Part shown: one piece after another, positions 1-64,000 of the stretch | Layout of the letters: every line of letters begins with the position of its first letter | How positions within the stretch are numbered: position 1 is the stretch's first letter | From: Catenovulum sediminis | Lineage (GTDB): Bacteria; Pseudomonadota; Gammaproteobacteria; Enterobacterales; Alteromonadaceae | Direction of reading: 5' to 3' | Assembly (NCBI RefSeq): GCF_007289895.1 | Contig: NZ_CP041660.1 | Coordinates: 3,286,001-3,350,000, forward strand | Length of the DNA stretch: 64,000 nucleotides | Position numbers and translations under genes: made by a program | Notes under the pieces: model-generated | Told to the model about the DNA's origin: nothing | Seen by the model: the letters and a program-made list of their open reading frames with translations, nothing else | The model's database searches: none

Positions 1-2
1 TC

Positions 3-116
3 ATTGTAAACTCGATTGGTGGCATTATGCTTGAGTCTATGGTGATTGGTATCAATTTATCGACCATGATTAGGCTATACAAAGCGCAAAATAACGAATT
101 GTCTCTGCAAAATTAA
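3..116 (+). CDS. C-terminal end of an unidentified, probably membrane, protein (cut by window edge)
   Basis: One frame is open from the window edge to a TAA and encodes 37 residues beginning IVNSIGGIMLESMVIGI. The first part is hydrophobic and could be a last membrane helix; it is followed by a polar tail. The pattern vaguely recalls the end of YgjV-type inner-membrane proteins, but this is too short to assign. The gene body lies outside the window. Confidence 0.4.
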   Translation: MVNSIGGIMLESMVIGINLSTMIRLYKAQNNELSLQN

Positions 117-238
117 TAAGTTTATATCACTAATATACCTGCATCTATACCTGTATCGCTTTTATAAAATTTCTTGAATTCGACACCTCAACACCTCAAC
201 GCCGGGCAGTCCAAATTGAAAACTAATGTAGTCTCGCA

Positions 239-276
239 TTGACATATGGAATTTCATATATATGATATTTCATATG
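239..276 (+). promoter_or_regulatory. ars operon promoter with overlapping palindromic operator
   Basis: A near-consensus sigma-70 promoter is visible: TTGACA at 239-244, 16 bases, TATGAT at 261-266. A perfect 12-bp palindrome, TCATATATATGA, lies at 254-265 over the -10 element and extends imperfectly to 250-269. CATATG repeats flank it at 243-248 and 271-276. AT-rich palindromes over the core promoter are the usual binding sites of ArsR repressors, so this is probably the autoregulatory operator. Confidence 0.75.
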
Positions 277-295
277 TGTTTAGTGGGAATTAAAT

Positions 296-631
296 ATGTT
301 ATGTCCTTTAACATTTTATAAGTGTCTTTCTGAAGATACGCGCTTGAAAATTTTGCTGTTGATTGCCACTCGAGGCGAGTTGTGTGTTTGTGATTTAACC
401 ACTGCATTGCAACTAAGTCAGCCAAAAGTATCCCGTCATTTGGCGGAGTTACGCAAATGTGGTTTGTTGTCTGATCAAAGAAAAGGCAAGTGGGTTTATT
501 ATCAATTTAATCCAGACCTGCCGGATTGGGCTGTAGATGTGCTGCAAAACACAGCTAAAAATAATTCGCAATATATCGATTCGTTGTTGTCTATGTTGGA
601 TACCCAGCAGGACACTTGTACCCGTTCTTAA
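296..631 (+). CDS. arsR: ArsR-family arsenic-responsive repressor
   Basis: A 111-residue winged-helix repressor of the ArsR/SmtB family. The metalloid-sensing motif ELCVCDL is present with Cys30 and Cys32 at the start of the alpha-3 helix, followed by the recognition helix around LSQPKVSRHLAELRKCGLL. In the family, As(III) binding to these cysteines releases the repressor from DNA. It is the first gene of an operon with arsC, arsH and acr3, and a palindrome covers the promoter just upstream, so autoregulation is likely. Length is normal for the family. The start ATG follows a GGGA sequence about 10 bases upstream. Confidence 0.93.
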   Translation: MLCPLTFYKCLSEDTRLKILLLIATRGELCVCDLTTALQLSQPKVSRHLAELRKCGLLSDQRKGKWVYYQFNPDLPDWAVDVLQNTAKNNSQYIDSLLSMLDTQQDTCTRS

Positions 632-647
632 TTTATAGGTTTTAATA

Positions 648-1118
648 ATGAAAATTTTATATATATGTACGCATAACCGTTGTCGTAGCATTTTATCTGA
701 GGCAATCAGTAACCATTTTTCAGATGGTAAATTAGAAGCTAAAAGTGCGGGTAGTCAACCGTCTGGCGAAGTGCACCCTTTATCACTTAAGTATTTGCAA
801 GAAGCGGGTATTGCTACTGAAGGTTTGCAAAGTCAATCTTGGGATGAGTTTGAAGATTTTGCGCCTGATATTGTTGTTACTGTGTGTGATTCAGCAGCCG
901 GTGAGGCTTGCCCTGTCTGGTTTGGCAATAGTGTAAAAGTACATTGGGGTTTATCAGATCCTTCTAAATTAGAAGGCTCTGAAAGTGAAAAAGCAGAAGC
1001 ATTTCGCGCGACGATTGCTGAAATTAAATCAAGAGTAGAGGCGTTAAAGTCGATTTCAGTTGATGTCAGTGAGCAGACTGCATTGCGCGCTGCATTAAAA
1101 GAATGCGGGGCTGTGTAA
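648..1118 (+). CDS. arsC: Arsenate reductase, low-molecular-weight phosphatase type (thioredoxin-coupled)
   Basis: A 156-residue cytoplasmic enzyme that reduces As(V) to As(III). The N-terminus carries the CX5R phosphatase loop CTHNRCRS, with Cys7 as nucleophile and Arg13. Two further cysteines, Cys80 and Cys88 in [13 protein letters not shown], match the relay cysteines of thioredoxin-dependent ArsC (Cys82 and Cys89 in the Staphylococcus enzyme). The product is then exported by Acr3 from the same operon. It starts 16 bases after arsR and its stop overlaps the arsH start in TAATG. The C-terminus is about 20 residues longer than the minimal family members. Confidence 0.92.
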
Positions 1119-1837
1119 TGTCAGATATAGATTTATCATTACCTAATGTTGATGAATCGCAGTTTCAAGTGCCTAGCTTGGATGCAATGAAGCAACAATA
1201 TAGTCAACATAAACCTCGGATCTTATTATTGTACGGATCGCTAAGAGATCGTTCTTATAGCCGTTTGGTTATTGAAGAATGTCAGCGTTTATTAGAAAAA
1301 ATGGGCGCTGAAACGCGCATTTTTAACCCGTCTGGTTTACCTCTACCCGATGATGCAGACGCAGAGCATGAAAAAGTGCAAGAGCTACGCGAGTTAGCAA
1401 TGTGGTCCGAAGGGCAAATATGGTGTTCACCGGAAAGGCATGGAGCGATGACGGGTATCATGAAAAGCCAAATTGACTGGATCCCATTAAGCTTGGGTGG
1501 CGTTCGACCAACACAAGGGAAAACACTTGCGATAATGCAGGTTTGTGGTGGAAGTCAGTCGTTTAATGCGGTTAATCAGATGCGTATTCTAGGCCGCTGG
1601 ATGCGTATGTTAACCATTCCTAATCAGTCTTCTGTTGCCAAAGCATTTTTAGAATTTGAAGAAGATGGCCGGATGAAACCCTCCCCTTATTACAATCGCA
1701 TCGTGGACGTCGTTGAAGAGTTGATGAAATTTACCTTGCTTACTCGTGACAATGCATCGTATTTGGTTGACCGTTATTCTGAACGCGTCGAATCGGCCGA
1801 GCAGGTTAGTCAGCGCGTAAATCAAAGATCAATTTAG
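1118..1837 (+). CDS. arsH: ArsH, NADPH-dependent FMN reductase / organoarsenical oxidase
   Basis: A 239-residue flavodoxin-like protein. The FMN phosphate loop is [10 protein letters not shown] (residues 40-49), and the ArsH signature [10 protein letters not shown] lies at 104-113. ArsH proteins oxidise trivalent methylated or aromatic arsenicals with NADPH and often sit in ars operons. I chose the ATG at 1118, which forms a TAATG junction with arsC, rather than an in-frame ATG at 1103 inside arsC, because translational coupling is typical here. It is followed 11 bases later by acr3. Confidence 0.92.
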
Positions 1838-1848
1838 GAGGTTTACCT

Positions 1849-2883
1849 ATGGGAATTTTCGAACGCTTTTTGTCGGTCTGGGTCGGTCTAGGGATTATTG
1901 CTGGTGTATTCTTGGGCAGTATCGCGCCACAAGTTTTTAGTCAGATAGCCGCATTTGAATATGCACATGTAAACATAGTGGTCGCAGTTTTAATTTGGCT
2001 AATGATTTATCCTATGATGGTGCAGGTTGATTTTTCGGCAATTAAAGATGTCGGTAAAAAACCAAAGGGGATCATCTTAACACTGGTTATAAACTGGTTG
2101 ATTAAACCTTTTTCAATGGCGGCGTTAGGTTGGTTGTTCTTTAAAGTGTTTTTTGCAGATATGGTCGATGCACAAACTGCCAATGAATATATCGCCGGTA
2201 TGATCTTGTTAGGGGTTGCGCCTTGTACCGCGATGGTGTTTGTTTGGAGCCAGTTAACCAAAGGGGATGCAAACTACACTTTAGTGCAGGTGTCTATTAA
2301 TGATGTGATTATGATATTTGCCTTTGCGCCTATTACCGCATTTTTACTTGGTGTAACGGATATTCAGGTGCCCTGGCAAACCTTGTTGCTGTCAGTGGTA
2401 TTATACGTGTTATTACCATTATTAGCGGGTGCGATAACCAGAACCAAGCTGGACAAAAAAGATGATCACAGACGGTTAAATTCATTTTTGGCCAAAACTA
2501 AACCTTGGTCAATTGTAGGGCTAATTGCCACGGTCGTATTGCTATTTGGTTTTCAGGCCGAAACCATTTTGGCTAAACCACAAGCCATTGTTTTGATAGC
2601 TATCCCATTGCTAATTCAAACCTATGGCATATTTGCGATAGCTTATTTTGCCGCGAAAAAAATGAAACTGCCGCACAATGTTGCTGCACCGGCTTGTATG
2701 ATAGGCACCTCAAACTTTTTTGAGTTGGCCGTGGCGGTTGCGATATCACTCTTTGGTTTACACTCGGGTGCTGCGTTGGCAACAGTTGTTGGTGTTTTGG
2801 TTGAAGTACCTGTGATGTTGTCTTTGGTTTATTTTGCCAATAGAACACGCCATTGGTTTACGGGCTCTGATACGAGCGCCTAA
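1849..2883 (+). CDS. acr3: Arsenite efflux transporter Acr3
   Basis: A 344-residue inner-membrane carrier with about ten hydrophobic segments, of the ACR3/BASS superfamily. Diagnostic features are [11 protein letters not shown] with conserved Cys126 in the fourth helix region and a glutamate in the late VLVEVPVM segment, both implicated in As(III) transport in characterised Acr3 proteins. It exports the arsenite produced by ArsC. An excellent AGGAGG ribosome-binding site lies 8 bases before the ATG. Its last 26 bases overlap the 3' end of the convergent AraC-type gene. Confidence 0.94.
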
Positions 2884-3601
2884 ATTCAGAGGGTGTCTCT
2901 GCAAAAAAGTTTGTGAATTGCCGGGTAAAATAACTCGGATCTGTGTAGCCAGTTTCACTGGCTATTGCAGAGATTGGCATAGCTGTTTCAGTTAACAGCC
3001 TTCTGGCATGTTCAAGACGTACCTCATTTATGTATTGTTTCGGCGTTTTATGTAAATATTTTTTAAAACGCCTTTCTAATGCACTAACTGACAAGTGTGC
3101 TATTTCAGCTAGTTCTACAATACAGATGTTTTTCATATATTGCGCTCGAATATATTCCACCGGAATTTTTAACGCATGCATGCCACTTAACGCACGAGAA
3201 GTTTTTTCTAAATGACGCGACGTGCCATATGAGCCGATGATGTTATTTGTTTGATCAAACAGCGGCCGTTTTGAGGTTGTAAACCACCCCAAGTCACCCG
3301 ATTTTAAGATATTCATTTCCAATCTATCGTCAACAAGTTGACCAGCCATCACTCTTTGATCGTCCATGACAAATTGTCTTGCTAAGTGAGTTGGTGCGAA
3401 ATCATAGTCACTTAAACCAATTGCTTGCTCTAGATTATTAACCCCTATATGCGCTTGAAAAGACTTATTCGCATAAATAATTTTGCTATCGGCATCTTTA
3501 ATCCAAAACAGAATATCGGGTAACAAATCAAACATACTGATGAGTTGTTGAACGCCAACCTTGTCTAAAAAATCATCTATTTCTGTGTGTTTTAATGACA
3601 T
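2858..3601 (-). CDS. PAS-domain AraC-family transcriptional regulator
   Basis: A 247-residue regulator. Residues about 20-130 form a PAS sensor ([20 protein letters not shown], then [11 protein letters not shown]), and about 150-245 form the double helix-turn-helix of AraC/XylS proteins, ending [20 protein letters not shown]. It is divergent from the sugar operon starting at 3852, so it probably activates that operon; this is inferred from position only. The ligand of the PAS domain is unknown. It overlaps the end of acr3 tail-to-tail, which gives transcriptional opposition but no functional link to arsenic. Confidence 0.85.
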
Positions 3602-3646
3602 TTTTTGCTTCTTAATTAAACGATTAGATATTTGTAATTTTGCAAA

Positions 3647-3757
3647 TTGTTTTCAATTTTGAGATGAATGTATAGTTTCGACTGCAAAGTTGCAAACACA
3701 AGTATGATAGCAGCTTGTAATAAAGTCAGCCAGCTCAACGCCGAATTAGTCCTAATT
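3647..3757 (+). promoter_or_regulatory. Candidate promoter and palindrome for the sugar oxidation operon
   Basis: A plausible promoter for the gene at 3852 is TTGTTT (3647-3652), 18 bases, TATAGT (3671-3676), leaving a leader of about 170 bases. Within that leader a 14-bp palindrome, AATTAG-TC-CTAATT, lies at 3744-3757. It could be an operator, although AraC proteins usually bind direct repeats. Assigned by eye. Confidence 0.35.
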
Positions 3758-3851
3758 TAGACCGATTTACTTCTAACGAATTGTATTTAATTTAAACTAA
3801 CATGGTTAACAATGAATTAACCTTGTTGTCGAGTTTAAAAGGGGAAGACAA

Positions 3852-5018
3852 ATGCAAAAGATTAGAATGGGCATGGTTGGCGGTGGGCAGGGCGCTTTTA
3901 TTGGCGCAGTACACCGCATGGCTGCAAATTTAGACGGACAGATCGAACTGGTGTGCGGTGCATTTAGTAGTACTGCTGAACGTTCAAAACAATCTGGTCG
4001 CGCATTGTTTTTAGATGACTCGCGCTGTTATAGCAGTTATCAAGAAATGTTCGAAGTTGAGTCAAAGTTGCCTGCCGATAAGCGCATGCAGTTGGTAGCA
4101 ATTGTTACACCAAACCATTTACATTTTCCGGTTGCCAAAATGGCAATTGAACACGGTTTTCATGTGATGTCAGATAAACCAGCTACTTTTACCTTGGAAG
4201 AGGCTTTAGCACTTGAAGAGATTTTAAATGCGCATGATGTGTTATACGGGTTAACACATACTTATACCGGCTACCCAATGGTTAAAGAAGCAAAAGCGCT
4301 CATTAATGCAGGCAAAATCGGTAAAGTTAGAAAAATAGTGGTTGAATACCCACAAGGTTGGCTGGCTGAAGCACCGGACCAAAGTAACAAACAAGCAATT
4401 TGGCGTTTAGACCCAAAACAAGCTGGGATCAGTTGTTGTATGGGCGATATTGGCGTGCATGCTGCCAACTTAGCAGAATATATGTCAAGCCTTGAAATTA
4501 CTGAACTATGTGCTGATTTGGTTGCTACGGTTGAAAACAGAGAACTAGATGATGATGGCACCGTACTTTTAAAATTTAACAATGGTGCACGTGGTGTGTT
4601 GATGGCAAGCCAAATATCCGTAGGTGAAGAAAACAATTTAAAAATTAGAGTATATGGTGAAACGGGGGGGCTGGAATGGTCTCAGCAAGAACCGAATTCT
4701 CTGATCCTAAAAGATTTGCACGAACCAAACCAAATATTACGCGCCGGTATTGGTCAACAATCTGAATTTGCGACTGCAAATATGCGTACACCGGCCGGTC
4801 ATCCGGAAGGGTATCTGGAAGCTTTTGCAAATATCTATCGCAATTTTGCACAGCAAATTAGAGCCTTTGAAGAAAAACAAACGCCCGATGAAATTGCTCA
4901 GGATGTCCCAGGCATCAAAGAAGCTGTGCGCGGTATGGCATTTATCGAAAATGTCGTTGCGGCCAGTCAGTCAAACGAAAAGTGGCATGCGTTTAGTATT
5001 GCACCGAATAATAAGTAA
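3852..5018 (+). CDS. Gfo/Idh/MocA-family NAD(P)-dependent sugar oxidoreductase
   Basis: A 388-residue cytoplasmic dehydrogenase. The Rossmann motif GGGQGAFIGAVHR lies at residues 10-22. The dinucleotide-domain motif usually written EKP appears as DKP in VMSDKPATFTLEEA, and the C-terminal alpha/beta domain carries a GDIGVHAANLAEY catalytic segment. Family members oxidise or reduce sugars, inositols and 3-keto-sugars. It is the first gene of a six-gene operon and is followed 33 bases later by a sugar isomerase. A purine-rich AAGGGGAAG sequence precedes the ATG. The exact substrate cannot be read from the sequence. Confidence 0.85.
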   Translation: MQKIRMGMVGGGQGAFIGAVHRMAANLDGQIELVCGAFSSTAERSKQSGRALFLDDSRCYSSYQEMFEVESKLPADKRMQLVAIVTPNHLHFPVAKMAIEHGFHVMSDKPATFTLEEALALEEILNAHDVLYGLTHTYTGYPMVKEAKALINAGKIGKVRKIVVEYPQGWLAEAPDQSNKQAIWRLDPKQAGISCCMGDIGVHAANLAEYMSSLEITELCADLVATVENRELDDDGTVLLKFNNGARGVLMASQISVGEENNLKIRVYGETGGLEWSQQEPNSLILKDLHEPNQILRAGIGQQSEFATANMRTPAGHPEGYLEAFANIYRNFAQQIRAFEEKQTPDEIAQDVPGIKEAVRGMAFIENVVAASQSNEKWHAFSIAPNNK

Positions 5019-5051
5019 AAGAATAATTAAATTAATAGGAGCATCCGTCTC

Positions 5052-6104
5052 ATGAGTCAAATTAAAGGTCCTGCTATATTTTTAGCACAATTTGCAGGTG
5101 ATGAAGCGCCATACAATAACTTGTCTGATATATGTAACTGGGTTGCCGGTATGGGATATAAAGCCGTGCAAATTCCAACTTGGGATAAACGTTTGTTTAA
5201 TCTTGAATTGGCCGCAGAAAGTAAAGATTATTGTGATGAAGTACAAGGTATTGTTGCCCAACACGGTCTTGAAATCAGTGAATTGTCTACGCATTTACAA
5301 GGTCAATTGGTTGCGGTACATCCGGCATACGACACAATGTTTGAAGGTTTTGCGCCTGAAGAATTAAAAGGTAAACCAGCTGATCGTACTGAGTGGGCAA
5401 TTTCTCAGCTTAAAGCAGCAGCTAAAGCCAGCCAAAATTTAGGCTTAACCGCACATGCTAGTTTTTCTGGTGCGTTATTATGGCAAACCGTTTATCCGTG
5501 GCCACAGCGTCCAGCTGGATTAGTTGAACAAGGTTTTGCCGAATTAGCGAAACGTTGGTTGCCGATACTCAACGCGTTTGATGATGCTGGTGTAGATGTT
5601 TGTTATGAACTCCATCCGGGTGAAGATTTACACGATGGTGTTACCTTCGAAAGGTTTTTAGAAGCAACGGGTAATCATGCGCGTGCAAATCTTTTATATG
5701 ATCCAAGTCATTTCGTGTTACAGCAACTAGACTATCTGTCATTTATCGATATTTATCATGAACGCATTAAAGCTTTCCATGTGAAAGATGCCGAATTTAA
5801 TATGAACGGTCGAAGCGGCATATATGGCGGTTACCAATCTTGGGTTGATCGTCCAGGACGTTTTCGCTCTTTAGGTGATGGTCAGATTGATTTTAGTGGC
5901 ATTTTTAGCAAATTAACACAATACGGATTTTCAGGTTGGGCTGTTTTGGAGTGGGAATGCTGCCTTAAACATCCAGAGCAGGGAGCGAAAGAAGGGGCTG
6001 AGTTTATTAAAAAGCACCTCATTCGCCGCGCTGAAAAAGCTTTTGATGATTTTGCATCCGTCGGTGCAGATGAAGCGTTAAACAACAAAATACTCGGGTT
6101 ATAA
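5052..6104 (+). CDS. Sugar phosphate isomerase/epimerase family TIM barrel (cytoplasmic)
   Basis: A 350-residue xylose-isomerase-like TIM barrel (AP endonuclease 2 superfamily). Acidic and His residues typical of the divalent metal site occur in CYELHPGEDLHDG, LLYDPSHF, AFHVKDAEF and VLEWECCLKHPEQG. No signal peptide is seen, so it acts in the cytoplasm. Proteins of this type accompany Gfo/Idh enzymes in inositol, 3-keto-sugar and related pathways. It begins 33 bases after the dehydrogenase with an AGGAG site, and its stop is 10 bases before the MFS gene, so it is cotranscribed. Substrate unknown. Confidence 0.82.
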   Translation: MSQIKGPAIFLAQFAGDEAPYNNLSDICNWVAGMGYKAVQIPTWDKRLFNLELAAESKDYCDEVQGIVAQHGLEISELSTHLQGQLVAVHPAYDTMFEGFAPEELKGKPADRTEWAISQLKAAAKASQNLGLTAHASFSGALLWQTVYPWPQRPAGLVEQGFAELAKRWLPILNAFDDAGVDVCYELHPGEDLHDGVTFERFLEATGNHARANLLYDPSHFVLQQLDYLSFIDIYHERIKAFHVKDAEFNMNGRSGIYGGYQSWVDRPGRFRSLGDGQIDFSGIFSKLTQYGFSGWAVLEWECCLKHPEQGAKEGAEFIKKHLIRRAEKAFDDFASVGADEALNNKILGL

Positions 6105-6114
6105 GGTAAATACT

Positions 6115-7377
6115 ATGATGCAGATTAATCGTTCAAGATTGTTTATTGCAAGCTGTATTGCACTGGCCGTAACCGCAATGACGTTTGCAATTCGTGCTGG
6201 TATATTGGGCCAGCTCAGTGACAGCTATGGTTTATCAGATACAGAATTAGGTTGGATCAATGCGATGGCTTTCGCCGGCTTTCCTGTTGCAACTATGCTA
6301 GGTGGCTTTTTATACAATCTGATGGGCGCTAAAAAATTATTAATCGTCGCGTTTTTCTGCCATTTGTTGGGTTTGATTTTAACAATGGCTGCTGATGGCT
6401 TCTGGTTATTAATTATCTCCAGCTTCTTTATTGGTTTTGCAAATGGTTCGGTAGAAGCGGGTTGTAATCCACTGATTGCCGATATGTACCATAAAAATAA
6501 AACAACCATGCTGAATAAATTTCATGTTTGGTTTCCAGGTGGCATTGTAATCGGCGCTTTAATTTCTAAATTTATGACAGATGCAAGTTTGGGATGGGAA
6601 TTACAAATTGCGGTTATGTTATTACCAACCGTCATTTATGGTTATTTAATGTTGACTCAGAAATTTCCTGAAGCAGAAAATATTGATAATTCGACCTCGC
6701 ATAACATTAAAGCATTAGCCTCTCCATTGTTTATTTTTATGGTGCTGTGTATGACTTTAACGGCGACAACAGAGTTGGGTACACAGCAGTGGATTGAACG
6801 TATATTGGGCGCATCGGGTGCTTCTCCTATGATTATCATGGCGATGGTCACGGGATTAATGGCAGTAGGCCGTTATTTTGCTGGCCCCTTGGTACATACG
6901 TTGAATCCAGTGGGTATTTTATTAGCTTCAGCTATCGTATCGACGTTAGGGATCTATACTATGAGTATCGCAACGGGCAATATGGTTTATTTCGCTGCGA
7001 TTTTGTTTGCTTTAGGGGTTACTTACTTTTGGCCGACCATGATAGGTTTTATAGCTGAATATCAGCCTAGAACGGGCGCCTTAGGCATGTCGCTAATAGG
7101 TGGCGCTGGAATGTTTTCAGTGAGCATGTGGAATCCGGTTATCGGAAGCTGGATTGATGAAGGTCGCGTTCAGGCGGCAAGCCAGAATTTGGTTGGTCCT
7201 GCCGCCGAATTAGCGGCTGGACAGGCAACCTTGTCCAATTTGACCTTATTTCCATTGGTATTAATTGTTGCGTTTGGCGGCTTATATATTTATATGCGCA
7301 ACCGACCAAAGCCGCAATCGGGCCATAGCGAGGGTGAACAATCTTCTAACATTGACAACGCAGAGGGGGCCGCATGA
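6115..7377 (+). CDS. MFS sugar transporter
   Basis: A 420-residue major facilitator protein with about twelve hydrophobic segments; a cytoplasmic loop motif MGAKK follows helix 2. It lies inside the sugar-oxidation operon, so it probably imports a sugar, an oxidised sugar or a disaccharide, but the sequence does not show which. Two start ATGs are adjacent (6115 and 6118). Its stop overlaps the next start in ATGA, so translation of the two is coupled. Confidence 0.85.
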   Translation: MMQINRSRLFIASCIALAVTAMTFAIRAGILGQLSDSYGLSDTELGWINAMAFAGFPVATMLGGFLYNLMGAKKLLIVAFFCHLLGLILTMAADGFWLLIISSFFIGFANGSVEAGCNPLIADMYHKNKTTMLNKFHVWFPGGIVIGALISKFMTDASLGWELQIAVMLLPTVIYGYLMLTQKFPEAENIDNSTSHNIKALASPLFIFMVLCMTLTATTELGTQQWIERILGASGASPMIIMAMVTGLMAVGRYFAGPLVHTLNPVGILLASAIVSTLGIYTMSIATGNMVYFAAILFALGVTYFWPTMIGFIAEYQPRTGALGMSLIGGAGMFSVSMWNPVIGSWIDEGRVQAASQNLVGPAAELAAGQATLSNLTLFPLVLIVAFGGLYIYMRNRPKPQSGHSEGEQSSNIDNAEGAA

Positions 7378-7982
7378 GCGACTCGTTAAACTTAAAACGG
7401 CGTTCGCTTTTACAAGGTTTAGGAGCTGTGCTTGGCACAGCTGCTGCCTGTAATTTGCTTGGCGGAAACGCCATCGCTATTGCAAATGCTTATACACCAA
7501 AACCAAACAGTCACAAGTTAGCTGGCGAAGTTTTTTCGCAACCACAGATGCAGATGTTGCGGGATATTTGTGCACATGTGATCCCGAAAACCGATACGCC
7601 AGGTGCAGTTGATGTGGATTGTCATGGTTTCGTTGATCATCAACTCAAACATGTGCATGAGCAAAGTGCACAATCGTCTGCGACTGCAATCTTGGATAAA
7701 ATAAATCAAGTTTGCCAAACCCGATTTAGCAAAGGTTTTATTGAGCTAAACGATGCGCAACAATTGGATATATTACAACAAGTTGAGACTCTTCAGGGAG
7801 CTTTTTCTAAGCAGGATGAAACCGGTTTTAAGCTGGTTAAGTCCTTGATCGTCTTTGGCTACTACACATCGCAAGCTGGGGCGATGCAAGAACTGCGTTA
7901 TTTGCCGGTACCAGGTGGTTTTAGAGGCTCGGTACCTTATAAAGATGTGGGCACTGCTTGGAGTTCTAAAGCGTATTATTAA
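7374..7982 (+). CDS. Gluconate 2-dehydrogenase subunit 3 family protein, Tat-exported
   Basis: A 202-residue small dehydrogenase subunit. The N-terminus has a twin-arginine signal, KRRSLLQGLG at residues 8-17, followed by a hydrophobic stretch and an Ala-rich cleavage region near residue 35-40. The body (QMQMLRDICAHVIPKTDTPGA) is typical of the gluconate 2-dehydrogenase subunit 3 family. In glucoside 3-dehydrogenases and related complexes this subunit carries the Tat signal for the larger flavoprotein, which here (next gene) has none. The ATG overlaps the MFS stop by four bases. Confidence 0.88.
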   Translation: MSDSLNLKRRSLLQGLGAVLGTAAACNLLGGNAIAIANAYTPKPNSHKLAGEVFSQPQMQMLRDICAHVIPKTDTPGAVDVDCHGFVDHQLKHVHEQSAQSSATAILDKINQVCQTRFSKGFIELNDAQQLDILQQVETLQGAFSKQDETGFKLVKSLIVFGYYTSQAGAMQELRYLPVPGGFRGSVPYKDVGTAWSSKAYY

Positions 7983-8016
7983 GCTTTTCACGATAGATTT
8001 TTAACGAGAGCAATGT

Positions 8017-9744
8017 ATGAAAAAAGAAACTTACATTAACGAATCTAACGAAGTATATGATGCAATCGTTATTGGTTCTGGTATTACCGGCGGTTGGGCT
8101 GCAAAAGAGCTCACCGAGCGTGGTTTTAAAACATTAATGATTGAACGTGGGCGGGTGGTTGAGCACCGGAAAGACTATATTGCTGAAGGAAAAGGCCCGT
8201 GGGAGTTTCCGCACAGAACTAAAGTTAATAACCTACTGGTGGAAGAACAATACAAAATACAAAGCCAATGTTATGCCTTTCATGATGGTACTAAACATTT
8301 TTTTGGCAATGATAGGGATTTACCCTATAGCACAGCAGAAGGCACCGATTTTAGCTGGATCCGGGCGAATCAGTTGGGCGGGAAATCATTGCTGTGGCAC
8401 CGGCAGTCTTACCGATTAAGTGATTATGATTTTACCGCAAACCTAAAAGACGGCATTGGTAATGATTGGCCGATCCGCTACAAAGATTTAGCGCCTTGGT
8501 ATGATTATGTCGAAAAATTTGTCGGTATTAGTGGCAATTATGACAATTTACCTCAGTTACCAAACAGCCAGTTTCAACCGCCATTTGAAATGACAAAACC
8601 GGAACAAGACTTTGTAAAAACCATGGCCGAAGTGTATCCAGATCGTCCGGCTATAATGGGACGTTGTGCACACCTTACTGCGCCGCAAAAAATTCAGGTT
8701 GAGCTTGGAAGAATGAAGTGTATGGCACGTAATGAATGCCAAAAAGGCTGTTCATTTGGCGCATACTTTTCAACGCAAAGTGCAACCTTACCGGCTGCAG
8801 CGCGTACCGGCAATTTATACATAGCGCCGAACAGTGTCGTCGAAAGCCTTATATACGATGAAAAAACCAACAAGGTTAAAGGTGTGAATGTGGTTGATAA
8901 CGACACACTCAAAACACGCGAATATTACGGCAAAATTGTATTTTTGTGCGCGTCGACATTAGCCAGTACGCAGATAATGTTGAACTCTAAATCTCGTAAA
9001 TTTCCAAATGGTATTGCAAATAGCTCAGGCGTATTGGGTCATTATTTAATGGATCATAATTATAACGCGAGAGCTTATGCAGAGATTGATGGTTATGAAG
9101 ACGAGTATTACATGGGGCGTCGGCCAACCGGAATTTATATTCCAAATTTCCGCTATGAGCCTAAACGTTATCACAAAGACTATAAACGTGGTTATGCCTT
9201 ATCAGGCGGTGCAGGCCGCAGTGACTGGCAAGGGATGGCAAAAAGCAACGGATTTGGGGTTGATTTCAAAAATAAGCTGAAACACCCGGGGAAATGGGGC
9301 ATGTCGTTGGGCGCTCAGGGCGAGATGCTGCCAAATAGAGAAAATCAAATGACATTGCATAACAGTAAAAAGGATAAGTGGGGGATACCGCAAATACACT
9401 TTAATTGTAAGTGGTCAGAAAATGAAAAGCGCATGATGGAAGATGCCGCACAAACTGCCGCACAAATGTTAGAAAAAGCAGGTTATAAGAATGTACAAAG
9501 TTCTTTCTCAGAGCGCCCGCCAGGGATTGCCATTCATGAAGTGGGTACGGCGAGAATGGGACGCGATGCAAAAGAGTCTGTTCTGAACGGTTACAACCAG
9601 TGCCATGATATTGATAATTTGTTTGTCACCGATGGTTCTGCTTTTTGTTCGTCAGCCGTAGTTAATCCGTCTTTAACCTTTATGGCGTTGACAGCCAGAG
9701 CGGTTGATTATGCAGTGAAAGAAGTTAAAGCCGGACGTTTATAA
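8017..9744 (+). CDS. GMC-family FAD-dependent sugar dehydrogenase large subunit
   Basis: A 575-residue flavoprotein. The FAD-binding motif GSGITGGWAA lies at residues 20-29, a Cys-rich segment (CMARNECQKGCSFG) lies mid-protein, and the C-terminal GMC domain has HEVGTARMG and SSAVVNPSLTFMALTAR, which supply the usual catalytic His/Asn pair. It resembles gluconate 2-dehydrogenase and glucoside 3-dehydrogenase large subunits. No signal peptide is present, so export probably depends on the Tat-bearing small subunit encoded just upstream. No cytochrome c subunit is adjacent, so its electron acceptor is unknown. Oxidation of sugars at C3 is an inference from the whole operon. Confidence 0.85.
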   Translation: MKKETYINESNEVYDAIVIGSGITGGWAAKELTERGFKTLMIERGRVVEHRKDYIAEGKGPWEFPHRTKVNNLLVEEQYKIQSQCYAFHDGTKHFFGNDRDLPYSTAEGTDFSWIRANQLGGKSLLWHRQSYRLSDYDFTANLKDGIGNDWPIRYKDLAPWYDYVEKFVGISGNYDNLPQLPNSQFQPPFEMTKPEQDFVKTMAEVYPDRPAIMGRCAHLTAPQKIQVELGRMKCMARNECQKGCSFGAYFSTQSATLPAAARTGNLYIAPNSVVESLIYDEKTNKVKGVNVVDNDTLKTREYYGKIVFLCASTLASTQIMLNSKSRKFPNGIANSSGVLGHYLMDHNYNARAYAEIDGYEDEYYMGRRPTGIYIPNFRYEPKRYHKDYKRGYALSGGAGRSDWQGMAKSNGFGVDFKNKLKHPGKWGMSLGAQGEMLPNRENQMTLHNSKKDKWGIPQIHFNCKWSENEKRMMEDAAQTAAQMLEKAGYKNVQSSFSERPPGIAIHEVGTARMGRDAKESVLNGYNQCHDIDNLFVTDGSAFCSSAVVNPSLTFMALTARAVDYAVKEVKAGRL

Positions 9745-9817
9745 ACGCTTAATCAATACAACGAATAATAAATTACACAATACACAAAATATAAAACGAA
9801 AAGAGAAACTTACTACT

Positions 9818-10687
9818 ATGAAAATATTTAATAATATTGGCTTGGTTGCCTTAATTTCAGCCAGTTTAGTGATGCTAGGCTGCACAACAAAACAACAGAA
9901 TACGAGCGAGGAAAAAATGCCAAAGATCAGTGTTCAGCTATGGTCTGTCAAAGATCAGGTTTCAGCAGACTTTAAAGGGACATTAAAAACACTGAAAAAT
10001 ATGGGATTTGATGGCGTTGAATTTGCGAGGAATTTTGGACCTTATGAACAGGATCCTAAGGGGTTGAAAACCTTTCTAGACGAAATTGGATTAGTTGCCA
10101 GTGGGGCACATGTTCCGTTTGAAGCATTAAATGAACAGAATTTTACTCGGACTGTCGCATTTTACAAAACAATAGAATGTCCGATGTTGATCATCCCCTA
10201 CGACGAGCGCGCCTTTAGTGATGATGGCATTGTTTGGGTAACAGAAGAATTAACCCGTTTATCAAACAAGCTAGCTGAACATGATATCAAGGTGGGTTAT
10301 CACAACCATGCGCAAGAGTTTAACCAGTATCAAGATTCAACTTATTGGGACTATTTAGCGCAAAATACCCCTAAATCGGTTGTCTTGCAGCAAGATGTGG
10401 GTTGGACGACCTATGCAGGATTAGATCCGGTAGAATATGTTAACAAATATCCTGGGCGTACATTGACAACACACTTTAAAGTGCGATTACCTGAAGGTAC
10501 GCAAGGCAAATCACCCATTATTGGTCAAGATACCATTGATTGGTCTGCGTTAATTGAAGCTAACGTAAAAGCAGGTGGCACCTTATGGTTTGTCGTCGAA
10601 CAAGAAGAGTACCCAAATAATATGACGCCTCTTGAAGCAGTTCAGGCTTCTAAAATGGGTTTAGATAAGTACTTAACAAATTTTTAA
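9818..10687 (+). CDS. Lipoprotein sugar isomerase/epimerase (TIM barrel)
   Basis: A 289-residue protein with a lipoprotein signal ending MLGC (Cys22; the -3 residue is Met, a mild deviation from the lipobox). It is followed by a TIM barrel of the sugar isomerase/epimerase family: ISVQLWSVKDQV, GYHNHAQEF, LQQDVGWTTYAG and FVVEQEEY contain the expected metal ligands. It is a second, unrelated-looking copy of the fold within the operon, but located at the membrane or periplasm rather than in the cytoplasm. That suits action on the product of the exported dehydrogenase. It is the last gene before a terminator at 10733. Confidence 0.84.
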   Translation: MKIFNNIGLVALISASLVMLGCTTKQQNTSEEKMPKISVQLWSVKDQVSADFKGTLKTLKNMGFDGVEFARNFGPYEQDPKGLKTFLDEIGLVASGAHVPFEALNEQNFTRTVAFYKTIECPMLIIPYDERAFSDDGIVWVTEELTRLSNKLAEHDIKVGYHNHAQEFNQYQDSTYWDYLAQNTPKSVVLQQDVGWTTYAGLDPVEYVNKYPGRTLTTHFKVRLPEGTQGKSPIIGQDTIDWSALIEANVKAGGTLWFVVEQEEYPNNMTPLEAVQASKMGLDKYLTNF

Positions 10688-10700
10688 TATATACTCCTTG

Positions 10701-10763
10701 TGACAACCATTAAGTTGTCATTGAATATAAACAAAAGCAAGCTAGATATGTCGGCTTGCTTTT
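10701..10763 (+). terminator. Rho-independent terminator of the sugar oxidation operon, preceded by a small hairpin
   Basis: A perfect 10-bp stem, AAAAGCAAGC (10733-10742) and GCTTGCTTTT (10754-10763), ends in T residues. A smaller perfect repeat, TGACAAC/GTTGTCA, lies at 10701-10707 and 10714-10720. The terminator closes the operon and overlaps the upstream part of the longest esterase frame, which argues against a start there. Confidence 0.85.
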
Positions 10764-10782
10764 GATTTTATCGGAGTTAAAA

Positions 10783-12420
10783 ATGTCACGTGTTATTCAG
10801 AGTTATCTATCTTTTTCCCCAGTAAAATTTATTTTCCTACTTTCTGGTTTTTTATTCGTAACAACATTGAGCTATAGCAATTCGCTGCACGCCAACGCAA
10901 ACGAAAACGCGATTCAAATGAAGATGCCCAGCGGGATAGTTGAAGGTGTAGAAGACTTACAAGCTCAACTATATATCTTTAAAGGTGTACCTTATGCACA
11001 GCCGCCCTTGGGAGGTCTTAGGTGGAAAGCGCCAGTTAAATTAGCGAGTTGGACGGGCATAAAAAAGACAACTCAGTTTGCTCCGCGTTGCATGCAACTG
11101 CCAATATTTGACGACATGATGTTTCGCTCTGAAAAGGTAAGTGAAGATTGTTTATACTTAAATATTTGGGCACCCGTCGATGCTACAAAAAAAGCAAGGA
11201 AGTTACCCGTGTTGGTGTACTTTCATGGCGGTGGCTTTATTGCAGGATCAGCTGATGAAGCGCGTTATGATGGCACGAGTATGGCAAAATTAGGGATGAT
11301 TGTTGTGACTGTGAATTATCGCTTAGGCGTGTTTGGTTTTTTTGCTCACCCACAATTAACACAAGAATCCCCTCACAAAGCATCAGGTAATTATGGATTT
11401 TTAGATCAAGTCGCAGCATTGCAATGGGTAAAGGATAACATAGAAGCTTTTGGTGGCGATCCACGGCATATTGTTATTGGTGGAGAGTCTGCAGGTTCAA
11501 TTTCAGTCAGTGCATTGATGGCATCACCATTAAGTAGAGATCTAATGAAAGCTGCAATTGGGCAAAGTGGTTCAATGCTTGGATTAGATTTTACCCATAG
11601 AACAAGAGAAGAAGGTGAATCAGAAGGAGAGGCGATACAGCAAGTATTAAATTTAAAAAATATTGCTCAATTGAGAAATATGGATGCACAAAGCTTATTA
11701 AAAAAAGTCTCAGATGCGCAATATGTTTGGTTCAGGCCTGTTATAGATGGATATTTTTTCCCCCAGTCTGCCGAGCATTTATACAACAGTGGCGAGTTTG
11801 CCAAAGTACCTTTGTTAACAGGCGTCAATAGCCAGGAAGATAGCTACAAAGCGATTTTAGATGAACCTCAATGGCAAAAAAATATTAATAAAAATAATTA
11901 TATAGCAGCGCTTAAAAAACATTACCCGCAAAATTGGCAAGCCATTTTAAACTTATACCCAGCAGAGAAGGCCGAGCAAATTAAAGACGCCGCACAAGAT
12001 TTGGCCAGCGATCGTTTTTTAAGTTTTAGTACTTGGCTTTGGGCTAAACAGGTGTCTAGCCATTCTCGCCGACCCGTATATTATTATTTATACGCACGCC
12101 CAAGGCCCGCTCCGTCAGTTGAGAGAGGAGCGGTACATTCGGCTGAAATTGAATATGCACTCGGTAATCTTGGACTAAACCCGACTTATCAATGGCAAGA
12201 TGACGACTATCAAACTTCAAAAGTCATGCAAAGCTATTTTGCTAATTTTATAAAAAAGCTCAGCCCTAATATGGGAAACGGAGTTGATCATAAATTGATG
12301 CTGATACCTTGGCCAAACTTTAGTAGAGGCAAGCGGCTTGTGATAAAAGCAAAGCCAGAGCTTGAATCCTTAGATCAGTATCAAGCACGATATATGCTTT
12401 TACAACGTTTAGCCCAGTAG
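10783..12420 (+). CDS. Type-B carboxylesterase, secreted
   Basis: A 545-residue alpha/beta hydrolase of the carboxylesterase/cholinesterase family. It has a signal sequence (hydrophobic residues 15-30), the oxyanion motif YFHGGGF at about 147-152, the nucleophile elbow GESAGS with Ser236, a glutamate in VNSQEDSY and a His in GAVHSAEIEYALG, plus Cys103/Cys123 of the first disulfide. I start at the ATG at 10783 with a CGGAG site six bases upstream; a longer TTG frame from 10756 lies inside the preceding terminator. Proximity to galactanase and arabinanase genes suggests it removes ester groups from a polysaccharide, but the substrate is not shown. Confidence 0.85.
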   Translation: MSRVIQSYLSFSPVKFIFLLSGFLFVTTLSYSNSLHANANENAIQMKMPSGIVEGVEDLQAQLYIFKGVPYAQPPLGGLRWKAPVKLASWTGIKKTTQFAPRCMQLPIFDDMMFRSEKVSEDCLYLNIWAPVDATKKARKLPVLVYFHGGGFIAGSADEARYDGTSMAKLGMIVVTVNYRLGVFGFFAHPQLTQESPHKASGNYGFLDQVAALQWVKDNIEAFGGDPRHIVIGGESAGSISVSALMASPLSRDLMKAAIGQSGSMLGLDFTHRTREEGESEGEAIQQVLNLKNIAQLRNMDAQSLLKKVSDAQYVWFRPVIDGYFFPQSAEHLYNSGEFAKVPLLTGVNSQEDSYKAILDEPQWQKNINKNNYIAALKKHYPQNWQAILNLYPAEKAEQIKDAAQDLASDRFLSFSTWLWAKQVSSHSRRPVYYYLYARPRPAPSVERGAVHSAEIEYALGNLGLNPTYQWQDDDYQTSKVMQSYFANFIKKLSPNMGNGVDHKLMLIPWPNFSRGKRLVIKAKPELESLDQYQARYMLLQRLAQ

Positions 12421-12454
12421 TTGATTTAATTTGTAAAATATATGTGTTAATTTG

Positions 12455-12546
12455 GGTAATCGTTTAACTAAATAAATCCATTTAAATCAATGAAATACTG
12501 TTTATTTAACTTTTTGTTGGGAAATAATGCTTGTTAAGCGTTTACC
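12455..12546 (+). promoter_or_regulatory. Two LacI-type operator-like sites upstream of the galactanase
   Basis: Two 14-bp sites sharing 11 of 14 positions, GGTAATCGTTTAAC (12455-12468) and GTTAAGCGTTTACC (12533-12546), flank the probable promoter region of the GH53 gene. A central CG with A/T-rich arms is the shape of many LacI/GalR-family operators. The core differs from the hexonate palindrome at 57151, so a different regulator, not in this window, would be expected. Confidence 0.4.
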
Positions 12547-12604
12547 TTTGTGTGTATTATTGTGTTGCGTTTATGTTAAATAAAACAACAAGGGTGATAT
12601 TTTT

Positions 12605-14035
12605 ATGAAAAAATCCAAGCTTATAACGAATACAATTGCTGGACTGCTACTGGCTGTTACACACTCTCAGGCATTTGGATTTGCTAAAGGGGCTGATGTT
12701 GGATGGCTATCTGAAATGGAATATTACGGCACGCAGTTTTACAACGATGCAGGTCAAGAACAAGACGTTATACAAATCTTAAAAGATCATGGTATGGATT
12801 CAATTCGACTGCGCGTTTGGGTAGACCCTGAAGGCGGTTGGAATGGTATTGATGATGTGATTAACAAAGCTATCCGTGCAAAAAATGCCGGCATGCGCAT
12901 TATGATCGATTTTCACTACAGCGACAGTTGGGCAGATCCAGCTAAACAATTTAAACCTGCAGCTTGGGAAACCTATGATATTAATGGCTTAATGTCGGCC
13001 GTTTGGTGGCATACCTATGATTCATTAAACGCGTTAAAAAATGCAGGTATTACCCCAGAATGGGTGCAGGTGGGTAACGAAACCAACAATGGTATGCTGT
13101 GGGATGAAGGTAAAGCAACTAACAGCATGCAAAATTTTGCGTGGCTGGTTAATAGTGGACATGACGCGGTTAAAGACGTTTTTCCGAATGCAAAAGTCAT
13201 TGTGCATTTAGCCAATTGTCACGATAGTGCAAATTTTCGATGGATGTTTGATGGTATTAACCAATATGGCGCCAAATACGATGTAATAGGGGCTTCTGCC
13301 TACCCGACCAATTCAGCGCCAACTGCTTGGCAAACGATTAACAACCAATGTTTAGACAATCTGAATGATATGGTGGCGCGTTACAATAAAGATGTGATGA
13401 TTACCGAAGTGGGCGCACCCTGGGATCACCCTGAAGCGCCAGAAATTATATCAGACATGATCAGTAAAGTTAGACAAGTTAATAATGGTCGAGGTTTGGG
13501 GATCTTTTACTGGGAACCACAAGCTTCAAATTGGAATGGCTATACATTGGGGGCATGGGATCCTAATACTGGTAAACCTACTGAAACGTTAGATGCATTT
13601 TTAGAACAAGCAAACAGTTATCCAACAACGCGTATTCAATCACGCCACAGTAATTTATGTATTGATGTATACGGCTCAGGTACGGCAAATGGAGCGGATG
13701 TGGTGCAGTGGGCATGTCATACTAATGCTAATCAGCAATGGTCTTTTGAGCCGACAGGCGATGGATATTTTCAAATTAAAGTCGCTCATAGTGGCTTATG
13801 TTTAGATGTTTTTGAACACAGTATGCTAGACGGTGGCAATATCGTGCAGTGGACTTGTTCTGCTAGTCATAACCAGCATTTTATGAAAGAAGATATGGGG
13901 GATGGCTATTATCGGTTGCGCTCAAGACTCAGCGATAAGTGTATTGATGTCAGTGCTGCTGGAACCAGCAATGGGGATTCAATGATACAGTGGTCGTGTC
14001 ACAATAATTGGAACCAACAGTGGAGAGATTATTAA
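12605..14035 (+). CDS. GH53 endo-beta-1,4-galactanase with C-terminal ricin-type CBM13
   Basis: A 476-residue secreted enzyme that cleaves beta-1,4-galactan side chains of pectin-like or arabinogalactan polymers. A signal peptide covers about residues 1-26. The GH53 TIM barrel covers about 27-338, with acid/base Glu159 in WVQVGNETNNG and nucleophile Glu268 in MITEVGAPW. Residues about 343-476 form a ricin-B/CBM13 trefoil with three repeats, each with a QxW-type motif (NQQWSF, NQHF, NQQWRDY) and paired cysteines. It stands alone between a LacI-like operator region and a terminator. Galactanase activity is the only one known in GH53, so the function is fairly secure. Confidence 0.93.
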   Translation: MKKSKLITNTIAGLLLAVTHSQAFGFAKGADVGWLSEMEYYGTQFYNDAGQEQDVIQILKDHGMDSIRLRVWVDPEGGWNGIDDVINKAIRAKNAGMRIMIDFHYSDSWADPAKQFKPAAWETYDINGLMSAVWWHTYDSLNALKNAGITPEWVQVGNETNNGMLWDEGKATNSMQNFAWLVNSGHDAVKDVFPNAKVIVHLANCHDSANFRWMFDGINQYGAKYDVIGASAYPTNSAPTAWQTINNQCLDNLNDMVARYNKDVMITEVGAPWDHPEAPEIISDMISKVRQVNNGRGLGIFYWEPQASNWNGYTLGAWDPNTGKPTETLDAFLEQANSYPTTRIQSRHSNLCIDVYGSGTANGADVVQWACHTNANQQWSFEPTGDGYFQIKVAHSGLCLDVFEHSMLDGGNIVQWTCSASHNQHFMKEDMGDGYYRLRSRLSDKCIDVSAAGTSNGDSMIQWSCHNNWNQQWRDY

Positions 14036-14086
14036 TAGATGCCGTTGAATGCATAGATTAATTATCAACTAGAGTTAAGGAAATAC

Positions 14087-14114
14087 AGAAAAGCGGCATT
14101 TATGCCGGTTTTCT
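14087..14114. terminator. Bidirectional terminator between galactanase and HD-GYP gene
   Basis: A stem AGAAAAGCGGCAT (14087-14099) and ATGCCGGTTTTCT (14102-14114) pairs at 12 of 13 positions, with A/T-rich flanks on both sides. It lies between two convergent genes and can serve both. Confidence 0.75.
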
Positions 14115-14140
14115 TGTTTTAGATATGCGAGCTTTAAAGT

Positions 14141-15142
14141 TTACTCAGTGTCTTCGCGCCAAGTTTCTTTAACTTCTAATATTTTATCCATTTCGGCCAA
14201 TAATAAATCGACTAGTTTAGGGTCAAAGTGTTTACCACTTTGTTCAATTAAAAATTGAGTCGTTTTTTCAATGCTCCAAGCCTCTTTGTAGGGGCGTTTG
14301 CAGGTCAGAGCATCAAAAACATCTGCCAATGCGACGATACGACCTTCAATTGGAATATCTTCACCCGCTAAACCATAGGGGTAACCTGTACCATCCCATT
14401 TTTCATGATGGGTGAGGGCAACTGATTTAGCTAACTTGAGTAAATCTGAGTTTGCTTCTCCTAATATAGCCGCGCCAATAATTGGGTGCTGTCGCATCCT
14501 TTCCATTTCTTCATCCGTTAAGCGCCCAGGTTTTAATAAAATGCTATCAGGGATCCCTATTTTTCCAATATCATGCATCGGAGCTGCGTGCATCAATTTA
14601 TCAGCCTGTTCGGGGGAGAAACCGTATGCCAGTGCGATAATTCGTGCGTAATGGCTCATGCGAATAACGTGCATGCCTGTTTCATTATCTTTGTATTCTG
14701 ATGCACGTCCCAGTACTTGAATAATCTGTAGTCGGGTTTGTTTTAACTCGTCAGCTTGTACCAGTGATAAATGTGTTTTTACTCGCGCCTTCACCAAGGC
14801 GGCAGAAATCGGTTTACTAATATAATCGACTGCACCAGCAGCAAATCCTGAAGCCTCATCTATTTCAGTGGATAAAGCCGACACAAAGATGACAGGAATC
14901 GCTCGAGTACTAGTATCGGCTTTTAATTTTTCACAGGCTTCAAGACCAGACATGGCTGGCATCATAATATCTAGCAAGATCAAATCTGGTTTTTCTGTTT
15001 GTGCTAAGCGTATTGCTTCTTCGCCACTTTTGGCAAAGATTAAACGATATTCATTTTGTAAAACTTGCTTTAAGACTCGTAAATTGGCCGGTTCATCATC
15101 AACTACAAGAATTTTCTGTTCGCGAGATGGCATATACGACAT
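14141..15142 (-). CDS. Response regulator with HD-GYP cyclic-di-GMP phosphodiesterase domain
   Basis: A 333-residue two-domain protein. The receiver domain (about 8-125) has phosphoacceptor Asp58 in LILLDIMMP and acidic DD at 15-16. The HD-GYP domain (about 145-330) keeps His190-Asp191 in MHDIGKIG and the signature HHEKWDGTGYP with GYP at 253-255, so it should be an active c-di-GMP hydrolase. The ATG lies 2 bases after the stop of the large hybrid kinase, so the pair is cotranscribed and the kinase probably phosphorylates this receiver. Confidence 0.93.
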   Translation of the reverse strand: MSYMPSREQKILVVDDEPANLRVLKQVLQNEYRLIFAKSGEEAIRLAQTEKPDLILLDIMMPAMSGLEACEKLKADTSTRAIPVIFVSALSTEIDEASGFAAGAVDYISKPISAALVKARVKTHLSLVQADELKQTRLQIIQVLGRASEYKDNETGMHVIRMSHYARIIALAYGFSPEQADKLMHAAPMHDIGKIGIPDSILLKPGRLTDEEMERMRQHPIIGAAILGEANSDLLKLAKSVALTHHEKWDGTGYPYGLAGEDIPIEGRIVALADVFDALTCKRPYKEAWSIEKTTQFLIEQSGKHFDPKLVDLLLAEMDKILEVKETWREDTE

Positions 15143-15144
15143 AA

Positions 15145-18100
15145 TTAAACCTCGGCAATATTTAATTTTAGTTGCGATATAATTTGCTGTGCTTTGGCAA
15201 ATTCAAATTCATTTAATGTATCAACCAAAGGTACAACTTTTTGTTCCCATTCTGTGGGGACGGCTGCGGATAATTGAGCCAATATGTCTTCATCAAATTC
15301 ATTATGTTCAACCTGCTCACTTAATTGTTCAAGCAGCTTTAAAATCACATTCGGCTCTAATGATTTTTTAATCGGGTTATTTGGGTTCTGGGTTGAAAAG
15401 TATAAATCCAGCGCTTGTTTTAACTGATTAAACTGTAATTGAATGTCCGTATATAAAGAATTGAGTGTTAAGAACGACTCGTTTTGAATGTTTTCTTCTA
15501 GTTGCTTAAATAATCCGAAGAGCTTAGTTAGTGCTAGATTTCCAGACAAACCTTTAATGCTGTGAATATAATTTTGCGCATCGGGACTTCTAACTGTTTC
15601 TGCATTGTAAGTAAGGTGTTTAACTTTTTCACAATGCGTCTGATAAAAAAGATTAAGCTCTTTCATATACAAACGCTTTGATCCCCATAGTTCGATGCCT
15701 TTATTGGCGTCGAAGCAGTCAAAACCTTCAATTTCATTATTTTGTATCGTAAATGCATCATTAGAAGCTTCTTTAGACGCTTCATTAGAAGTATTATTAG
15801 ATTCAAGGTTTAACTGTAAAACACGTGCAATTTCTTGCGATAGTTGTATATAGTCAACTGGCTTATAGGCGAAACCGTCCACACCTGCTGCGGTGGCTGC
15901 TACTCTGTCTTGTTCTAATGTACTGGCCGTTAGCATTATAATTGGGACCTTTTTCAACTGCAGTTCTGATTCTAATTGCCTTCTTTGCAGCGCAGCATTG
16001 ATGCCATCTAATACAGGCATTTGTATGTCCATTAAGACAAGGTCTATATTTGACGCTTTGTTTAAGCGTGTTAGTGCCTGTTCTCCATCGCGAGCGGTCA
16101 TGACTTTGTGTCCACGATTTGACAGCAGTGTTGTGAGTAAATCAATGTTCTGTTGAATATCATCCACCACTAAAATTGAAAGCGGTGGTAATACTGCATA
16201 CGAGCCTTTTGAAGGTTTTGTGTGTTTATTTTGCGCGGATTGAAGTGGTAGGTGAATGGTAAATTGACTGCCCTCGCCCAACTGGCTATTGACATGAATT
16301 GTGCCACCCATTAATTCTACAAGTTGCTTGCTAATCGTTGTCCCTAAACCTGTACCACCAAATTTACGGCTGACCGATGCATCTGCTTGGGTAAACGCAT
16401 CAAATATGACCTTTAATTGTTCCGGCGTCATACCAATGCCAGTGTCTGATACGACTATGTCAATGTGACCATTGTTGGATTCACTGACCTTAACCGTTAC
16501 TTGTCCGGCAGGGGTGAATTTAATTGCATTACTAACAAGATTTGTTAAAACCTGTCTTATTCTATGCGGGTCACCAAGATAATAGGGTTTAATCGACGGA
16601 GAAATTTCTGTATTGAGTACAATGTTTTTCTTTTTGGCTTCTAACCACAAAGTGGAGACAACCATGTCAATTTCTTCAATCAGAGAAAAATCGACGAGTT
16701 CTAAATCAAATCGGCCTTTTTCCAGTTTTGCACTATCTAGCACATCGTTTAGAAGGTGCAACAATGACTTGGCTGAATTATGGATGGTTCTAAGTTGTTC
16801 GCTTTGCTCTTTTTGTAATGGGCTGTCTAATAAAATATCGGCAAAACCAATGATTGCATTCATTGGGGTTCTGATTTCGTGGCTCATATTGGCTAAGAAT
16901 GCACTGCGGCTTGCAGCGGCTTGTTCAGCAACTTCTTTGGCTTGTCTTAGTTCTTTCTCAATATCTTTTCGTTCTGTTATGTCCATGATAAAACCATCTA
17001 ACCAGGTGGTTTTATGCTCTTTTTCGATGAAGTTTCCATGTTCTAACATCCATCGTACATCACCCGATTTAGTGATAATGCGGTATTCAGCACAATACCC
17101 ACCTTTAGAGCCGACCATTTGAGCAAGCGGCTCGCTATCATCTGGATGATATAAATCAGCAAAGGAGCGTTTAGGGTTCGGTAATACAAAGTCACTGGCC
17201 GGGTAGCCGGTGATTTCTTCAACCGCGTCACTGATATAGAGCATTGCCCAATCAGATTGATCTAAACACCGAAAAGCGATACCCGGAATATTACTGATTA
17301 ATGAGCGGAATCTTTCTTCGTTAAATCTGAGCTCGCTTTCCATTTTTAGACGCTCGGTGAGGTCTGATACATAGGCTATGTAATAAATTTCGTTTTCAAC
17401 TTCACATTTGCCAACCGCTAGGCGTACGTCTATCTGCTCGCCTGCTTTATTCAGCACTTTCACTTCACGGCTTTTGCCAATAAAAATGTTCGTTTTGCTG
17501 TTAATTTGTTCTGCAAATTCTTGTTTCAATTTGGTTGGTAATACGGCTACGATAGACTTGCCGAGTAAGTCGGCTGGGGTCCAACCAAACACATTCTCTA
17601 CCGCTTTATTGATGTGAACTACGTTGCCGAATGTATCCAGAATTAACATGCTATCCAATGCTGTATCCATCATAGAGCGCATGCGGGCTTCATTCACTTT
17701 TGCCTGATGTGATAGTTGCTTATATTTGATAATGTAATTTATAGCTATTATTAAGCTGGTAATGGTGAATGTCGCTATAGTGACCGCAATCGCTAAATAA
17801 GTCGAAATACTAGAGGTTTGGTTGGACAGCTCCATACCTTCGGGTAATACAAACCTGGCCGCCGATATGCCTGTATAATGCATTCCAGCTATGGCGGCGC
17901 CCATTATGATGCTGGCAATGCAGTTTCGCTGTAAGACCGAAAAATTTAAATGGGTATTATTTCTAAGCCCAAAGCCGACCCATAACGCCAACACCGCAAG
18001 CACAACTGCAACTATGATCGACAGTAAAAATGTAGGTAGGTGATATCTCAGCAGTGGTGCCATTTCCATTGCAGCCATACCAATATAATGCATAGCTCCG

Positions 18101-18504
18101 ATTCCAGCACCTACTATCACACCTCCTAATAAAATAAGGGGTTTGTTGTAGCTGGGCTTGGAGATGATATTAAGTGCGACCCATGAGGCAGCAATGCTCG
18201 GCAGTGCTGAAATAAGGGTTGTATTAATGGCGTATTCAACTGGCGTGCAAAGATTAAAAGCAATCATGCCAATAAAGTGCATAGACCAAACACCACCACC
18301 TAAAGCTAAACTGCCACTGAAAAGTGAAGCTTGACGCCTGAATTTTGATTGAAAGCCGGAAGCCTGATACGCCACTTGTAATGCCATAAAAGAAGTGAAA
18401 ACTGCAATCAATACAGACAGAGCAACCATGCCAGTGGAATATTGGCCAGTTACTATCAAGCTATTTTGATTAAAAGTGAAAAGTGATGTGGCGTATTCAA
18501 GCAT
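15145..18504 (-). CDS. MHYT-PAS-PAS hybrid sensor histidine kinase with receiver and HPt domains
   Basis: A 1119-residue membrane sensor. Residues about 20-260 hold the MHYT membrane sensor with MHFIGM (75-80), MHYIGM (138-143) and MHYTGI (208-213), motifs proposed to bind a metal and sense a diatomic gas. Two PAS domains (about 272-385 and 395-510) follow. The kinase core has phosphorylation site His542 in ANMSHEIRTPMNA and ATP-lid motifs NLVSNAIKF, SDTGIGM and GGTGLGT. A receiver domain follows with Asp826 (LVLMDIQMP), then an HPt domain with His981 in YIHSIKGLSGN. The chain suggests a complete phosphorelay ending on the HD-GYP regulator downstream. The linker before the HPt is rich in Asn, Ser and Glu. 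Confidence 0.93.
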   Translation of the reverse strand: MLEYATSLFTFNQNSLIVTGQYSTGMVALSVLIAVFTSFMALQVAYQASGFQSKFRRQASLFSGSLALGGGVWSMHFIGMIAFNLCTPVEYAINTTLISALPSIAASWVALNIISKPSYNKPLILLGGVIVGAGIGAMHYIGMAAMEMAPLLRYHLPTFLLSIIVAVVLAVLALWVGFGLRNNTHLNFSVLQRNCIASIIMGAAIAGMHYTGISAARFVLPEGMELSNQTSSISTYLAIAVTIATFTITSLIIAINYIIKYKQLSHQAKVNEARMRSMMDTALDSMLILDTFGNVVHINKAVENVFGWTPADLLGKSIVAVLPTKLKQEFAEQINSKTNIFIGKSREVKVLNKAGEQIDVRLAVGKCEVENEIYYIAYVSDLTERLKMESELRFNEERFRSLISNIPGIAFRCLDQSDWAMLYISDAVEEITGYPASDFVLPNPKRSFADLYHPDDSEPLAQMVGSKGGYCAEYRIITKSGDVRWMLEHGNFIEKEHKTTWLDGFIMDITERKDIEKELRQAKEVAEQAAASRSAFLANMSHEIRTPMNAIIGFADILLDSPLQKEQSEQLRTIHNSAKSLLHLLNDVLDSAKLEKGRFDLELVDFSLIEEIDMVVSTLWLEAKKKNIVLNTEISPSIKPYYLGDPHRIRQVLTNLVSNAIKFTPAGQVTVKVSESNNGHIDIVVSDTGIGMTPEQLKVIFDAFTQADASVSRKFGGTGLGTTISKQLVELMGGTIHVNSQLGEGSQFTIHLPLQSAQNKHTKPSKGSYAVLPPLSILVVDDIQQNIDLLTTLLSNRGHKVMTARDGEQALTRLNKASNIDLVLMDIQMPVLDGINAALQRRQLESELQLKKVPIIMLTASTLEQDRVAATAAGVDGFAYKPVDYIQLSQEIARVLQLNLESNNTSNEASKEASNDAFTIQNNEIEGFDCFDANKGIELWGSKRLYMKELNLFYQTHCEKVKHLTYNAETVRSPDAQNYIHSIKGLSGNLALTKLFGLFKQLEENIQNESFLTLNSLYTDIQLQFNQLKQALDLYFSTQNPNNPIKKSLEPNVILKLLEQLSEQVEHNEFDEDILAQLSAAVPTEWEQKVVPLVDTLNEFEFAKAQQIISQLKLNIAEV

Positions 18505-18813
18505 AAATAAAAAACGAAATATAAAGGTGGTTGTTATTATCTAATAGTCAGTATGAACAATAAAGTAACCAGTTCACTTTAATTCTCTTCTATTTAAAAA
18601 ATATTGCGTATTAGTCTGACTCTACTCGATTTTTTAATGAAAAAAGCTGACCTTAAATGGATTGAGCCGCTAAACAACAAATTAACAACAACCCTGTATA
18701 CAAAGGTTAAACAATCTATGTTCATTTTATTAATCTTGTTTTAAATCTTAAAAATATAATATAGTATTATTGTATGTTTTTGGTGGTTTTTAACGTTTGA
18801 ATTTAGGGGAATA
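18505..18813. other. Divergent intergenic region between kinase and PEP-CTERM gene
   Basis: About 310 bases without a gene. It must hold promoters for the leftward kinase operon and the rightward PEP-CTERM/GH43 operon. A TATAAT at 18755-18760 is a candidate -10 for the rightward unit, without a good -35. I see no palindromic operator or RNA structure of note. Confidence 0.4.
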
Positions 18814-19494
18814 ATGGTGAATATGCGCAGATTTAAATCAAGTTTAGCAATGCCTGTGTTGCTTTTATGTGGCTTGATGATAAACAAAATGGCTAATGCT
18901 GGTTTGATTAATCAGGATTTCAGTAGTGGATTTTCGAACTGGCATGGGGAAGTTGTTGTATACAATTTTACGTCGGATAGCGACACCCTTGATTTTGGGG
19001 ATATAGCTGGCAGTTATCCAGAAAATTTTGAAACATCGAGTAACACAGTTACTTTAAACACTTCATTTGATATTGATAATGATTATTGGAGTATTGTGTT
19101 ATTTCAGGATTTTACGGTAGATAACATAACCGCGGGTAACAATTTAACTTTAGCCTTAGATGTTTCTTATCGTTTAACGGATGACGTGTTTGATTTTGTT
19201 TTTGTCCAATTGTTCGATTTAGATAATAACCTCTCAACTATCGATTTAACTGCAGGCGGTCGTTTTGATCTTACAGCATGGTCAGGTGCCAATGCATCTA
19301 TTCAATTTGGTGTAATTGACGGTGATTTCGATTTATTCGACAGTTTGACGGTAGCAAACCTATCTATCACAGAAACTGTGGCTGATATACCAGAGCCGGC
19401 AGCTTTGTTTATTTTTATTGGTGGATTAATTTTATTGGTCGTACGCTTAACTTTGCGTGTTCACTTGCCCAGAATGATACAAGTAGGCGTTTAA
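18814..19494 (+). CDS. PEP-CTERM sorting-domain protein of unknown function
   Basis: A 226-residue exported protein. An N-terminal signal peptide ends near MANAG (residue 30); the middle is Asp/Asn/Ser/Thr-rich and predicted to be a beta-sandwich (it begins NQDFSSGFSNWHGE, as many carbohydrate-binding-like modules do). The C-terminus has VPEP-like IPEPAALFIF, a hydrophobic helix and an Arg, the PEP-CTERM recognition signal for exosortase, which cleaves and anchors such proteins with exopolysaccharide. The tail after the helix is longer than usual (about 16 residues). A good AGGGGA site precedes the ATG. Only 2 bases separate it from the GH43 gene, so the two are translated together. Confidence 0.8.
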   Translation: MVNMRRFKSSLAMPVLLLCGLMINKMANAGLINQDFSSGFSNWHGEVVVYNFTSDSDTLDFGDIAGSYPENFETSSNTVTLNTSFDIDNDYWSIVLFQDFTVDNITAGNNLTLALDVSYRLTDDVFDFVFVQLFDLDNNLSTIDLTAGGRFDLTAWSGANASIQFGVIDGDFDLFDSLTVANLSITETVADIPEPAALFIFIGGLILLVVRLTLRVHLPRMIQVGV

Positions 19495-19496
19495 AA

Positions 19497-22400
19497 ATGA
19501 ATATGATATTGAAACGTTTATTGGCCCATTATATGGCAAACCATTTATCCATCATCGCACTCTTATTGGCCATAGCCTGCCTCTTCACATACAGTAATTA
19601 TGCTGTTGCAGGAGACGCTAAATGGATTGAATTAGAATCTGTTAGTATTGAAAAAGGCCGCCGATTTTATTTACGCGGAACGGGTTATTATACCGATAAC
19701 CAGTTGGTTGCAGACAGCAATATTGAGTTAGCTGATCCATTGCGTCTTGTCGTTGTTGATAACAGTCATGCAGTGCTGAATGCAGATGGGTTTGATGAGC
19801 AAGGTCAGCCTTACTTTGAAATATCTGATATCAGTGCAGCTGTGCGTATAGTGTTTGAGCGCAAACGGGGGATGTTTTCTTACTCTGCACAATTACAAGC
19901 ATTAAAAATTATCAACGCCCGCCCAAGTGTTGATCGTCAATCAATTACTTTTAATGATTTTGGCGTGCATGATCCCTCAGTGATTAAAGTTGACAATACA
20001 TATTATGTTTTTGGCTCTCACCTTGCTGCTGCTAAAACAACTGATTTAATGCACTGGCAAGCGCTTAACCCAGGAGATAACTTTACCAACGGGATTTTAT
20101 TCTCTCCAAGTTATGCACAAGCTTTACCCGAAGCGGTTGCATGGACTGGTGGGCATGTCGGTTCTTGGGCCTCTGATGTGATTCAATTAAATGATGGTAA
20201 ATTCTATTTTTATTATAACCATTGTGCTAACCCTGCATCGGGAGATTGCAACATGCCACATTCTTATTTAGGCGTGGCAGTCTCTGATAATATTGAAGGT
20301 CCGTACGTTGATAAAGGGATTTTTCTTAAATCTGGCACACTAAGCAGTGTGACTGCAGCAGATTTACCAGATGGTGTAGAGCATTATATTGATGGACAAA
20401 TGCCGAATGCGATTGACCCTGACGTTTTTTATGACAAAAACGGTGGTTTGTGGATGATATACGGCTCGCATTTTGGCGGAATATGGGTACTTGAAATGGA
20501 TGAAACAACAGCGAAACCAAAAACCGGTCAAGGATATGGTACAAGATTAACCGGCGGTAACTTTTATGCAAATGAAGGTTCATATATGTTGTATAGCCCT
20601 GTAAGTGATTATTATTATTTGTTCACATCGCTTGGTGGTTTTAATTCTGATGGTGGATACAACATGCGTATCTCTCGCTCGCGTAATCCAAATGGGCCGT
20701 TTTTCGACGCTAAAGGTTTTAACATGGCGGATGTATGGGGTGATCCTCAAGAACACGGTGTTAAACTTATGGGCGGTTTTACTTTTGTTGCCGAAGTAGG
20801 TGATGAAGGCGAGGATCAAGGTTATTTAGCGCCAGGGCATAATTCTGCATATTATGATGAGAGCAGTGGAAAACATTTATTAATCACACATACGCGGTTT
20901 CCCGATCGTGGAGAGGCGCACGCTATACGTGTACATGAAATGTTCATTAATGAAGATGACTGGTTAGTCGCATCACCGCATCGTTATGTACCTATTAATG
21001 GAGAGACCCAAGTAAATGAACAAGATTTAGTAGGCGACTATCGATTTATTAATCATGAACTGGATACCAATAGTAAGGCTAAACAGTCAGTTTATATAAG
21101 CTTGACAGCCGATGGTAAAGTCAGTGGTGAGTATACAGGCAGTTATTTTGTCTCGGCTGTAAACCCTAATTATATAGGTTTGCAACTTAACAGTCAGCCC
21201 GGTTTTACGGGTGGGACATTTAACGGTGTCATTCAATGGCAGTATAATGATCAAACTCAGCAGTTAGTCCCAGCGTTTACAGCACTTTCAAGCGACGGAA
21301 TTTCAATATGGGGGTCGAAGTTAACAGATAAAACGACCGATCAGATTATAGACTCGATTGTTGCTGCACTTAATTATGATTCAATTATTAAAACCAACCG
21401 AATACATTTACCCACGCGTGCAACGCGAGCTGCCAATATTCGTTGGCATAGTTCACAGCCAAACGTGATTTCGGTAGACGGCAAGGTAACACGACCGGCC
21501 GCAGGTGAAGCTGACGCAGTGGTCACGCTAACCGCAACGATTGACATATTGGGAAGGCAAGTCGAAAAGCAATTTATGATTACGGTGAAAGCACGTAGTG
21601 TTTACAACCGAGTCGCTCAGTTTAGTTTTGAAAATAATTTAAGCGACAGCTTTGGTCAATTTTCTGATGCGACTATGTTAGCGGACAAAATAGGTTTAGA
21701 AGGTGGCAACCTCGCGTTTGAAAATGGCATTCAGGGGCAGGCTTTGTTTTTAGATGGTTCGTCGGGTGTTCAGCTTCCGAGTGGCTTGATCGGTAGTTAC
21801 GAATATACGGTTTCTTTTTGGTTGAATCCAACTCAGATAAATGCGTTTACAACTGCGTTTTTTGCGTCAACTTCACCCAGTGCTTGGTTAAGCTTTTTAC
21901 CGCAAAGTTGGGATGGTAACACCATGTTGTGGAGCGGCGAAGCCTGGTTTGATGGTACTGCCGGTGAGCGTATGCCAGATAATCAATGGACGCATATTGC
22001 GTTTTCAGTTAATCAGGGCTCAGTGAATCTATATATAGATGGCATTAACAAATTTTCTGGTGGCGAAATCACAGATTTGTTTTCCTCCAACGACGGAACT
22101 TTTGTATTGGGTGTTAATTATTGGGATTTACCCTTTAACGGTTTGATTGATCAATTTACCGTTTATGATGCCAGTTTGTCGCAAGCAGAAATAATCGCAC
22201 TGGATATAGAACAACGCTCAAATTCAGAGCTATTATCACTAGTAGCAGGGCAAATAGAGTTAGGCAGTTTAGATAATGTAAGCCATGATTTAACACTGCC
22301 AGTTGCGGGTGATTTTTCTGCCATTATTAGTTGGCAAAGCTCTGATACCGCATCTATTACAAACCAAGGTGTTGTGACTCTTCCAGCGGTAGGGAAGCCG

Positions 22401-23120
22401 GATAAAACGGTGACCTTAACAGCCACTGTATCGTTGGCTGGCGAAGATATGACCCGTGATTTTGAGGTGCTAATAAAATCACTGGGCGCACCACCAATCG
22501 CTTCAGCGCATTATACTTTTGACAATCATTTGTCTGAAGTAACAGGTGGGTTCAGTGACGCTGCAGTGATTGGCCCAATGATTGGTGCTGAAGGGGGGAA
22601 CGAAAACTATGCAACTGGCATTCAAGGACAAGCGATATGGTTGGACGGTAGTACTGGAATTGCTTTACCAAATGGGCTGATTGATAATTATCAATACAGT
22701 GTTTCATTTTGGGTGAATCCTAACTCAACTTCTGTCCATACTCCGATGTTTTTTGCTGCGAATAATAGCGAACAATGGTTAAGCTTTTTGCCGCAAAACT
22801 GGTGGGATGGAGGTACAACCTTATGGAGTTTTAATCAGGGCAATTGGTTTAATACACAGACCGCACCACTTGCAACCGCGCAATGGACTCATGTCGCTTT
22901 TACCGTTGATAACGGCATGGCACGAATTTATATTAATGGTGTCGAAAGCGCTTCTTGGAATGGTATTGGCGATATATTTAGCGCTCAAAGCGCAACATTT
23001 GCGTTAGGCGTTAACTATTGGCCAGATTTACCATTTAATGGATATATAGATGAATTTAAAGTGTTTAACTCAACCCTAAATGATAGTGATATCGCTTTAT
23101 TAGCAACACCACTTCATTAA
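19497..23120 (+). CDS. Multidomain GH43 arabinanase-like enzyme with two Ig-like/LamG repeat pairs
   Basis: A 1207-residue secreted protein. A long signal sequence ends near YAVAG (residue 39). A five-bladed propeller of family GH43 occupies about 150-500 with the catalytic triad visible as Asp159 (VHDPSV), Asp307 (NAIDPDV) and Glu360 (YANEGSYM), the arrangement of endo-1,5-alpha-L-arabinanases. A beta-rich accessory domain follows to about 620. Then come two copies of a module pair, an atrophied bacterial Ig-like domain followed by a LamG/concanavalin-like domain (about 620-905 and 905-1207), with close similarity such as WLSFLPQSW and WLSFLPQNW. The repeats probably bind polysaccharide. Arabinan as substrate is a family inference. 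Confidence 0.88.
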   Translation: MNMILKRLLAHYMANHLSIIALLLAIACLFTYSNYAVAGDAKWIELESVSIEKGRRFYLRGTGYYTDNQLVADSNIELADPLRLVVVDNSHAVLNADGFDEQGQPYFEISDISAAVRIVFERKRGMFSYSAQLQALKIINARPSVDRQSITFNDFGVHDPSVIKVDNTYYVFGSHLAAAKTTDLMHWQALNPGDNFTNGILFSPSYAQALPEAVAWTGGHVGSWASDVIQLNDGKFYFYYNHCANPASGDCNMPHSYLGVAVSDNIEGPYVDKGIFLKSGTLSSVTAADLPDGVEHYIDGQMPNAIDPDVFYDKNGGLWMIYGSHFGGIWVLEMDETTAKPKTGQGYGTRLTGGNFYANEGSYMLYSPVSDYYYLFTSLGGFNSDGGYNMRISRSRNPNGPFFDAKGFNMADVWGDPQEHGVKLMGGFTFVAEVGDEGEDQGYLAPGHNSAYYDESSGKHLLITHTRFPDRGEAHAIRVHEMFINEDDWLVASPHRYVPINGETQVNEQDLVGDYRFINHELDTNSKAKQSVYISLTADGKVSGEYTGSYFVSAVNPNYIGLQLNSQPGFTGGTFNGVIQWQYNDQTQQLVPAFTALSSDGISIWGSKLTDKTTDQIIDSIVAALNYDSIIKTNRIHLPTRATRAANIRWHSSQPNVISVDGKVTRPAAGEADAVVTLTATIDILGRQVEKQFMITVKARSVYNRVAQFSFENNLSDSFGQFSDATMLADKIGLEGGNLAFENGIQGQALFLDGSSGVQLPSGLIGSYEYTVSFWLNPTQINAFTTAFFASTSPSAWLSFLPQSWDGNTMLWSGEAWFDGTAGERMPDNQWTHIAFSVNQGSVNLYIDGINKFSGGEITDLFSSNDGTFVLGVNYWDLPFNGLIDQFTVYDASLSQAEIIALDIEQRSNSELLSLVAGQIELGSLDNVSHDLTLPVAGDFSAIISWQSSDTASITNQGVVTLPAVGKPDKTVTLTATVSLAGEDMTRDFEVLIKSLGAPPIASAHYTFDNHLSEVTGGFSDAAVIGPMIGAEGGNENYATGIQGQAIWLDGSTGIALPNGLIDNYQYSVSFWVNPNSTSVHTPMFFAANNSEQWLSFLPQNWWDGGTTLWSFNQGNWFNTQTAPLATAQWTHVAFTVDNGMARIYINGVESASWNGIGDIFSAQSATFALGVNYWPDLPFNGYIDEFKVFNSTLNDSDIALLATPLH

Positions 23121-23177
23121 GGGGTGAGTGGTCAGGGCAATGTTATTAAAAATGTGACTGTAGTTTAGTTTCACTTG

Positions 23178-23209
23178 AAAGGCGGTTGCTTTGTTGAGCA
23201 ATCGCCTTT
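23178..23209. terminator. Bidirectional terminator between GH43 and GH43-like genes
   Basis: AAAGGCGGTTGCT (23178-23190) pairs with AGCAATCGCCTTT (23197-23209), with one G-U pair and a 6-base loop. T runs occur on both strands, so it can stop both convergent units. Confidence 0.82.
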
Positions 23210-23251
23210 TGCCTGTGTATTGAGCAACCCCCTTATTGCATAGCCAGTGCT

Positions 23252-24340
23252 TTAAAACTTGCTTTGGTCAATTTCAACAATGAAAGCTGAAGAGGTGTTA
23301 TATTTTCCGCCCATCAAGGCTAAAAATAGGTGGGTCGGTTTTCCGTTTTGAAACAAGATTTGTGGTCGCTCCATCCGTTCAACTTTTTCTTCATTTATAT
23401 ATTCGACGCTTGTTCTGTAACCTAACATAGGTTCTGACCAGTTAATGCCGTCATCCGATTCGAGTATTAATCCAACATGGGGATGAATAACACCCATATC
23501 ACGCATGACCATATAGAATTTGTTATGGTGAATAAACACATATGCATCTTCGACCTGGCGCTTTAAGTGTGAAAAGCTGACGAGCGGATTTTTCTCATGT
23601 TTGATGTAAGGTCCTTCAATATGATTGGCAATCGCAACACCCATTTTCCGCATTTGGTCGTTGTATCTATCCCAAGCCTTGTAATACAACCAGTATTCAC
23701 CATTTGGATGCAACAACAAAGCTGGATTCGTCGTTAAATAGCTATCCCATTGTTTTTTATCTTTGCTGATCTCCAAAATAGGATCTTCACCCACTCGAAT
23801 AAATGGTCCGTATAAACTATCCGATAAGGCAAGGCCAATTCTTTGGGTAGACGCATGATGACCATCATATTTGCTGGCGTCTTTTAAATTATTACCAATG
23901 AAAAACAGCGCATATTTATCACCCACTTTTTGGATAGTCGGGTTGTGTATGGTGTCGGCATCCCATTTATTTCCGCCTCGTCCTGTTAACACTGTGCCAA
24001 GAACAGTGTAGGGACCTTCTGGTTTATCCGCGACCGCATGTGCGATTTCACTATGACTCAACCAGCGGCTATGCGTACCACGCCAGCGCGAATAAAACAC
24101 ATGAATTTTCCCATCATCACCGACTATCGGAGAGGCGCCCCATACATTCCAGTTTTCTGCTTGTAAAATACGTTTACCTTTTTTGAGTGCTTTGCTGAAA
24201 TCTGATTCGACAATATTATGATCAGCTAAATTGGAGGGTAAGGCATGTTGATGGTGTAAATTTTCACCAACTGCATGCAGTTTAAATGTGAATGTCGCCA
24301 ATAGAATCAATAGGTAAACCAATAACTTCTTGCAGCTCAT
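23252..24340 (-). CDS. Secreted GH43-like five-bladed propeller protein
   Basis: A 362-residue protein with a signal peptide (hydrophobic residues 6-20, cleavage near LHAVG). The body has propeller repeats resembling GH43/GH117-type glycosidases: WGASPIVGDDGKIHVFYSRW, THNPTIQKVG-like, LTTNPALLLHPNG and QVEDAYVFIHHNKFYM. The usual HDP triad entry of GH43 is replaced by GASP, so I would not assign it to GH43 or name a substrate. The start lies 2 bases after the sulfatase stop, so the two act in one operon, probably on a sulfated glycan. Confidence 0.7.
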   Translation of the reverse strand: MSCKKLLVYLLILLATFTFKLHAVGENLHHQHALPSNLADHNIVESDFSKALKKGKRILQAENWNVWGASPIVGDDGKIHVFYSRWRGTHSRWLSHSEIAHAVADKPEGPYTVLGTVLTGRGGNKWDADTIHNPTIQKVGDKYALFFIGNNLKDASKYDGHHASTQRIGLALSDSLYGPFIRVGEDPILEISKDKKQWDSYLTTNPALLLHPNGEYWLYYKAWDRYNDQMRKMGVAIANHIEGPYIKHEKNPLVSFSHLKRQVEDAYVFIHHNKFYMVMRDMGVIHPHVGLILESDDGINWSEPMLGYRTSVEYINEEKVERMERPQILFQNGKPTHLFLALMGGKYNTSSAFIVEIDQSKF

Positions 24341-24342
24341 TG

Positions 24343-25845
24343 TTATTGTTCTCCAAAAAATTGTTTTAATAAAGGATCGTTGGTTGCTAACATTTTGTTG
24401 AAAATAATATCGTCAAATTGATTGATAACGATTTGATAATCAGGGTTAGCCGTTGCAATTAAGTTGTTTGATTCTGCCGGGTCGTTGATTAAATCATAAA
24501 ATTCGTCGCGACCTTTATTTACATAGTCTTTGATTAACTTGTATTGGCCGTCGCTATACATACGCATCCCTGTCACTGATTGGTGAAGTGTGCTGTAAGC
24601 TGCATAATAGTCAGTTTTAATTATTTGGTTTTTGTCTAACAAGCCAGCGACAAAGCTTTGACCACGCACTTTAGCCTCTTCTGGCACTTTACCGCCTGCA
24701 ATTTCAACCAGAGTCGGATACCAATCTAAATTTGATATGCTTGAAGCATTTTTACTACCCGCTTCTATAACCCCGGGCCAGCGAATTATGGCGGGCACTT
24801 TAATTGAATTATCGTACATGTTAGGTCTTTGATCTGCTGGAATATTGGGTATTGGATTTGTGTTGTCTTTTAATACCCAGTGCCCGTTACCTTTGTGCCA
24901 AATACCATTGTGTCCCATGTTGTAACCATGATCGGATGTGAAAATCACTAGGGTGTTTTCAGTTAAACCTAACACTTCGAGTTGATTTAAAATTCGCCCT
25001 AAATTGCGATCTATACCACGCACACTTGCCAAATAGTCACGCATCATGCTTTTTACCCGTGCGATATCTAAATTAGGGTAGTGCGGGTTAGGGATTTGCA
25101 TTTCTAAGTCTTTATAGGGCGCCATGTCCTCAGCGGCGACAGGTAACCAATTGGTATGAGGCGCACGATAGTGAAGGGATAGGGCGAATTTTTGGTTTTT
25201 ATTGTTAGCCAGAAAATCTAAAGCGTAGTCGGTTAAAATATCAACGGTTAAACCATCATGATGTGCAAGCGTACCATTAACTTCAAGTGGTGGGTTCTGG
25301 GTTTTTATACCACCTGCTCTAAAACCGGTAAATTCGTTATAACCATGTTTAGTCGGGTGATATTTATCTAGTTCGCCTAAGTGCCATTTACCGATAAGGC
25401 CTGTGTAATAACCCTGTTGTTGTAATAGTTCCGGCCAAGTGAGGTAACTTGTATCTAAACCTAGGTCAGGCTCTTGGCGTGTAATTGATTTATAGTGCGT
25501 ATTAATCCAATCATCTATACCTAACTCATACCCATATTTAGAGGTTAATAACCCGGCTCTAGATGGGCTACAAACAGGGGTTGTCGTATAGGCATTGGGA
25601 AAAGACATGCCTTGAGCTGCTAATAAATCCATATTGGGTGTAATTGCCTGTTGATTACCAGAACTACCTATCGCCCAAGGCGCTTGATCATCTGTATAAA
25701 TAAATAAGATATTGGGGAATGCTTTCGCCTTAGCTGATTTTTCATGAATCAAGCTGTTAGGAGATACACAACCAGTTAGAACGCTAGCACAGGCACTTAT
25801 AGTTACAATTAGCTTTAACCAAAATTTATTTTTTATCTCATTCAT
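24343..25845 (-). CDS. Lipoprotein sulfatase of the formylglycine type (S1 family)
   Basis: A 500-residue sulfatase that hydrolyses sulfate esters, likely of an algal polysaccharide. A lipoprotein signal ends VLTGC (Cys26 from the chosen ATG). The active-site motif CSPSR has Cys92, to be converted to formylglycine, and metal ligands are seen in YTDDQAP and TSDHGYNMG; KWHLG is the typical S1 lysine/His segment. I start at the ATG at 25845; a TTG two codons upstream is also possible. The needed sulfatase-maturating enzyme is not in the window. It is cotranscribed with the GH43-like gene downstream. Confidence 0.92.
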   Translation of the reverse strand: MNEIKNKFWLKLIVTISACASVLTGCVSPNSLIHEKSAKAKAFPNILFIYTDDQAPWAIGSSGNQQAITPNMDLLAAQGMSFPNAYTTTPVCSPSRAGLLTSKYGYELGIDDWINTHYKSITRQEPDLGLDTSYLTWPELLQQQGYYTGLIGKWHLGELDKYHPTKHGYNEFTGFRAGGIKTQNPPLEVNGTLAHHDGLTVDILTDYALDFLANNKNQKFALSLHYRAPHTNWLPVAAEDMAPYKDLEMQIPNPHYPNLDIARVKSMMRDYLASVRGIDRNLGRILNQLEVLGLTENTLVIFTSDHGYNMGHNGIWHKGNGHWVLKDNTNPIPNIPADQRPNMYDNSIKVPAIIRWPGVIEAGSKNASSISNLDWYPTLVEIAGGKVPEEAKVRGQSFVAGLLDKNQIIKTDYYAAYSTLHQSVTGMRMYSDGQYKLIKDYVNKGRDEFYDLINDPAESNNLIATANPDYQIVINQFDDIIFNKMLATNDPLLKQFFGEQ

Positions 25846-26172
25846 TATCAACTCGCATTAAATTAATGCATGCAGTATTGCAATTTTGTATTTAAATTAT
25901 GAATTATTGTATATAAAAAATGTGGTTTGTATATGATTTTTTGTTTGTTAATTGGTTGGCGCAGGTCTTCTTGCTATAAACAATACCAGCGACTTTATGC
26001 TTGAGATAAATTAAGTGGCTATTCTAACTAATCAATTTATTAGATGTGTTTAAGATTTTGAGACGTTAATTGTGGTTGGTATAGAATAGCGAAATCGTGT
26101 TTGCAGATCGTTTGTAGAACGATTGTAGAAAAAATTTATAGGGTTTTCAGCGGCGCAGAAGGCCTTTAGAAT
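25846..26172. other. Gene-free stretch upstream of the sulfatase
   Basis: About 330 AT-rich bases between the sulfatase and tRNA-Val, both on the minus strand. It should contain the sulfatase promoter and the 3' end of the tRNA transcript. I see no clear operator, repeat or small gene. Confidence 0.4.
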
Positions 26173-26249
26173 TGGTACGACCGAGTGGACTCGAACCACC
26201 GACCCCTACCATGTCAAGGTAGTGCTCTAACCAGCTGAGCTACGGTCGT
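26173..26249 (-). tRNA. tRNA-Val (anticodon GAC)
   Basis: The minus strand folds as a full cloverleaf of 77 bases: acceptor ACGACCG with CGGTCGT, D arm GCTC/GAGC, anticodon stem CTACC/GGTAG with loop TTGACAT (anticodon GAC, valine), 5-base variable loop, T arm with TTCGAGT, discriminator A and an encoded CCA. The first pair is A-U instead of the more common G-C of tRNA-Val. Confidence 0.96.
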
Positions 26250-26341
26250 ACATTTTGCGGCGTTGTCTAAACAACGGCGCGAATCTTACTTATTCCATTC
26301 ACGGTTGGCAAGGTTTATTTTTCAATTTTTGTTTGTTTGCT

Positions 26342-27403
26342 TTAATTTTGAACACTTGGCGACATTTGGCATTGAGCTAACAACTTTTGCCAACTTTTTG
26401 TGTGTGAATTTACGGCATTTTCAAAATCTTGATAAACTGAACCTGCTGCCGTAGTTAGATATCTTGCTGCAAATGCTTGCTGCTGAATGGCCGGGGCCTG
26501 CCAGATTGATTCTATCAATGGGACTAACTCTTTATACACTCGTTGTAAATAGGTTAAGTGGGGTTGTAATACTTGGCCGTAGTATTTTATTAAAACATTA
26601 TTCAAATAGACGACTTCTAACGGCTTGTGGGTTTTCTTACAGGGCTTTAAGTTGGTCAATTCATTAATCGATTCGGCTGCCGTTGTTAATTGATATTGGG
26701 TCAACTCCAATGTGTAAAATAGCCGGGCGATAAATTTATTCTGTTTAAATTGTGCGATAGAACGTTCAAATTTTTCTATATTTGCATCGGTTATCGCCTG
26801 AGGCTGTGTTTTAGAAATTTCAAAGAGGGCCTGAAGATAATTTTTGCTAGCAGCAAATCCGATATTATCATGTTCTAATAATTTTGCATGGCGCCTTAAT
26901 ATTGCATTTGATTGTTTTGAATGTGCTAAAAAATAGCTGAGTTGATTGGGCCATTGCTGTTGTTTATGTTTTTTAATCTCTTGCAGTATTTGTTGTTGTG
27001 TCTGTGAGGCTGGATATTCAATGTCACGGCAATTTAATAACTCTCGTAAAAACCTAAGTTCATAAACCAGTCGACTATCGTGCGAATGAACTTTGCCCAG
27101 TGAGCTATTGCGCTCACCGATATACTGTTGCATGTTGCAAGCATTTATTGATAGAGCTTGTGTAAATGGAATTGTGAGTGACTCTGGTTGTTGAATTGCA
27201 GTTGACTCAAAGTCAAGCTGGTTGTCATTAAGCGAGTAAGGCGGCCTATTTTTCGCGGTATCCGTTATTTTTGTAACTAGGTTATGAACGCGATTTGGAT
27301 ATTCCGCCCATTCATTTTCCAACGGCGTATCAAAGCAGGCTGCCAGCTGACAGCATATAAGTAATATCAATAACCTATAAATCAAATCGACTTTACTTTG
27401 CAT
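26342..27403 (-). CDS. DUF3080-like lipoprotein
   Basis: A 353-residue protein with a lipoprotein signal ending QLAAC (Cys23). The body is alpha-helical and Gln-rich. It resembles, from memory, the DUF3080 family of gammaproteobacterial lipoproteins, whose function is unknown; I cannot confirm this without a profile search. The start lies inside the end of the MATE gene (22-base overlap), which implies cotranscription and possibly translational coupling. Confidence 0.65.
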   Translation of the reverse strand: MQSKVDLIYRLLILLICCQLAACFDTPLENEWAEYPNRVHNLVTKITDTAKNRPPYSLNDNQLDFESTAIQQPESLTIPFTQALSINACNMQQYIGERNSSLGKVHSHDSRLVYELRFLRELLNCRDIEYPASQTQQQILQEIKKHKQQQWPNQLSYFLAHSKQSNAILRRHAKLLEHDNIGFAASKNYLQALFEISKTQPQAITDANIEKFERSIAQFKQNKFIARLFYTLELTQYQLTTAAESINELTNLKPCKKTHKPLEVVYLNNVLIKYYGQVLQPHLTYLQRVYKELVPLIESIWQAPAIQQQAFAARYLTTAAGSVYQDFENAVNSHTKSWQKLLAQCQMSPSVQN

Positions 27404-28737
27404 TGTTTATTCCAAAAGTAAAACAAACGCACCGTTAATAATACGGCTGCACTGCTTAAACTGATCAATAAACCTTGCCAATAAGCAGAAACACCTTGTG
27501 GGGCAACTAACCAATCCGTTTCGCCGACAATATAACCGTACGGGAAACCCACACACCAGTAGGCAAATAAAACAAAATACATCGGTTTTTGTGTATCTGC
27601 ATAACCCCGTAATGATGAAGATATAACTGTTTGCAGGGCATCTGGGTATTGAAAAACAGCGGCCCAAAACAGCAATAAACTGGCAATAGCGAACACTTGT
27701 GGATCGTCAGAAAAGTAGGGGATAAGCCAAGGTCTGCTTAAATAAATGAGTGCACATGAGCAGGTTGCAAAGATAAAAGCCATTGATATAGCGGAATAGG
27801 CGACCGTTTTTGCATCCAGAGGTTTATTGCGTCCGACGTTTTGTCCAATTAACACGGTTGTTGCCATGCCGATACTCAGTGGGATCATGTAAAAATTTGT
27901 CGTGACATTTAACGCGATCTGATGCGCTGCTGCAGCACTGGTACCATGGGTTGCTATTGCCAACGCTATTGCAGCAAACAATGCGATTTCCATAAAAATC
28001 GTTAAACCTATGGGGACACCTATTTTGAGTTGCAAGATAATTTCACGGATCTCCAAGGGAGAAAAACGGAATAATGCGAGAATCTTCTGAGTATATTCGC
28101 CTTTGCGACTATATTGCCACAATGCGATCAGTATCAGGATATTTACGATGCTGGTTGCAATGCCACATCCGGCACCACCAAATGCGGGCGTAATAGACGA
28201 GCCATAAATAAAAAGGTAGTTTAAAGGAATATTAATCAAAACGCCGCATAAACTTATCAGCATCAAAGGTTTAGTTTGCCCAACAGCTTCATTGAGATAG
28301 CGCAATACTGCGGTTAGACAAATAAAGGGTAAGCCAACCGCTAAATACAACAAGTATTCTTGGCCAATCACAATTAACGGTGTCGCTAATTTTAAATAAG
28401 ATAAAATTGGTGCGCTTAACGTCAATACGCCCAATGAAAATATACATACAATACCGGCAAGCCAAATACCTTGAGCTAATTGATATGTCAGTTTTGTTAA
28501 GTTGGACTCACCGTAACTTTTTGACAGTAATGGAGATAAAACCATGATTACCCCCATGCTGAAAAAATAGATAGGGTGCCAAATGGATAAAGCGGTACCG
28601 ACGGCTGCCATATCCGCTTCACTGACTTGTGCAGACATCAACAAGTCGATGGTCACCATTGCGGTTTGAATTGCTTGCGTGATCCATATGGGCCAAGCAA
28701 GTTTGAAAATGCTGGAAATGTAACTAAATCTGCTCAC
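27382..28737 (-). CDS. MATE-family multidrug/Na+ antiporter
   Basis: A 451-residue inner-membrane protein with about twelve hydrophobic helices in two similar halves, starting FKLAWPIWITQAIQTAMVTID, typical of NorM-type MATE exporters. Members export cationic drugs and dyes in exchange for Na+ or H+. The start codon is GTG. It begins shortly after the gltA terminator, so it has its own promoter, and it overlaps the downstream lipoprotein gene by 22 bases. Confidence 0.9.
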   Translation of the reverse strand: MSRFSYISSIFKLAWPIWITQAIQTAMVTIDLLMSAQVSEADMAAVGTALSIWHPIYFFSMGVIMVLSPLLSKSYGESNLTKLTYQLAQGIWLAGIVCIFSLGVLTLSAPILSYLKLATPLIVIGQEYLLYLAVGLPFICLTAVLRYLNEAVGQTKPLMLISLCGVLINIPLNYLFIYGSSITPAFGGAGCGIATSIVNILILIALWQYSRKGEYTQKILALFRFSPLEIREIILQLKIGVPIGLTIFMEIALFAAIALAIATHGTSAAAAHQIALNVTTNFYMIPLSIGMATTVLIGQNVGRNKPLDAKTVAYSAISMAFIFATCSCALIYLSRPWLIPYFSDDPQVFAIASLLLFWAAVFQYPDALQTVISSSLRGYADTQKPMYFVLFAYWCVGFPYGYIVGETDWLVAPQGVSAYWQGLLISLSSAAVLLTVRLFYFWNKQCKVKSI

Positions 28738-28791
28738 TTAAAAAAGTGCCATTGAAATGAAGAATTGCGTGCGCGCAGGATATACAAAAGA

Positions 28792-28816
28792 AAAGCCCGC
28801 GACAAGCGCGGGCTTT
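28792..28816 (-). terminator. Rho-independent terminator of gltA
   Basis: A perfect 10-bp stem AAAGCCCGCG/CGCGGGCTTT with a 5-base loop lies 27 bases after the gltA stop. Read on the minus strand it is followed by a T-rich run. Confidence 0.9.
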
Positions 28817-28842
28817 GTGAAATTTAATACAATAAAAATTAA

Positions 28843-30126
28843 CTAATCTTTATTGATTGGCGTGAAGCTGCGCGGTAATTCACCCGTATATAACTGACGA
28901 GGACGACCGATTTTTGCACCCGGCTGGCTCAACATTTCATGCCAGTGTGAGATCCAGCCAATTGTACGAGACAAGGCAAAGATAACCGTAAACATGTTGG
29001 TTGGAATGCCAATTGCTTTTAGGATGATACCAGAGTAAAAATCTACATTTGGATATAGTTTTTTGCTGATGAAGTATTCATCTTCTAATGCGATTTTTTC
29101 TAGGCGCATTGCAATGTCTAATAATGGATCGTTAATGCCTAAAGCATCTAAAACTTCATGACAGGTTTCGCGCATCACTTTTGCACGCGGGTCAAAGTTT
29201 TTATAAACACGGTGACCAAAGCCCATTAGACGGAACGGGTCATTCTTATCTTTTGCTTTGGCTACGTATTCGTCAATGCGGTCAACTGAACCGATTTCTT
29301 CCAACATAGTTAAGCAAGCTTCATTGGCACCACCATGAGCTGGACCCCAAAGAGAAGCAATACCAGCTGCAATACATGCGTAGGGATTTGCACCTGAAGA
29401 ACCAGCTAATCTAACGGTAGAGGTTGATGCGTTTTGTTCATGATCTGCGTGCAAAGTAAAGATTTTATCCATTGCACGAACCACTGCAGGTTCAATTTTG
29501 CACTCTTCAGCGGGTACTGAAAACATCATGTTCAAGAAGTTTTCAGAATAGCTTAAATGATTTTGCGGACAAACAAATTTCTGACCGATGCTATATTTGT
29601 AACACATTGCCGCTATGGTTGGCAGCTTAGCAACTAAACGCGTGGCGCAGCGAACACGTTGGGCTGGGTCTGTAATGTCCAAATCTCTGTGATAGAAAGA
29701 AGACAAAGCACCCACTGTACCACACAACATTGCCATTGGATGGGCATCTCTGCGGAAACCGCGGAAGAAAAACTCAATGCCTTCATGAACCATAGTATGT
29801 CTGTTAATGGTATCAACAAACTCTTTATACTCTGATTCGCTTGGTGCATTGCCGTGCAACAACAAATAACAAACTTCTAGATAATCTGCTTTGGTTGCCA
29901 ACTCGTCAATTGGATAACCACGGTGCAACAGTACACCATTTGCGCCGTCAATAAATGTGATAGCTGATTCACAAGAACCGGTAGCTAAAAAGCCAGGGTC
30001 AAATGTGAAATGACCATACTTACCTAGTGAACGGACATCGATGACATCCTGGCCCATTGTGCCTGATAGGACGGGTAATTCAACTTCTTGTCCGTCAATA
30101 TTGAGGATGGCTTTCTTGTCAGCCAT
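28843..30126 (-). CDS. gltA: Citrate synthase, type II (hexameric)
   Basis: A 427-residue enzyme that condenses oxaloacetate and acetyl-CoA, the entry step of the TCA cycle. Length equals that of the E. coli enzyme. The active-site histidines lie in GPAHGGANE and [14 protein letters not shown], and the aspartate in DFYSGI. The start is the ATG at 30126 with an AGGAG site 8 bases upstream; a TTG seven codons earlier would include that site and is rejected. It is divergent from sdhCDAB-sucABCD, the usual gammaproteobacterial arrangement. Confidence 0.97.
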
Positions 30127-30641
30127 AGAATTTCTCCTTTCGAGCAAGTCATGTGACAGGTTTAGTTAATTATTAATACTTGATTATGACCTTAACAGTC
30201 AATATACAGAAATTTAAGTTATTTCAACTTAAAGCCCTATAAAAGTATCTATTTATTACTTTTTGGCATTGTAACCTGTTATTTTGAGTCTTCATAGCGT
30301 CGACTTGTAAACTCATATCGAGTTGTACTGCAAACAGGTCAAATATTATCGAGTTAATGTTAGCGTAAATGCCGTGTATGCCCAATCTTAATTGCATTCA
30401 TTCTGAAAATGCGTTTAATTCATTAAAAAAATGAACTAGCTAAAAAAAAATGCTGTATAAAATCGCAAACTCTTATTTTTTAAACTAATGTTGTTACAAT
30501 TAAGCCGTAGGGGATAAACGACAGACTTAAATAGCTAAATAGTTGATGTGAATCTGCATTATCGAATTTATAAATTTAAGTTTTCGCCTTGCAACATGTA
30601 ACTTCTAATCACAATAATACGCAAACTAAGTGGGTAAACTC
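30127..30641. promoter_or_regulatory. gltA // sdhC divergent regulatory region
   Basis: About 515 bases without a gene. For gltA (minus strand) a promoter TTGACT (complement of 30197-30202), 18 bases, TATTAA (complement of 30173-30178) is plausible. A clear inverted repeat, TTTAAGTT-ATTTC-AACTTAAA, lies at 30213-30233 just upstream of it and may be an operator. The sdhC side is AT-rich with a run of nine A at about 30441; no convincing promoter was chosen there. TCA genes are commonly controlled from such a region by ArcA and CRP, which I could not identify by eye. Confidence 0.45.
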
Positions 30642-31016
30642 GTGAACAAGCAAAGACCAGTCAACTTGGAGCTAAACACGATTAGCTTTCCGGCTAGCGC
30701 AATTGCTTCCATCCTCCATCGTATAACCGGTGTAATTATGTTTTTTGCCATGGGCATTCTAATGTGGTTGTTATCGGTTTCGTTATCTTCTCAGTCCGGT
30801 TTTGAATTTGTTCAAGACTGGTCATCCGGTTATTTCGCCAAATTTATTTATTGGGGCATATTAACTGCGTTAAGTTATCACTTATTAGGCGGCTTACGTC
30901 ACCTTGTAATGGATTTCGGCTTTTGGGAAGAAATTGAGTCAGGCGCTTTAAGTGCACAACTGACCATTGTTCTTACTGTTATATGTTCAGTATTGGCAGG
31001 AGTATGGTTATGGTAA
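30642..31016 (+). CDS. sdhC: Succinate dehydrogenase cytochrome b556 subunit
   Basis: A 124-residue membrane anchor of complex II with three helices. The N-terminus NKQRPVNLEL and the SILHRITG segment (quinone-site Ser and Arg) match SdhC, and the heme ligand His lies in LSYHLLGGLRH. GTG at 30642 and GTG at 30630 are both possible starts; I prefer 30642 because the protein then begins like other SdhC proteins and GTGGG upstream could act as a weak ribosome site. It overlaps sdhD by 7 bases. Confidence 0.92.
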   Translation: MNKQRPVNLELNTISFPASAIASILHRITGVIMFFAMGILMWLLSVSLSSQSGFEFVQDWSSGYFAKFIYWGILTALSYHLLGGLRHLVMDFGFWEEIESGALSAQLTIVLTVICSVLAGVWLW

Positions 31017-31357
31017 CAAATGCAGCAACTTTAGGTCGTAGCGGTGTTCACGACTTTATCTTAATTCGCGCGAGCGCAATTATATTAACGGCCTACGCTT
31101 TATTTATGGTTGGTTTTTTTCTATCTACACCGCAAGTTACTTATACCGTTTGGGTTAATTTGTTTGCGCAAACTTGGGTTAAAGTATTTACCTTAATAAC
31201 ATTATTAAGCTTGTTGGTTCATGCTTGGATAGGATTATGGCAGGTATTAACAGACTATGTTAAAGCTGTCGCTGTTCGTATCTTTTTGCAATTTGTTTTA
31301 AACGTCGCCGCGCTTGCTTACTTAGTGACTGGCATCGTTGTATTGTGGGGTGTATAA
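31010..31357 (+). CDS. sdhD: Succinate dehydrogenase membrane anchor subunit
   Basis: A 115-residue protein, exactly the length of E. coli SdhD, beginning MVTNAATLGRSGVHDFILIR, which is nearly superposable on it. It has three membrane helices and the conserved HAWIGLWQVLTDYV with heme and quinone residues. The ATG at 31010 has an AGGAG site 7 bases upstream; ATG at 31004 would be too close to that site, and upstream starts lie inside sdhC. Confidence 0.95.
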   Translation: MVTNAATLGRSGVHDFILIRASAIILTAYALFMVGFFLSTPQVTYTVWVNLFAQTWVKVFTLITLLSLLVHAWIGLWQVLTDYVKAVAVRIFLQFVLNVAALAYLVTGIVVLWGV

Positions 31358-33121
31358 GTGAATATTCCTGTCAGAGAGTTTGATGCCGTAGTAATCGGCG
31401 CAGGTGGTGCAGGTATGCGTGCGGCATTGCAAATTTCGCAATCCGGAAAAACCTGTGCTTTATTATCAAAAGTATTTCCAACCCGTTCTCATACAGTGTC
31501 AGCGCAAGGTGGTATCACTGTTGCTTTAGGTAACGCGCATGATGATAACTGGGAATGGCACATGTACGATACGGTTAAAGGTTCTGATTATATCGGTGAC
31601 CAAGACGCGATTGAGTATATGTGTAAAACAGGCCCAGAAGCGATTATTGAACTGGAAAATATGGGCTTGCCGTTTTCACGTTTTGAAAATGGTAGAGTTT
31701 ATCAGCGTCCGTTCGGTGGTCAGTCTAAAAACTTTGGTGGCGAACAGGCCGCGAGAACTGCAGCCGCAGCAGACAGAACCGGTCATGCACTATTACATTT
31801 GTTGTACCAACAAAACGTCAAAAACAAAACAACAGTGTTCAGTGAATGGTATGCCCTTGATTTGGTGAAAAACCAAGATGGCGCGGTTGTTGGTTGTACC
31901 GCAATTGATATGGAAACCGGTGAAGTTGTTTATTTCAAATCGAAAGCGACTGTATTAGCAACCGGTGGTGCAGGTCGAATTTTTGCATCGACAACTAATG
32001 CACACATTAATACCGGTGATGGCGTTGGTATGGCACTACGTGCAGGTGTGCCTGTGCAAGATATGGAAATGTGGCAATTCCACCCAACTGGGATTGCAGG
32101 TGCGGGGGTACTCGTAACAGAAGGTTGTCGTGGTGAAGGTGGTTATCTTCTAAATAAAGATGGCGAGCGTTTTATGGAACGTTACGCACCGAACGCAAAA
32201 GATTTAGCGGGTCGTGATGTTGTTGCGCGTTCAATGATGACAGAAATTCGTGAAGGCCGTGGCTGTGAAGGTCCTTGGGGCACTCATATCAAATTGAAGC
32301 TAGACCACTTAGGTGCTGAAGTTTTAGAAAGCCGGTTACCGGGTATTTGTGAATTATCCCGTACTTTCGCGCATATTGATCCGGTTAAAGAGCCGATTCC
32401 AGTTATCCCAACCTGTCACTATATGATGGGGGGAATTCCAACCAACGTTAATGGTCAGGCGCTGAGCTTTGATGCAAACGGTAAAGAACAATTGATCGAC
32501 GGTCTTTATGCTTGTGGTGAAATTGCTTGTGTATCTGTGCATGGTGCGAACCGCTTAGGTGGTAACTCGTTACTTGACTTAGTTGTTTTTGGTCGTGCAA
32601 CTGGCTTGTATCTCGGTGATGCGTTGAATGATTATGGCGTGCGTGATGCTTCTGAAAGTGACCTTGAATCTTCACTTTCTCGCTTCAATCGCTGGGAAAG
32701 CACGCGATCAGGTGAAGATCCAGTGCAAATCAAGAAAGATTTACAGCAGTGTATGCAGCTGAACTTCTCTGTATTTAGAGAAGGGGATGCAATGGCTCAA
32801 GGTTTAAGCGAATTAAAAGAAATTCGTGAGCGTTTAAAAACAGCGCGCTTAGATGACACCAGTTCTGAATTTAATACTCAGCGTATCGAGTGTTTAGAGC
32901 TTGATAACTTGATGGAAACTGCGTTTGCTACCGCTGTCGCGGCGAATTATAGAACTGAAAGTCGCGGCGCACATAGCCGTTTCGATTTCCCAGATCGCGA
33001 TGATGAAAACTGGTTATGCCATTCACTTTATCAGCCAGAATCCGAATCTATGATTAAACGTGAAGTAAACATGCAGCCGAAATTGCGTGAAGCATTTCCA
33101 CCGAAAGTTCGTACTTATTAA
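31358..33121 (+). CDS. sdhA: Succinate dehydrogenase flavoprotein subunit
   Basis: A 587-residue catalytic subunit of complex II, one residue shorter than that of E. coli and very similar throughout. FAD motif GAGGAGM lies at residues 14-20 and the covalent-FAD histidine is His45 in [11 protein letters not shown]. Substrate-binding motifs HPTGIAGAG and [13 protein letters not shown] are intact. The start is GTG directly after the sdhD stop. Confidence 0.97.
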
Positions 33122-33138
33122 GGCAGGTAGCAAAAAAG

Positions 33139-33849
33139 ATGAAACAGATATTTTCAATTTATCGCTACAACCCGGATGTTGATACAAAACCGCGTATGCA
33201 AGATTATGAGTTAGATCTTGAAGACGGTCAGGACATCATGGTTTTGGATGCGCTTTTATTATTAAAAGAGCAAGATCCAACTCTATCGTTTAGACGCTCG
33301 TGCCGTGAAGGCGTATGTGGTTCTGACGGTGTCAACATGAATGGTAAAAATGGCTTGGCGTGTATTACACCATTATCACATTTAAAAGCGCGCAAAATTG
33401 TAATTCGTCCTTTACCTGGTTTGCCGGTTGTTCGAGACTTGGTAGTGGATATGACTCAATTTTATACACAATACGAAAAAGTTAAGCCTTACTTAATACC
33501 AGACCCGAAAAACATTCCGGCGAGAGAATTTTTACAATCACCGGAAGAGCGGGAAAAGTTGGATGGCTTATACGAATGTATTTTGTGTGCATGTTGTTCA
33601 ACTTCATGCCCATCATTTTGGTGGAATCCAGATAAATTTGTCGGGCCAGCAGGCTTGTTGCATGCATATCGGTTTTTAGCCGATTCACGTGACGGTGCTA
33701 AAGATGAGCGACTTGCTGATTTAGATGATGCATTTAGCGTTTTCCGCTGTCATGGCATTATGAATTGCGTTAATGTGTGTCCTAAGGGGCTCAACCCGAC
33801 GAAAGCTATCGGTAAAATTAAATCGATGCTTTTAAATAAGGCTGTTTAG
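33139..33849 (+). CDS. sdhB: Succinate dehydrogenase iron-sulfur subunit
   Basis: A 236-residue electron-transfer subunit. The [2Fe-2S] ligands are Cys55, Cys60, Asp63 and Cys75 (SCREGVCGSDG and further on), and the [4Fe-4S] and [3Fe-4S] ligands lie in CILCACCSTSCPS and CHGIMNCVNVCPKG. It is the last gene of sdhCDAB and is followed by a strong terminator. Confidence 0.97.
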   Translation: MKQIFSIYRYNPDVDTKPRMQDYELDLEDGQDIMVLDALLLLKEQDPTLSFRRSCREGVCGSDGVNMNGKNGLACITPLSHLKARKIVIRPLPGLPVVRDLVVDMTQFYTQYEKVKPYLIPDPKNIPAREFLQSPEEREKLDGLYECILCACCSTSCPSFWWNPDKFVGPAGLLHAYRFLADSRDGAKDERLADLDDAFSVFRCHGIMNCVNVCPKGLNPTKAIGKIKSMLLNKAV

Positions 33850-33886
33850 ACGCTAACCTTATTATCCAAGGTTAATCTGACTTCTG

Positions 33887-33922
33887 AATAGCCGTTCTTG
33901 TTGCGAGAATGGCTATTTTTTT
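33887..33922 (+). terminator. Terminator between sdhB and sucA
   Basis: AATAGCCGTTCT (33887-33898) pairs with AGAATGGCTATT (33906-33917), with one G-U pair, followed by five T. It separates sdhCDAB from sucABCD; in related bacteria partial read-through connects the two. Confidence 0.88.
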
Positions 33923-33971
33923 ATAAAGAATAAGTCCGTAAATAATAATTAAGCGGGAAAGGAAAAATACG

Positions 33972-36779
33972 ATGCACGAAGGCACAATGAAAGCCTGGCT
34001 TGAGTCTTCTCAATTTGCCGGCGGAAATGCCACATATATTGAAGAGCTGTACGAACAGTATCTTGATAATCCTCAAAGTGTTGGTGACGAATGGCGAGCA
34101 TTGTTCGATCAGTTGCCTCAAGTTGAAGGTGTAGAAGTTGAATCGAAACACTCCGATATTCGTGAAGATTTCAAACTAGCAGCAAAAAAAGCACACCGTG
34201 GTCAAGTTATCGTTCCACAAGTCACCTCTGATACTAAACAAGTTAAAGTTCTGCAACTTATTAATGCCTATCGTTTTAGAGGCCATCAACATGCCAACCT
34301 AGATCCACTTGGTTTGTGGAAGCAAGAGCGCGTTCGTGATCTTGAATTAAGTTACCATGAACTGACACAAGACGATTTAGATAAGCCTTTTAATGTAGGT
34401 TCTCTTGCGGTTAATAGTGAAACACTGAAATTAAAAGATATACAAAGCCTTCTTGTACGTACCTACTGTGGCTCGGTTGGTGCGGAATATATGTATATCA
34501 CTTCAACTGAAGAAAAACGCTGGTTACAAAATCGTTTGGAATCAGTGCAGTGTAAACCTGAACTTGACCAAGCTCAAAAGCTTAAACTGTACAAAGAACT
34601 TGTTGCTGCTGACGGCCTAGAAAAATATCTGGGGAGTAAATTTCCCGGTGCAAAACGCTTCTCATTAGAAGGCGCTGACGCATTAATACCTATGTTGAAA
34701 TCTTTGATTAGCCGTGCAGGTGAGCAAGGCTCAAAAGAAGTTGTCATTGGTATGGCACACCGAGGTCGTTTAAATGTGCTGGTCAATGTATTAGGTAAAA
34801 ACCCATCAGTATTATTTGATGAATTTTCTGGTAAGCATGATGAAACTTTAGGTTCTGGTGACGTTAAATACCATATGGGTTATTCATCAGACTTTGCAAC
34901 ACCGGGTGGCAATGTTCACTTAGCGCTGGCGTTTAACCCTTCGCATCTAGAAATTGTAAACCCAGTTGTAATGGGCTCTGTGCGAGCCCGTATGGACCGA
35001 CGCAATTGTAACGATGGTTCATTAGCCTTGCCAATTACCATTCATGGTGACTCTGCAATTGCCGGCCAAGGGGTTGTACAAGAAACCTTTAACCTTTCGC
35101 AAACACGTGCTTATTCAGTCGGTGGCACGGTTCGAATTGTTGTTAACAACCAAGTTGGTTTTACAACTTCAAATCCAAAAGATACGCGCTCAACTCAGTA
35201 TTGTACTGATATTGCGAAAATGGTTCAGGCACCGATTTTCCACGTGAACTCTGATGATCCGGAAGCGGTTATTTTTGCCACACAAGTAGCGTTAGACTTT
35301 AGAAACAAATTTAAACGTGATGTGGTGATTGATTTAGTCTGTTATCGCCGACACGGACATAACGAAGCAGATGAGCCAAGTGCAACTCAGCCGCTTATGT
35401 ACCAAAAAATCAAAAAACATCCGGTTCCGCGTCAAATCTATGCACAACAGTTGATTGGCGAGAAGCAACTGAGTGAACAAGATGCTGATCGTGCCGTTGA
35501 AGAGTATCGTTCTGCGCTTGATCATGGTGCCTGTGTTGTCGAAGAGTGGCGACCCATGATGGAGCATTCAGTTGATTGGCGTCCATACCTTGGTCATGAC
35601 TGGGATATTGAATACGATCATGAAATTTCAGTTGAGCGTTTAAAAACCTTGGCGAAATCGGTGAGTTCATATCCGGAAGATGTTGTGCCGCACTCGCGTG
35701 TTAAAAAGGTTTACCAAGACAGAGCATTAATGGCTGCAGGTGAAAAAGCGCTGGATTGGGGTTTTGCTGAGACGTTGGCATATGCAGACTTGGTGGAACA
35801 AGGCAATCGCATTCGTTTAACCGGTCAGGATTGTGGTCGTGGGACGTTCTTCCACCGTCATGCTGTGATCCATAATCAGCGTGATGCATCAACTTATATG
35901 CCGTTACAAAACATTAAAGAAGATCAGGCACCGATTGAAATCTACGACTCAGTGTTGTCTGAAGAAGCTGTGCTGGCTTTCGAATATGGTTACGCAACTG
36001 CAGAGCCTAAAACCTTAACAATCTGGGAAGCGCAGTTTGGTGATTTTGCTAATGGCGCCCAGGTAGTAATCGATCAATTCTTATGTTCTGGTGAACACAA
36101 GTGGGGGCGTTTATGTGGTTTAACATTGTTACTTCCACATGGCTACGAAGGCCAAGGACCTGAGCATTCATCTGCTAGATTGGAACGTTTCTTACAATTA
36201 TGTGCAGATCATAATATGCAGGTTTGTGTGCCTACCACGCCAGCTCAGGTGTTTAACATGATCCGCCGTCAGTCATTGCGACCGATGCGCAGACCATTGG
36301 TTGTGATGTCGCCGAAATCATTGTTGCGTCACCCGCTTGCGACTTCGACATTAGAAGAGCTGTCTTCTGGTGTTTACCACAACGTTATTGATGAAATCGA
36401 TAATCAAGATGTTGAAAAAGTCGATCGCGTTGTGATGTGTAGTGGTAAAGTCTATTACGACCTGTATGACGCTAGAAACAAAGAAGAACTTAAAAATGTT
36501 GCAATTATTCGTTTAGAACAATTGTATCCTTTCCCTCAAAAGGAAATGGAAGCGGTTATGGAGAAGTACTCGCACGTTAAAAGTTTTGTCTGGTGTCAGG
36601 AAGAACCTCAAAACCAGGGTGCTTGGTATTGTAGCCAACATCATTTCTGGGATGTTATTCCATCCGGCGCAAGCTTAAAATATGTTGGTCGTACAGCTTC
36701 TGCATCACCTGCTGTTGGTTATTTAGCCGTGCACAACAAGCAACAAAAAGAATTGGTGCATCAGGCACTTGGATTATAA
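33972..36779 (+). CDS. sucA: 2-oxoglutarate dehydrogenase E1 component
   Basis: A 935-residue thiamine diphosphate enzyme that decarboxylates 2-oxoglutarate and passes the succinyl group to the lipoyl arms of SucB. The N-terminus MKAWLESSQFAGGNATYIEELYE matches E1o proteins; the ThDP site shows in IHGDSAIAGQGVVQETFNLS and the C-terminal catalytic segment in HGYEGQGPEHSSARLERFL. The ATG at 33972 aligns with the family start. sucB follows 21 bases later. Confidence 0.96.
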   Translation: MHEGTMKAWLESSQFAGGNATYIEELYEQYLDNPQSVGDEWRALFDQLPQVEGVEVESKHSDIREDFKLAAKKAHRGQVIVPQVTSDTKQVKVLQLINAYRFRGHQHANLDPLGLWKQERVRDLELSYHELTQDDLDKPFNVGSLAVNSETLKLKDIQSLLVRTYCGSVGAEYMYITSTEEKRWLQNRLESVQCKPELDQAQKLKLYKELVAADGLEKYLGSKFPGAKRFSLEGADALIPMLKSLISRAGEQGSKEVVIGMAHRGRLNVLVNVLGKNPSVLFDEFSGKHDETLGSGDVKYHMGYSSDFATPGGNVHLALAFNPSHLEIVNPVVMGSVRARMDRRNCNDGSLALPITIHGDSAIAGQGVVQETFNLSQTRAYSVGGTVRIVVNNQVGFTTSNPKDTRSTQYCTDIAKMVQAPIFHVNSDDPEAVIFATQVALDFRNKFKRDVVIDLVCYRRHGHNEADEPSATQPLMYQKIKKHPVPRQIYAQQLIGEKQLSEQDADRAVEEYRSALDHGACVVEEWRPMMEHSVDWRPYLGHDWDIEYDHEISVERLKTLAKSVSSYPEDVVPHSRVKKVYQDRALMAAGEKALDWGFAETLAYADLVEQGNRIRLTGQDCGRGTFFHRHAVIHNQRDASTYMPLQNIKEDQAPIEIYDSVLSEEAVLAFEYGYATAEPKTLTIWEAQFGDFANGAQVVIDQFLCSGEHKWGRLCGLTLLLPHGYEGQGPEHSSARLERFLQLCADHNMQVCVPTTPAQVFNMIRRQSLRPMRRPLVVMSPKSLLRHPLATSTLEELSSGVYHNVIDEIDNQDVEKVDRVVMCSGKVYYDLYDARNKEELKNVAIIRLEQLYPFPQKEMEAVMEKYSHVKSFVWCQEEPQNQGAWYCSQHHFWDVIPSGASLKYVGRTASASPAVGYLAVHNKQQKELVHQALGL

Positions 36780-36800
36780 AGAGAACAAGAGAACAGAATT

Positions 36801-38333
36801 ATGGCATTAGATATAAAAGTCCCTGTTTTACCTGAATCAGTCGCCGATGCTAGTGTTGCTACATGGCATGTGAAGCCGGGTGATAGTGTAAAACGAGATC
36901 AACACTTAGTTGATATAGAAACAGATAAAGTTGTACTAGAAGTGGTTGCAGAACAAGATGGCGTAATCACTGAAATCCTACATGAAGAAGGTGACACTGT
37001 ACTGGGTCAGCAAGTTATTGCTCGGTTAGGCAGCGCAGATGAAAAATCTTCTTCAGAAAAACCGCAGAGCGCTCCGTCTGATGCTGCAGACGAGCAGAAA
37101 TCACAACCAGAAAAACAAGTTAAAGGTGAAAGCGTGGAAATTAAAGTTCCAGTATTGCCAGAATCAGTTGCTGACGCAACAATTGCAACATGGCATGTTC
37201 AACCCGGTGAAGCAGTTAAGCGAGACCAAAACCTAGTTGATATCGAAACAGATAAAGTTGTACTTGAAGTTGTTGCCGAATATGACGGTGTATTGGCTGA
37301 TATTATCGAAAATGAAGGTGCAACGGTAACGGGTGAGCAAGTCATTGGTACTTTAAACAAGGGTGAAGCTGCAGCGCCAAAAGCAGAATCAAAAGATGAA
37401 GCTAAAGCACAAAGCAGTGATGACAGCTCTGATTCTTCGTTAACACCATCTGTCCGACGTGCATTATCTCAAAACGGAATCAGCACAGAAGAAGCCGCTA
37501 AAATTAAAGGGACTGGCGAAAAAGGCCGCTTAACCAAAGAAGATGTTGAAGCTTACGTGAAAGCAAAAACTCAACGTCAAGCGGCTGCAGAAGCTGCAGA
37601 CAAATCGTTGTCTGAGCCGGTAGCGAACAGTGCTCGTTCGCAAAAACGTGTACCCATGACACGTTTACGTAAACGTGTTGCAGAACGTTTATTAGACGCT
37701 AAAAACTCAACTGCAATGTTAACGACATTTAATGAAGTTAACATGAAACCTATTATGGAAATTCGTAAATCTTATCAAGATGCTTTTGAAAAGAAACATG
37801 GCATCCGTTTAGGCTTTATGTCTTTCTTTGTTCGAGCAGTAACAGAAGCATTAAAACGATTCCCAGAAGTGAATGCATCAATCGACGGTGATGACATTGT
37901 TTATCACAACTATTTTGATGTCAGTATTGCAGTTTCAACACCTCGTGGATTAGTTACACCTGTATTACGTGATTCAGACCAACTTTCTTTGGCTGAGTTG
38001 GAAGGTGGTATTCGTGAATTAGCAATTAAAGGTCGTGATGGTAAATTAACGATCGAAGAAATGACCGGTGGTAATTTCACTATTACTAACGGCGGTGTTT
38101 TCGGTTCATTGATTTCTACGCCAATAATTAATCCACCTCAAACCGCTATATTGGGAATGCATAAAATTCAAGAAAGACCAATGGCAGTAAACGGTAAGGT
38201 GGAAATTTTGCCAATGATGTATTTGGCGCTTTCTTATGACCACAGATTGGTTGACGGTAAAGAATCAGTCGGATTCTTAGTAACTGTTAAAGAATTACTA
38301 GAAGATCCAACGCGTTTATTGTTGGATATTTAA
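36801..38333 (+). CDS. sucB: Dihydrolipoyl succinyltransferase (E2) with two lipoyl domains
   Basis: A 510-residue E2 core of the 2-oxoglutarate dehydrogenase complex. Two near-identical lipoyl domains lie at about 3-76 and 112-187, each with [11 protein letters not shown] and lipoyl lysines Lys43 and Lys152. They are joined by an acidic, Gln/Ser/Lys-rich linker. A peripheral-subunit-binding domain is at about 214-254. The catalytic domain ends with [10 protein letters not shown] (His481, Asp485). E. coli SucB has about 405 residues and only one lipoyl domain, so the extra length is a domain duplication. Confidence 0.95.
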
Positions 38334-38352
38334 GCTATCAAGGAAACATAAC

Positions 38353-39519
38353 ATGAATTTGCATGAATATCAGGGTAAACAACTGTTTGCACAATATGGT
38401 TTGCCAGTAGCCAAAGGTATCGCTGCACAAACACCTGCTGAGGCGGTTGCTGCAGTAGACCAGGTTGAAGGTGATACTTATGTCGTTAAGGCACAGGTAC
38501 ATGCCGGTGGTCGTGGTAAAGCTGGCGGTGTTAAGCTGGTTAAAACCAAAGACGAAGTAGAAGCATTTGCTAAAAAATGGTTAGGTAACAACTTAGTTAC
38601 TTATCAAACAGATGAAAAAGGTCAGCCAGTAAGCCGCGTTTTAGTTGAGCCTGCTTGTCCTTTTAAACAAGAGCTTTATTTAGGTGCGGTTGTTGACCGT
38701 TCTACACGCCGAATCGTTTTCATGGCATCAACAGAAGGTGGCGTTGAAATTGAAAAAGTGGCAGAAGAAACACCTGAAAAAATTCTTAAAGCAACTGTTG
38801 ACCCATTAGTTGGTGGTCAGCCTTATCAAGCACGCGATATCGCGTTTAAATTAGGCTTACAAGGCAAACAAGTTAAGCAATTCACTCAAATATTTTTAGG
38901 TTTATCTAAGTTATTTGCAGAAAAAGACGTTGCGCTGTTAGAAGTTAACCCATTAGTAATTACCAACGATGACGATTTACTGTGCTTAGATGCTAAAGTG
39001 GTTATCGATGGCAACGCATTATACCGTCACCCGGATCTACGTGAAATGCATGATCCAACGCAGGATGACGAGCGTGAAGCGCATGCTGCTAAATGGGAAT
39101 TAAACTACGTCGCATTAGACGGCAACATTGGTTGTATGGTTAACGGTGCTGGTTTAGCAATGGGTACGATGGACATTGTTAAATTACACGGTGGCGCGCC
39201 AGCAAACTTCTTAGATGTTGGTGGCGGTGCAACGAAAGAGCGTGTTGTTGAAGCATTTAAAATTATTTTAAGTGATGACAAAGTTAAAGCCGTATTAATC
39301 AATATCTTTGGTGGTATTGTTCGTTGTGACCTAATTGCCGAAGGCGTAATTGGTGCAGTTGAAGAAGTCGGTGTAAGTGTACCAGTGGTTGTGCGTTTAG
39401 AAGGTAACAACGCAGAATTAGGTGCAAAAGTTTTAGCGGATAGTGGATTAAACATTATTGCAGCAACGAGTTTGACAGATGCAGCGGTTCAAGTTGTTAA
39501 AGCTGCGGAGGGTAAATAA
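38353..39519 (+). CDS. sucC: Succinyl-CoA ligase [ADP-forming] beta subunit
   Basis: A 388-residue ATP-grasp subunit, the standard length, starting [19 protein letters not shown]. It makes ATP (or GTP) from succinyl-CoA with SucD. The ADP-binding region [13 protein letters not shown] and the C-terminal [11 protein letters not shown] interface segment are conserved. Its stop overlaps the sucD start in TAATG. Confidence 0.97.
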
Positions 39520-40391
39520 TGAGTATTTTAATTAACAAGGATACAAAAGTTATCTGTCAGGGTTTCACTGGCTCTCAGGGTACTTTCCACTCAGAACAAG
39601 CGATAGAGTACGGCACAAAAATGGTGGGTGGTGTCACGCCAGGTAAAGGTGGTCAAACACATTTAGGTTTGCCAGTATTTAATACAGTTGCAGATGCGGT
39701 CGCCGAAACAGGTGCAGAAGCAAGTGTAATTTACGTACCTGCGCCATTTTGTAAAGATTCTATTTTAGAAGCCGCAAATGCCGGTATCAAACTAATTGTT
39801 TGTATTACCGAAGGTATCCCAACGCTTGATATGTTGGAATGTAAAGTTAAATGTGACGAGTTAGGCGTACGCTTAATTGGTCCAAACTGTCCGGGCGTAA
39901 TCACTCCGGGTGAATGTAAAATTGGTATTATGCCAGGTCACATTCACTTGCCAGGTAAAGTGGGTATTGTTTCTCGCTCTGGTACTTTAACGTACGAAGC
40001 GGTTAAGCAAACAACTGATGCAGGTTTTGGTCAGTCAACTTGTGTTGGTATCGGTGGTGATCCAATTCCAGGTTCTAACTTCATTGATATCTTGGCTTTA
40101 TTTGAAAAAGATCCAGCGACTGAAGCAATCGTAATGATTGGTGAAATTGGTGGTACAGCAGAAGAAGAAGCTGCAGCATTTATCAAAGAAAATGTCACCA
40201 AGCCAGTTGTTTCTTACATTGCAGGTGTTACTGCACCAGCGGGTAAGCGTATGGGTCATGCCGGTGCGATTATTTCAGGTGGTAAAGGGACAGCAGCAGA
40301 AAAATTTGCCGCGCTTCGTGAAGCAGGTGTAACAACTGTTGATTCACTGGCTGATATTGGTAAAGCATTAGCTGAAAAAACAGGTTGGTAA
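39519..40391 (+). CDS. sucD: Succinyl-CoA ligase [ADP-forming] alpha subunit
   Basis: A 290-residue CoA-binding subunit. The Rossmann motif [15 protein letters not shown] is near the N-terminus and the phospho-accepting His247 lies in [13 protein letters not shown], the same position as in E. coli. It ends the sucABCD operon. Confidence 0.97.
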
Positions 40392-40394
40392 GTT

Positions 40395-40468
40395 TATAAA
40401 CCAATAAGGTTTATATGCTTATAAAATCTAATATGAAAAGCCGACAGATTTGATGTCGGCTTTTTTTT
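40395..40468 (+). terminator. Double hairpin terminating sucABCD
   Basis: A first hairpin TATAAACC-AATAA-GGTTTATA lies at 40395-40415. It is followed by a classical terminator, AAAAGCCGACA (40436-40446) with TGTCGGCTTTT (40454-40464) and eight T in total. Confidence 0.92.
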
Positions 40469-40497
40469 ATCTGCGAACTCTTTTACAACACAGCAAA

Positions 40498-41502
40498 CTA
40501 AAAGTGGATTTCTGGATTTAAATGGCGTTTTAAAATAGTCGCTTTTTCAGCATCGGCCAGCAGCTCCGTATAATTGTATATCACCATACCTTGTTTGCTT
40601 AACGCTAGATTTTGTTTTAACTCTATCTCAAACTGCTCAGCCGGTATCGCTTTTTTTAAGCGCCAATGCGCAACCTGTAAACCATAATAAATCGGTGTTT
40701 GGGTTTCAGCATTTAATTCGTTTAATAGCTGTTTTTTATCATCTGCTGTTTGCGGCAACATATGGCTGAAAGCTACAGGGCAAAAAGCATCAAAATATTC
40801 AGATAAACGGCTTTTATTCTGGCCCGCATATTTTGACGTAGCGCAATTTAATGCTTTATCCGACCAGGGCAGGGTGTTTAATGCAATACTGGTATTGGGA
40901 GACATCTGCCGAATAAAGTCAGTTAAAACTTTGGCAACAGAGGCAATTTGTTCACTTCGCCAATGGGCAAAATCAGCTGAAAACTCACGACTTTCAATTT
41001 CAGCCGTTGCGTCAGATGTTGCAAAATCACTGTGATAAAAGGCATTCATACAACGGCTACAAAAGCAGCCATATTCAATATCTTCCGGCGCAATCTCGTC
41101 ATAACTTTTATCTTGCCAATAAAGATATTGGCGCAAAAAGTCCAGACTAATATAATCTGGGTTGGTTTCATCTAAATATTCAGTGATTTGTGCTTTTAAA
41201 TGTTCGATATACGCGGTATCTGATGGGCAGATAAATTGACACCAATCTTGCTGCGCTAAATTGCCCGTGTTCGATACAGCAATTTTATCAGGGTGTTCTT
41301 TTAAATAGCTTGGATTATTAAATACTGGGATATTCAACCATAAAGCGAGTTGATATTTATTAAGCAATATGGGGAGTTCGGGTTCATCAAACAAATCAGG
41401 CGATAATATCAGAGTATTAACCCCCCAATAGCGTGCATTTTGACAACACTCTTCCAGATTTATATCTACATCTTGTGCGTAGATGGCAATTGGTTTGCGC
41501 AT
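40498..41502 (-). CDS. Putative glycosyl-hydrolase-like TIM barrel protein
   Basis: A 334-residue cytoplasmic protein without a signal peptide. The pattern NPDYISLDFLRQY, then YGCFCSRCMNAFY, recalls the glycosyl-hydrolase-like (GHL/DUF4015-type) TIM barrels in which an Asp on a strand is followed by a C-x-C-x-x-C loop. No catalytic pair can be assigned with confidence. It is monocistronic and convergent with sucD. Unknown function. Confidence 0.5.
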   Translation of the reverse strand: MRKPIAIYAQDVDINLEECCQNARYWGVNTLILSPDLFDEPELPILLNKYQLALWLNIPVFNNPSYLKEHPDKIAVSNTGNLAQQDWCQFICPSDTAYIEHLKAQITEYLDETNPDYISLDFLRQYLYWQDKSYDEIAPEDIEYGCFCSRCMNAFYHSDFATSDATAEIESREFSADFAHWRSEQIASVAKVLTDFIRQMSPNTSIALNTLPWSDKALNCATSKYAGQNKSRLSEYFDAFCPVAFSHMLPQTADDKKQLLNELNAETQTPIYYGLQVAHWRLKKAIPAEQFEIELKQNLALSKQGMVIYNYTELLADAEKATILKRHLNPEIHF

Positions 41503-41594
41503 AATCGGCCTCGTCCTTATTATATTTTGAGTCTAGAGCTGACGATTAATTAGCCGATAGATTACTCATTTATCTGGTAAACATAAAGAAAGAT

Positions 41595-42155
41595 TTACGG
41601 TAAGAATGGAATATTTGTTAATTTAACCATCATAATGGCATTCGGGCGCAGGGAATCAGAGGTTACTTTTAGACCAACGGTTAACCATTTACCATGTTTT
41701 TCTTTAGGTAGTTCGATAAACATGTCTCGGCTGTTATGTGAAAAGTGCAAATGCAAAACCACACCTTTTTCAGGTAAACCGAAACTCGACTCATCTTGCG
41801 TCACATCATATTCACCAAAACCAAACTGATTTTGCCAATCAATACTGGCTATTTTAAACCGGCCACCCACGTCATCAACTTGAGGTTTGGATATATCAAC
41901 ATTTTTCATCCAATAGGTATTGGTTTTTTCGTCTAGCTCAAATTTATTTCTGTCTGAGTGATGCCAGCCCGTATACGAGTTAGGCATGTATAAGTCATAA
42001 CGTAATTTGTAACCTTCAACTTGATAAAAATCAGCTTCGGTAAACACCTCTGGTCGGTGTTTTTCTAGCGTGTAAAATCGTTCGCATCCTGCAAGTAATA
42101 GCATAAGGGCAAAGGGATATAGTAGGTAAAGCTTTTGCATTACATAATTATGCAT
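41595..42155 (-). CDS. Hypothetical lipoprotein
   Basis: A 186-residue protein with a lipoprotein signal ending LLLAGC (Cys24). The rest is beta-rich with many aromatic residues and no motif that I recognise. An internal ATG at 42140 is an alternative start and would still keep the whole signal. It stands alone between the TIM-barrel gene and the response regulator. Confidence 0.6.
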   Translation of the reverse strand: MHNYVMQKLYLLYPFALMLLLAGCERFYTLEKHRPEVFTEADFYQVEGYKLRYDLYMPNSYTGWHHSDRNKFELDEKTNTYWMKNVDISKPQVDDVGGRFKIASIDWQNQFGFGEYDVTQDESSFGLPEKGVVLHLHFSHNSRDMFIELPKEKHGKWLTVGLKVTSDSLRPNAIMMVKLTNIPFLP

Positions 42156-42362
42156 AAATTATCAAAGCCGCATTAAACCCAAGTGAATGAATACAATAAC
42201 GAATTGTTAAACTTTATGCACTGAACTGCAAGTTATTTGCTTTGCATACGAATGCATATTGCATCCTTTTTGATTAGGGCTATATTAAACAAATATTTAA
42301 CAATGTGTGTTAGATAGTACTAAATCATTAGGTTTAAGTACATTCTTGGTGTGAGGTGAAAC

Positions 42363-43049
42363 ATGAGTAATCGAGTTTTGTTGATTGAAGACGATCAGAA
42401 TTTAGCCGCAACCGTGATGCATTTTTTAGAGTTAAATCAAATTGATTGTGACCACTGTGGCAATGGCGTTCAGGGGGTTAATTTAGTTAATCAAAATAGC
42501 TATGACGTTGTTGTGACAGACGTTAATATGCCACTTATGTCAGGCACACAAATGTGCAGCACATTGCGCAGTGAAGGTAAAGAAATTCCAATTTTAATGG
42601 TTTCTGCATTGTCTGATATCGACGACAAATTAACCGGTTTTGACAGCGGTGCAGATGATTATTTAGTTAAACCTTTCGAACTGAGAGAATTACTTGCACG
42701 CATAAAAGTTTTATCGCATCGCAGAAGCGGACAGGTAAAAGCATTAAAAATTGCAGAGCTGGGATTAGAACTTGATTTATCCAGCAAAACAGCGAGACGC
42801 GATGGGCACATACTCAGGTTAACGCCTTCAGGTTGGTCTATTTTAGAATCACTTGCCAGAGCCTATCCAAAAGCGGTCAGTAAACAAGATTTAGAATACG
42901 CAATTTGGGGGGACGATTTACCTGATAGTAGTGTATTAAAAGTGCATATACATAGATTACGTCAAAGTTTAGATAAAGACTTTGGTAAACCTTTATTGCA
43001 TATCGTGCATGGTTTTGGATTTGAGTTAAGAAATCCACTGAATGATTAA
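42363..43049 (+). CDS. OmpR/PhoB-family response regulator
   Basis: A 228-residue regulator. The receiver has acidic Glu9/Asp10-11, phosphoacceptor Asp53 in VVTDVNMP and Lys103 in YLVKPFEL. The C-terminal winged helix (about 128-225) ends VLKVHIHRLRQSLDKDFG. It overlaps the kinase gene downstream by 8 bases, so the two form a two-component pair. Target genes are unknown; autoregulation is likely. Confidence 0.93.
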   Translation: MSNRVLLIEDDQNLAATVMHFLELNQIDCDHCGNGVQGVNLVNQNSYDVVVTDVNMPLMSGTQMCSTLRSEGKEIPILMVSALSDIDDKLTGFDSGADDYLVKPFELRELLARIKVLSHRRSGQVKALKIAELGLELDLSSKTARRDGHILRLTPSGWSILESLARAYPKAVSKQDLEYAIWGDDLPDSSVLKVHIHRLRQSLDKDFGKPLLHIVHGFGFELRNPLND

Positions 43050-44370
43050 AAACACAGCTTTGCAGATCCGCAGTACCTTAGTTGGCACTGCGTTTATCGC
43101 ACTATTTATCATTTTGTATGTGATATATGTTGCGATCCACTTTCATGTAGAACACGCCAAAGAGCAAAGCCATTTTTTAGTTGATTATACCGAAAGAGCT
43201 ATCTCACGTATAGAAGCTAACCCCGATCGTTACTTAACCGCGCCACATTATCCAATAGGCAGTGATGCATTGCAGCTTGTTACTTCTTATCAAACGCTAA
43301 AAAACAGCATTCCAAATTTAGGCGAAGAAGACAAACTGGTTACCAATAAAGTTAATATCGGGATATTTGAATTTAGAGGGGTATTTTCAGTTGCCGAGTT
43401 GGTGCTGATTTACCCCGTTTTGTTTGATGAAAAAAAGTTATTTGCCTACTATCGGGTTGCACCGCAAAACGTAACTCAGCTAGACGCAAGGCTGGCTGGC
43501 AGAATGCAACCAGCGGTATTTATAGCGGCCGTTATCATCGCCATTATGTTTATGGTGCAGCTTTATTATATTAATCATGTGAATTTAACCGTAAGAGAAC
43601 TGGCAAGCTGGGCCGATAATTTATCGGCTTCTAAAAAAATAGAACCACCGCCAAAATTAAAAATGGATGGCTTAACATCACTGGCGTATACGGTCAATAA
43701 CAGTATCAATAAATTTAGCCAACTGCTTGAAAAAGAACACTCTTTTGCGCGCTTTACCAGTCACGAGTTGCGTACACAAGTCGCGGTATTGTCGACTAAT
43801 ATGGAAATTCTTGAAGCTATGATGCGTGATCTATCACCGGATGAACGCAAAGTGTTGCAACGAATGGAAATAGCCGTTGCTGATATGAAGTATCAAATTG
43901 AAGCTTTATTATGGATCAGTAAAGAGAGTCAAAATCAGCTTGGATTCAGCCAGTGCGATCTGGTTGAAATGCTTAACAAATCAATTGAAGACAATAAATC
44001 GATTATTGCTGATCGCAGCGTTAAAGTAATAGTCAGTGGCGATGATTTACAGGTATTTACCCACCCAACACTAGTTCAAATAGTGTTTAATAACTTAGTA
44101 CGTAACGCTTTTCAAAATACTCTGCAAGGGCTGGTACATATAGCGGTTGTCAGGAATGGGGTAACCATCCTGAACCAAAACAGTGTTGAAAATAAATTAG
44201 TGACTTCATCAAAAGAACCCGGATTTGGCATCGGGTTAGTACTGGTTGAAAAAATAGTACAAAAAATTAATTTAGATTATCAGGTAGAAAACCTGCACAA
44301 CGGCCGCTCGGTTACTTTAACATTTACTGACGAAAATCAAGCTTCGACTCCAACGCCAACAGCAGATTAA
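43042..44370 (+). CDS. Two-component sensor histidine kinase with unusual ATP-lid
   Basis: A 442-residue membrane kinase with two transmembrane segments (about 12-33 and 157-178) enclosing a periplasmic sensor of about 120 residues. A short HAMP-like linker, then the HisKA box with His241 in FTSHELRTQVAVLS, and an ATPase domain with N-box IVFNNLVRNAF (347-357). The G1 box expected as DxGxG reads ILNQNSV (377-383), while the G2 box GFGIGLVLVEKI (394-405) is intact. The missing Asp is unusual and could weaken ATP binding. Confidence 0.9.
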   Translation: MIKNTALQIRSTLVGTAFIALFIILYVIYVAIHFHVEHAKEQSHFLVDYTERAISRIEANPDRYLTAPHYPIGSDALQLVTSYQTLKNSIPNLGEEDKLVTNKVNIGIFEFRGVFSVAELVLIYPVLFDEKKLFAYYRVAPQNVTQLDARLAGRMQPAVFIAAVIIAIMFMVQLYYINHVNLTVRELASWADNLSASKKIEPPPKLKMDGLTSLAYTVNNSINKFSQLLEKEHSFARFTSHELRTQVAVLSTNMEILEAMMRDLSPDERKVLQRMEIAVADMKYQIEALLWISKESQNQLGFSQCDLVEMLNKSIEDNKSIIADRSVKVIVSGDDLQVFTHPTLVQIVFNNLVRNAFQNTLQGLVHIAVVRNGVTILNQNSVENKLVTSSKEPGFGIGLVLVEKIVQKINLDYQVENLHNGRSVTLTFTDENQASTPTPTAD

Positions 44371-44398
44371 TTTGTTGGCTAAAAACCTTCGGCTAGCC

Positions 44399-44657
44399 TA
44401 GGGCGTGTTTATCTTTGTTTATAATTTGAGCTGAGAGAAAAAATGGTTTTAGGCAAGGCAGAAATAATGAAGTTTAGTCATCTAAATAAGTTATTTCTAA
44501 CGCTGCATAAGACCATTTTGGCCTCAGCAATGGCTATTTTAACCCTTAACGGCATTAGAATTCGTTTATTTAGAATGACTAAACCCCACTCATTCTGCTT
44601 TGTTAATGATTAAAATAGCCTATTGCTCAAAAATAATACAAAGATTCACACGCCCTA
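44399..44657. mobile_element. MITE-like non-autonomous element with 31-bp imperfect terminal inverted repeats
   Basis: The element spans 44401-44655 with flanking TA at 44399-44400 and 44656-44657. Both ends read inward GGGCGTGT..ATCTTTGT and reach a shared TTTGAGC, with 24 of 31 positions identical. The interior can fold into two further long imperfect hairpins: one pairs TGAGAG..AAAATGGTTTTA with TAAGACCATTTT..CTCAGC, the other pairs GCAATGGCTATTTTAA with TTAAAATAGCCTATTGC. There is no open frame of any length. TIRs, TA duplication and no coding capacity describe a miniature inverted-repeat transposable element, perhaps mobilised by an IS630/Tc1-type transposase. Confidence 0.72.
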
Positions 44658-44663
44658 ATATGC

Positions 44664-45176
44664 TTAAAATATTTTTTTCTGCGCAATCATTTTTTCTTTG
44701 ACCTCGGTTATCAGGTCTTTACCTTTCAATTTGGGATTAACTGCAACATAACCTTCGTAGTTGTTGTGTTTAACAACCTTGCAGTCTTTATCAATTTTAG
44801 CTAGCTTTTGATCAGGGTGAATCGTGATTTTCTCTCCGTCTTCATAGTTTCCCAAATAGTAGTAGCTGAATACGATACACAACCCATCTGGATTTTTAAC
44901 CGGCTTGGAATATAAAGCCAACTCTAGGCTTTTTAGATATTTGGGTGCACCAACCAGTCCTTGCAACCTCACACAATGTTCATCAATGACGCTAATCTCT
45001 TGAACTAATCCATGCTTAGATCCTAGATCTTCATCAGAAAAACCATTTTCAATCAATATTTTTTGAAACTGCTGCTCTGTTAAAGTACTAGATTTCACGC
45101 ATGCGGGTGATGTCACAGGATATAAGGCTATTAAAGCTAAAGCCGCGATACATCTTATTACGCTCGACCTAAACAT
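44664..45176 (-). CDS. Hypothetical exported protein
   Basis: A 170-residue protein from the ATG at 45176, which gives a signal peptide (VIRCIAALALIALYPVTSPA) and has GGGAG upstream; an ATG at 45227 would add 17 residues in front of it. The mature part has several cysteines and no family that I recognise. Its stop is 7 bases from the MITE-like element, so the element may have landed just behind the gene. Confidence 0.5.
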   Translation of the reverse strand: MFRSSVIRCIAALALIALYPVTSPACVKSSTLTEQQFQKILIENGFSDEDLGSKHGLVQEISVIDEHCVRLQGLVGAPKYLKSLELALYSKPVKNPDGLCIVFSYYYLGNYEDGEKITIHPDQKLAKIDKDCKVVKHNNYEGYVAVNPKLKGKDLITEVKEKMIAQKKIF

Positions 45177-45284
45177 TAAATAATAACACTCCCACTTTAA
45201 TTGGCTTGTGTACGCCGACATGAGCATAAACTGAACTACATACTATAATCAAATGCTACTTACTCGTTTCCTAACCCTTTTTTC

Positions 45285-45752
45285 CTACCCCTTTTCTTTT
45301 AGCTTATCTTCAATGCGCTGTAAATTTTCGTCCAGTTGTTTTAATCCAGAATACATTGCATTAAGTTCACTGCTGGTGATGCCTTTTACCATGGGTTGGC
45401 TGATATTGGCTAAGGCTTTGTTGAGAGTCGTACACACCTTTTTCCCTTCGGGTGATAGTCTGACAATACACTTGCGTTTATTGGTTTTTACAACACGGCG
45501 GATAATCCAATCTTGTCGTGTTAGCCAGTCAAGCAGGCGGGTTACGGCGGCTTTGTCTTTGCCTGTTTTGTTGACCAAAACTTGCTGTTCAATACCCTCT
45601 TCAGGTATTAAATTGAGCAAAAAGTAACTTTCAGGTGTAATTTCATATCCGCTGTGTTTAAAAATCTGTTTCAGTACCGATTTCATATTAAACGCAAGAT
45701 GGTGCAGGGTGTAACCCAGTGTTTTTTCAATCTCTTGCTGGCTGCTAGACAT
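45285..45752 (-). CDS. MarR-family transcriptional regulator
   Basis: A 155-residue winged-helix protein. The helix-turn-helix region LVNKTGKDKAAVTRLLDWL and the wing RRVVKTNKRKCIVRLSPEGKK are typical of MarR proteins, which sense small aromatic or oxidising ligands. It starts 18 bases after the dxs stop and on the same strand, so it is probably read from the xseB-ispA-dxs transcript, an uncommon addition. Target unknown. Confidence 0.85.
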   Translation of the reverse strand: MSSSQQEIEKTLGYTLHHLAFNMKSVLKQIFKHSGYEITPESYFLLNLIPEEGIEQQVLVNKTGKDKAAVTRLLDWLTRQDWIIRRVVKTNKRKCIVRLSPEGKKVCTTLNKALANISQPMVKGITSSELNAMYSGLKQLDENLQRIEDKLKEKG

Positions 45753-45770
45753 AACTTACCCTTATTCGTT

Positions 45771-47636
45771 TTACTTTTTAATAAAACGATTGATTTGGTT
45801 TTTTATTCCTTCAGCGTCTAATTCTAAAATCTGGTAAAGTTCGTTTTGTGAACCATGTTTAACAAATTCATCCGGTACACCAATATTAAGTACTTTACAG
45901 GCTTCGCCTAAACCCGCTAATACTTCTAATACTGCGCTGCCTGCACCGCCTTGAATGCAGTTGTCTTCAACTGTAATAATATATTCATGCTGCTGCGCTG
46001 CATTTGTTATGGCTGTTTTGTCTATCGGTTTTACAAAGCGCATGTCATATAAAGTAGCATCTAATTCTTCGGCGGCTTGCTCAGCAAAGTGGCATAAGCT
46101 ACCAAAGTTTAAAATGGCAATTTTTTGCCCGCTGCGTTTTAGCCATGCTTTACCAATTTCTAAGCTTTGCATTTGAGCTTGTATTTCGGCATTTGGACCA
46201 CTGCCTCTTGGGTAGCGCACAACACAAGGTTTTTGGCTGTTGTGGCCGGTATACAGCATTTGTCGGCATTCATTTTCATCAGACGGTGTCATAACGACAA
46301 GATTGGGAATGCAGCGCATAAAGCTGATATCAAATGTCCCCTGATGGGTCGGTCCATCTGCACCGACAATTCCGGCACGATCGACGGCAAATAATACCGG
46401 CAGGTTTTGTAGCGCGACATCATGTATCACTTGATCATAAGCGCGCTGTAAAAAGGTTGAGTATATCGCAACAACGGGTTTTAACCCCTGTATAGCCATA
46501 CCGGCTGCTAATGTCACTGCGTGCTGTTCGGCAATCGCGGTATCAAAATATTGCGCCGGATATTCACGTGAAAAACGCACCATACCTGAGCCTTCACGCA
46601 TGGCAGGTGTGATTGCCATCAGTTTTTTATCGTTTTTTGCCATATCACACAACCAAGTACCAAATACTTTAGAGTAGGTTGGCGAATTGGCTTTTTTTAC
46701 CGGCAATTCACAGCAGGTTAAATCAAATTTAGGTACCGCGTGATAACCAATCGGGTCTTGTTCTGCCGGGTGATAACCTTTACCTTTTTTGGTAACAACA
46801 TGCAATAGTTGTGGGCCTTTTAAGCTGCGCATGTTTTTTAAGGTATCGACCAAAGCATTTACATCGTGTCCATCTATAGGGCCGATATAATTAAAACCTA
46901 ACTCTTCAAAAATGGTGCCCGGTGCTATCATGCCTTTTAAATGTTCTTCTGCACGACTGGCTAATTCTTTAATGGGTGGTACGTTGCTGAGTATTTTTTT
47001 ACCACTTTCGCGAAACGAGGTGTAAACAGAGCCGGATAATAATTTGGCTAAATGATTATTCAGTGCACCAACATTTTCCGATATCGACATGTCATTGTCA
47101 TTTAAGATAACCAGCATGTTTTTATCTAAATCACCCGCGTGGTTTAATGCTTCAAACGCCATGCCGGCTGTCATTGCACCATCACCAATTACCGCAACAA
47201 CCTGTCGGCCAGCTTTTTCTTTTTCTGCCGCTATCGCCATGCCTAACGCTGCGCTGATAGAAGTTGAAGAATGACCCACACTCAGTGGATCATATTCACT
47301 CTCTTCACGCCACGGGAAGGGGTGTAATCCGTTTAACTGGCGTATGGTATGAATTTGATCGCGTCTGCCGGTTAGTATTTTATGCGGGTAGGCTTGATGA
47401 CCAACATCCCATATTAGTTGGTCAAACGGCGTTTTATAAACATAATGCAATGCAATCGTAAGTTCGACCGTACCTAAGCCGGAAGCAAAATGACCACTGC
47501 TCTGGCTTACCGATGCCAGTAAATATTCGCGCAATTCAGTTGCGACTTCAGATAACTCAGACAAAGGTAAGCTGCGTAAGTCTTCTGGCTCGTTAATCAA
47601 TCTTAGTCTGGGGTAATTATTTATATTAATAGTCAT
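45771..47636 (-). CDS. dxs: 1-deoxy-D-xylulose-5-phosphate synthase
   Basis: A 621-residue thiamine diphosphate enzyme that condenses pyruvate and glyceraldehyde 3-phosphate, the first step of the MEP isoprenoid pathway; it also feeds thiamine and pyridoxal synthesis. The ThDP motif is [22 protein letters not shown], with HDLxxD-like DGHDV and [15 protein letters not shown] downstream. The start lies 8 bases after the ispA stop. Confidence 0.97.
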
Positions 47637-47644
47637 TGCTCAGA

Positions 47645-48529
47645 TCAGTGCTGTCTTTGTACGATAAACCGCGCGAAATTAAATAGTGATTGCGTATTGT
47701 AGGGGAGATCGCGAATTTGCTCTAGTGCTGATTGATATACTTGTTCAGCTTTTTCGATTGCTTGTTCTAATCCTAACAATCCGGGGTAGGTACTTTTGTT
47801 TAATTTTTCATCCGAGCCTTGCGGTTTTCCCAAGGCTTCAGTGCTGGCGGTTACATCTAAAATGTCATCCTGAATCTGAAACGCTAAGCCTAACTGCTGC
47901 GCAAACTCATCAAACTGTTTCATATGTTCTGCCGGTAAGTCGGGTTTTGCAAGACAGGCTAGACTTACGGCAGCACGCAGCAAAGCGCCGGTTTTTAAAT
48001 GATGAATTTTTTCTAATTCAGCTAAGCTGATTTGGCTGTTTTCGGCTGCTAAATCAAGCGCCTGTCCTGAGCACATGCCATAATAGCCAGCGTGACGGCT
48101 AAGCTCTTTTATCCAGTTAACTTTGATACTGTCGTTTACACCGGCATTGGCGATGGTTTCATAGGCGAGTGTTTGTAATGCGTCACCGGCTAAGATGGCG
48201 GTTGCTTCATCAAATTCAATATGACAAGTTGGCTTGCCTCGGCGTAAATCGTCGTCATCCATTGCGGGTAGGTCGTCATGTACCAATGAGTAAGAATGAA
48301 TGCACTCTAATGCAATGGCCGCCGGAATGATTGTTTGCGTTGAAATACCCAATGCTTGCGCAACTAAACTCATCAAATAAGGACGTACACGTTTGCCCCC
48401 ATTGGTTAAGCTGTACAGCATAGCCTGATGCAATATAGGCGATCTGTCTGCTGGGATTTGTTGAAAAAGTTCGGCTAAAGTTTGATTAAACTCCGCTTGA
48501 AACTTTTTTATATCAGATTCAATTGTCAT
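47645..48529 (-). CDS. ispA: Farnesyl diphosphate synthase
   Basis: A 294-residue prenyl transferase. Both Asp-rich motifs are seen: DDLPAMDDDDLRRG (first) and QIQDDILDV (second). It makes C15 diphosphate from the products of the MEP pathway. It overlaps xseB by 4 bases and precedes dxs, the conserved xseB-ispA-dxs operon. Confidence 0.96.
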   Translation of the reverse strand: MTIESDIKKFQAEFNQTLAELFQQIPADRSPILHQAMLYSLTNGGKRVRPYLMSLVAQALGISTQTIIPAAIALECIHSYSLVHDDLPAMDDDDLRRGKPTCHIEFDEATAILAGDALQTLAYETIANAGVNDSIKVNWIKELSRHAGYYGMCSGQALDLAAENSQISLAELEKIHHLKTGALLRAAVSLACLAKPDLPAEHMKQFDEFAQQLGLAFQIQDDILDVTASTEALGKPQGSDEKLNKSTYPGLLGLEQAIEKAEQVYQSALEQIRDLPYNTQSLFNFARFIVQRQH

Positions 48530-48774
48530 TTAATCAGGCTCTGTGGGTCGACATCTACAAGCTCATTATTGCCGTTTTTTTGCTGCAGTATTTTTATTTT
48601 TTGCTCTGCTTGTTCTAGCTTTTGCTGGCTGGCGCGAACCAAAGCTACACCGCGCTCGTATTGTTTCAAAGCCTCTTCTAATGGCAATTCGCCTTGTTCC
48701 ATTTGTTGAACAAGTTTTTCTAACTCATCTATATTATCTTCCAAAGACATATTTTCAGGTTTTTTAGCGGCCAT
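48526..48774 (-). CDS. xseB: Exodeoxyribonuclease VII small subunit
   Basis: An 82-residue helical protein with the family pattern LEDNIDELEKLVQQMEQGEL and YERGVALVRASQQKLEQAEQ. It partners XseA (elsewhere) in degrading single-stranded DNA. It is the first gene of the operon and divergent from pomA; the 195 bases between them hold both promoters. Confidence 0.95.
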   Translation of the reverse strand: MAAKKPENMSLEDNIDELEKLVQQMEQGELPLEEALKQYERGVALVRASQQKLEQAEQKIKILQQKNGNNELVDVDPQSLIK

Positions 48775-48969
48775 AATTTATTCCTACTTTTAAAATCGGC
48801 GAAACACTACAACAGGCTGGGTAAATGGTCAATTTAAAGTGTTGGATAAAATAGCTAATTTTATGAAAAAGCTAAACATTCATCTGTTATTGTCGATAAT
48901 TGAGTTAAACTTATAAAATAAAAATAAATCTATGTTCAGTTCGAACACCATTTTTGCTTGGAGGAATGC

Positions 48970-49728
48970 GTGGATCTAGCAACGGTAATTGGTCTTGTCG
49001 GGGCGATCGCCTTTATCGTGATGGCGATGATATTAGGCGGTGATTTAACCATGTTTTTCGATGTCCCGTCTGTGCTCATCGTATTTTGTGGTTCATTATT
49101 CGTTGTGTTGGCTAATTTTACAATGGGCCAGTTTTTTGGCATCGGTAAAATTATGGGTAAGGCTTTTATGTTTAAAATCGAAAGCCCTGAAGAATTAATT
49201 GAAAAATCAGTTGAAATGGCCGATGCAGCGCGTAAAGGTGGTTTTTTAGCATTAGAAGAAGCGCAAATAGATAATCCTTTTATGCGCAAAGGCGTTGATA
49301 TGTTAGTCGATGGTCATGATGGGGATGTTGTTAAAGCAACCTTGGCTAAAGACATTGAATTGACAACTGAACGACATGAAGCGGGTATTGGTTTATTAAA
49401 AGCACTGGGTGATGTTGCACCTGCAATGGGCATGATAGGCACATTGATTGGTTTGGTTGCTATGTTATCAAACATGGATGACCCTAAAGCGATTGGTCCT
49501 GCGATGGCCGTTGCTTTGCTAACTACTTTATATGGTGCTTTTTTAGCGAACGTAATTGCTTTACCATTGGCGGCTAAATTAACGCTTAGAAAAGAAGAAG
49601 AAAAACTAAATCAGAGCCTTATTTTAGACGCTATTTTAGGCATTCAAGATGGACAAAACCCAAGGGTCATTGAAGGTGTTTTGAAAAACTACTTGGCCGA
49701 GTCTAAACGCAAAGTAGGCGAGGAATAA
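48970..49728 (+). CDS. pomA: Flagellar motor stator protein PomA (sodium type)
   Basis: A 252-residue inner-membrane protein with four helices. The start is GTG (MDLATVIGLVGAIAF), with GGAGG 5 bases upstream; a TTG four codons earlier overlaps that site. Resemblance to Vibrio PomA is strong (AFMFKIESPEELIEK, DVAPAMGMIGTLIGLVAMLSNMDDP). With PomB it forms the Na+-driven stator that turns the polar flagellum. pomB starts 2 bases after its stop. Confidence 0.95.
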   Translation: MDLATVIGLVGAIAFIVMAMILGGDLTMFFDVPSVLIVFCGSLFVVLANFTMGQFFGIGKIMGKAFMFKIESPEELIEKSVEMADAARKGGFLALEEAQIDNPFMRKGVDMLVDGHDGDVVKATLAKDIELTTERHEAGIGLLKALGDVAPAMGMIGTLIGLVAMLSNMDDPKAIGPAMAVALLTTLYGAFLANVIALPLAAKLTLRKEEEKLNQSLILDAILGIQDGQNPRVIEGVLKNYLAESKRKVGEE

Positions 49729-49729
49729 A

Positions 49730-50659
49730 ATGGCTGAAGATTGCCCTCCCTGTAAAAAATGTCCTCCCCCCGGTTTGCCCGCGTGGATGGGGACATTTGC
49801 TGATTTGATGTCGTTGTTGATGTGCTTTTTCGTACTCTTGCTTGCATTCTCTGAAATGGATGTCCTTAAATTTAAGCAAATTGCAGGTTCGATGAAGTTT
49901 GCATTCGGTGTGCAAAATAAACTGGAAATAAAAGATATTCCTAAAGGGACATCTGTTATTGCACAAGAATTTCGCCCCGGTCGCCCTGATCCAACACCAA
50001 TTGAAACCATTCAGCAGCAAACTGTTGAAATGACACAACAAACCTTAGAGTTTGAAGCGGGGGATGAAGATTCATCGGGTGGTCGTCAAAAACAACGCGG
50101 TGATCAGCGTGGCGGTACTGCTTCTGACACTGCAAACCAACAGTCTTCAACTGCTGAGTCGCAAGCCGCAGCAGAAGAAATCAGTGAGCTGGTGAAAAAA
50201 ATTGCCCAGCAATTAGAAGAGCAAATTGTCGATGGTGCGATTGAGCTAGAATCGCTCGGTCAGCAAATTATTATTCGTATCCGTGAGAACGGCGCATTTC
50301 CATCTGGCTCAGCATTTTTACAGTCTCAATTTAAACCAATTATTCAGCAAGTTGCTAAGCTACTGACTCAGGTGCCGGGCGAAATAACTGTATCCGGGCA
50401 TACAGACAATCAGAACGTTGTATCAGAGTTATATGCTTCAAACTGGGAATTATCGAGTAAACGAGCGGTGGCTGTTGCACATGAAATGGTGCGAACCCCG
50501 GGTTTTGATGCCAATAGATTGGTCGTTGTTGGCCATGCTGATACGAGACCTTTAGTACCGAATAATTCAGTAGAAAACCGCAGACGTAATCGAAGGGTTG
50601 AAATCTCGATTATGCAAGGTAAAGCTAAAGAGTCAGATCCCATCACGGTTTCGCCATAA
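49730..50659 (+). CDS. pomB: Flagellar motor stator protein PomB (sodium type)
   Basis: A 309-residue protein with one N-terminal membrane helix and a C-terminal OmpA-type peptidoglycan-binding domain (about 170-300, VSGHTDNQNVV). The ion-binding Asp is Asp25 in WMGTFADLMSLLMCFFVLLL. The N-terminus is Cys/Pro-rich (CPPCKKCPPPG), as in Vibrio PomB. It anchors the stator to the cell wall. Na+ use is inferred from the PomAB-type sequence. Confidence 0.95.
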   Translation: MAEDCPPCKKCPPPGLPAWMGTFADLMSLLMCFFVLLLAFSEMDVLKFKQIAGSMKFAFGVQNKLEIKDIPKGTSVIAQEFRPGRPDPTPIETIQQQTVEMTQQTLEFEAGDEDSSGGRQKQRGDQRGGTASDTANQQSSTAESQAAAEEISELVKKIAQQLEEQIVDGAIELESLGQQIIIRIRENGAFPSGSAFLQSQFKPIIQQVAKLLTQVPGEITVSGHTDNQNVVSELYASNWELSSKRAVAVAHEMVRTPGFDANRLVVVGHADTRPLVPNNSVENRRRNRRVEISIMQGKAKESDPITVSP

Positions 50660-50680
50660 ATTTACACTGTAATCCATTTT

Positions 50681-50703
50681 GTCTGTCACATTTTGTGACA
50701 GAC
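50681..50703. repeat. Perfect 10-bp hairpin downstream of pomB
   Basis: GTCTGTCACA (50681-50690), loop TTT, TGTGACAGAC (50694-50703). There is no T run after it on the plus strand, so it is a poor intrinsic terminator; it may stabilise the pomAB mRNA end or bind a regulator. A TATAAT at 50751-50756 further on is a candidate -10 for thiI. Confidence 0.6.
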
Positions 50704-50795
50704 AAGTAGTCTAATTTGAAAAAGGCATTCTTTATCTTTGATAAAATCTGTATAATCGTCAGCCAATTTTTCGCTTGAAGTCAGCTTTGCATAAT

Positions 50796-52247
50796 ATGAT
50801 TAAATTTATAGTTAAAATGCACCCCGAAATTTCGATTAAAAGTCGTTCGGTGCGCATCCGGTTTACCAAAATTCTTGAAAGCAATATTAAAAATGTACTG
50901 CGTAAAGTTGACGAAAAAGCTTGGGTTCAAAAACAATGGGATTGTGTAGAGGCACGTGTCAGTGATGATAAGCGTGAAATTGCAATTGAACGCTTGCAGT
51001 GTATTCCTGGCGTAACCTCGTTTGCCGAGGTACAGCAGTCTCCTTTTGTTTCTTTTGACGAAACCTGCGAAAAAATTCTATCTATATATGCATCACAAAT
51101 TGAACATAAAAGTTTTTGTGTGCGGGTTAGGCGTCGTGGTAAACACGACTTTACCTCTAAAGATTTAGAGCAATATGTAGGTGGCGCATTAAATCAAAAG
51201 GTAGAGTCAGCGCGAGTACAGCTTAAAAAACCTGAAGTTGAAATTAATTTAGAGGTTGCTAACGATCAGCTCTTTTTGATTGGTACCCGATACAAGGGGC
51301 TAGGTGGTTTCCCGATTGCGACACAAGATGAAACCATTTCGCTGATCTCTGGTGGGTTTGACTCAGGTGTGGCTAGTTTTTTAACCATGCGCCGTGGGAT
51401 TAAAACGCATTTTTTGTTTTTCAATTTAGGGGGGGCAGCGCACGAGATAGGGGTTAAACAAGTCTCTTATTTTTTGTGGGCTAAGTACGGCATATCTCAT
51501 CGTGTAAAGTTTATTTCAGTTGATTTTCAACCGGTCGTGGCTGAAATATTAGAAACGATAGACTCAGGTTTAATGGGCGTTGTATTAAAGCGTATGATGT
51601 TGCGGGCGGCTAGTTTAGTTGCCGAGCGCATGAATATTAAAGCGGTCGTAACCGGTGAAGCCTTGGGCCAAGTATCAAGCCAAACTTTATCAAACTTAAG
51701 TTTAATTGATAAAGTGACAGATACACTGGTTGTGCGCCCTTTGGTTACCATGGACAAGCAGGATATTATTGATTTAGCCCGTCAAATTGGTACTGAAGAT
51801 TTTGCTAAAACAATGCCTGAATATTGTGGGGTTATCTCACAACGACCCAATATCGCAGCGCCTGAACATAAAGTATTGGCCGCTGAAGATTGTTTTCACA
51901 TGCCCCTTATCGAGCAAGTGGTAGATGAGGCCAAGGTTTACGATATCCGACAGTTAAAAACCGAAACACAAGAGGTGGTTTCTGAAGTCGAGTCGCTAAC
52001 TGAGGTCGCTGAAAATCAGGTGATTATCGATGTGCGCTCAGTTGAAGAAGAAGAATTAGAGCCTTTAGATATTGAGAATGTCGAAGTGTTGCATATTCCA
52101 TTTTTTAAGTTGGCGACTCAATTTCCTGATTTACAGCAAGATAAAGAGTATTTGTTGTATTGTAAAAAAGGGGTTATGAGCCGATTGCAAGCGCTTTATT
52201 TGATTGAGCAAGGCTATAAAAACGTTAAGCTTTTTCAACCTGTTTAA
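50796..52247 (+). CDS. thiI: tRNA 4-thiouridine synthase / thiazole sulfurtransferase ThiI
   Basis: A 483-residue enzyme that adds sulfur to U8 of tRNA and helps make the thiazole of thiamine. Domains are a ferredoxin-like and THUMP region (about 1-165), a PP-loop (SLISGGFDSGVAS) and a C-terminal rhodanese domain with the persulfide Cys456 in YCKKGVMSR, at the same position as in E. coli; MPEYCGVIS holds the second catalytic Cys. I start at ATG 50796 (MIKFIVKMHPEISIKS); a TTG seven codons upstream is less likely. Its last 23 bases overlap convergent panE. Confidence 0.96.
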   Translation: MIKFIVKMHPEISIKSRSVRIRFTKILESNIKNVLRKVDEKAWVQKQWDCVEARVSDDKREIAIERLQCIPGVTSFAEVQQSPFVSFDETCEKILSIYASQIEHKSFCVRVRRRGKHDFTSKDLEQYVGGALNQKVESARVQLKKPEVEINLEVANDQLFLIGTRYKGLGGFPIATQDETISLISGGFDSGVASFLTMRRGIKTHFLFFNLGGAAHEIGVKQVSYFLWAKYGISHRVKFISVDFQPVVAEILETIDSGLMGVVLKRMMLRAASLVAERMNIKAVVTGEALGQVSSQTLSNLSLIDKVTDTLVVRPLVTMDKQDIIDLARQIGTEDFAKTMPEYCGVISQRPNIAAPEHKVLAAEDCFHMPLIEQVVDEAKVYDIRQLKTETQEVVSEVESLTEVAENQVIIDVRSVEEEELEPLDIENVEVLHIPFFKLATQFPDLQQDKEYLLYCKKGVMSRLQALYLIEQGYKNVKLFQPV

Positions 52248-53130
52248 GCTGTTGGTAAAGTGATAAGTGGCAAGGCAGTACTAAATTGTATTGCTTTGCC
52301 TGTTGTAATAAGTAGCCTGTAATAAAATCTATTTCTGTTTTGCGCTGGTGCGCGACATCCTGTTGCATCGATGAGTAATTTTCCGCCGTATTTTCGATAA
52401 CCTGATAAACTGTGCTGTTTAGCTGAGAATGGTTAAAAGGCAATTTTAAACAAACACTCAATTGCATAATTTCATCTATTAATTTTTCTACATGCGCCGA
52501 ATAGCGAGGCGATCTGAGTTCACCATTTTTTATATTATTAACAGCAGTCAGTGGATTGATCACTGAATTGATAAACAATTTAAGCCATAACCTGTTTTCA
52601 ATATCTGTCACCCAACTGGCTTGTTGCCAGCTATTGATAAGGCCTTGCAATAAAGCAGGGCATTCAGCTGTATTCTTTAAGCAGCCAAATACAGTTTCGC
52701 CAATACCTGTTTGTATTATATTGAATTTTTCTTTAGAAAAAGCTGCATAGGTTGTGCTGGCGAGAAGCACGTGCGCTGACGGAAATATTTTATGTGCCGA
52801 GCTAACCGTCCCCATGCCATTATGTAGCAGGACAATATGTGCATTTTTAGCGAGCGAGAATTTTTGTTTAACTTGGCTAAGTGCAGCTTCAACCTGATAA
52901 GATTTGACCGCCAATAACAATAGTTCGATGGGGCTTTCGTCATTGGTTTTTAATGGTAAATCAATGTGATGCTCAGAACCGTTGAAATCGGTGAACAAAA
53001 GACATTTTTTTGGTAACGCGGTAGTGGCGATATCTTGTGCGCGCAGCAATACCTCAAAAGGTATTTGCTGTTTATAACATTGATAAATTACGGTCGCGCT
53101 TATCGCGCCACAACCCACGATAGTAAGCAT
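52225..53130 (-). CDS. panE: 2-dehydropantoate 2-reductase
   Basis: A 301-residue NADPH-dependent enzyme of pantothenate (CoA) synthesis. The Rossmann motif is GCGAISA, with the catalytic Lys in WLKLFINSVINPLTA and Glu in SSMQQDVAHQRKTEIDFITGYL. The first Gly-rich loop deviates slightly from GxGAxG in its last residue. It starts inside the end of the VanZ-like gene (31-base overlap), so the two are cotranscribed. Confidence 0.9.
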   Translation of the reverse strand: MLTIVGCGAISATVIYQCYKQQIPFEVLLRAQDIATTALPKKCLLFTDFNGSEHHIDLPLKTNDESPIELLLLAVKSYQVEAALSQVKQKFSLAKNAHIVLLHNGMGTVSSAHKIFPSAHVLLASTTYAAFSKEKFNIIQTGIGETVFGCLKNTAECPALLQGLINSWQQASWVTDIENRLWLKLFINSVINPLTAVNNIKNGELRSPRYSAHVEKLIDEIMQLSVCLKLPFNHSQLNSTVYQVIENTAENYSSMQQDVAHQRKTEIDFITGYLLQQAKQYNLVLPCHLSLYQQLKQVEKA

Positions 53131-53528
53131 GAAAACTTAGTGTTATTGAATATATAAATACTGGTAATACAACCTGCCATATCAAATAGCCAGTCAGCTA
53201 AACTGGCTTGCCTGTCAAAAAATGTACCTTGAATGATTTCTACACCCGCACCATAAAATGCCATAGTAAGAATAATTGCAGCAGCATGAAAATTGCGGTT
53301 TTTATGAAAACTCATTACGGTTAAAAAGGTCAGTCCGGCAAATACGACAAAATGTGCCAGTTTGTCGAAATGCGGAAATAGCACGACCGCATTTGTGTTT
53401 ATAGGTTTAAAAAACAAAAAACTGGCGTATATAAAAGCAACAGTCGTTATAAATTGCCAGCTGACTTGCAGGCGTAAAATTTTAAATATTGATTGCATAA
53501 CAAGATTAATGATTTGATATTTGTACAT
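53100..53528 (-). CDS. VanZ-like membrane protein
   Basis: A 142-residue protein with about four hydrophobic segments and the VanZ-family patterns FDKLAHFVVFAGLTFL and EIIQGTFFDRQASLADWLFDMAGC. The biochemical function of the family is not known; one member gives teicoplanin resistance. An internal ATG at 53498 is an alternative start. It overlaps panE. Confidence 0.8.
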   Translation of the reverse strand: MYKYQIINLVMQSIFKILRLQVSWQFITTVAFIYASFLFFKPINTNAVVLFPHFDKLAHFVVFAGLTFLTVMSFHKNRNFHAAAIILTMAFYGAGVEIIQGTFFDRQASLADWLFDMAGCITSIYIFNNTKFSCLLSWVVAR

Positions 53529-53672
53529 TGTACAGCAATATTTAAAAGTAATGTTAAAAGCACTTAAAAATAAGCTGATTAACCAAGAGTTTTTGGCTAC
53601 AATATAGCGATTTTGCGAAAGAGTCGCGTGATAATATCAAGCCCTCAAAAATAAATACTGGATACCGATTTA

Positions 53673-54743
53673 ATGCTCAAAGATAACCTAAATAATGTAC
53701 ATGTTAATGATGAAAAAGTTTTAATTACGCCGGAAAAGCTTAAAGAAGCTTTACCCGTTTCAGACCGTGCATTAAGTTATATCGCTAACGCAAGACAAAC
53801 TCTTTCTAACATTATTCAAGGGAAAGACAAACGGCTTATCGTTATTAGTGGTCCTTGTTCTATTCATGATGTAGACGCTGCTATTGTTTATGCTAAAAAA
53901 TTAAAAGCACTACATGATGAATTAAAAGACAGTTTGTATATTGTAATGCGCGTTTATTTTGAAAAGCCAAGAACGACCGTTGGCTGGAAAGGGCTTATCA
54001 ATGATCCAAACATCAATGGCAGTTTTAATATTGAAGAGGGGTTGCATAAAGCCCGTAAATTATTAATCGAATTGGCCGATATGGAAATTCCAATGGCTAC
54101 AGAAGCGTTGGATCCAATTAGTCCACAATATTTAGCCGAAATGTTCAGTTGGTCGGCCATTGGAGCACGTACCACTGAATCACAAACGCACAGAGAAATG
54201 GCAAGTGGTTTGTCTATGCCAGTTGGCTTTAAAAATGGCACAGATGGTAGTTTAGACACTGCAATTAATGCGCTTAAATCAGCCGCTTCACCACATAGCT
54301 TCATGGGTATTAATCAGCAAGGTCAAGTTGCCGTAATTTCAACCAGTGGCAATCCAGACGGGCACGTTATTTTACGCGGAGGTAAAGGGCCAAACTATGA
54401 TTCAGCCAATGTTGCTATTTGTGAAGAAAAACTCCGTAAAGCAGGCTTAAATGACGCTTTGATGGTTGATTGTAGTCATGGTAATTCAAATAAAGATTAC
54501 ACTCGTCAACCTTTGGTTGCTAAAGACGTGATGCAGCAAATTGAAACCGGCAACCAGTCTATTATCGGTATTATGTTAGAAAGTCACTTAAATGCGGGTA
54601 ACCAGTCTTCGGATCAATGCATGACAGATATGAAATATGGTGTATCTATTACCGATGCTTGTATTGATTGGCCGACTACCGAAGATTTATTACGTGAAAT
54701 GGCGGTTAAATTAAAACAACCGTTGGCCAATCGAGGCGCTTAA
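53673..54743 (+). CDS. aroF: 3-deoxy-7-phosphoheptulonate synthase, tyrosine-regulated type
   Basis: A 356-residue class I DAHP synthase, the first enzyme of the shikimate pathway. It closely resembles E. coli AroF from the N-terminus on ([57 protein letters not shown]). The N-terminal segment that forms the tyrosine feedback site is present. It is followed 4 bases later by tyrA, as in the E. coli aroF-tyrA operon, which supports feedback by tyrosine. Confidence 0.95.
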
Positions 54744-54747
54744 TATA

Positions 54748-55737
54748 ATGCCAAATACACTTGCATCGCAGTTAGAGCAGGTTGAACAGGAAATAGAGCG
54801 TTTAACACAGAAAAAAGCTGAGCTTGAAAAGTTTATTCGCGCTCAGCGTTTGCAAGCTGCTAAGAACAAAAGCTGCCATCAAACGAGAAAAATTACCATC
54901 ATAGGTGGAGAAGGGCGTTTAGGTTCTTTGTTTGTTCGGCTTTTTTCTGAGCATGGTCATCAGGTTCAGGTTTTTGAAAAAGATGACTGGCCCAATGCTC
55001 AACAAAAACTTTCCGGACAAGATTTAGTCCTGGTATCAGTACCTATCAATTTAACCGTTGAGATTATTCATGCGTTGCAAGGGAATTTGGACGAGTCTTG
55101 TATTTTAGCGGATTTAACCAGTATTAAAGCACAACCGGTTGATGCAATGTTAAATGCACATCTAGGCTGTGTCGTTGGTTTACACCCGATGTTTGGCCCT
55201 GACGTTCCTGATATTCATGATCAAGTTGTCGCTTATTGTGCAGGGCGCAAGGTTGAAGAGGCGCAGTGGTTGTTAGATACATTTAAAACCATGGGCGCAA
55301 AATTAAAAGAAGTGGGCGCACAATCGCACGATAAAGCGATGGCGTTTATTCAGGTAATGCGGCACTTCTCTACTTTTGTCTATGGTTTGCATTTACAGCA
55401 AGAAAACCCTCAATTAAAAGAATTAATCGCGTTAAGTTCACCTATCTATCGTCTAGAGTTGGCAATGGTTGGACGGCTGTTTGCTCAGGATGCGCAGTTA
55501 TATGCAGATATTATTTACGCCAATCCAGAGAACTTTAATTTGTTAAAGCGCTTTGTTCAACGTTTTCAAGAAGGTATTCAGCTTTTAGAAAGTGGAGATA
55601 AATCCCTGTTTAAAGAAGAATTTTTTGATGTTAGACGGTGGTTTGGTGAATATGCTGACTATTTCTTGCAAGAAAGTAGGCGGATGTTAGATGCCGCACA
55701 CCAATATACAGATTTAGACGAGACTTCAAATATTTAA
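54748..55737 (+). CDS. tyrA: Prephenate dehydrogenase TyrA lacking the chorismate mutase domain
   Basis: A 329-residue protein. Residues from about 48 on match the prephenate dehydrogenase part of E. coli TyrA: NAD motif GGEGRLG at 53-59, [25 protein letters not shown] and [20 protein letters not shown]. The E. coli protein (373 residues) begins with a chorismate mutase domain of about 90 residues; here only about 45 residues precede the NAD domain, and they form a Glu/Lys/Gln-rich coiled coil without the mutase active-site residues. It should therefore oxidise prephenate but not make it. It is cotranscribed with aroF. Confidence 0.93.
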
Positions 55738-55829
55738 TTTTCTGTTAATTTAATGTTGAAAATGTATTCTCTTTGAGTAATTATAGTGAGCGTTTGATTG
55801 TTGACTATAAGATCATTGAGGGACATGAG

Positions 55830-56009
55830 ATGGCATCAACCAATAAAAAAGACAACGAAAAGCACGTTTCTGATTTGTGGATAGCCCTAGGTGTTGGTGT
55901 AGGCTGCACTTTAGGTCTGGCACTTGATAATGTCGCGGTCGGAATTACAATTGGTATCGCTGTTGGGTTTGCAATATCGGCCTCTAAAGCAAACCACATT
56001 CAAGATTAA
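55830..56009 (+). CDS. Small glycine-rich membrane protein
   Basis: A 59-residue protein from the ATG at 55830, preceded by GAGGGA. A charged N-terminus (about 1-15) is followed by two short hydrophobic, Gly-rich segments (IALGVGVGCTLGLAL and ITIGIAVGFAISAS) that look like a glycine-zipper hairpin. A TTG start at 55773 would add 19 residues but has no ribosome site. Its end overlaps the LacI-type gene by 4 bases. Function unknown. Confidence 0.6.
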   Translation: MASTNKKDNEKHVSDLWIALGVGVGCTLGLALDNVAVGITIGIAVGFAISASKANHIQD

Positions 56010-57037
56010 ACTTTATTTGCCGATCCCGCTGATTCGCGAATAACAATCTCAGGGTGAACTACACAGTTTTGACTAATCGCTTGAGGGTTACCACCTTCTA
56101 TTTTCGCGATAAGTTTATTGGCTGCAAACTTGGCCATTTCCCTTACAGGGCGTTTGATGGTGGTCAGTGCAGGTATGATGCGGGATGCTAATAAGTTATC
56201 ATCGAAACCACATACCGATAATTCATCAGGTATTTTAATACCTAAATCATGTGCGGCTTTAATGACACCAGATGCCATTTCATCGTTATTGGCAAAAATA
56301 GCGGTAGGGCGATTTTCTAAGGTCAATAAGTGTCGACCTTGTTCGATACCGCTTTCGTATTGGTTTGTACCTTCAACAACTAAATCTGCTGCTAAAGGTT
56401 GACCCATCTCCTGCATTGTATTGCTAAAACCTTCAAAGCGTTCGCGCGAAGAGCGGTAGTTCAGCGGCCCTGTTATCATCGCGATTTTTTGATGGTTAAG
56501 AGAGGTAATATATTTAGCCATCTCGGCAGCTGCATGTCTGTCGTTTGACATCACAAAATTTTCACTGGCTTCGGAAAAGCCTGAAACTAAACGAACATAC
56601 GGAATGCTATTTTGATCTAACACGTCAGCTAAGCTATCTACTTCAGAGGCAGGCGGTAAGAGAACGATACCGTCGAGCTTAGAACGCCGAACAAAATTAA
56701 CCACATTATTATTCAGATCTGGACTTTTATACCGGCAGGGATGAACAACAAGTTCATAACCTTTCTGGCTGCAAAATTCTAAGATCCCACGTTGTATATC
56801 ATCAATATATAATGCATCAGGGTTATCGTAAACTAAACCAAGTAAATAAGATCGGCTAGACGCTAAGCCTCTAGCTTGTTTGTCTGGTACATAGTTGTAC
56901 TGTTCAATGATTTTCTCAACTTTAATTTTAGTTTGTTCACCGACTTTGGGTGATTGGTTAATCACGCGTGAAACTGTTCGTTTAGAAACACCAGCCAGCC
57001 TGGCTATGTCATTTATCGTTATTTTTTCTTGATTCAT
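56006..57037 (-). CDS. LacI-family repressor, probably of the hexonate/gluconate genes
   Basis: A 343-residue repressor. The helix-turn-helix (about 5-30, TINDIARLAGVSKRTVSRVI) and hinge helix (PDKQARGLASSR) precede a periplasmic-binding-protein-like sugar domain (about 60-335, ending DELSVCGFDDNLLASRIIPALTTI). It is divergent from gntK, and a perfect palindrome of LacI-operator type lies in that spacer and again before the uxaE-like gene, so it probably represses both operons until an aldonate binds. It functionally resembles GntR of E. coli, itself a LacI-family protein; the ligand is inferred. Confidence 0.88.
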   Translation of the reverse strand: MNQEKITINDIARLAGVSKRTVSRVINQSPKVGEQTKIKVEKIIEQYNYVPDKQARGLASSRSYLLGLVYDNPDALYIDDIQRGILEFCSQKGYELVVHPCRYKSPDLNNNVVNFVRRSKLDGIVLLPPASEVDSLADVLDQNSIPYVRLVSGFSEASENFVMSNDRHAAAEMAKYITSLNHQKIAMITGPLNYRSSRERFEGFSNTMQEMGQPLAADLVVEGTNQYESGIEQGRHLLTLENRPTAIFANNDEMASGVIKAAHDLGIKIPDELSVCGFDDNLLASRIIPALTTIKRPVREMAKFAANKLIAKIEGGNPQAISQNCVVHPEIVIRESAGSANKV

Positions 57038-57346
57038 AATGTCATTATTTAATTTGTTCGGCTCTTATGTATCATAATTAGAGCGAAATGCCTAATTGTA
57101 ATAATATTTTGTAAAATTTTAAATATAAATAGGCTCTTTTAATTTGACACTGCCACCGGTGGCATTATATATTAATCCCATCCTAGTTAATATTATCTTA
57201 GCAGTGGACTTAGTTTTAAATAACGCAGGTTTAAGCTGTGTTAGCGTTAGCAACTAACAAGAGATTGAAGCATACTATTAAACAATTAGCAAAGTAGTGT
57301 TGTTATTATTGCGCTGGTCTGCGTGATTAATACATCAGGAGAGCAA
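57038..57346. other. Divergent spacer between the LacI-type gene and gntK
   Basis: About 310 bases. Besides the operator/promoter at 57144-57173 it holds a leader of roughly 165 bases before gntK, in which I see no strong hairpin, and the promoter of the repressor gene on the other strand, which I could not place. Confidence 0.4.
57144..57173 (+). promoter_or_regulatory. Promoter of gntK operon with LacI-type operator inside it
   Basis: The -35 TTGACA is at 57144-57149 and a -10 TATATA/TATATT at 57166-57173 (spacer 16 to 18). The perfect 14-bp palindrome TGCCACCGGTGGCA fills 57151-57164, exactly between the two. A bound repressor would exclude RNA polymerase. Confidence 0.8.
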
Positions 57347-57838
57347 ATGATATATGTAGTGATGGGGGTAAGCGGGTGCGGAAAATCTTCTATTGGCAAA
57401 CAACTGGCTGAAAAGTTAGGGTTAGATTTTTACGATGCTGATGATTTTCACAGCAAAGCGTCGATAGATAAGATGTCTAAAGGTATTCCACTGACCGACG
57501 AAGATCGGCTTCCTTGGTTGAAAGGGTTGGCGAACGAAATGCTAACATGGCAGCAAGATCAGGGGGGTGCTGTTTTGGCGTGTTCTGCGTTAAAAAACAT
57601 TTATCGAGATTGGCTAGCCAGCGAATTGCCGGAAAAGGTGACCTTTATTTATTTGCAGGGCAGTTATGAACTGATTGCTGAACGTTTGCAAAAACGCGCA
57701 AATCATTTTATGAACAGCAGTTTGTTGCAGTCTCAATTTGATACATTAGAAGAGCCGAATGAAAGCCAAGCTGTTATTGTTAATATTGACAACACACCTG
57801 AGTATATAGTTGAAATGATTTTGCGGGAGCTCAAATAA
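57347..57838 (+). CDS. gntK: Gluconokinase
   Basis: A 163-residue P-loop kinase that phosphorylates D-gluconate to 6-phosphogluconate. The Walker A loop is GVSGCGKSS at residues 7-15; DADDFHS and the FIYLQGSYELIAERLQKR segment are typical of GntK. I start at the ATG at 57347 with an AGGAG site 5-8 bases upstream; a GTG eight codons before it would include that site. Its stop overlaps the next gene in TAATG. It supplies the substrate of Gnd encoded 4 kb downstream. Confidence 0.94.
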   Translation: MIYVVMGVSGCGKSSIGKQLAEKLGLDFYDADDFHSKASIDKMSKGIPLTDEDRLPWLKGLANEMLTWQQDQGGAVLACSALKNIYRDWLASELPEKVTFIYLQGSYELIAERLQKRANHFMNSSLLQSQFDTLEEPNESQAVIVNIDNTPEYIVEMILRELK

Positions 57839-59130
57839 TGTCTTATCCAATACACGCTGTAGACACAGACAATACCATTAGTGATGACGCGTTAATTAAA
57901 ATATTGGATGAATTTATCCAACAAAAAGCGGCCACCGCAAAACGCATTTTAATTTTACCACCGGATATTACCCGTTTTTATTCAAAAGCCGGTTTTATTT
58001 CAGCGTATCTTTATAAAGCACTTAAAGATCAAGCCGAAATCTACTTTTTGCCGGCCTTGGGTACGCACGACCCAATGTCAGACGATGAAATTGACGCGAT
58101 GTTTGGTCCAGATATTCCTAAATCATTATTTATTCCGCATCGATGGCGCACAGACGTTAAAAAGTTTGGCGAAATTAGCCCTCAGCGAATGCTTGAATTA
58201 TCGGAAGGCAAATTAGATTACACAATGGACGTGGCGGCTAATAAAATCTTAGATGAAGGTAATTGGGATCTTATTGTTTCAGTCGGTCAGATAGTGCCGC
58301 ATGAAGTGATTGGTATGGCAAATTACACCAAAAATATACTGGTTGGTACGGGCGGCTCGGATACCATTCACAAATCTCATTTTTTAGGCGCTGTGTATGG
58401 CATGGAGCGCATTATGGGGCAGGTTAATACCCCTGTCAGGCAGGCCTTAAATGAAGGTTTTGATGAATATTTACGACATCTGCCCATTGAATTTATTTTA
58501 ACCGTATTGGGTAACAAAAATGACAAGCTTGCGTTGCAAGGTGTGTTTTGTGGCAATCAAACAGAGACCTATACGCAAGCATGCAAACTGAGTCAGAAAC
58601 TAAATTTAAACCTTTTGGAAAAGCCAATTAACAAAGCGGTTGTTTATTTAGAGCCCAGTGAATTTAAAACAACTTGGTTAGGCAACAAAGCCATTTATCG
58701 AACACGGATGGCGATGGCTGATGGCGGTGACTTGATTGTATTAGCGCCAGCGTTACATCGGTTTGGTGAGGACATGGAAATTGATCAGCTTATTCGTAAA
58801 TTTGGCTATAAAACTACAGATGAAACATTAGCGGCGGTTAAACAAAACCCGCAACTGGCTTCTAATTTATCTGCTGCGGCGCATTTAATTCATGGTACAA
58901 CGGATAATCGCTTTAATGTGACATATTGTCCGGCTGACGGCGTTTCCAAAGAAGAAATAGAATCTGTTAATTATCAGTATTGCCACTATCAAGAAATGAT
59001 TAAAAAGTATCCCATTGAGACATTGAAAGATGGTTGGAATACCATGCCGGACGGTGAAGAAATTTTCTATGTCAGCAATCCAGCTTTAGGCTTGTGGGCC
59101 TATAAAGATAAATTTATTGAAGCGGTTTAA
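57838..59130 (+). CDS. LarA-family nickel-pincer epimerase homolog, probably a hexonate (gluconate) 2-epimerase
   Basis: A 430-residue member of the lactate racemase (LarA/DUF2088) superfamily, whose members use a nickel-pincer nucleotide to racemise or epimerise 2-hydroxyacids by hydride transfer. Catalytic and cofactor residues known from LarA can be placed: Asp43 and Arg46 in PPDITRF, His77 in LGTHDPM, His155 in VPHEV and the cofactor-bearing Lys165 in YTKNILVG, with the 155-165 spacing equal to 174-184 in the Lactobacillus enzyme. Its place between gluconokinase and larE, under the gluconate-type operator, suggests a D-gluconate/D-mannonate epimerase. The substrate is inferred from context and from reports of gluconate epimerases in this superfamily. 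Confidence 0.82.
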   Translation: MSYPIHAVDTDNTISDDALIKILDEFIQQKAATAKRILILPPDITRFYSKAGFISAYLYKALKDQAEIYFLPALGTHDPMSDDEIDAMFGPDIPKSLFIPHRWRTDVKKFGEISPQRMLELSEGKLDYTMDVAANKILDEGNWDLIVSVGQIVPHEVIGMANYTKNILVGTGGSDTIHKSHFLGAVYGMERIMGQVNTPVRQALNEGFDEYLRHLPIEFILTVLGNKNDKLALQGVFCGNQTETYTQACKLSQKLNLNLLEKPINKAVVYLEPSEFKTTWLGNKAIYRTRMAMADGGDLIVLAPALHRFGEDMEIDQLIRKFGYKTTDETLAAVKQNPQLASNLSAAAHLIHGTTDNRFNVTYCPADGVSKEEIESVNYQYCHYQEMIKKYPIETLKDGWNTMPDGEEIFYVSNPALGLWAYKDKFIEAV

Positions 59131-59182
59131 ATTGTGTACCGAAATTGCATAGTGGCTGAAGTTCAAAGGTGAGAGGCAGCGC

Positions 59183-59977
59183 GTGGTATTCGTTGAAGAT
59201 AAGTTAAAACAGCTCATTGATGTTTTAAATCAATATCCGACTTTAGCCGTCGCGGTCAGTGGGGGTGTTGATAGCATGTTATTGATGTATGTTGCTAACA
59301 GTTTTGCTGATAGTGATGTTATTGCCGCGCATGCTTATTCACCCGCTGTGCCTTCTTCTGCATTTAAACTGATACAAAGTTATACGCTAAATTATGGCTG
59401 GACATTAAAGCTATTAGATGCGCAAGAATTGAAAGAAGAAAGATACAAAAATAATCCTGTTAACCGTTGCTATTATTGCAAGCGAAATTTGTATCAGCGC
59501 ATTGCTCATTGTTTTAATCGAACGATTGCCTCAGGTACAAATTTAGATGATTTATCCGATTATCGACCTGGCTTGCAAGCGGCAGAAGAGTATTCTGTTG
59601 TTCACCCCTATGTGAAGGCGAATATGACAAAAGGCGATATATATGAACTTGCAGCTTATCTAAATCTACAAGAGCTCAAATGCTTGCCTCCACAACCTTG
59701 TTTAGCCAGTCGAATAGAAACAGGTATATCGATTAAACAAACAACTTTAAAGTTTATTGATTTGTTAGAGAGCAAACTGAAAGACATTATGCAAAAAACG
59801 GATACAGTCCGTTGTCGAATTACGCAACAAGGCGTAGTGGTAGAGTTAGGCAATATGCCTGATGACACTTTGTTGATGCAAATTATGCAATACGTTAAGC
59901 AAGAATGTGAACAACATAATTATGTGTTTTCAGGTGTCAGACCTTATCAAAAAGGATCTGCTTTTAAATCTGCTTAA
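59183..59977 (+). CDS. larE: LarE-type sulfur transferase for the nickel-pincer cofactor
   Basis: A 264-residue PP-loop protein (SGGVDSM at 26-32) that thiolates the pyridinium nucleotide precursor to make the LarA cofactor. Three cysteines stand at the positions that hold an iron-sulfur cluster in some LarE proteins: Cys96 and Cys99 in NRCYYCKRNLY, and Cys173 in QPCLASRI, the equivalent of the sacrificial Cys176 of Lactobacillus LarE. This suggests the catalytic, cluster-dependent class instead of the self-sacrificing one. The start is GTG after GAGAGG. It is third in the gntK operon. LarB and LarC, also needed, are not in the window. Confidence 0.87.
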   Translation: MVFVEDKLKQLIDVLNQYPTLAVAVSGGVDSMLLMYVANSFADSDVIAAHAYSPAVPSSAFKLIQSYTLNYGWTLKLLDAQELKEERYKNNPVNRCYYCKRNLYQRIAHCFNRTIASGTNLDDLSDYRPGLQAAEEYSVVHPYVKANMTKGDIYELAAYLNLQELKCLPPQPCLASRIETGISIKQTTLKFIDLLESKLKDIMQKTDTVRCRITQQGVVVELGNMPDDTLLMQIMQYVKQECEQHNYVFSGVRPYQKGSAFKSA

Positions 59978-60070
59978 TTTTATCAGCAGGTTAAAAATTA
60001 GATATTTAAATTATGGGTAAAATCGACAAGCATGTACCTATTTACTTTTGGGGGTTATCGTTAGTTAAGT

Positions 60071-60135
60071 TTGGGTACATGACATTAATCTACTATGAAT
60101 ATTTTTGCACTCACACTGCCACCGGTGGCAGTGTG
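60071..60135 (+). promoter_or_regulatory. Promoter and 24-bp palindromic operator of the uxaE-like/gnd operon
   Basis: A promoter TTGGGT (60071-60076), 17 bases, TATGAA (60094-60099) precedes a perfect palindrome at 60112-60135 whose 14-bp core TGCCACCGGTGGCA (60117-60130) is identical to the one at 57151. The site falls just downstream of the expected transcription start, where a bound LacI-type repressor blocks elongation or opening. Confidence 0.8.
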
Positions 60136-60170
60136 TGGCGGAGATTCAATAATTCTAATGAGGTGATAAT

Positions 60171-61418
60171 ATGTTAAAAATTGAAAAGTATACAATTGGC
60201 GTGGGTGACAGATTTGGTCATCAGGCAGAGGCTCAGTTACAGGCGATGATTGAGGCAAAAGAAAAGCTTGGTGTTGAAATCTTCCCCGTGTGGAATAAAT
60301 CAAACAGAGAGCATCAAATAATTGGTACTCAACCGCAAAGCTTGCGTGATGAAGCAGATGCTGCGGTAAAAGCGAAAAATTGGCAGTTACCTTATTTTGT
60401 TGATGCTGACCATATTCAACTGGGCAATGTAGACGCGTTTATTGCATGTAGTAACTTTTTTACTTTGGATGTCGCTGAACAAATAGGTTTAGCAGCACCC
60501 GATGAAGATATTGAATCTTTTGTCAAAGCACAGGCTAAATACATCGGCCAGCTACAGATCCCGGGCATTGACGAGGTGTTTGATGTCAGTGAAGAGCAGG
60601 TACGCTCAATTGCTAAAGAGTTTCTAGGGGCCGTTAAACTGGCAAAACAAATTTACGATAAAATCACAGCAAACAAGAATGGAGAGTTTGTAACTGAGGT
60701 TTCAATGGATGAATGTGAAAACCCTCAGACGCCATTGGAATTGTTTTTTATATTAAGTGCAATTGCACAAGAAGGTATCCCAGCTCAAACCATTGCACCT
60801 AAATTTACCGGTCGCTTTAACAAAGGTGTTGATTATGTGGGAGATGTTGTACAATTTGACAAAGAGTTTGATCAAGACTTGGCTGTCATAGCGTATGCAA
60901 TTAGTGAGTTTGGTTTACCTGAAACTTTGAAATTAAGTGTTCATTCGGGTTCTGATAAGTTTTCTATTTATGAATCTATCGGCAAAAATTTGAAAAAACA
61001 TAATGCAGGCATACACTTAAAAACAGCTGGTACCACTTGGTTAGAAGAGCTTATTGGCTTGGCTGAATCAGAAGGTGAAGGATTGGTTATCGCAAAAGAA
61101 GTGTATTCTAATTCTTTAGATAACTATGAAGCTTTATGCGCGCCTTATGCAACCGTTATTGACATTGATCCAGCTAAACTTCCAACAGCAGATACGGTAA
61201 ATGCTTGGACAGGCCAGCAGTATGCAAACGCATTACGTCATGATTTGAACCACCCTGATTATAACCCGCATTTGCGTCAGTTATTACATGTTGGTTATAA
61301 AGTCGCTGCACAAATGGGTGATCGTTATTTACAAGCTTTGAAAGACAATAAAGATATTGTTGGCAAGAATGTAACTGAAAATATTTTTGAGCGTCATATA
61401 AGCAGAATATTTGCATAA
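60171..61418 (+). CDS. UxaE-like protein (tagaturonate epimerase family)
   Basis: A 415-residue protein. It matches, from memory, the family annotated as tagaturonate epimerase (UxaE): GVGDRFGHQAEAQLQAMI, PVWNKSNREH, LPYFVDADHIQLGNVDAFI, APKFTGRFNKGVDYVGDV and LLHVGYKVAAQMGDRY are highly conserved stretches. UxaE of Thermotoga interconverts D-tagaturonate and D-fructuronate. No uronate isomerase or reductase genes are nearby; instead gnd follows, so the true substrate here may be another hexulosonate or hexonate. It is directly under the palindromic operator. Confidence 0.75.
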   Translation: MLKIEKYTIGVGDRFGHQAEAQLQAMIEAKEKLGVEIFPVWNKSNREHQIIGTQPQSLRDEADAAVKAKNWQLPYFVDADHIQLGNVDAFIACSNFFTLDVAEQIGLAAPDEDIESFVKAQAKYIGQLQIPGIDEVFDVSEEQVRSIAKEFLGAVKLAKQIYDKITANKNGEFVTEVSMDECENPQTPLELFFILSAIAQEGIPAQTIAPKFTGRFNKGVDYVGDVVQFDKEFDQDLAVIAYAISEFGLPETLKLSVHSGSDKFSIYESIGKNLKKHNAGIHLKTAGTTWLEELIGLAESEGEGLVIAKEVYSNSLDNYEALCAPYATVIDIDPAKLPTADTVNAWTGQQYANALRHDLNHPDYNPHLRQLLHVGYKVAAQMGDRYLQALKDNKDIVGKNVTENIFERHISRIFA

Positions 61419-61431
61419 GACGCTGGTAAGA

Positions 61432-61453
61432 CCTTGGGCCCGCACGCCCAAGG
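61432..61453 (+). repeat. Intercistronic hairpin between uxaE-like gene and gnd
   Basis: CCTTGGGC (61432-61439), loop of 6, GCCCAAGG (61446-61453), a perfect 8-bp GC-rich stem 14 bases after the upstream stop. No T run follows, so it is not a full terminator. It may attenuate, or protect or process, the mRNA between the two genes. Confidence 0.65.
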
Positions 61454-61479
61454 AATATATCAATACATGGGAGAACATA

Positions 61480-62949
61480 ATGAAAGCAAAATCAGATATC
61501 GGCCTAGTCGGTTTGGCTGTAATGGGTGAAAACCTGGTGCTTAATATGGCAAGCAAGGGGTTTACCGTTACAGCGTATAACCGTACATACGATAAAGTAG
61601 AAAAATTTTTAAATGGCCGAGCTGAAGGAAAATCCATTCGAGGTGCTGATAGTATAGAGTCGCTTGTTGCTTCTTTAGAAAAACCACGCAAAATCATGTT
61701 GATGGTAAAAGCGGGACAGCCTGTTGATGATTTTATCGAACAGTTGATTCCCCACCTAGAAAAAGGTGACATTATTATTGATGGTGGTAATACGCATTTT
61801 CCAGATTCAAATCGCCGTACTGAATATTTAGCCAGCAAAGGCTTACATTACATTGGCACCGGTGTATCAGGTGGTGAAGAGGGCGCATTAAAAGGTCCTT
61901 CAATTATGCCAGGCGGAGCCAAAGAAGCATGGCCATTTGTAAAAGATATATTTCAAGGCATTTCAGCTAAAGTAGCAGACGAGAATGGTGATTTAACCGT
62001 TCCTTGTTGTGATTGGGTTGGTGATGCAGGTGCGGGTCACTTTGTGAAAATGGTTCACAACGGCATCGAATATGGTGATATGCAATTGATTTGTGAAGCA
62101 TATCAGTTAATGAAAACGGTATTGGGTTTATCTGCAGATGAAATTCATCAAGTATTTGCACAATGGAATGAAACGGAACTAGACAGTTATTTAATTGAAA
62201 TCACCCGAGACATTTTTGCCTATAAAGATGAAAACGGTGAGCCTTTAGTAGAACAAATTTTAGATACAGCTGGACAAAAAGGTACCGGTAAATGGACAGG
62301 TGTTGTCGCGTTAGATTTGGGCGTTCCTTTAACCTTAATTGCTGAATCTGTATTTGCACGTTGTATTTCTGCACAAAAAGAAGAGCGTGTTGAAGCTTCT
62401 AAAGTTATAGAAGGCCCAGCAATAGAATTTGCGGGCGATAAAAAAGCCTTTATCGAAGACCTTCGTCAAGCATTATTAGCCGCTAAAATGGTTTCTTACG
62501 CACAAGGTTATGTATTGATGCGCGAAGCTGCCAAAGAATATGGCTGGGATTTAAATTATGGTGGTATCGCGTTAATGTGGCGTGGTGGTTGTATTATTCG
62601 TTCTGCTTTCTTAGGCAAAATCAAAGAAGCATATGGTAATAATCCAGAATTATCTAACTTATTGTTAGACCCTTATTTTAAAGATACGGTTGTATCCGCT
62701 CAACCGGGCTGGCGTAAAGTCGTTGGTACTGCAATTGCCAACGGTATTCCGGTACCTTGTTTAAGTGCTGCATTAACTTATTTTGACGGCTACCGCACTG
62801 CACGATTGCCTGCCAATTTATTACAAGCGCAGCGTGACTATTTTGGTGCCCACACATATGAGCGTACAGACAAACCGCGTGGTGAGTTTTTCCATACTAA
62901 CTGGACAGGAAGAGGTGGCGACACATCTTCAAGTACCTACAACGTATAA
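61480..62949 (+). CDS. gnd: 6-phosphogluconate dehydrogenase, decarboxylating
   Basis: A 489-residue NADP-dependent enzyme that makes ribulose 5-phosphate and CO2 from 6-phosphogluconate. The dinucleotide motif is GLAVMGENLVLNM near the N-terminus; substrate motifs are GVSGGEEGALKGPSIMPGG and HNGIEYGDMQLI; the C-terminal tail ends HTNWTGRGGDTSSSTYNV. The ATG at 61480 has GGGAGA upstream, whereas a TTG at 61411 lies inside the previous gene. It joins the hexonate regulon through the operator at 60112, so 6-phosphogluconate from GntK is drained through the pentose phosphate pathway. Confidence 0.95.
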   Translation: MKAKSDIGLVGLAVMGENLVLNMASKGFTVTAYNRTYDKVEKFLNGRAEGKSIRGADSIESLVASLEKPRKIMLMVKAGQPVDDFIEQLIPHLEKGDIIIDGGNTHFPDSNRRTEYLASKGLHYIGTGVSGGEEGALKGPSIMPGGAKEAWPFVKDIFQGISAKVADENGDLTVPCCDWVGDAGAGHFVKMVHNGIEYGDMQLICEAYQLMKTVLGLSADEIHQVFAQWNETELDSYLIEITRDIFAYKDENGEPLVEQILDTAGQKGTGKWTGVVALDLGVPLTLIAESVFARCISAQKEERVEASKVIEGPAIEFAGDKKAFIEDLRQALLAAKMVSYAQGYVLMREAAKEYGWDLNYGGIALMWRGGCIIRSAFLGKIKEAYGNNPELSNLLLDPYFKDTVVSAQPGWRKVVGTAIANGIPVPCLSAALTYFDGYRTARLPANLLQAQRDYFGAHTYERTDKPRGEFFHTNWTGRGGDTSSSTYNV

Positions 62950-62989
62950 TCAGGCTGAAATAAGTATTAAAGTTTAACTAAAAAATAGC

Positions 62990-63039
62990 AAAGCCATCGT
63001 ATTTCTTTTTATTTAATTGAAAATACGGTGGCTTTTTTG
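62990..63039 (+). terminator. Rho-independent terminator of gnd operon
   Basis: AAAGCCATCGTATTT (62990-63004) pairs with AAATACGGTGGCTTT (63021-63035) over 15 positions, one a G-U pair, followed by three more T. Confidence 0.9.
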
Positions 63040-63188
63040 TCTATGCTTATTATTGTATTCGTTTTATTTTTTTGAAAAAACGCTATAGTTTTTCAGATTC
63101 CTGCCGATGACAGGATACATGTAATTTTGGATAATAATAAATAGTGACTTGGAAACATAGGTATTGTCGTTGGAAGCTTAAAAAAATT

Positions 63189-64000
63189 ATGTTTCCTGTA
63201 CTATTAAAACTGCTTGTATTGTCGTGTACGGTGTCAGCTGGAGATAATAAATATTTGGCTTATATAAAAGCAGGTATCGGAAAATCTCAGACTCATATTG
63301 ACAACAGTGCGTTTGCCAATGCTTACCAAGATGTAACCCTTGCTTCCTTGGATGTTGGTAAAACAGGAAACAGTTACGACATATCTTTAGGTTATATATT
63401 TCATCCTCGCATGGCTATGGAAATCGGGTATCAGGATCTTGGCCGTCGGGATTTGAAATTCTCAGGATTAACAACTGACTTAAATGCTTTTCATCAGCAA
63501 GTAAAACCGGTATATGTCGATACTGGCCGTGGATATCATTTATCAATGGTAGCCAGTTACCCGGTATTTAAAACGGTAGATGTTTCATTGAATGTTGGTG
63601 GTTTATTTTGGCAAAATTCTTTTAATATAAGAAACTCTAATCAACAAGTTTTGACCGTAGAAGAAGAGGGCAACAGTGTATTTTACGGTATCGCACTGTC
63701 ACATCAGATAAAATCGAACCTCGCTTTTTTTATACAAGCCAACCAATATCAATTGAATCGACACACAGTTTCTAATTTATCTCTGGGGTTTAAATATCAT
63801 TTTTTAACGGGTACAAACACTAGAATTCAACCCAGAAGATCTGAAATTGTATTGATGCCAGTAAATTCGACACCGCAATCCCCCCCTAGATTGGAAGATA
63901 GTAAACAAGTAACCGCAGCAGCTGTGCCAAACAATGCTAAAAGTTCTAAGGTACCTGAGGGCTCTAATTTAGCTGAGGGCTCTAATTTGGCTAAGGGCTC
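63189..64000 (+). CDS. Outer-membrane beta-barrel protein with tandem repeat, cut by window edge
   Basis: An open frame runs from the ATG at 63189 to the edge (270 codons so far). The N-terminus MFPVLLKLLVLSCTVSAG is a signal peptide; a GTG at 63144 would extend it with a more basic region and is a possible alternative. The body has alternating beta strands of an OmpA/OprF-like 8-stranded barrel (YLAYIKAGIGKSQTHID, ISLGYIFHPRMAMEIGY, LSLGFKYHF at its end). After a Pro-rich linker the six-residue unit EGSNLA repeats (63957 onward). A peptidoglycan-binding OmpA domain may follow beyond the window; it cannot be seen. Confidence 0.7.
   Translation, partial: MFPVLLKLLVLSCTVSAGDNKYLAYIKAGIGKSQTHIDNSAFANAYQDVTLASLDVGKTGNSYDISLGYIFHPRMAMEIGYQDLGRRDLKFSGLTTDLNAFHQQVKPVYVDTGRGYHLSMVASYPVFKTVDVSLNVGGLFWQNSFNIRNSNQQVLTVEEEGNSVFYGIALSHQIKSNLAFFIQANQYQLNRHTVSNLSLGFKYHFLTGTNTRIQPRRSEIVLMPVNSTPQSPPRLEDSKQVTAAAVPNNAKSSKVPEGSNLAEGSNLAKG
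63957..64000 (+). repeat. 18-bp in-frame tandem repeat running off the window
   Basis: Units GAGGGCTCTAATTTAGCT (63957-63974) and GAGGGCTCTAATTTGGCT (63975-63992) differ at one base, and a third unit begins AAGGGCTC at 63993. They encode EGSNLA repeats. The copy number is unknown because the window ends here. Confidence 0.85.

Follow-up and report, generated by a model that had tools for sequence, protein, structure and literature searches.

A group-18 LarA homologue in a probable pectin/hexuronate regulon of Catenovulum sediminis

The larA/uxaE genes of Catenovulum sediminis described here, which lie in a stretch of 64,000 nucleotides (the window), very probably form the lower half of a pectin/hexuronate regulon in a Catenovulum-like marine gammaproteobacterium, a reading to which we assign a probability of about 0.82. 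In this route, UxaC would convert D-galacturonate to D-tagaturonate (or D-glucuronate to D-fructuronate), UxaE would convert tagaturonate to fructuronate, and a UxuB-like reductase would convert fructuronate to D-mannonate. A group-18 LarA homologue, a nickel-pincer enzyme with a cofactor supplied by LarB/C/E, would then invert C2 and turn D-mannonate into D-gluconate, which would be phosphorylated by GntK, the resulting 6-phosphogluconate being oxidised and decarboxylated by Gnd to ribulose 5-phosphate. A LacI-type repressor acting on TGCYACCGGTRGCA would switch the whole set in step with genes for pectin lyases, hydrolases and transporters. Each reaction, and the direction of flux, we infer from the gene set, sites, conserved residues, clustering and fusions seen in the DNA.

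As for the gene layout, gntK, the LarA-superfamily gene, larE, uxaE, gnd and the LacI-type gene are all open reading frames at the positions in Table 1. The ATG of larA overlaps the stop codon of gntK by one base. The start of gntK was placed as listed because its relatives begin at MIYVVMGVSGCGKS or near it; a GTG at 57323 is a possible alternative start. Judging from spacing and sites, there are apparently two transcription units, gntK-larA-larE and uxaE-gnd. A previous sequence-only reading had placed the five genes in two apparent units behind the same palindrome, beside a LacI-type gene, and both the profile scores and the site search agree with it.

Table 1. Genes and putative regulatory features of the larA/uxaE region, in window coordinates
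Feature	Position	Strand	Remarks
LacI-family repressor gene	56006..57037	-	PF00356 + PF13377; divergent from gntK
Promoter-like match TTGACA-18-TATATT	57144..57173	+	11/12 consensus positions
Palindromic operator-like site 1, TGCCACCGGTGGCA	57151..57164		ahead of gntK unit
gntK, gluconokinase GntK/IdnK type	57347..57838	+	TIGR01313 185.9 bits (cut-off 113.75; ORF scored from 57323)
larA homologue, group 18	57838..59130	+	NF052594 'NPN_18_hexonate' 616.2 bits (cut-off 500)
larE, sacrificial sulfur transferase, nickel-pincer cofactor synthesis	59183..59977	+	TIGR00268 229.1 bits (cut-off 150)
Palindromic operator-like site 2, core TGCCACCGGTGGCA at 60117-60130	60112..60135		24-bp perfect palindrome
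uxaE, tagaturonate 3-epimerase family	60171..61418	+	PF16257 193.5 bits (cut-off 27.1), profile 78-472 of 475
gnd, NADP-dependent 6-phosphogluconate dehydrogenase	61480..62949	+	TIGR00873 781.6 bits (cut-off 426.7)

Both sites have a palindrome core without mismatch across its 14 bp; longer flanks are palindromic at site 2 only. When the site 1 core with its flanking letters was used as the query, allowing up to three mismatches, there were four strand-matches, all at these two places, versus 0.09 expected from shuffles. Site 1 sits inside the 18-bp spacer of the promoter-like match, between TTGACA (57144-57149) and TATATT (57168-57173). This is the best such match of the scanned region, where the class totals 27 versus 21.8 (sd 5.1) in shuffles and is not clearly above them. 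Across the whole genome, 13 places carry the palindrome with at most one mismatch, versus ~0.22 predicted using the base composition of the window. Of the 17 loci where a GntK match lies close to a group-18 larA, five have an ortholog of the LacI-type gene, all five with the site, and the palindrome is found in 0/12 of those without the ortholog. The LacI-type protein is probably the regulator of the palindrome, a pairing that we infer from sequence.

With at most one mismatch, the palindrome lies ahead of uxaC and a TonB receptor (C1:3389355 and 3389612), and also ahead of a TRAP transporter/GH88, a pectate lyase and a GH88-GH43 gene. A two-mismatch version precedes a GH28-pectinesterase-reductase-kdgK-like run that includes a fructuronate-reductase-like gene, ~0.49 Mb from the larA locus. 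Because the palindrome stands ahead of uxaC and of pectin genes, and in weaker form ahead of the reductase run, the input of the pathway would be a hexuronate. The earlier proposal that non-gluconate hexonates are the inputs sits poorly with a palindrome common to uxaC, pectin lyase/hydrolase genes and the TRAP transporter. The sharing of sites between pectin genes and gnd, uxaE, a gntE-type gene and gntK would be a Thermotoga-like trait. Counting against our proposal, 2/13 sites have no clear tie to pectin, and the pectin-cluster reductase, whose site has two mismatches, scores 361.9 bits with the fructuronate reductase model (cut-off 603). It is the lowest of the three PF08125 family members of the genome with this model (381.6, 366.5 and 361.9), and all three score higher with it than with the tagaturonate reductase model while remaining below both cut-offs.

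The group-18 LarA is the sole NF052594-family match in the genome and retains the NPN-binding and catalytic residues of the LarA superfamily. Residues R46, H77, H155, K165, H181 and K284 are present in 81/81 sequences, and D43 in 80/81. Together, D43, R46, H77, H155, K165, H181 and K284 were taken as D72, R75, H108, H174, K184, H200 and K298, an equivalence read by eye from PDB-chain alignments, K284 from 4nar alone. The protein matches PDB 4nar, which we take to be the T. maritima protein, with a phmmer E of 1.4e-30. Of the substrate signature of D-gluconate 2-epimerases, which also has an alpha-14 part, we compared the E-V/S loop after the catalytic His and the alpha-11 W; E156-V157 and W280, found in 81/81 sequences, match it. 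The E-V loop and the W are common to LarA groups 18-20. Since group 18 is named 'putative hexonate epimerase' and D-mannonate is converted to D-gluconate by a member of group 19 and by another of group 20, the best reading of the sequence is a predicted D-mannonate/D-gluconate 2-epimerase acting at C2. Group 18 thereby gains a concrete and easily assayed candidate substrate. The nickel-pincer cofactor is a rare one; LarB/C/E are all available in the genome, with larC and larB at C1:314965-318353 and larE in the window. A second larE-like ORF, read by eye, lies between larC and larB.

The UxaE-like protein is short and divergent (415 aa), with PF16257 profile positions 1-77 unmatched. A similar length is seen in relatives L011-L014 and L116, and full profile length was not treated as defining UxaE function. 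It aligns with PDB 6il9 (E 4.3e-29), and a count of residues along this alignment places E47 and D80, invariant in 8/8 sequences, at the catalytic Glu126/Asp159 of the Cohnella enzyme; a review (PMC11194214) names this Glu/Asp pair for tagaturonate epimerisation. Since these residues are retained, a second hexonate epimerase is unnecessary, and the earlier assignment of this protein to another centre of a hexonate loses its ground.

Gene clustering in relatives bears on the same route. Three loci (L011-L013) carry a single block of lacI, site, gntK-larA-larC-larE-larB, site and uxaE-gnd, which in L013 adjoins uxaC, while L022 and L024 have uxuB-uxaC-TRAP-gntK-larA-larC-larE-larB; LarC, LarB and TRAP were read by eye in these loci and are named in the annotated relative L118. 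A fructuronate-reductase-like gene thus lies within the same clusters in relatives. In-frame GntK-LarA fusions occur in Saccharobesus litoralis and C. maritimum and tie the epimerase to gluconate phosphorylation. In two loci from other phyla (L058 and L063), UxaC, UxaE, LarA18, Gnd and a PfkB-type kinase are close together. The sequences also support the earlier suggestions of co-regulation, of a nickel-pincer C2 epimerase that would feed GntK and Gnd, and of a predicted route that joins the pentose phosphate pathway with no KDG step. Counting against the route, UxaE was not found in 13/17 loci (L011-L027), several of them on incomplete contigs, and S. litoralis CCB-QB4, which carries the block, is described as not growing on galacturonate (PMC7953866). 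The proposed route also bears on a published remark on S. litoralis (Catenovulum sp.).

That the route bypasses mannonate dehydratase, as the sequence-only reading had it, stood in part. UxuA was not found in a whole-genome search, but the second contig encodes a ManD mannonate dehydratase, so the genome holds elsewhere a part of the classical uronate pathway that the sequence-only reading had named among its grounds for refutation. Together with a second uxaC and a kdgK-like gene, ManD offers another outlet for mannonate, which counts against our reading. In our survey of 147 family genomes, with ManD counted above its cut-off, LarA18 is found in 8, UxuA in 25 and ManD in 26. Among the eight LarA18 genomes, UxuA is present in two (G040, where it lies 6 kb from LarA18, and G049) and ManD in four (G000, G050, G113 and G138); the other two (G085 and G009) have neither above cut-off, with below-cut-off ManD relatives present. 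By these counts, UxuA and ManD are no rarer where LarA18 is present, and a strict replacement of mannonate dehydratase by LarA18 is not supported. The bypass would be a parallel outlet and not the sole one.

The order of the last steps might be reversed, a GntK-type enzyme phosphorylating D-mannonate and LarA18 then converting 6-phospho-D-mannonate to 6-phosphogluconate for Gnd. We consider it unlikely that the group-18 LarA is such a 6-phospho-D-mannonate 2-epimerase, receiving its substrate by channelling from a mannonate kinase. If so, a nickel-pincer enzyme would act on a sugar-acid phosphate, a class of substrate that we found for no LarA homologue in the portions of the literature consulted. 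For this order, kinase-first conversion was seen in Lactobacillus suebicus cell extracts, the genes not being established (PMC6978723), and KM values for D-mannonate of 9.4, 17 and 120 (units read as mM) are given for the three tested GntE-type enzymes, that of GntE1 being termed very high by the 2020 authors. Against it, T. maritima GntE2 acts on free D-mannonate, and PMC6978723 notes, by citation, that D-mannonate is no substrate for E. coli GntK. The GntK-LarA fusions are compatible with either order.

It is very unlikely that LarA18 acts on another hexonate C2 pair (e.g., L-gulonate/L-idonate or D-altronate/D-allonate) with GntK as an idonate-type kinase: 6-phosphogluconate is the substrate of the co-regulated Gnd, the UxaC and UxaE steps point towards mannonate, and no idonate dehydrogenase was noticed in the gene blocks read. 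What speaks for such a pair is the loose name of group 18, the span of TIGR01313 over both GntK and IdnK, and an altronate/galactarate-dehydratase-like gene on the second contig; in a search for a complete classical altronate branch, PF04295 has one match (C2:324607), for which the best and only NCBIfam model is galactarate dehydratase (290.6 bits versus a cut-off of 730.85). The five genes alone, and a UxaE so short and divergent, would also permit the hexonate pathway of the sequence-only reading, with an aldonate inverted at a second centre by the UxaE-like protein. We find this extremely improbable, since the retro-aldol Glu/Asp pair mechanistically requires a keto substrate, the UxaC gene shares the palindrome, and L015 and L022-L024 have uxuB, uxaC and larA without uxaE in the locus DNA examined.

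Our preferred reading, in which hexuronates would reach 6-phosphogluconate through mannonate and gluconate, has a close precedent. The Thermotoga maritima UxaR pectin/galacturonate regulon comprises gnd, uxaE, uxaD, gntE and gntK (Rodionova 2012 via later papers; PMC3750489), in an organism described there as growing on pectin but not on galacturonate, which, as with S. litoralis, counts against the route. In both systems gnd, uxaE, a LarA-family epimerase and gntK would be controlled jointly with genes that degrade pectin and import its products, and the proposed route from galacturonate to 6-phosphogluconate is identical. The gene set is thus not undescribed, as had been thought, and since the route was already proposed for Thermotoga, ours is a fresh form of a pathway already known. 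Its new elements are the enzyme of group 18, control by a LacI-type regulator, the occurrence in a marine gammaproteobacterium and the GntK-LarA fusions in two relatives. Marine gammaproteobacteria may therefore also use the Thermotoga route from pectin into the pentose phosphate pathway, with another regulator and with nickel dependence.

The two systems also differ. The regulator is GntR-type UxaR in T. maritima and LacI-type in C. sediminis, the LarA belongs to group 20 in the former and group 18 in the latter, and uxaD lies inside the T. maritima locus, whereas the C. sediminis reductase-like gene is ~0.49 Mb off, behind a weaker site. Because the neighbouring regulator is of the LacI family, the C. 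sediminis regulon would work like the UxaR regulon without being a member of it. GntE1 and GntE2, D-gluconate 2-epimerases of LarA groups 19 and 20 (Desguin 2020), belong to the same superfamily as the group-18 LarA, of putative activity, and have its catalytic residues, the E-V/S loop and the W in alpha-11. The UxaE resembles the Cohnella enzyme (PDB 6IL9) in sequence family, catalytic Glu and Asp and two His-containing motifs, but is without the first 77 family-profile positions. Finally, the isomerase-phosphoketolase galacturonate route of L. suebicus (PMC6978723) likewise uses UxaC, UxaE and UxuB and brings mannonate carbon via 6-phosphogluconate to 6-phosphogluconate dehydrogenase; it differs in placing phosphorylation before epimerisation, by an epimerase whose gene is not established and for which the authors name a candidate.

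Profile searches and a check of the open reading frames (ORFs) bear out the positions and family assignments of all six genes of the sequence-only reading (i.e., the divergent LacI-type gene, gntK, larA, larE, uxaE, and gnd). The genome comprises 4,868,003 bases on two contigs (C1 and C2; the window is C1:3286001-3350000), with completeness given as 100%, and the closest LarA relatives among the loci returned (88%) are from Catenovulum sp. 2E275 and an uncultured Alteromonadaceae bacterium. The larA start overlaps the final base of the gntK stop codon, and two relatives carry gntK and larA in one frame with a single stop, at the end: 590 codons on a Saccharobesus litoralis plasmid (NZ_CP026605.1, WP_159084288.1; L116:10944-12713, L-numbers being DNA stretches from relatives or this genome) and 592 codons in C. 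maritimum (L014:9515-11290). Such a kinase-epimerase fusion is expected if both enzymes act in sequence. An uninterrupted frame over one LarA also occurs in each of the family genomes G049 (603 aa) and G085 (606 aa); these genomes may be the same species. The S. litoralis fusion gene is annotated merely as gluconokinase.

The palindrome shared by the two predicted operons is found, with at most one mismatch, at 13 places genome-wide vs. ~0.22 expected from window base composition, and with at most two mismatches at 27 places vs. 5 for the reversed pattern. Eleven of the 13 sites adjoin genes of the set in the table, which includes TonB receptors for their location rather than for an established substrate; the remaining two (C1:2519249 and C2:319976) have no clear link. 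The pectin cluster also holds two 2-mismatch sites. Gene order after C1:3838667 is GH28, an ORF without Pfam match, a GDSL-esterase-like ORF (by eye), pectinesterase, reductase, and a kdgK-like gene scoring 284.6 bits (cut-off 400).

Palindromic sites and nickel-pincer cofactor genes (two-number positions without contig are those of the window)
Feature	Position	Context
Palindrome TGCCACCGGTGGCA, copy 1	57151-57164	upstream of gntK
Palindrome TGCCACCGGTGGCA, copy 2	60117-60130	upstream of uxaE; centre of 24-bp perfect palindrome
Site		adjoins gntK (copy 1)
Site		adjoins uxaE (copy 2)
Two sites		adjoin uxaC/TonB receptor
Site		adjoins second TonB receptor
Two sites		third TonB receptor, beside pectin cluster
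Site		TRAP transporter/GH88
Site		GDSL esterase/BD-FAE esterase
Site		GH88-GH43 enzyme; overlaps first codons of longest frame
Site		pectate lyase with CBM77
2-mismatch site	C1:3838667	upstream of same-strand run GH28 ... pectinesterase - reductase - kdgK-like gene
LarC - second larE-like ORF - LarB - small membrane protein	C1:314965-318353 (= L110:5966-9354)	adjoining ExuR/UxuR-like GntR regulator

Copy 1 falls between the two elements of a promoter-like match (TTGACA/TATATT, 18-bp spacer), where a repressor would obstruct polymerase. The LacI protein is the predicted binder of these sites, and we pair the two because of their distribution in relatives. Among 17 loci with a GntK match at most 2 kb upstream of a group-18 larA, a LacI ortholog (62-81% identity) is present in five, all with a TGCYACCGGTRGCA site between LacI and gntK, whereas none was found in the DNA covered for the 12 loci without the ortholog. 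S. litoralis has both LacI and site, and Catenovulum adriaticum has neither an annotated LacI nor a site in the stretch examined (L118). On the S. litoralis plasmid, the site lies upstream of gntK-larA, uxaE (one end base changed), and uxaC. Among the papers listed by our literature searches, none deals with this LacI regulon.

Since uxaC also carries this site, the substrate most likely enters the pathway as hexuronate. Family searches of the genome give one UxaE, one group-18 LarA, two UxaC, one LarC, and no UxuA. The genome also has three mannitol-dehydrogenase-family proteins, all with fructuronate reductase as best model, yet under its cut-off; the one in the pectin cluster, the lowest-scoring of the three, is a candidate fructuronate reductase by virtue of its place. 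Two very long ORFs (4050 and 3760 codons) lie between gnd and uxaC (L114:652-12801, L115:1837-13116; C1:3350-3382 kb).

That UxaE might act on another centre of the hexonate, as had been proposed, is unlikely. The 415-aa protein matches PF16257 positions 78-472 of 475, its closest solved structures being Cohnella UxaE (6il9/6ila/6ilb). Its D80 and E47, invariant in 8/8 sequences, align with Asp159 and Glu126 (residues counted by hand along the alignment), described in a review as the retro-aldol pair of the Cohnella enzyme (PMC11194214). A retro-aldol epimerase requires a keto substrate, which argues against a plain hexonate. A short UxaE 55% identical to that of the window is encoded on plasmid pACPOL3 of Acidisarcina polymorpha (L117), near a LacI gene, a fucP-like transporter, and an alcohol dehydrogenase; larA and gnd are not among the annotated genes of this stretch, whose gene table is incomplete.

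The window LarA is labelled by NCBIfam as a "nickel-dependent putative hexonate epimerase" of group 18. Desguin et al. (2020) hypothesised that this group epimerises a hexonate, as do groups 19 and 20, whose members GntE1 and GntE2 convert D-mannonate to D-gluconate; the table of tested enzymes, in the text accessible to us, holds no group-18 protein (PMC7583248). A 2024 survey assayed nine homologues (LarAH10, 15, 32, 42, 43, 51, 52, 62, and 66), including LarAH15 of Phytophthora, a gluconate epimerase; its accessible text does not place any of the nine inside or outside group 18 (PMC11770544). Our search on group-18, hexonate, and mannonate 2-epimerases, in partly accessible literature, found no assay attributed to group 18. 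Across the matched segments of 81 sequences (the window and 80 loci), the catalytic and cofactor residues are kept, D43 in 80 and the other six in all; the E-V loop and the W are likewise present in 81/81. The best use of our observation is that it names a substrate to try on group-18 LarA.

The small membrane protein beside larB in the cofactor block has no Pfam or NCBIfam match, and its L011 relative has only a sub-threshold one to Pfam DsbD_2 (23.7, cut-off 24.9). It carries an H-A-F-D-A-D-H motif, which we take to be that of nickel transporters, and is possibly, at a guess, a dedicated nickel importer. In L011-L013, the larC, larE-like, larB, and membrane-protein genes sit inside the larA block (by eye, with LarB and LarC labelled in annotated records of relatives L116 and L118).

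Co-occurrence was scored by tblastn (1e-8) in the best 80 of 378 relatives passing the group-18 LarA test; many contigs are short, making the counts lower bounds. Near LarA are Gnd in at least 25 loci, GntK in at least 17, LarE in at least 16, LacI family and UxaC in at least 12 each (five UxaC at just 25-28% identity), UxuB family in at least 10, and UxaE in at least 7. The 63 loci L028-L090 have at least 21 Gnd, 6 UxaC, 3 UxaE, and 1 GntK, and a kinase cluster in 11, its sole tested member being PfkB. In two loci, L058 (Ignavibacteriaceae; its UxaE is 28% identical) and L063 (titled Caldisericaceae; 42% for UxaE), genes for group-18 LarA and Gnd lie close to UxaC, UxaE, a PfkB-type kinase, and SDR-like ORFs. 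Among 147 family genomes, eight have group-18 LarA and four UxaE, all within those eight; one UxaE match (G138) is interrupted by a stop codon.

The sequence-only reading had the route bypass mannonate dehydratase, which in its strict form is not supported. A ManD scoring 736.7 bits (cut-off 550) is encoded at C2:330369-331574, so the strain can probably dehydrate mannonate too. Its cluster (L098, L113; C2:324-332 kb) also includes an altronate/galactarate-dehydratase-like gene, the second uxaC, a gene read by eye as a TRAP-type transporter, and a long ORF resembling a TonB receptor, and we read it as a separate uronate route. The eight LarA genomes have UxuA in two, ManD over cut-off in four, and neither in two (G085 and G009), where, provided the drafts have no gaps, mannonate would have no outlet known to us other than the LarA route. 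In Paraglaciecola algarum, a ManD gene (L021:14194-15402; 733 bits, cut-off 550) adjoins a larA-larC-larE-larB block, showing that epimerase and dehydratase can share one cluster.

Nor is the set undescribed: the gene set and proposed route of Thermotoga maritima have been reported (as related in PMC6978723, PMC7953866, and PMC3750489) and later work demonstrated epimerisation of D-mannonate by GntE2 (PMC7583248), so both were already described. In addition, a published list places uxaE and a uxaC on the S. litoralis plasmid, the strain then being called Catenovulum sp. CCB-QB4 (PMC7953866). The observation is sound and its reading right in part, the pathway being a known one in a new variant. 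This variant is set apart by LacI-type control, a group-18 LarA, a short UxaE, and a gammaproteobacterial host, with GntK-LarA fusions in relatives.
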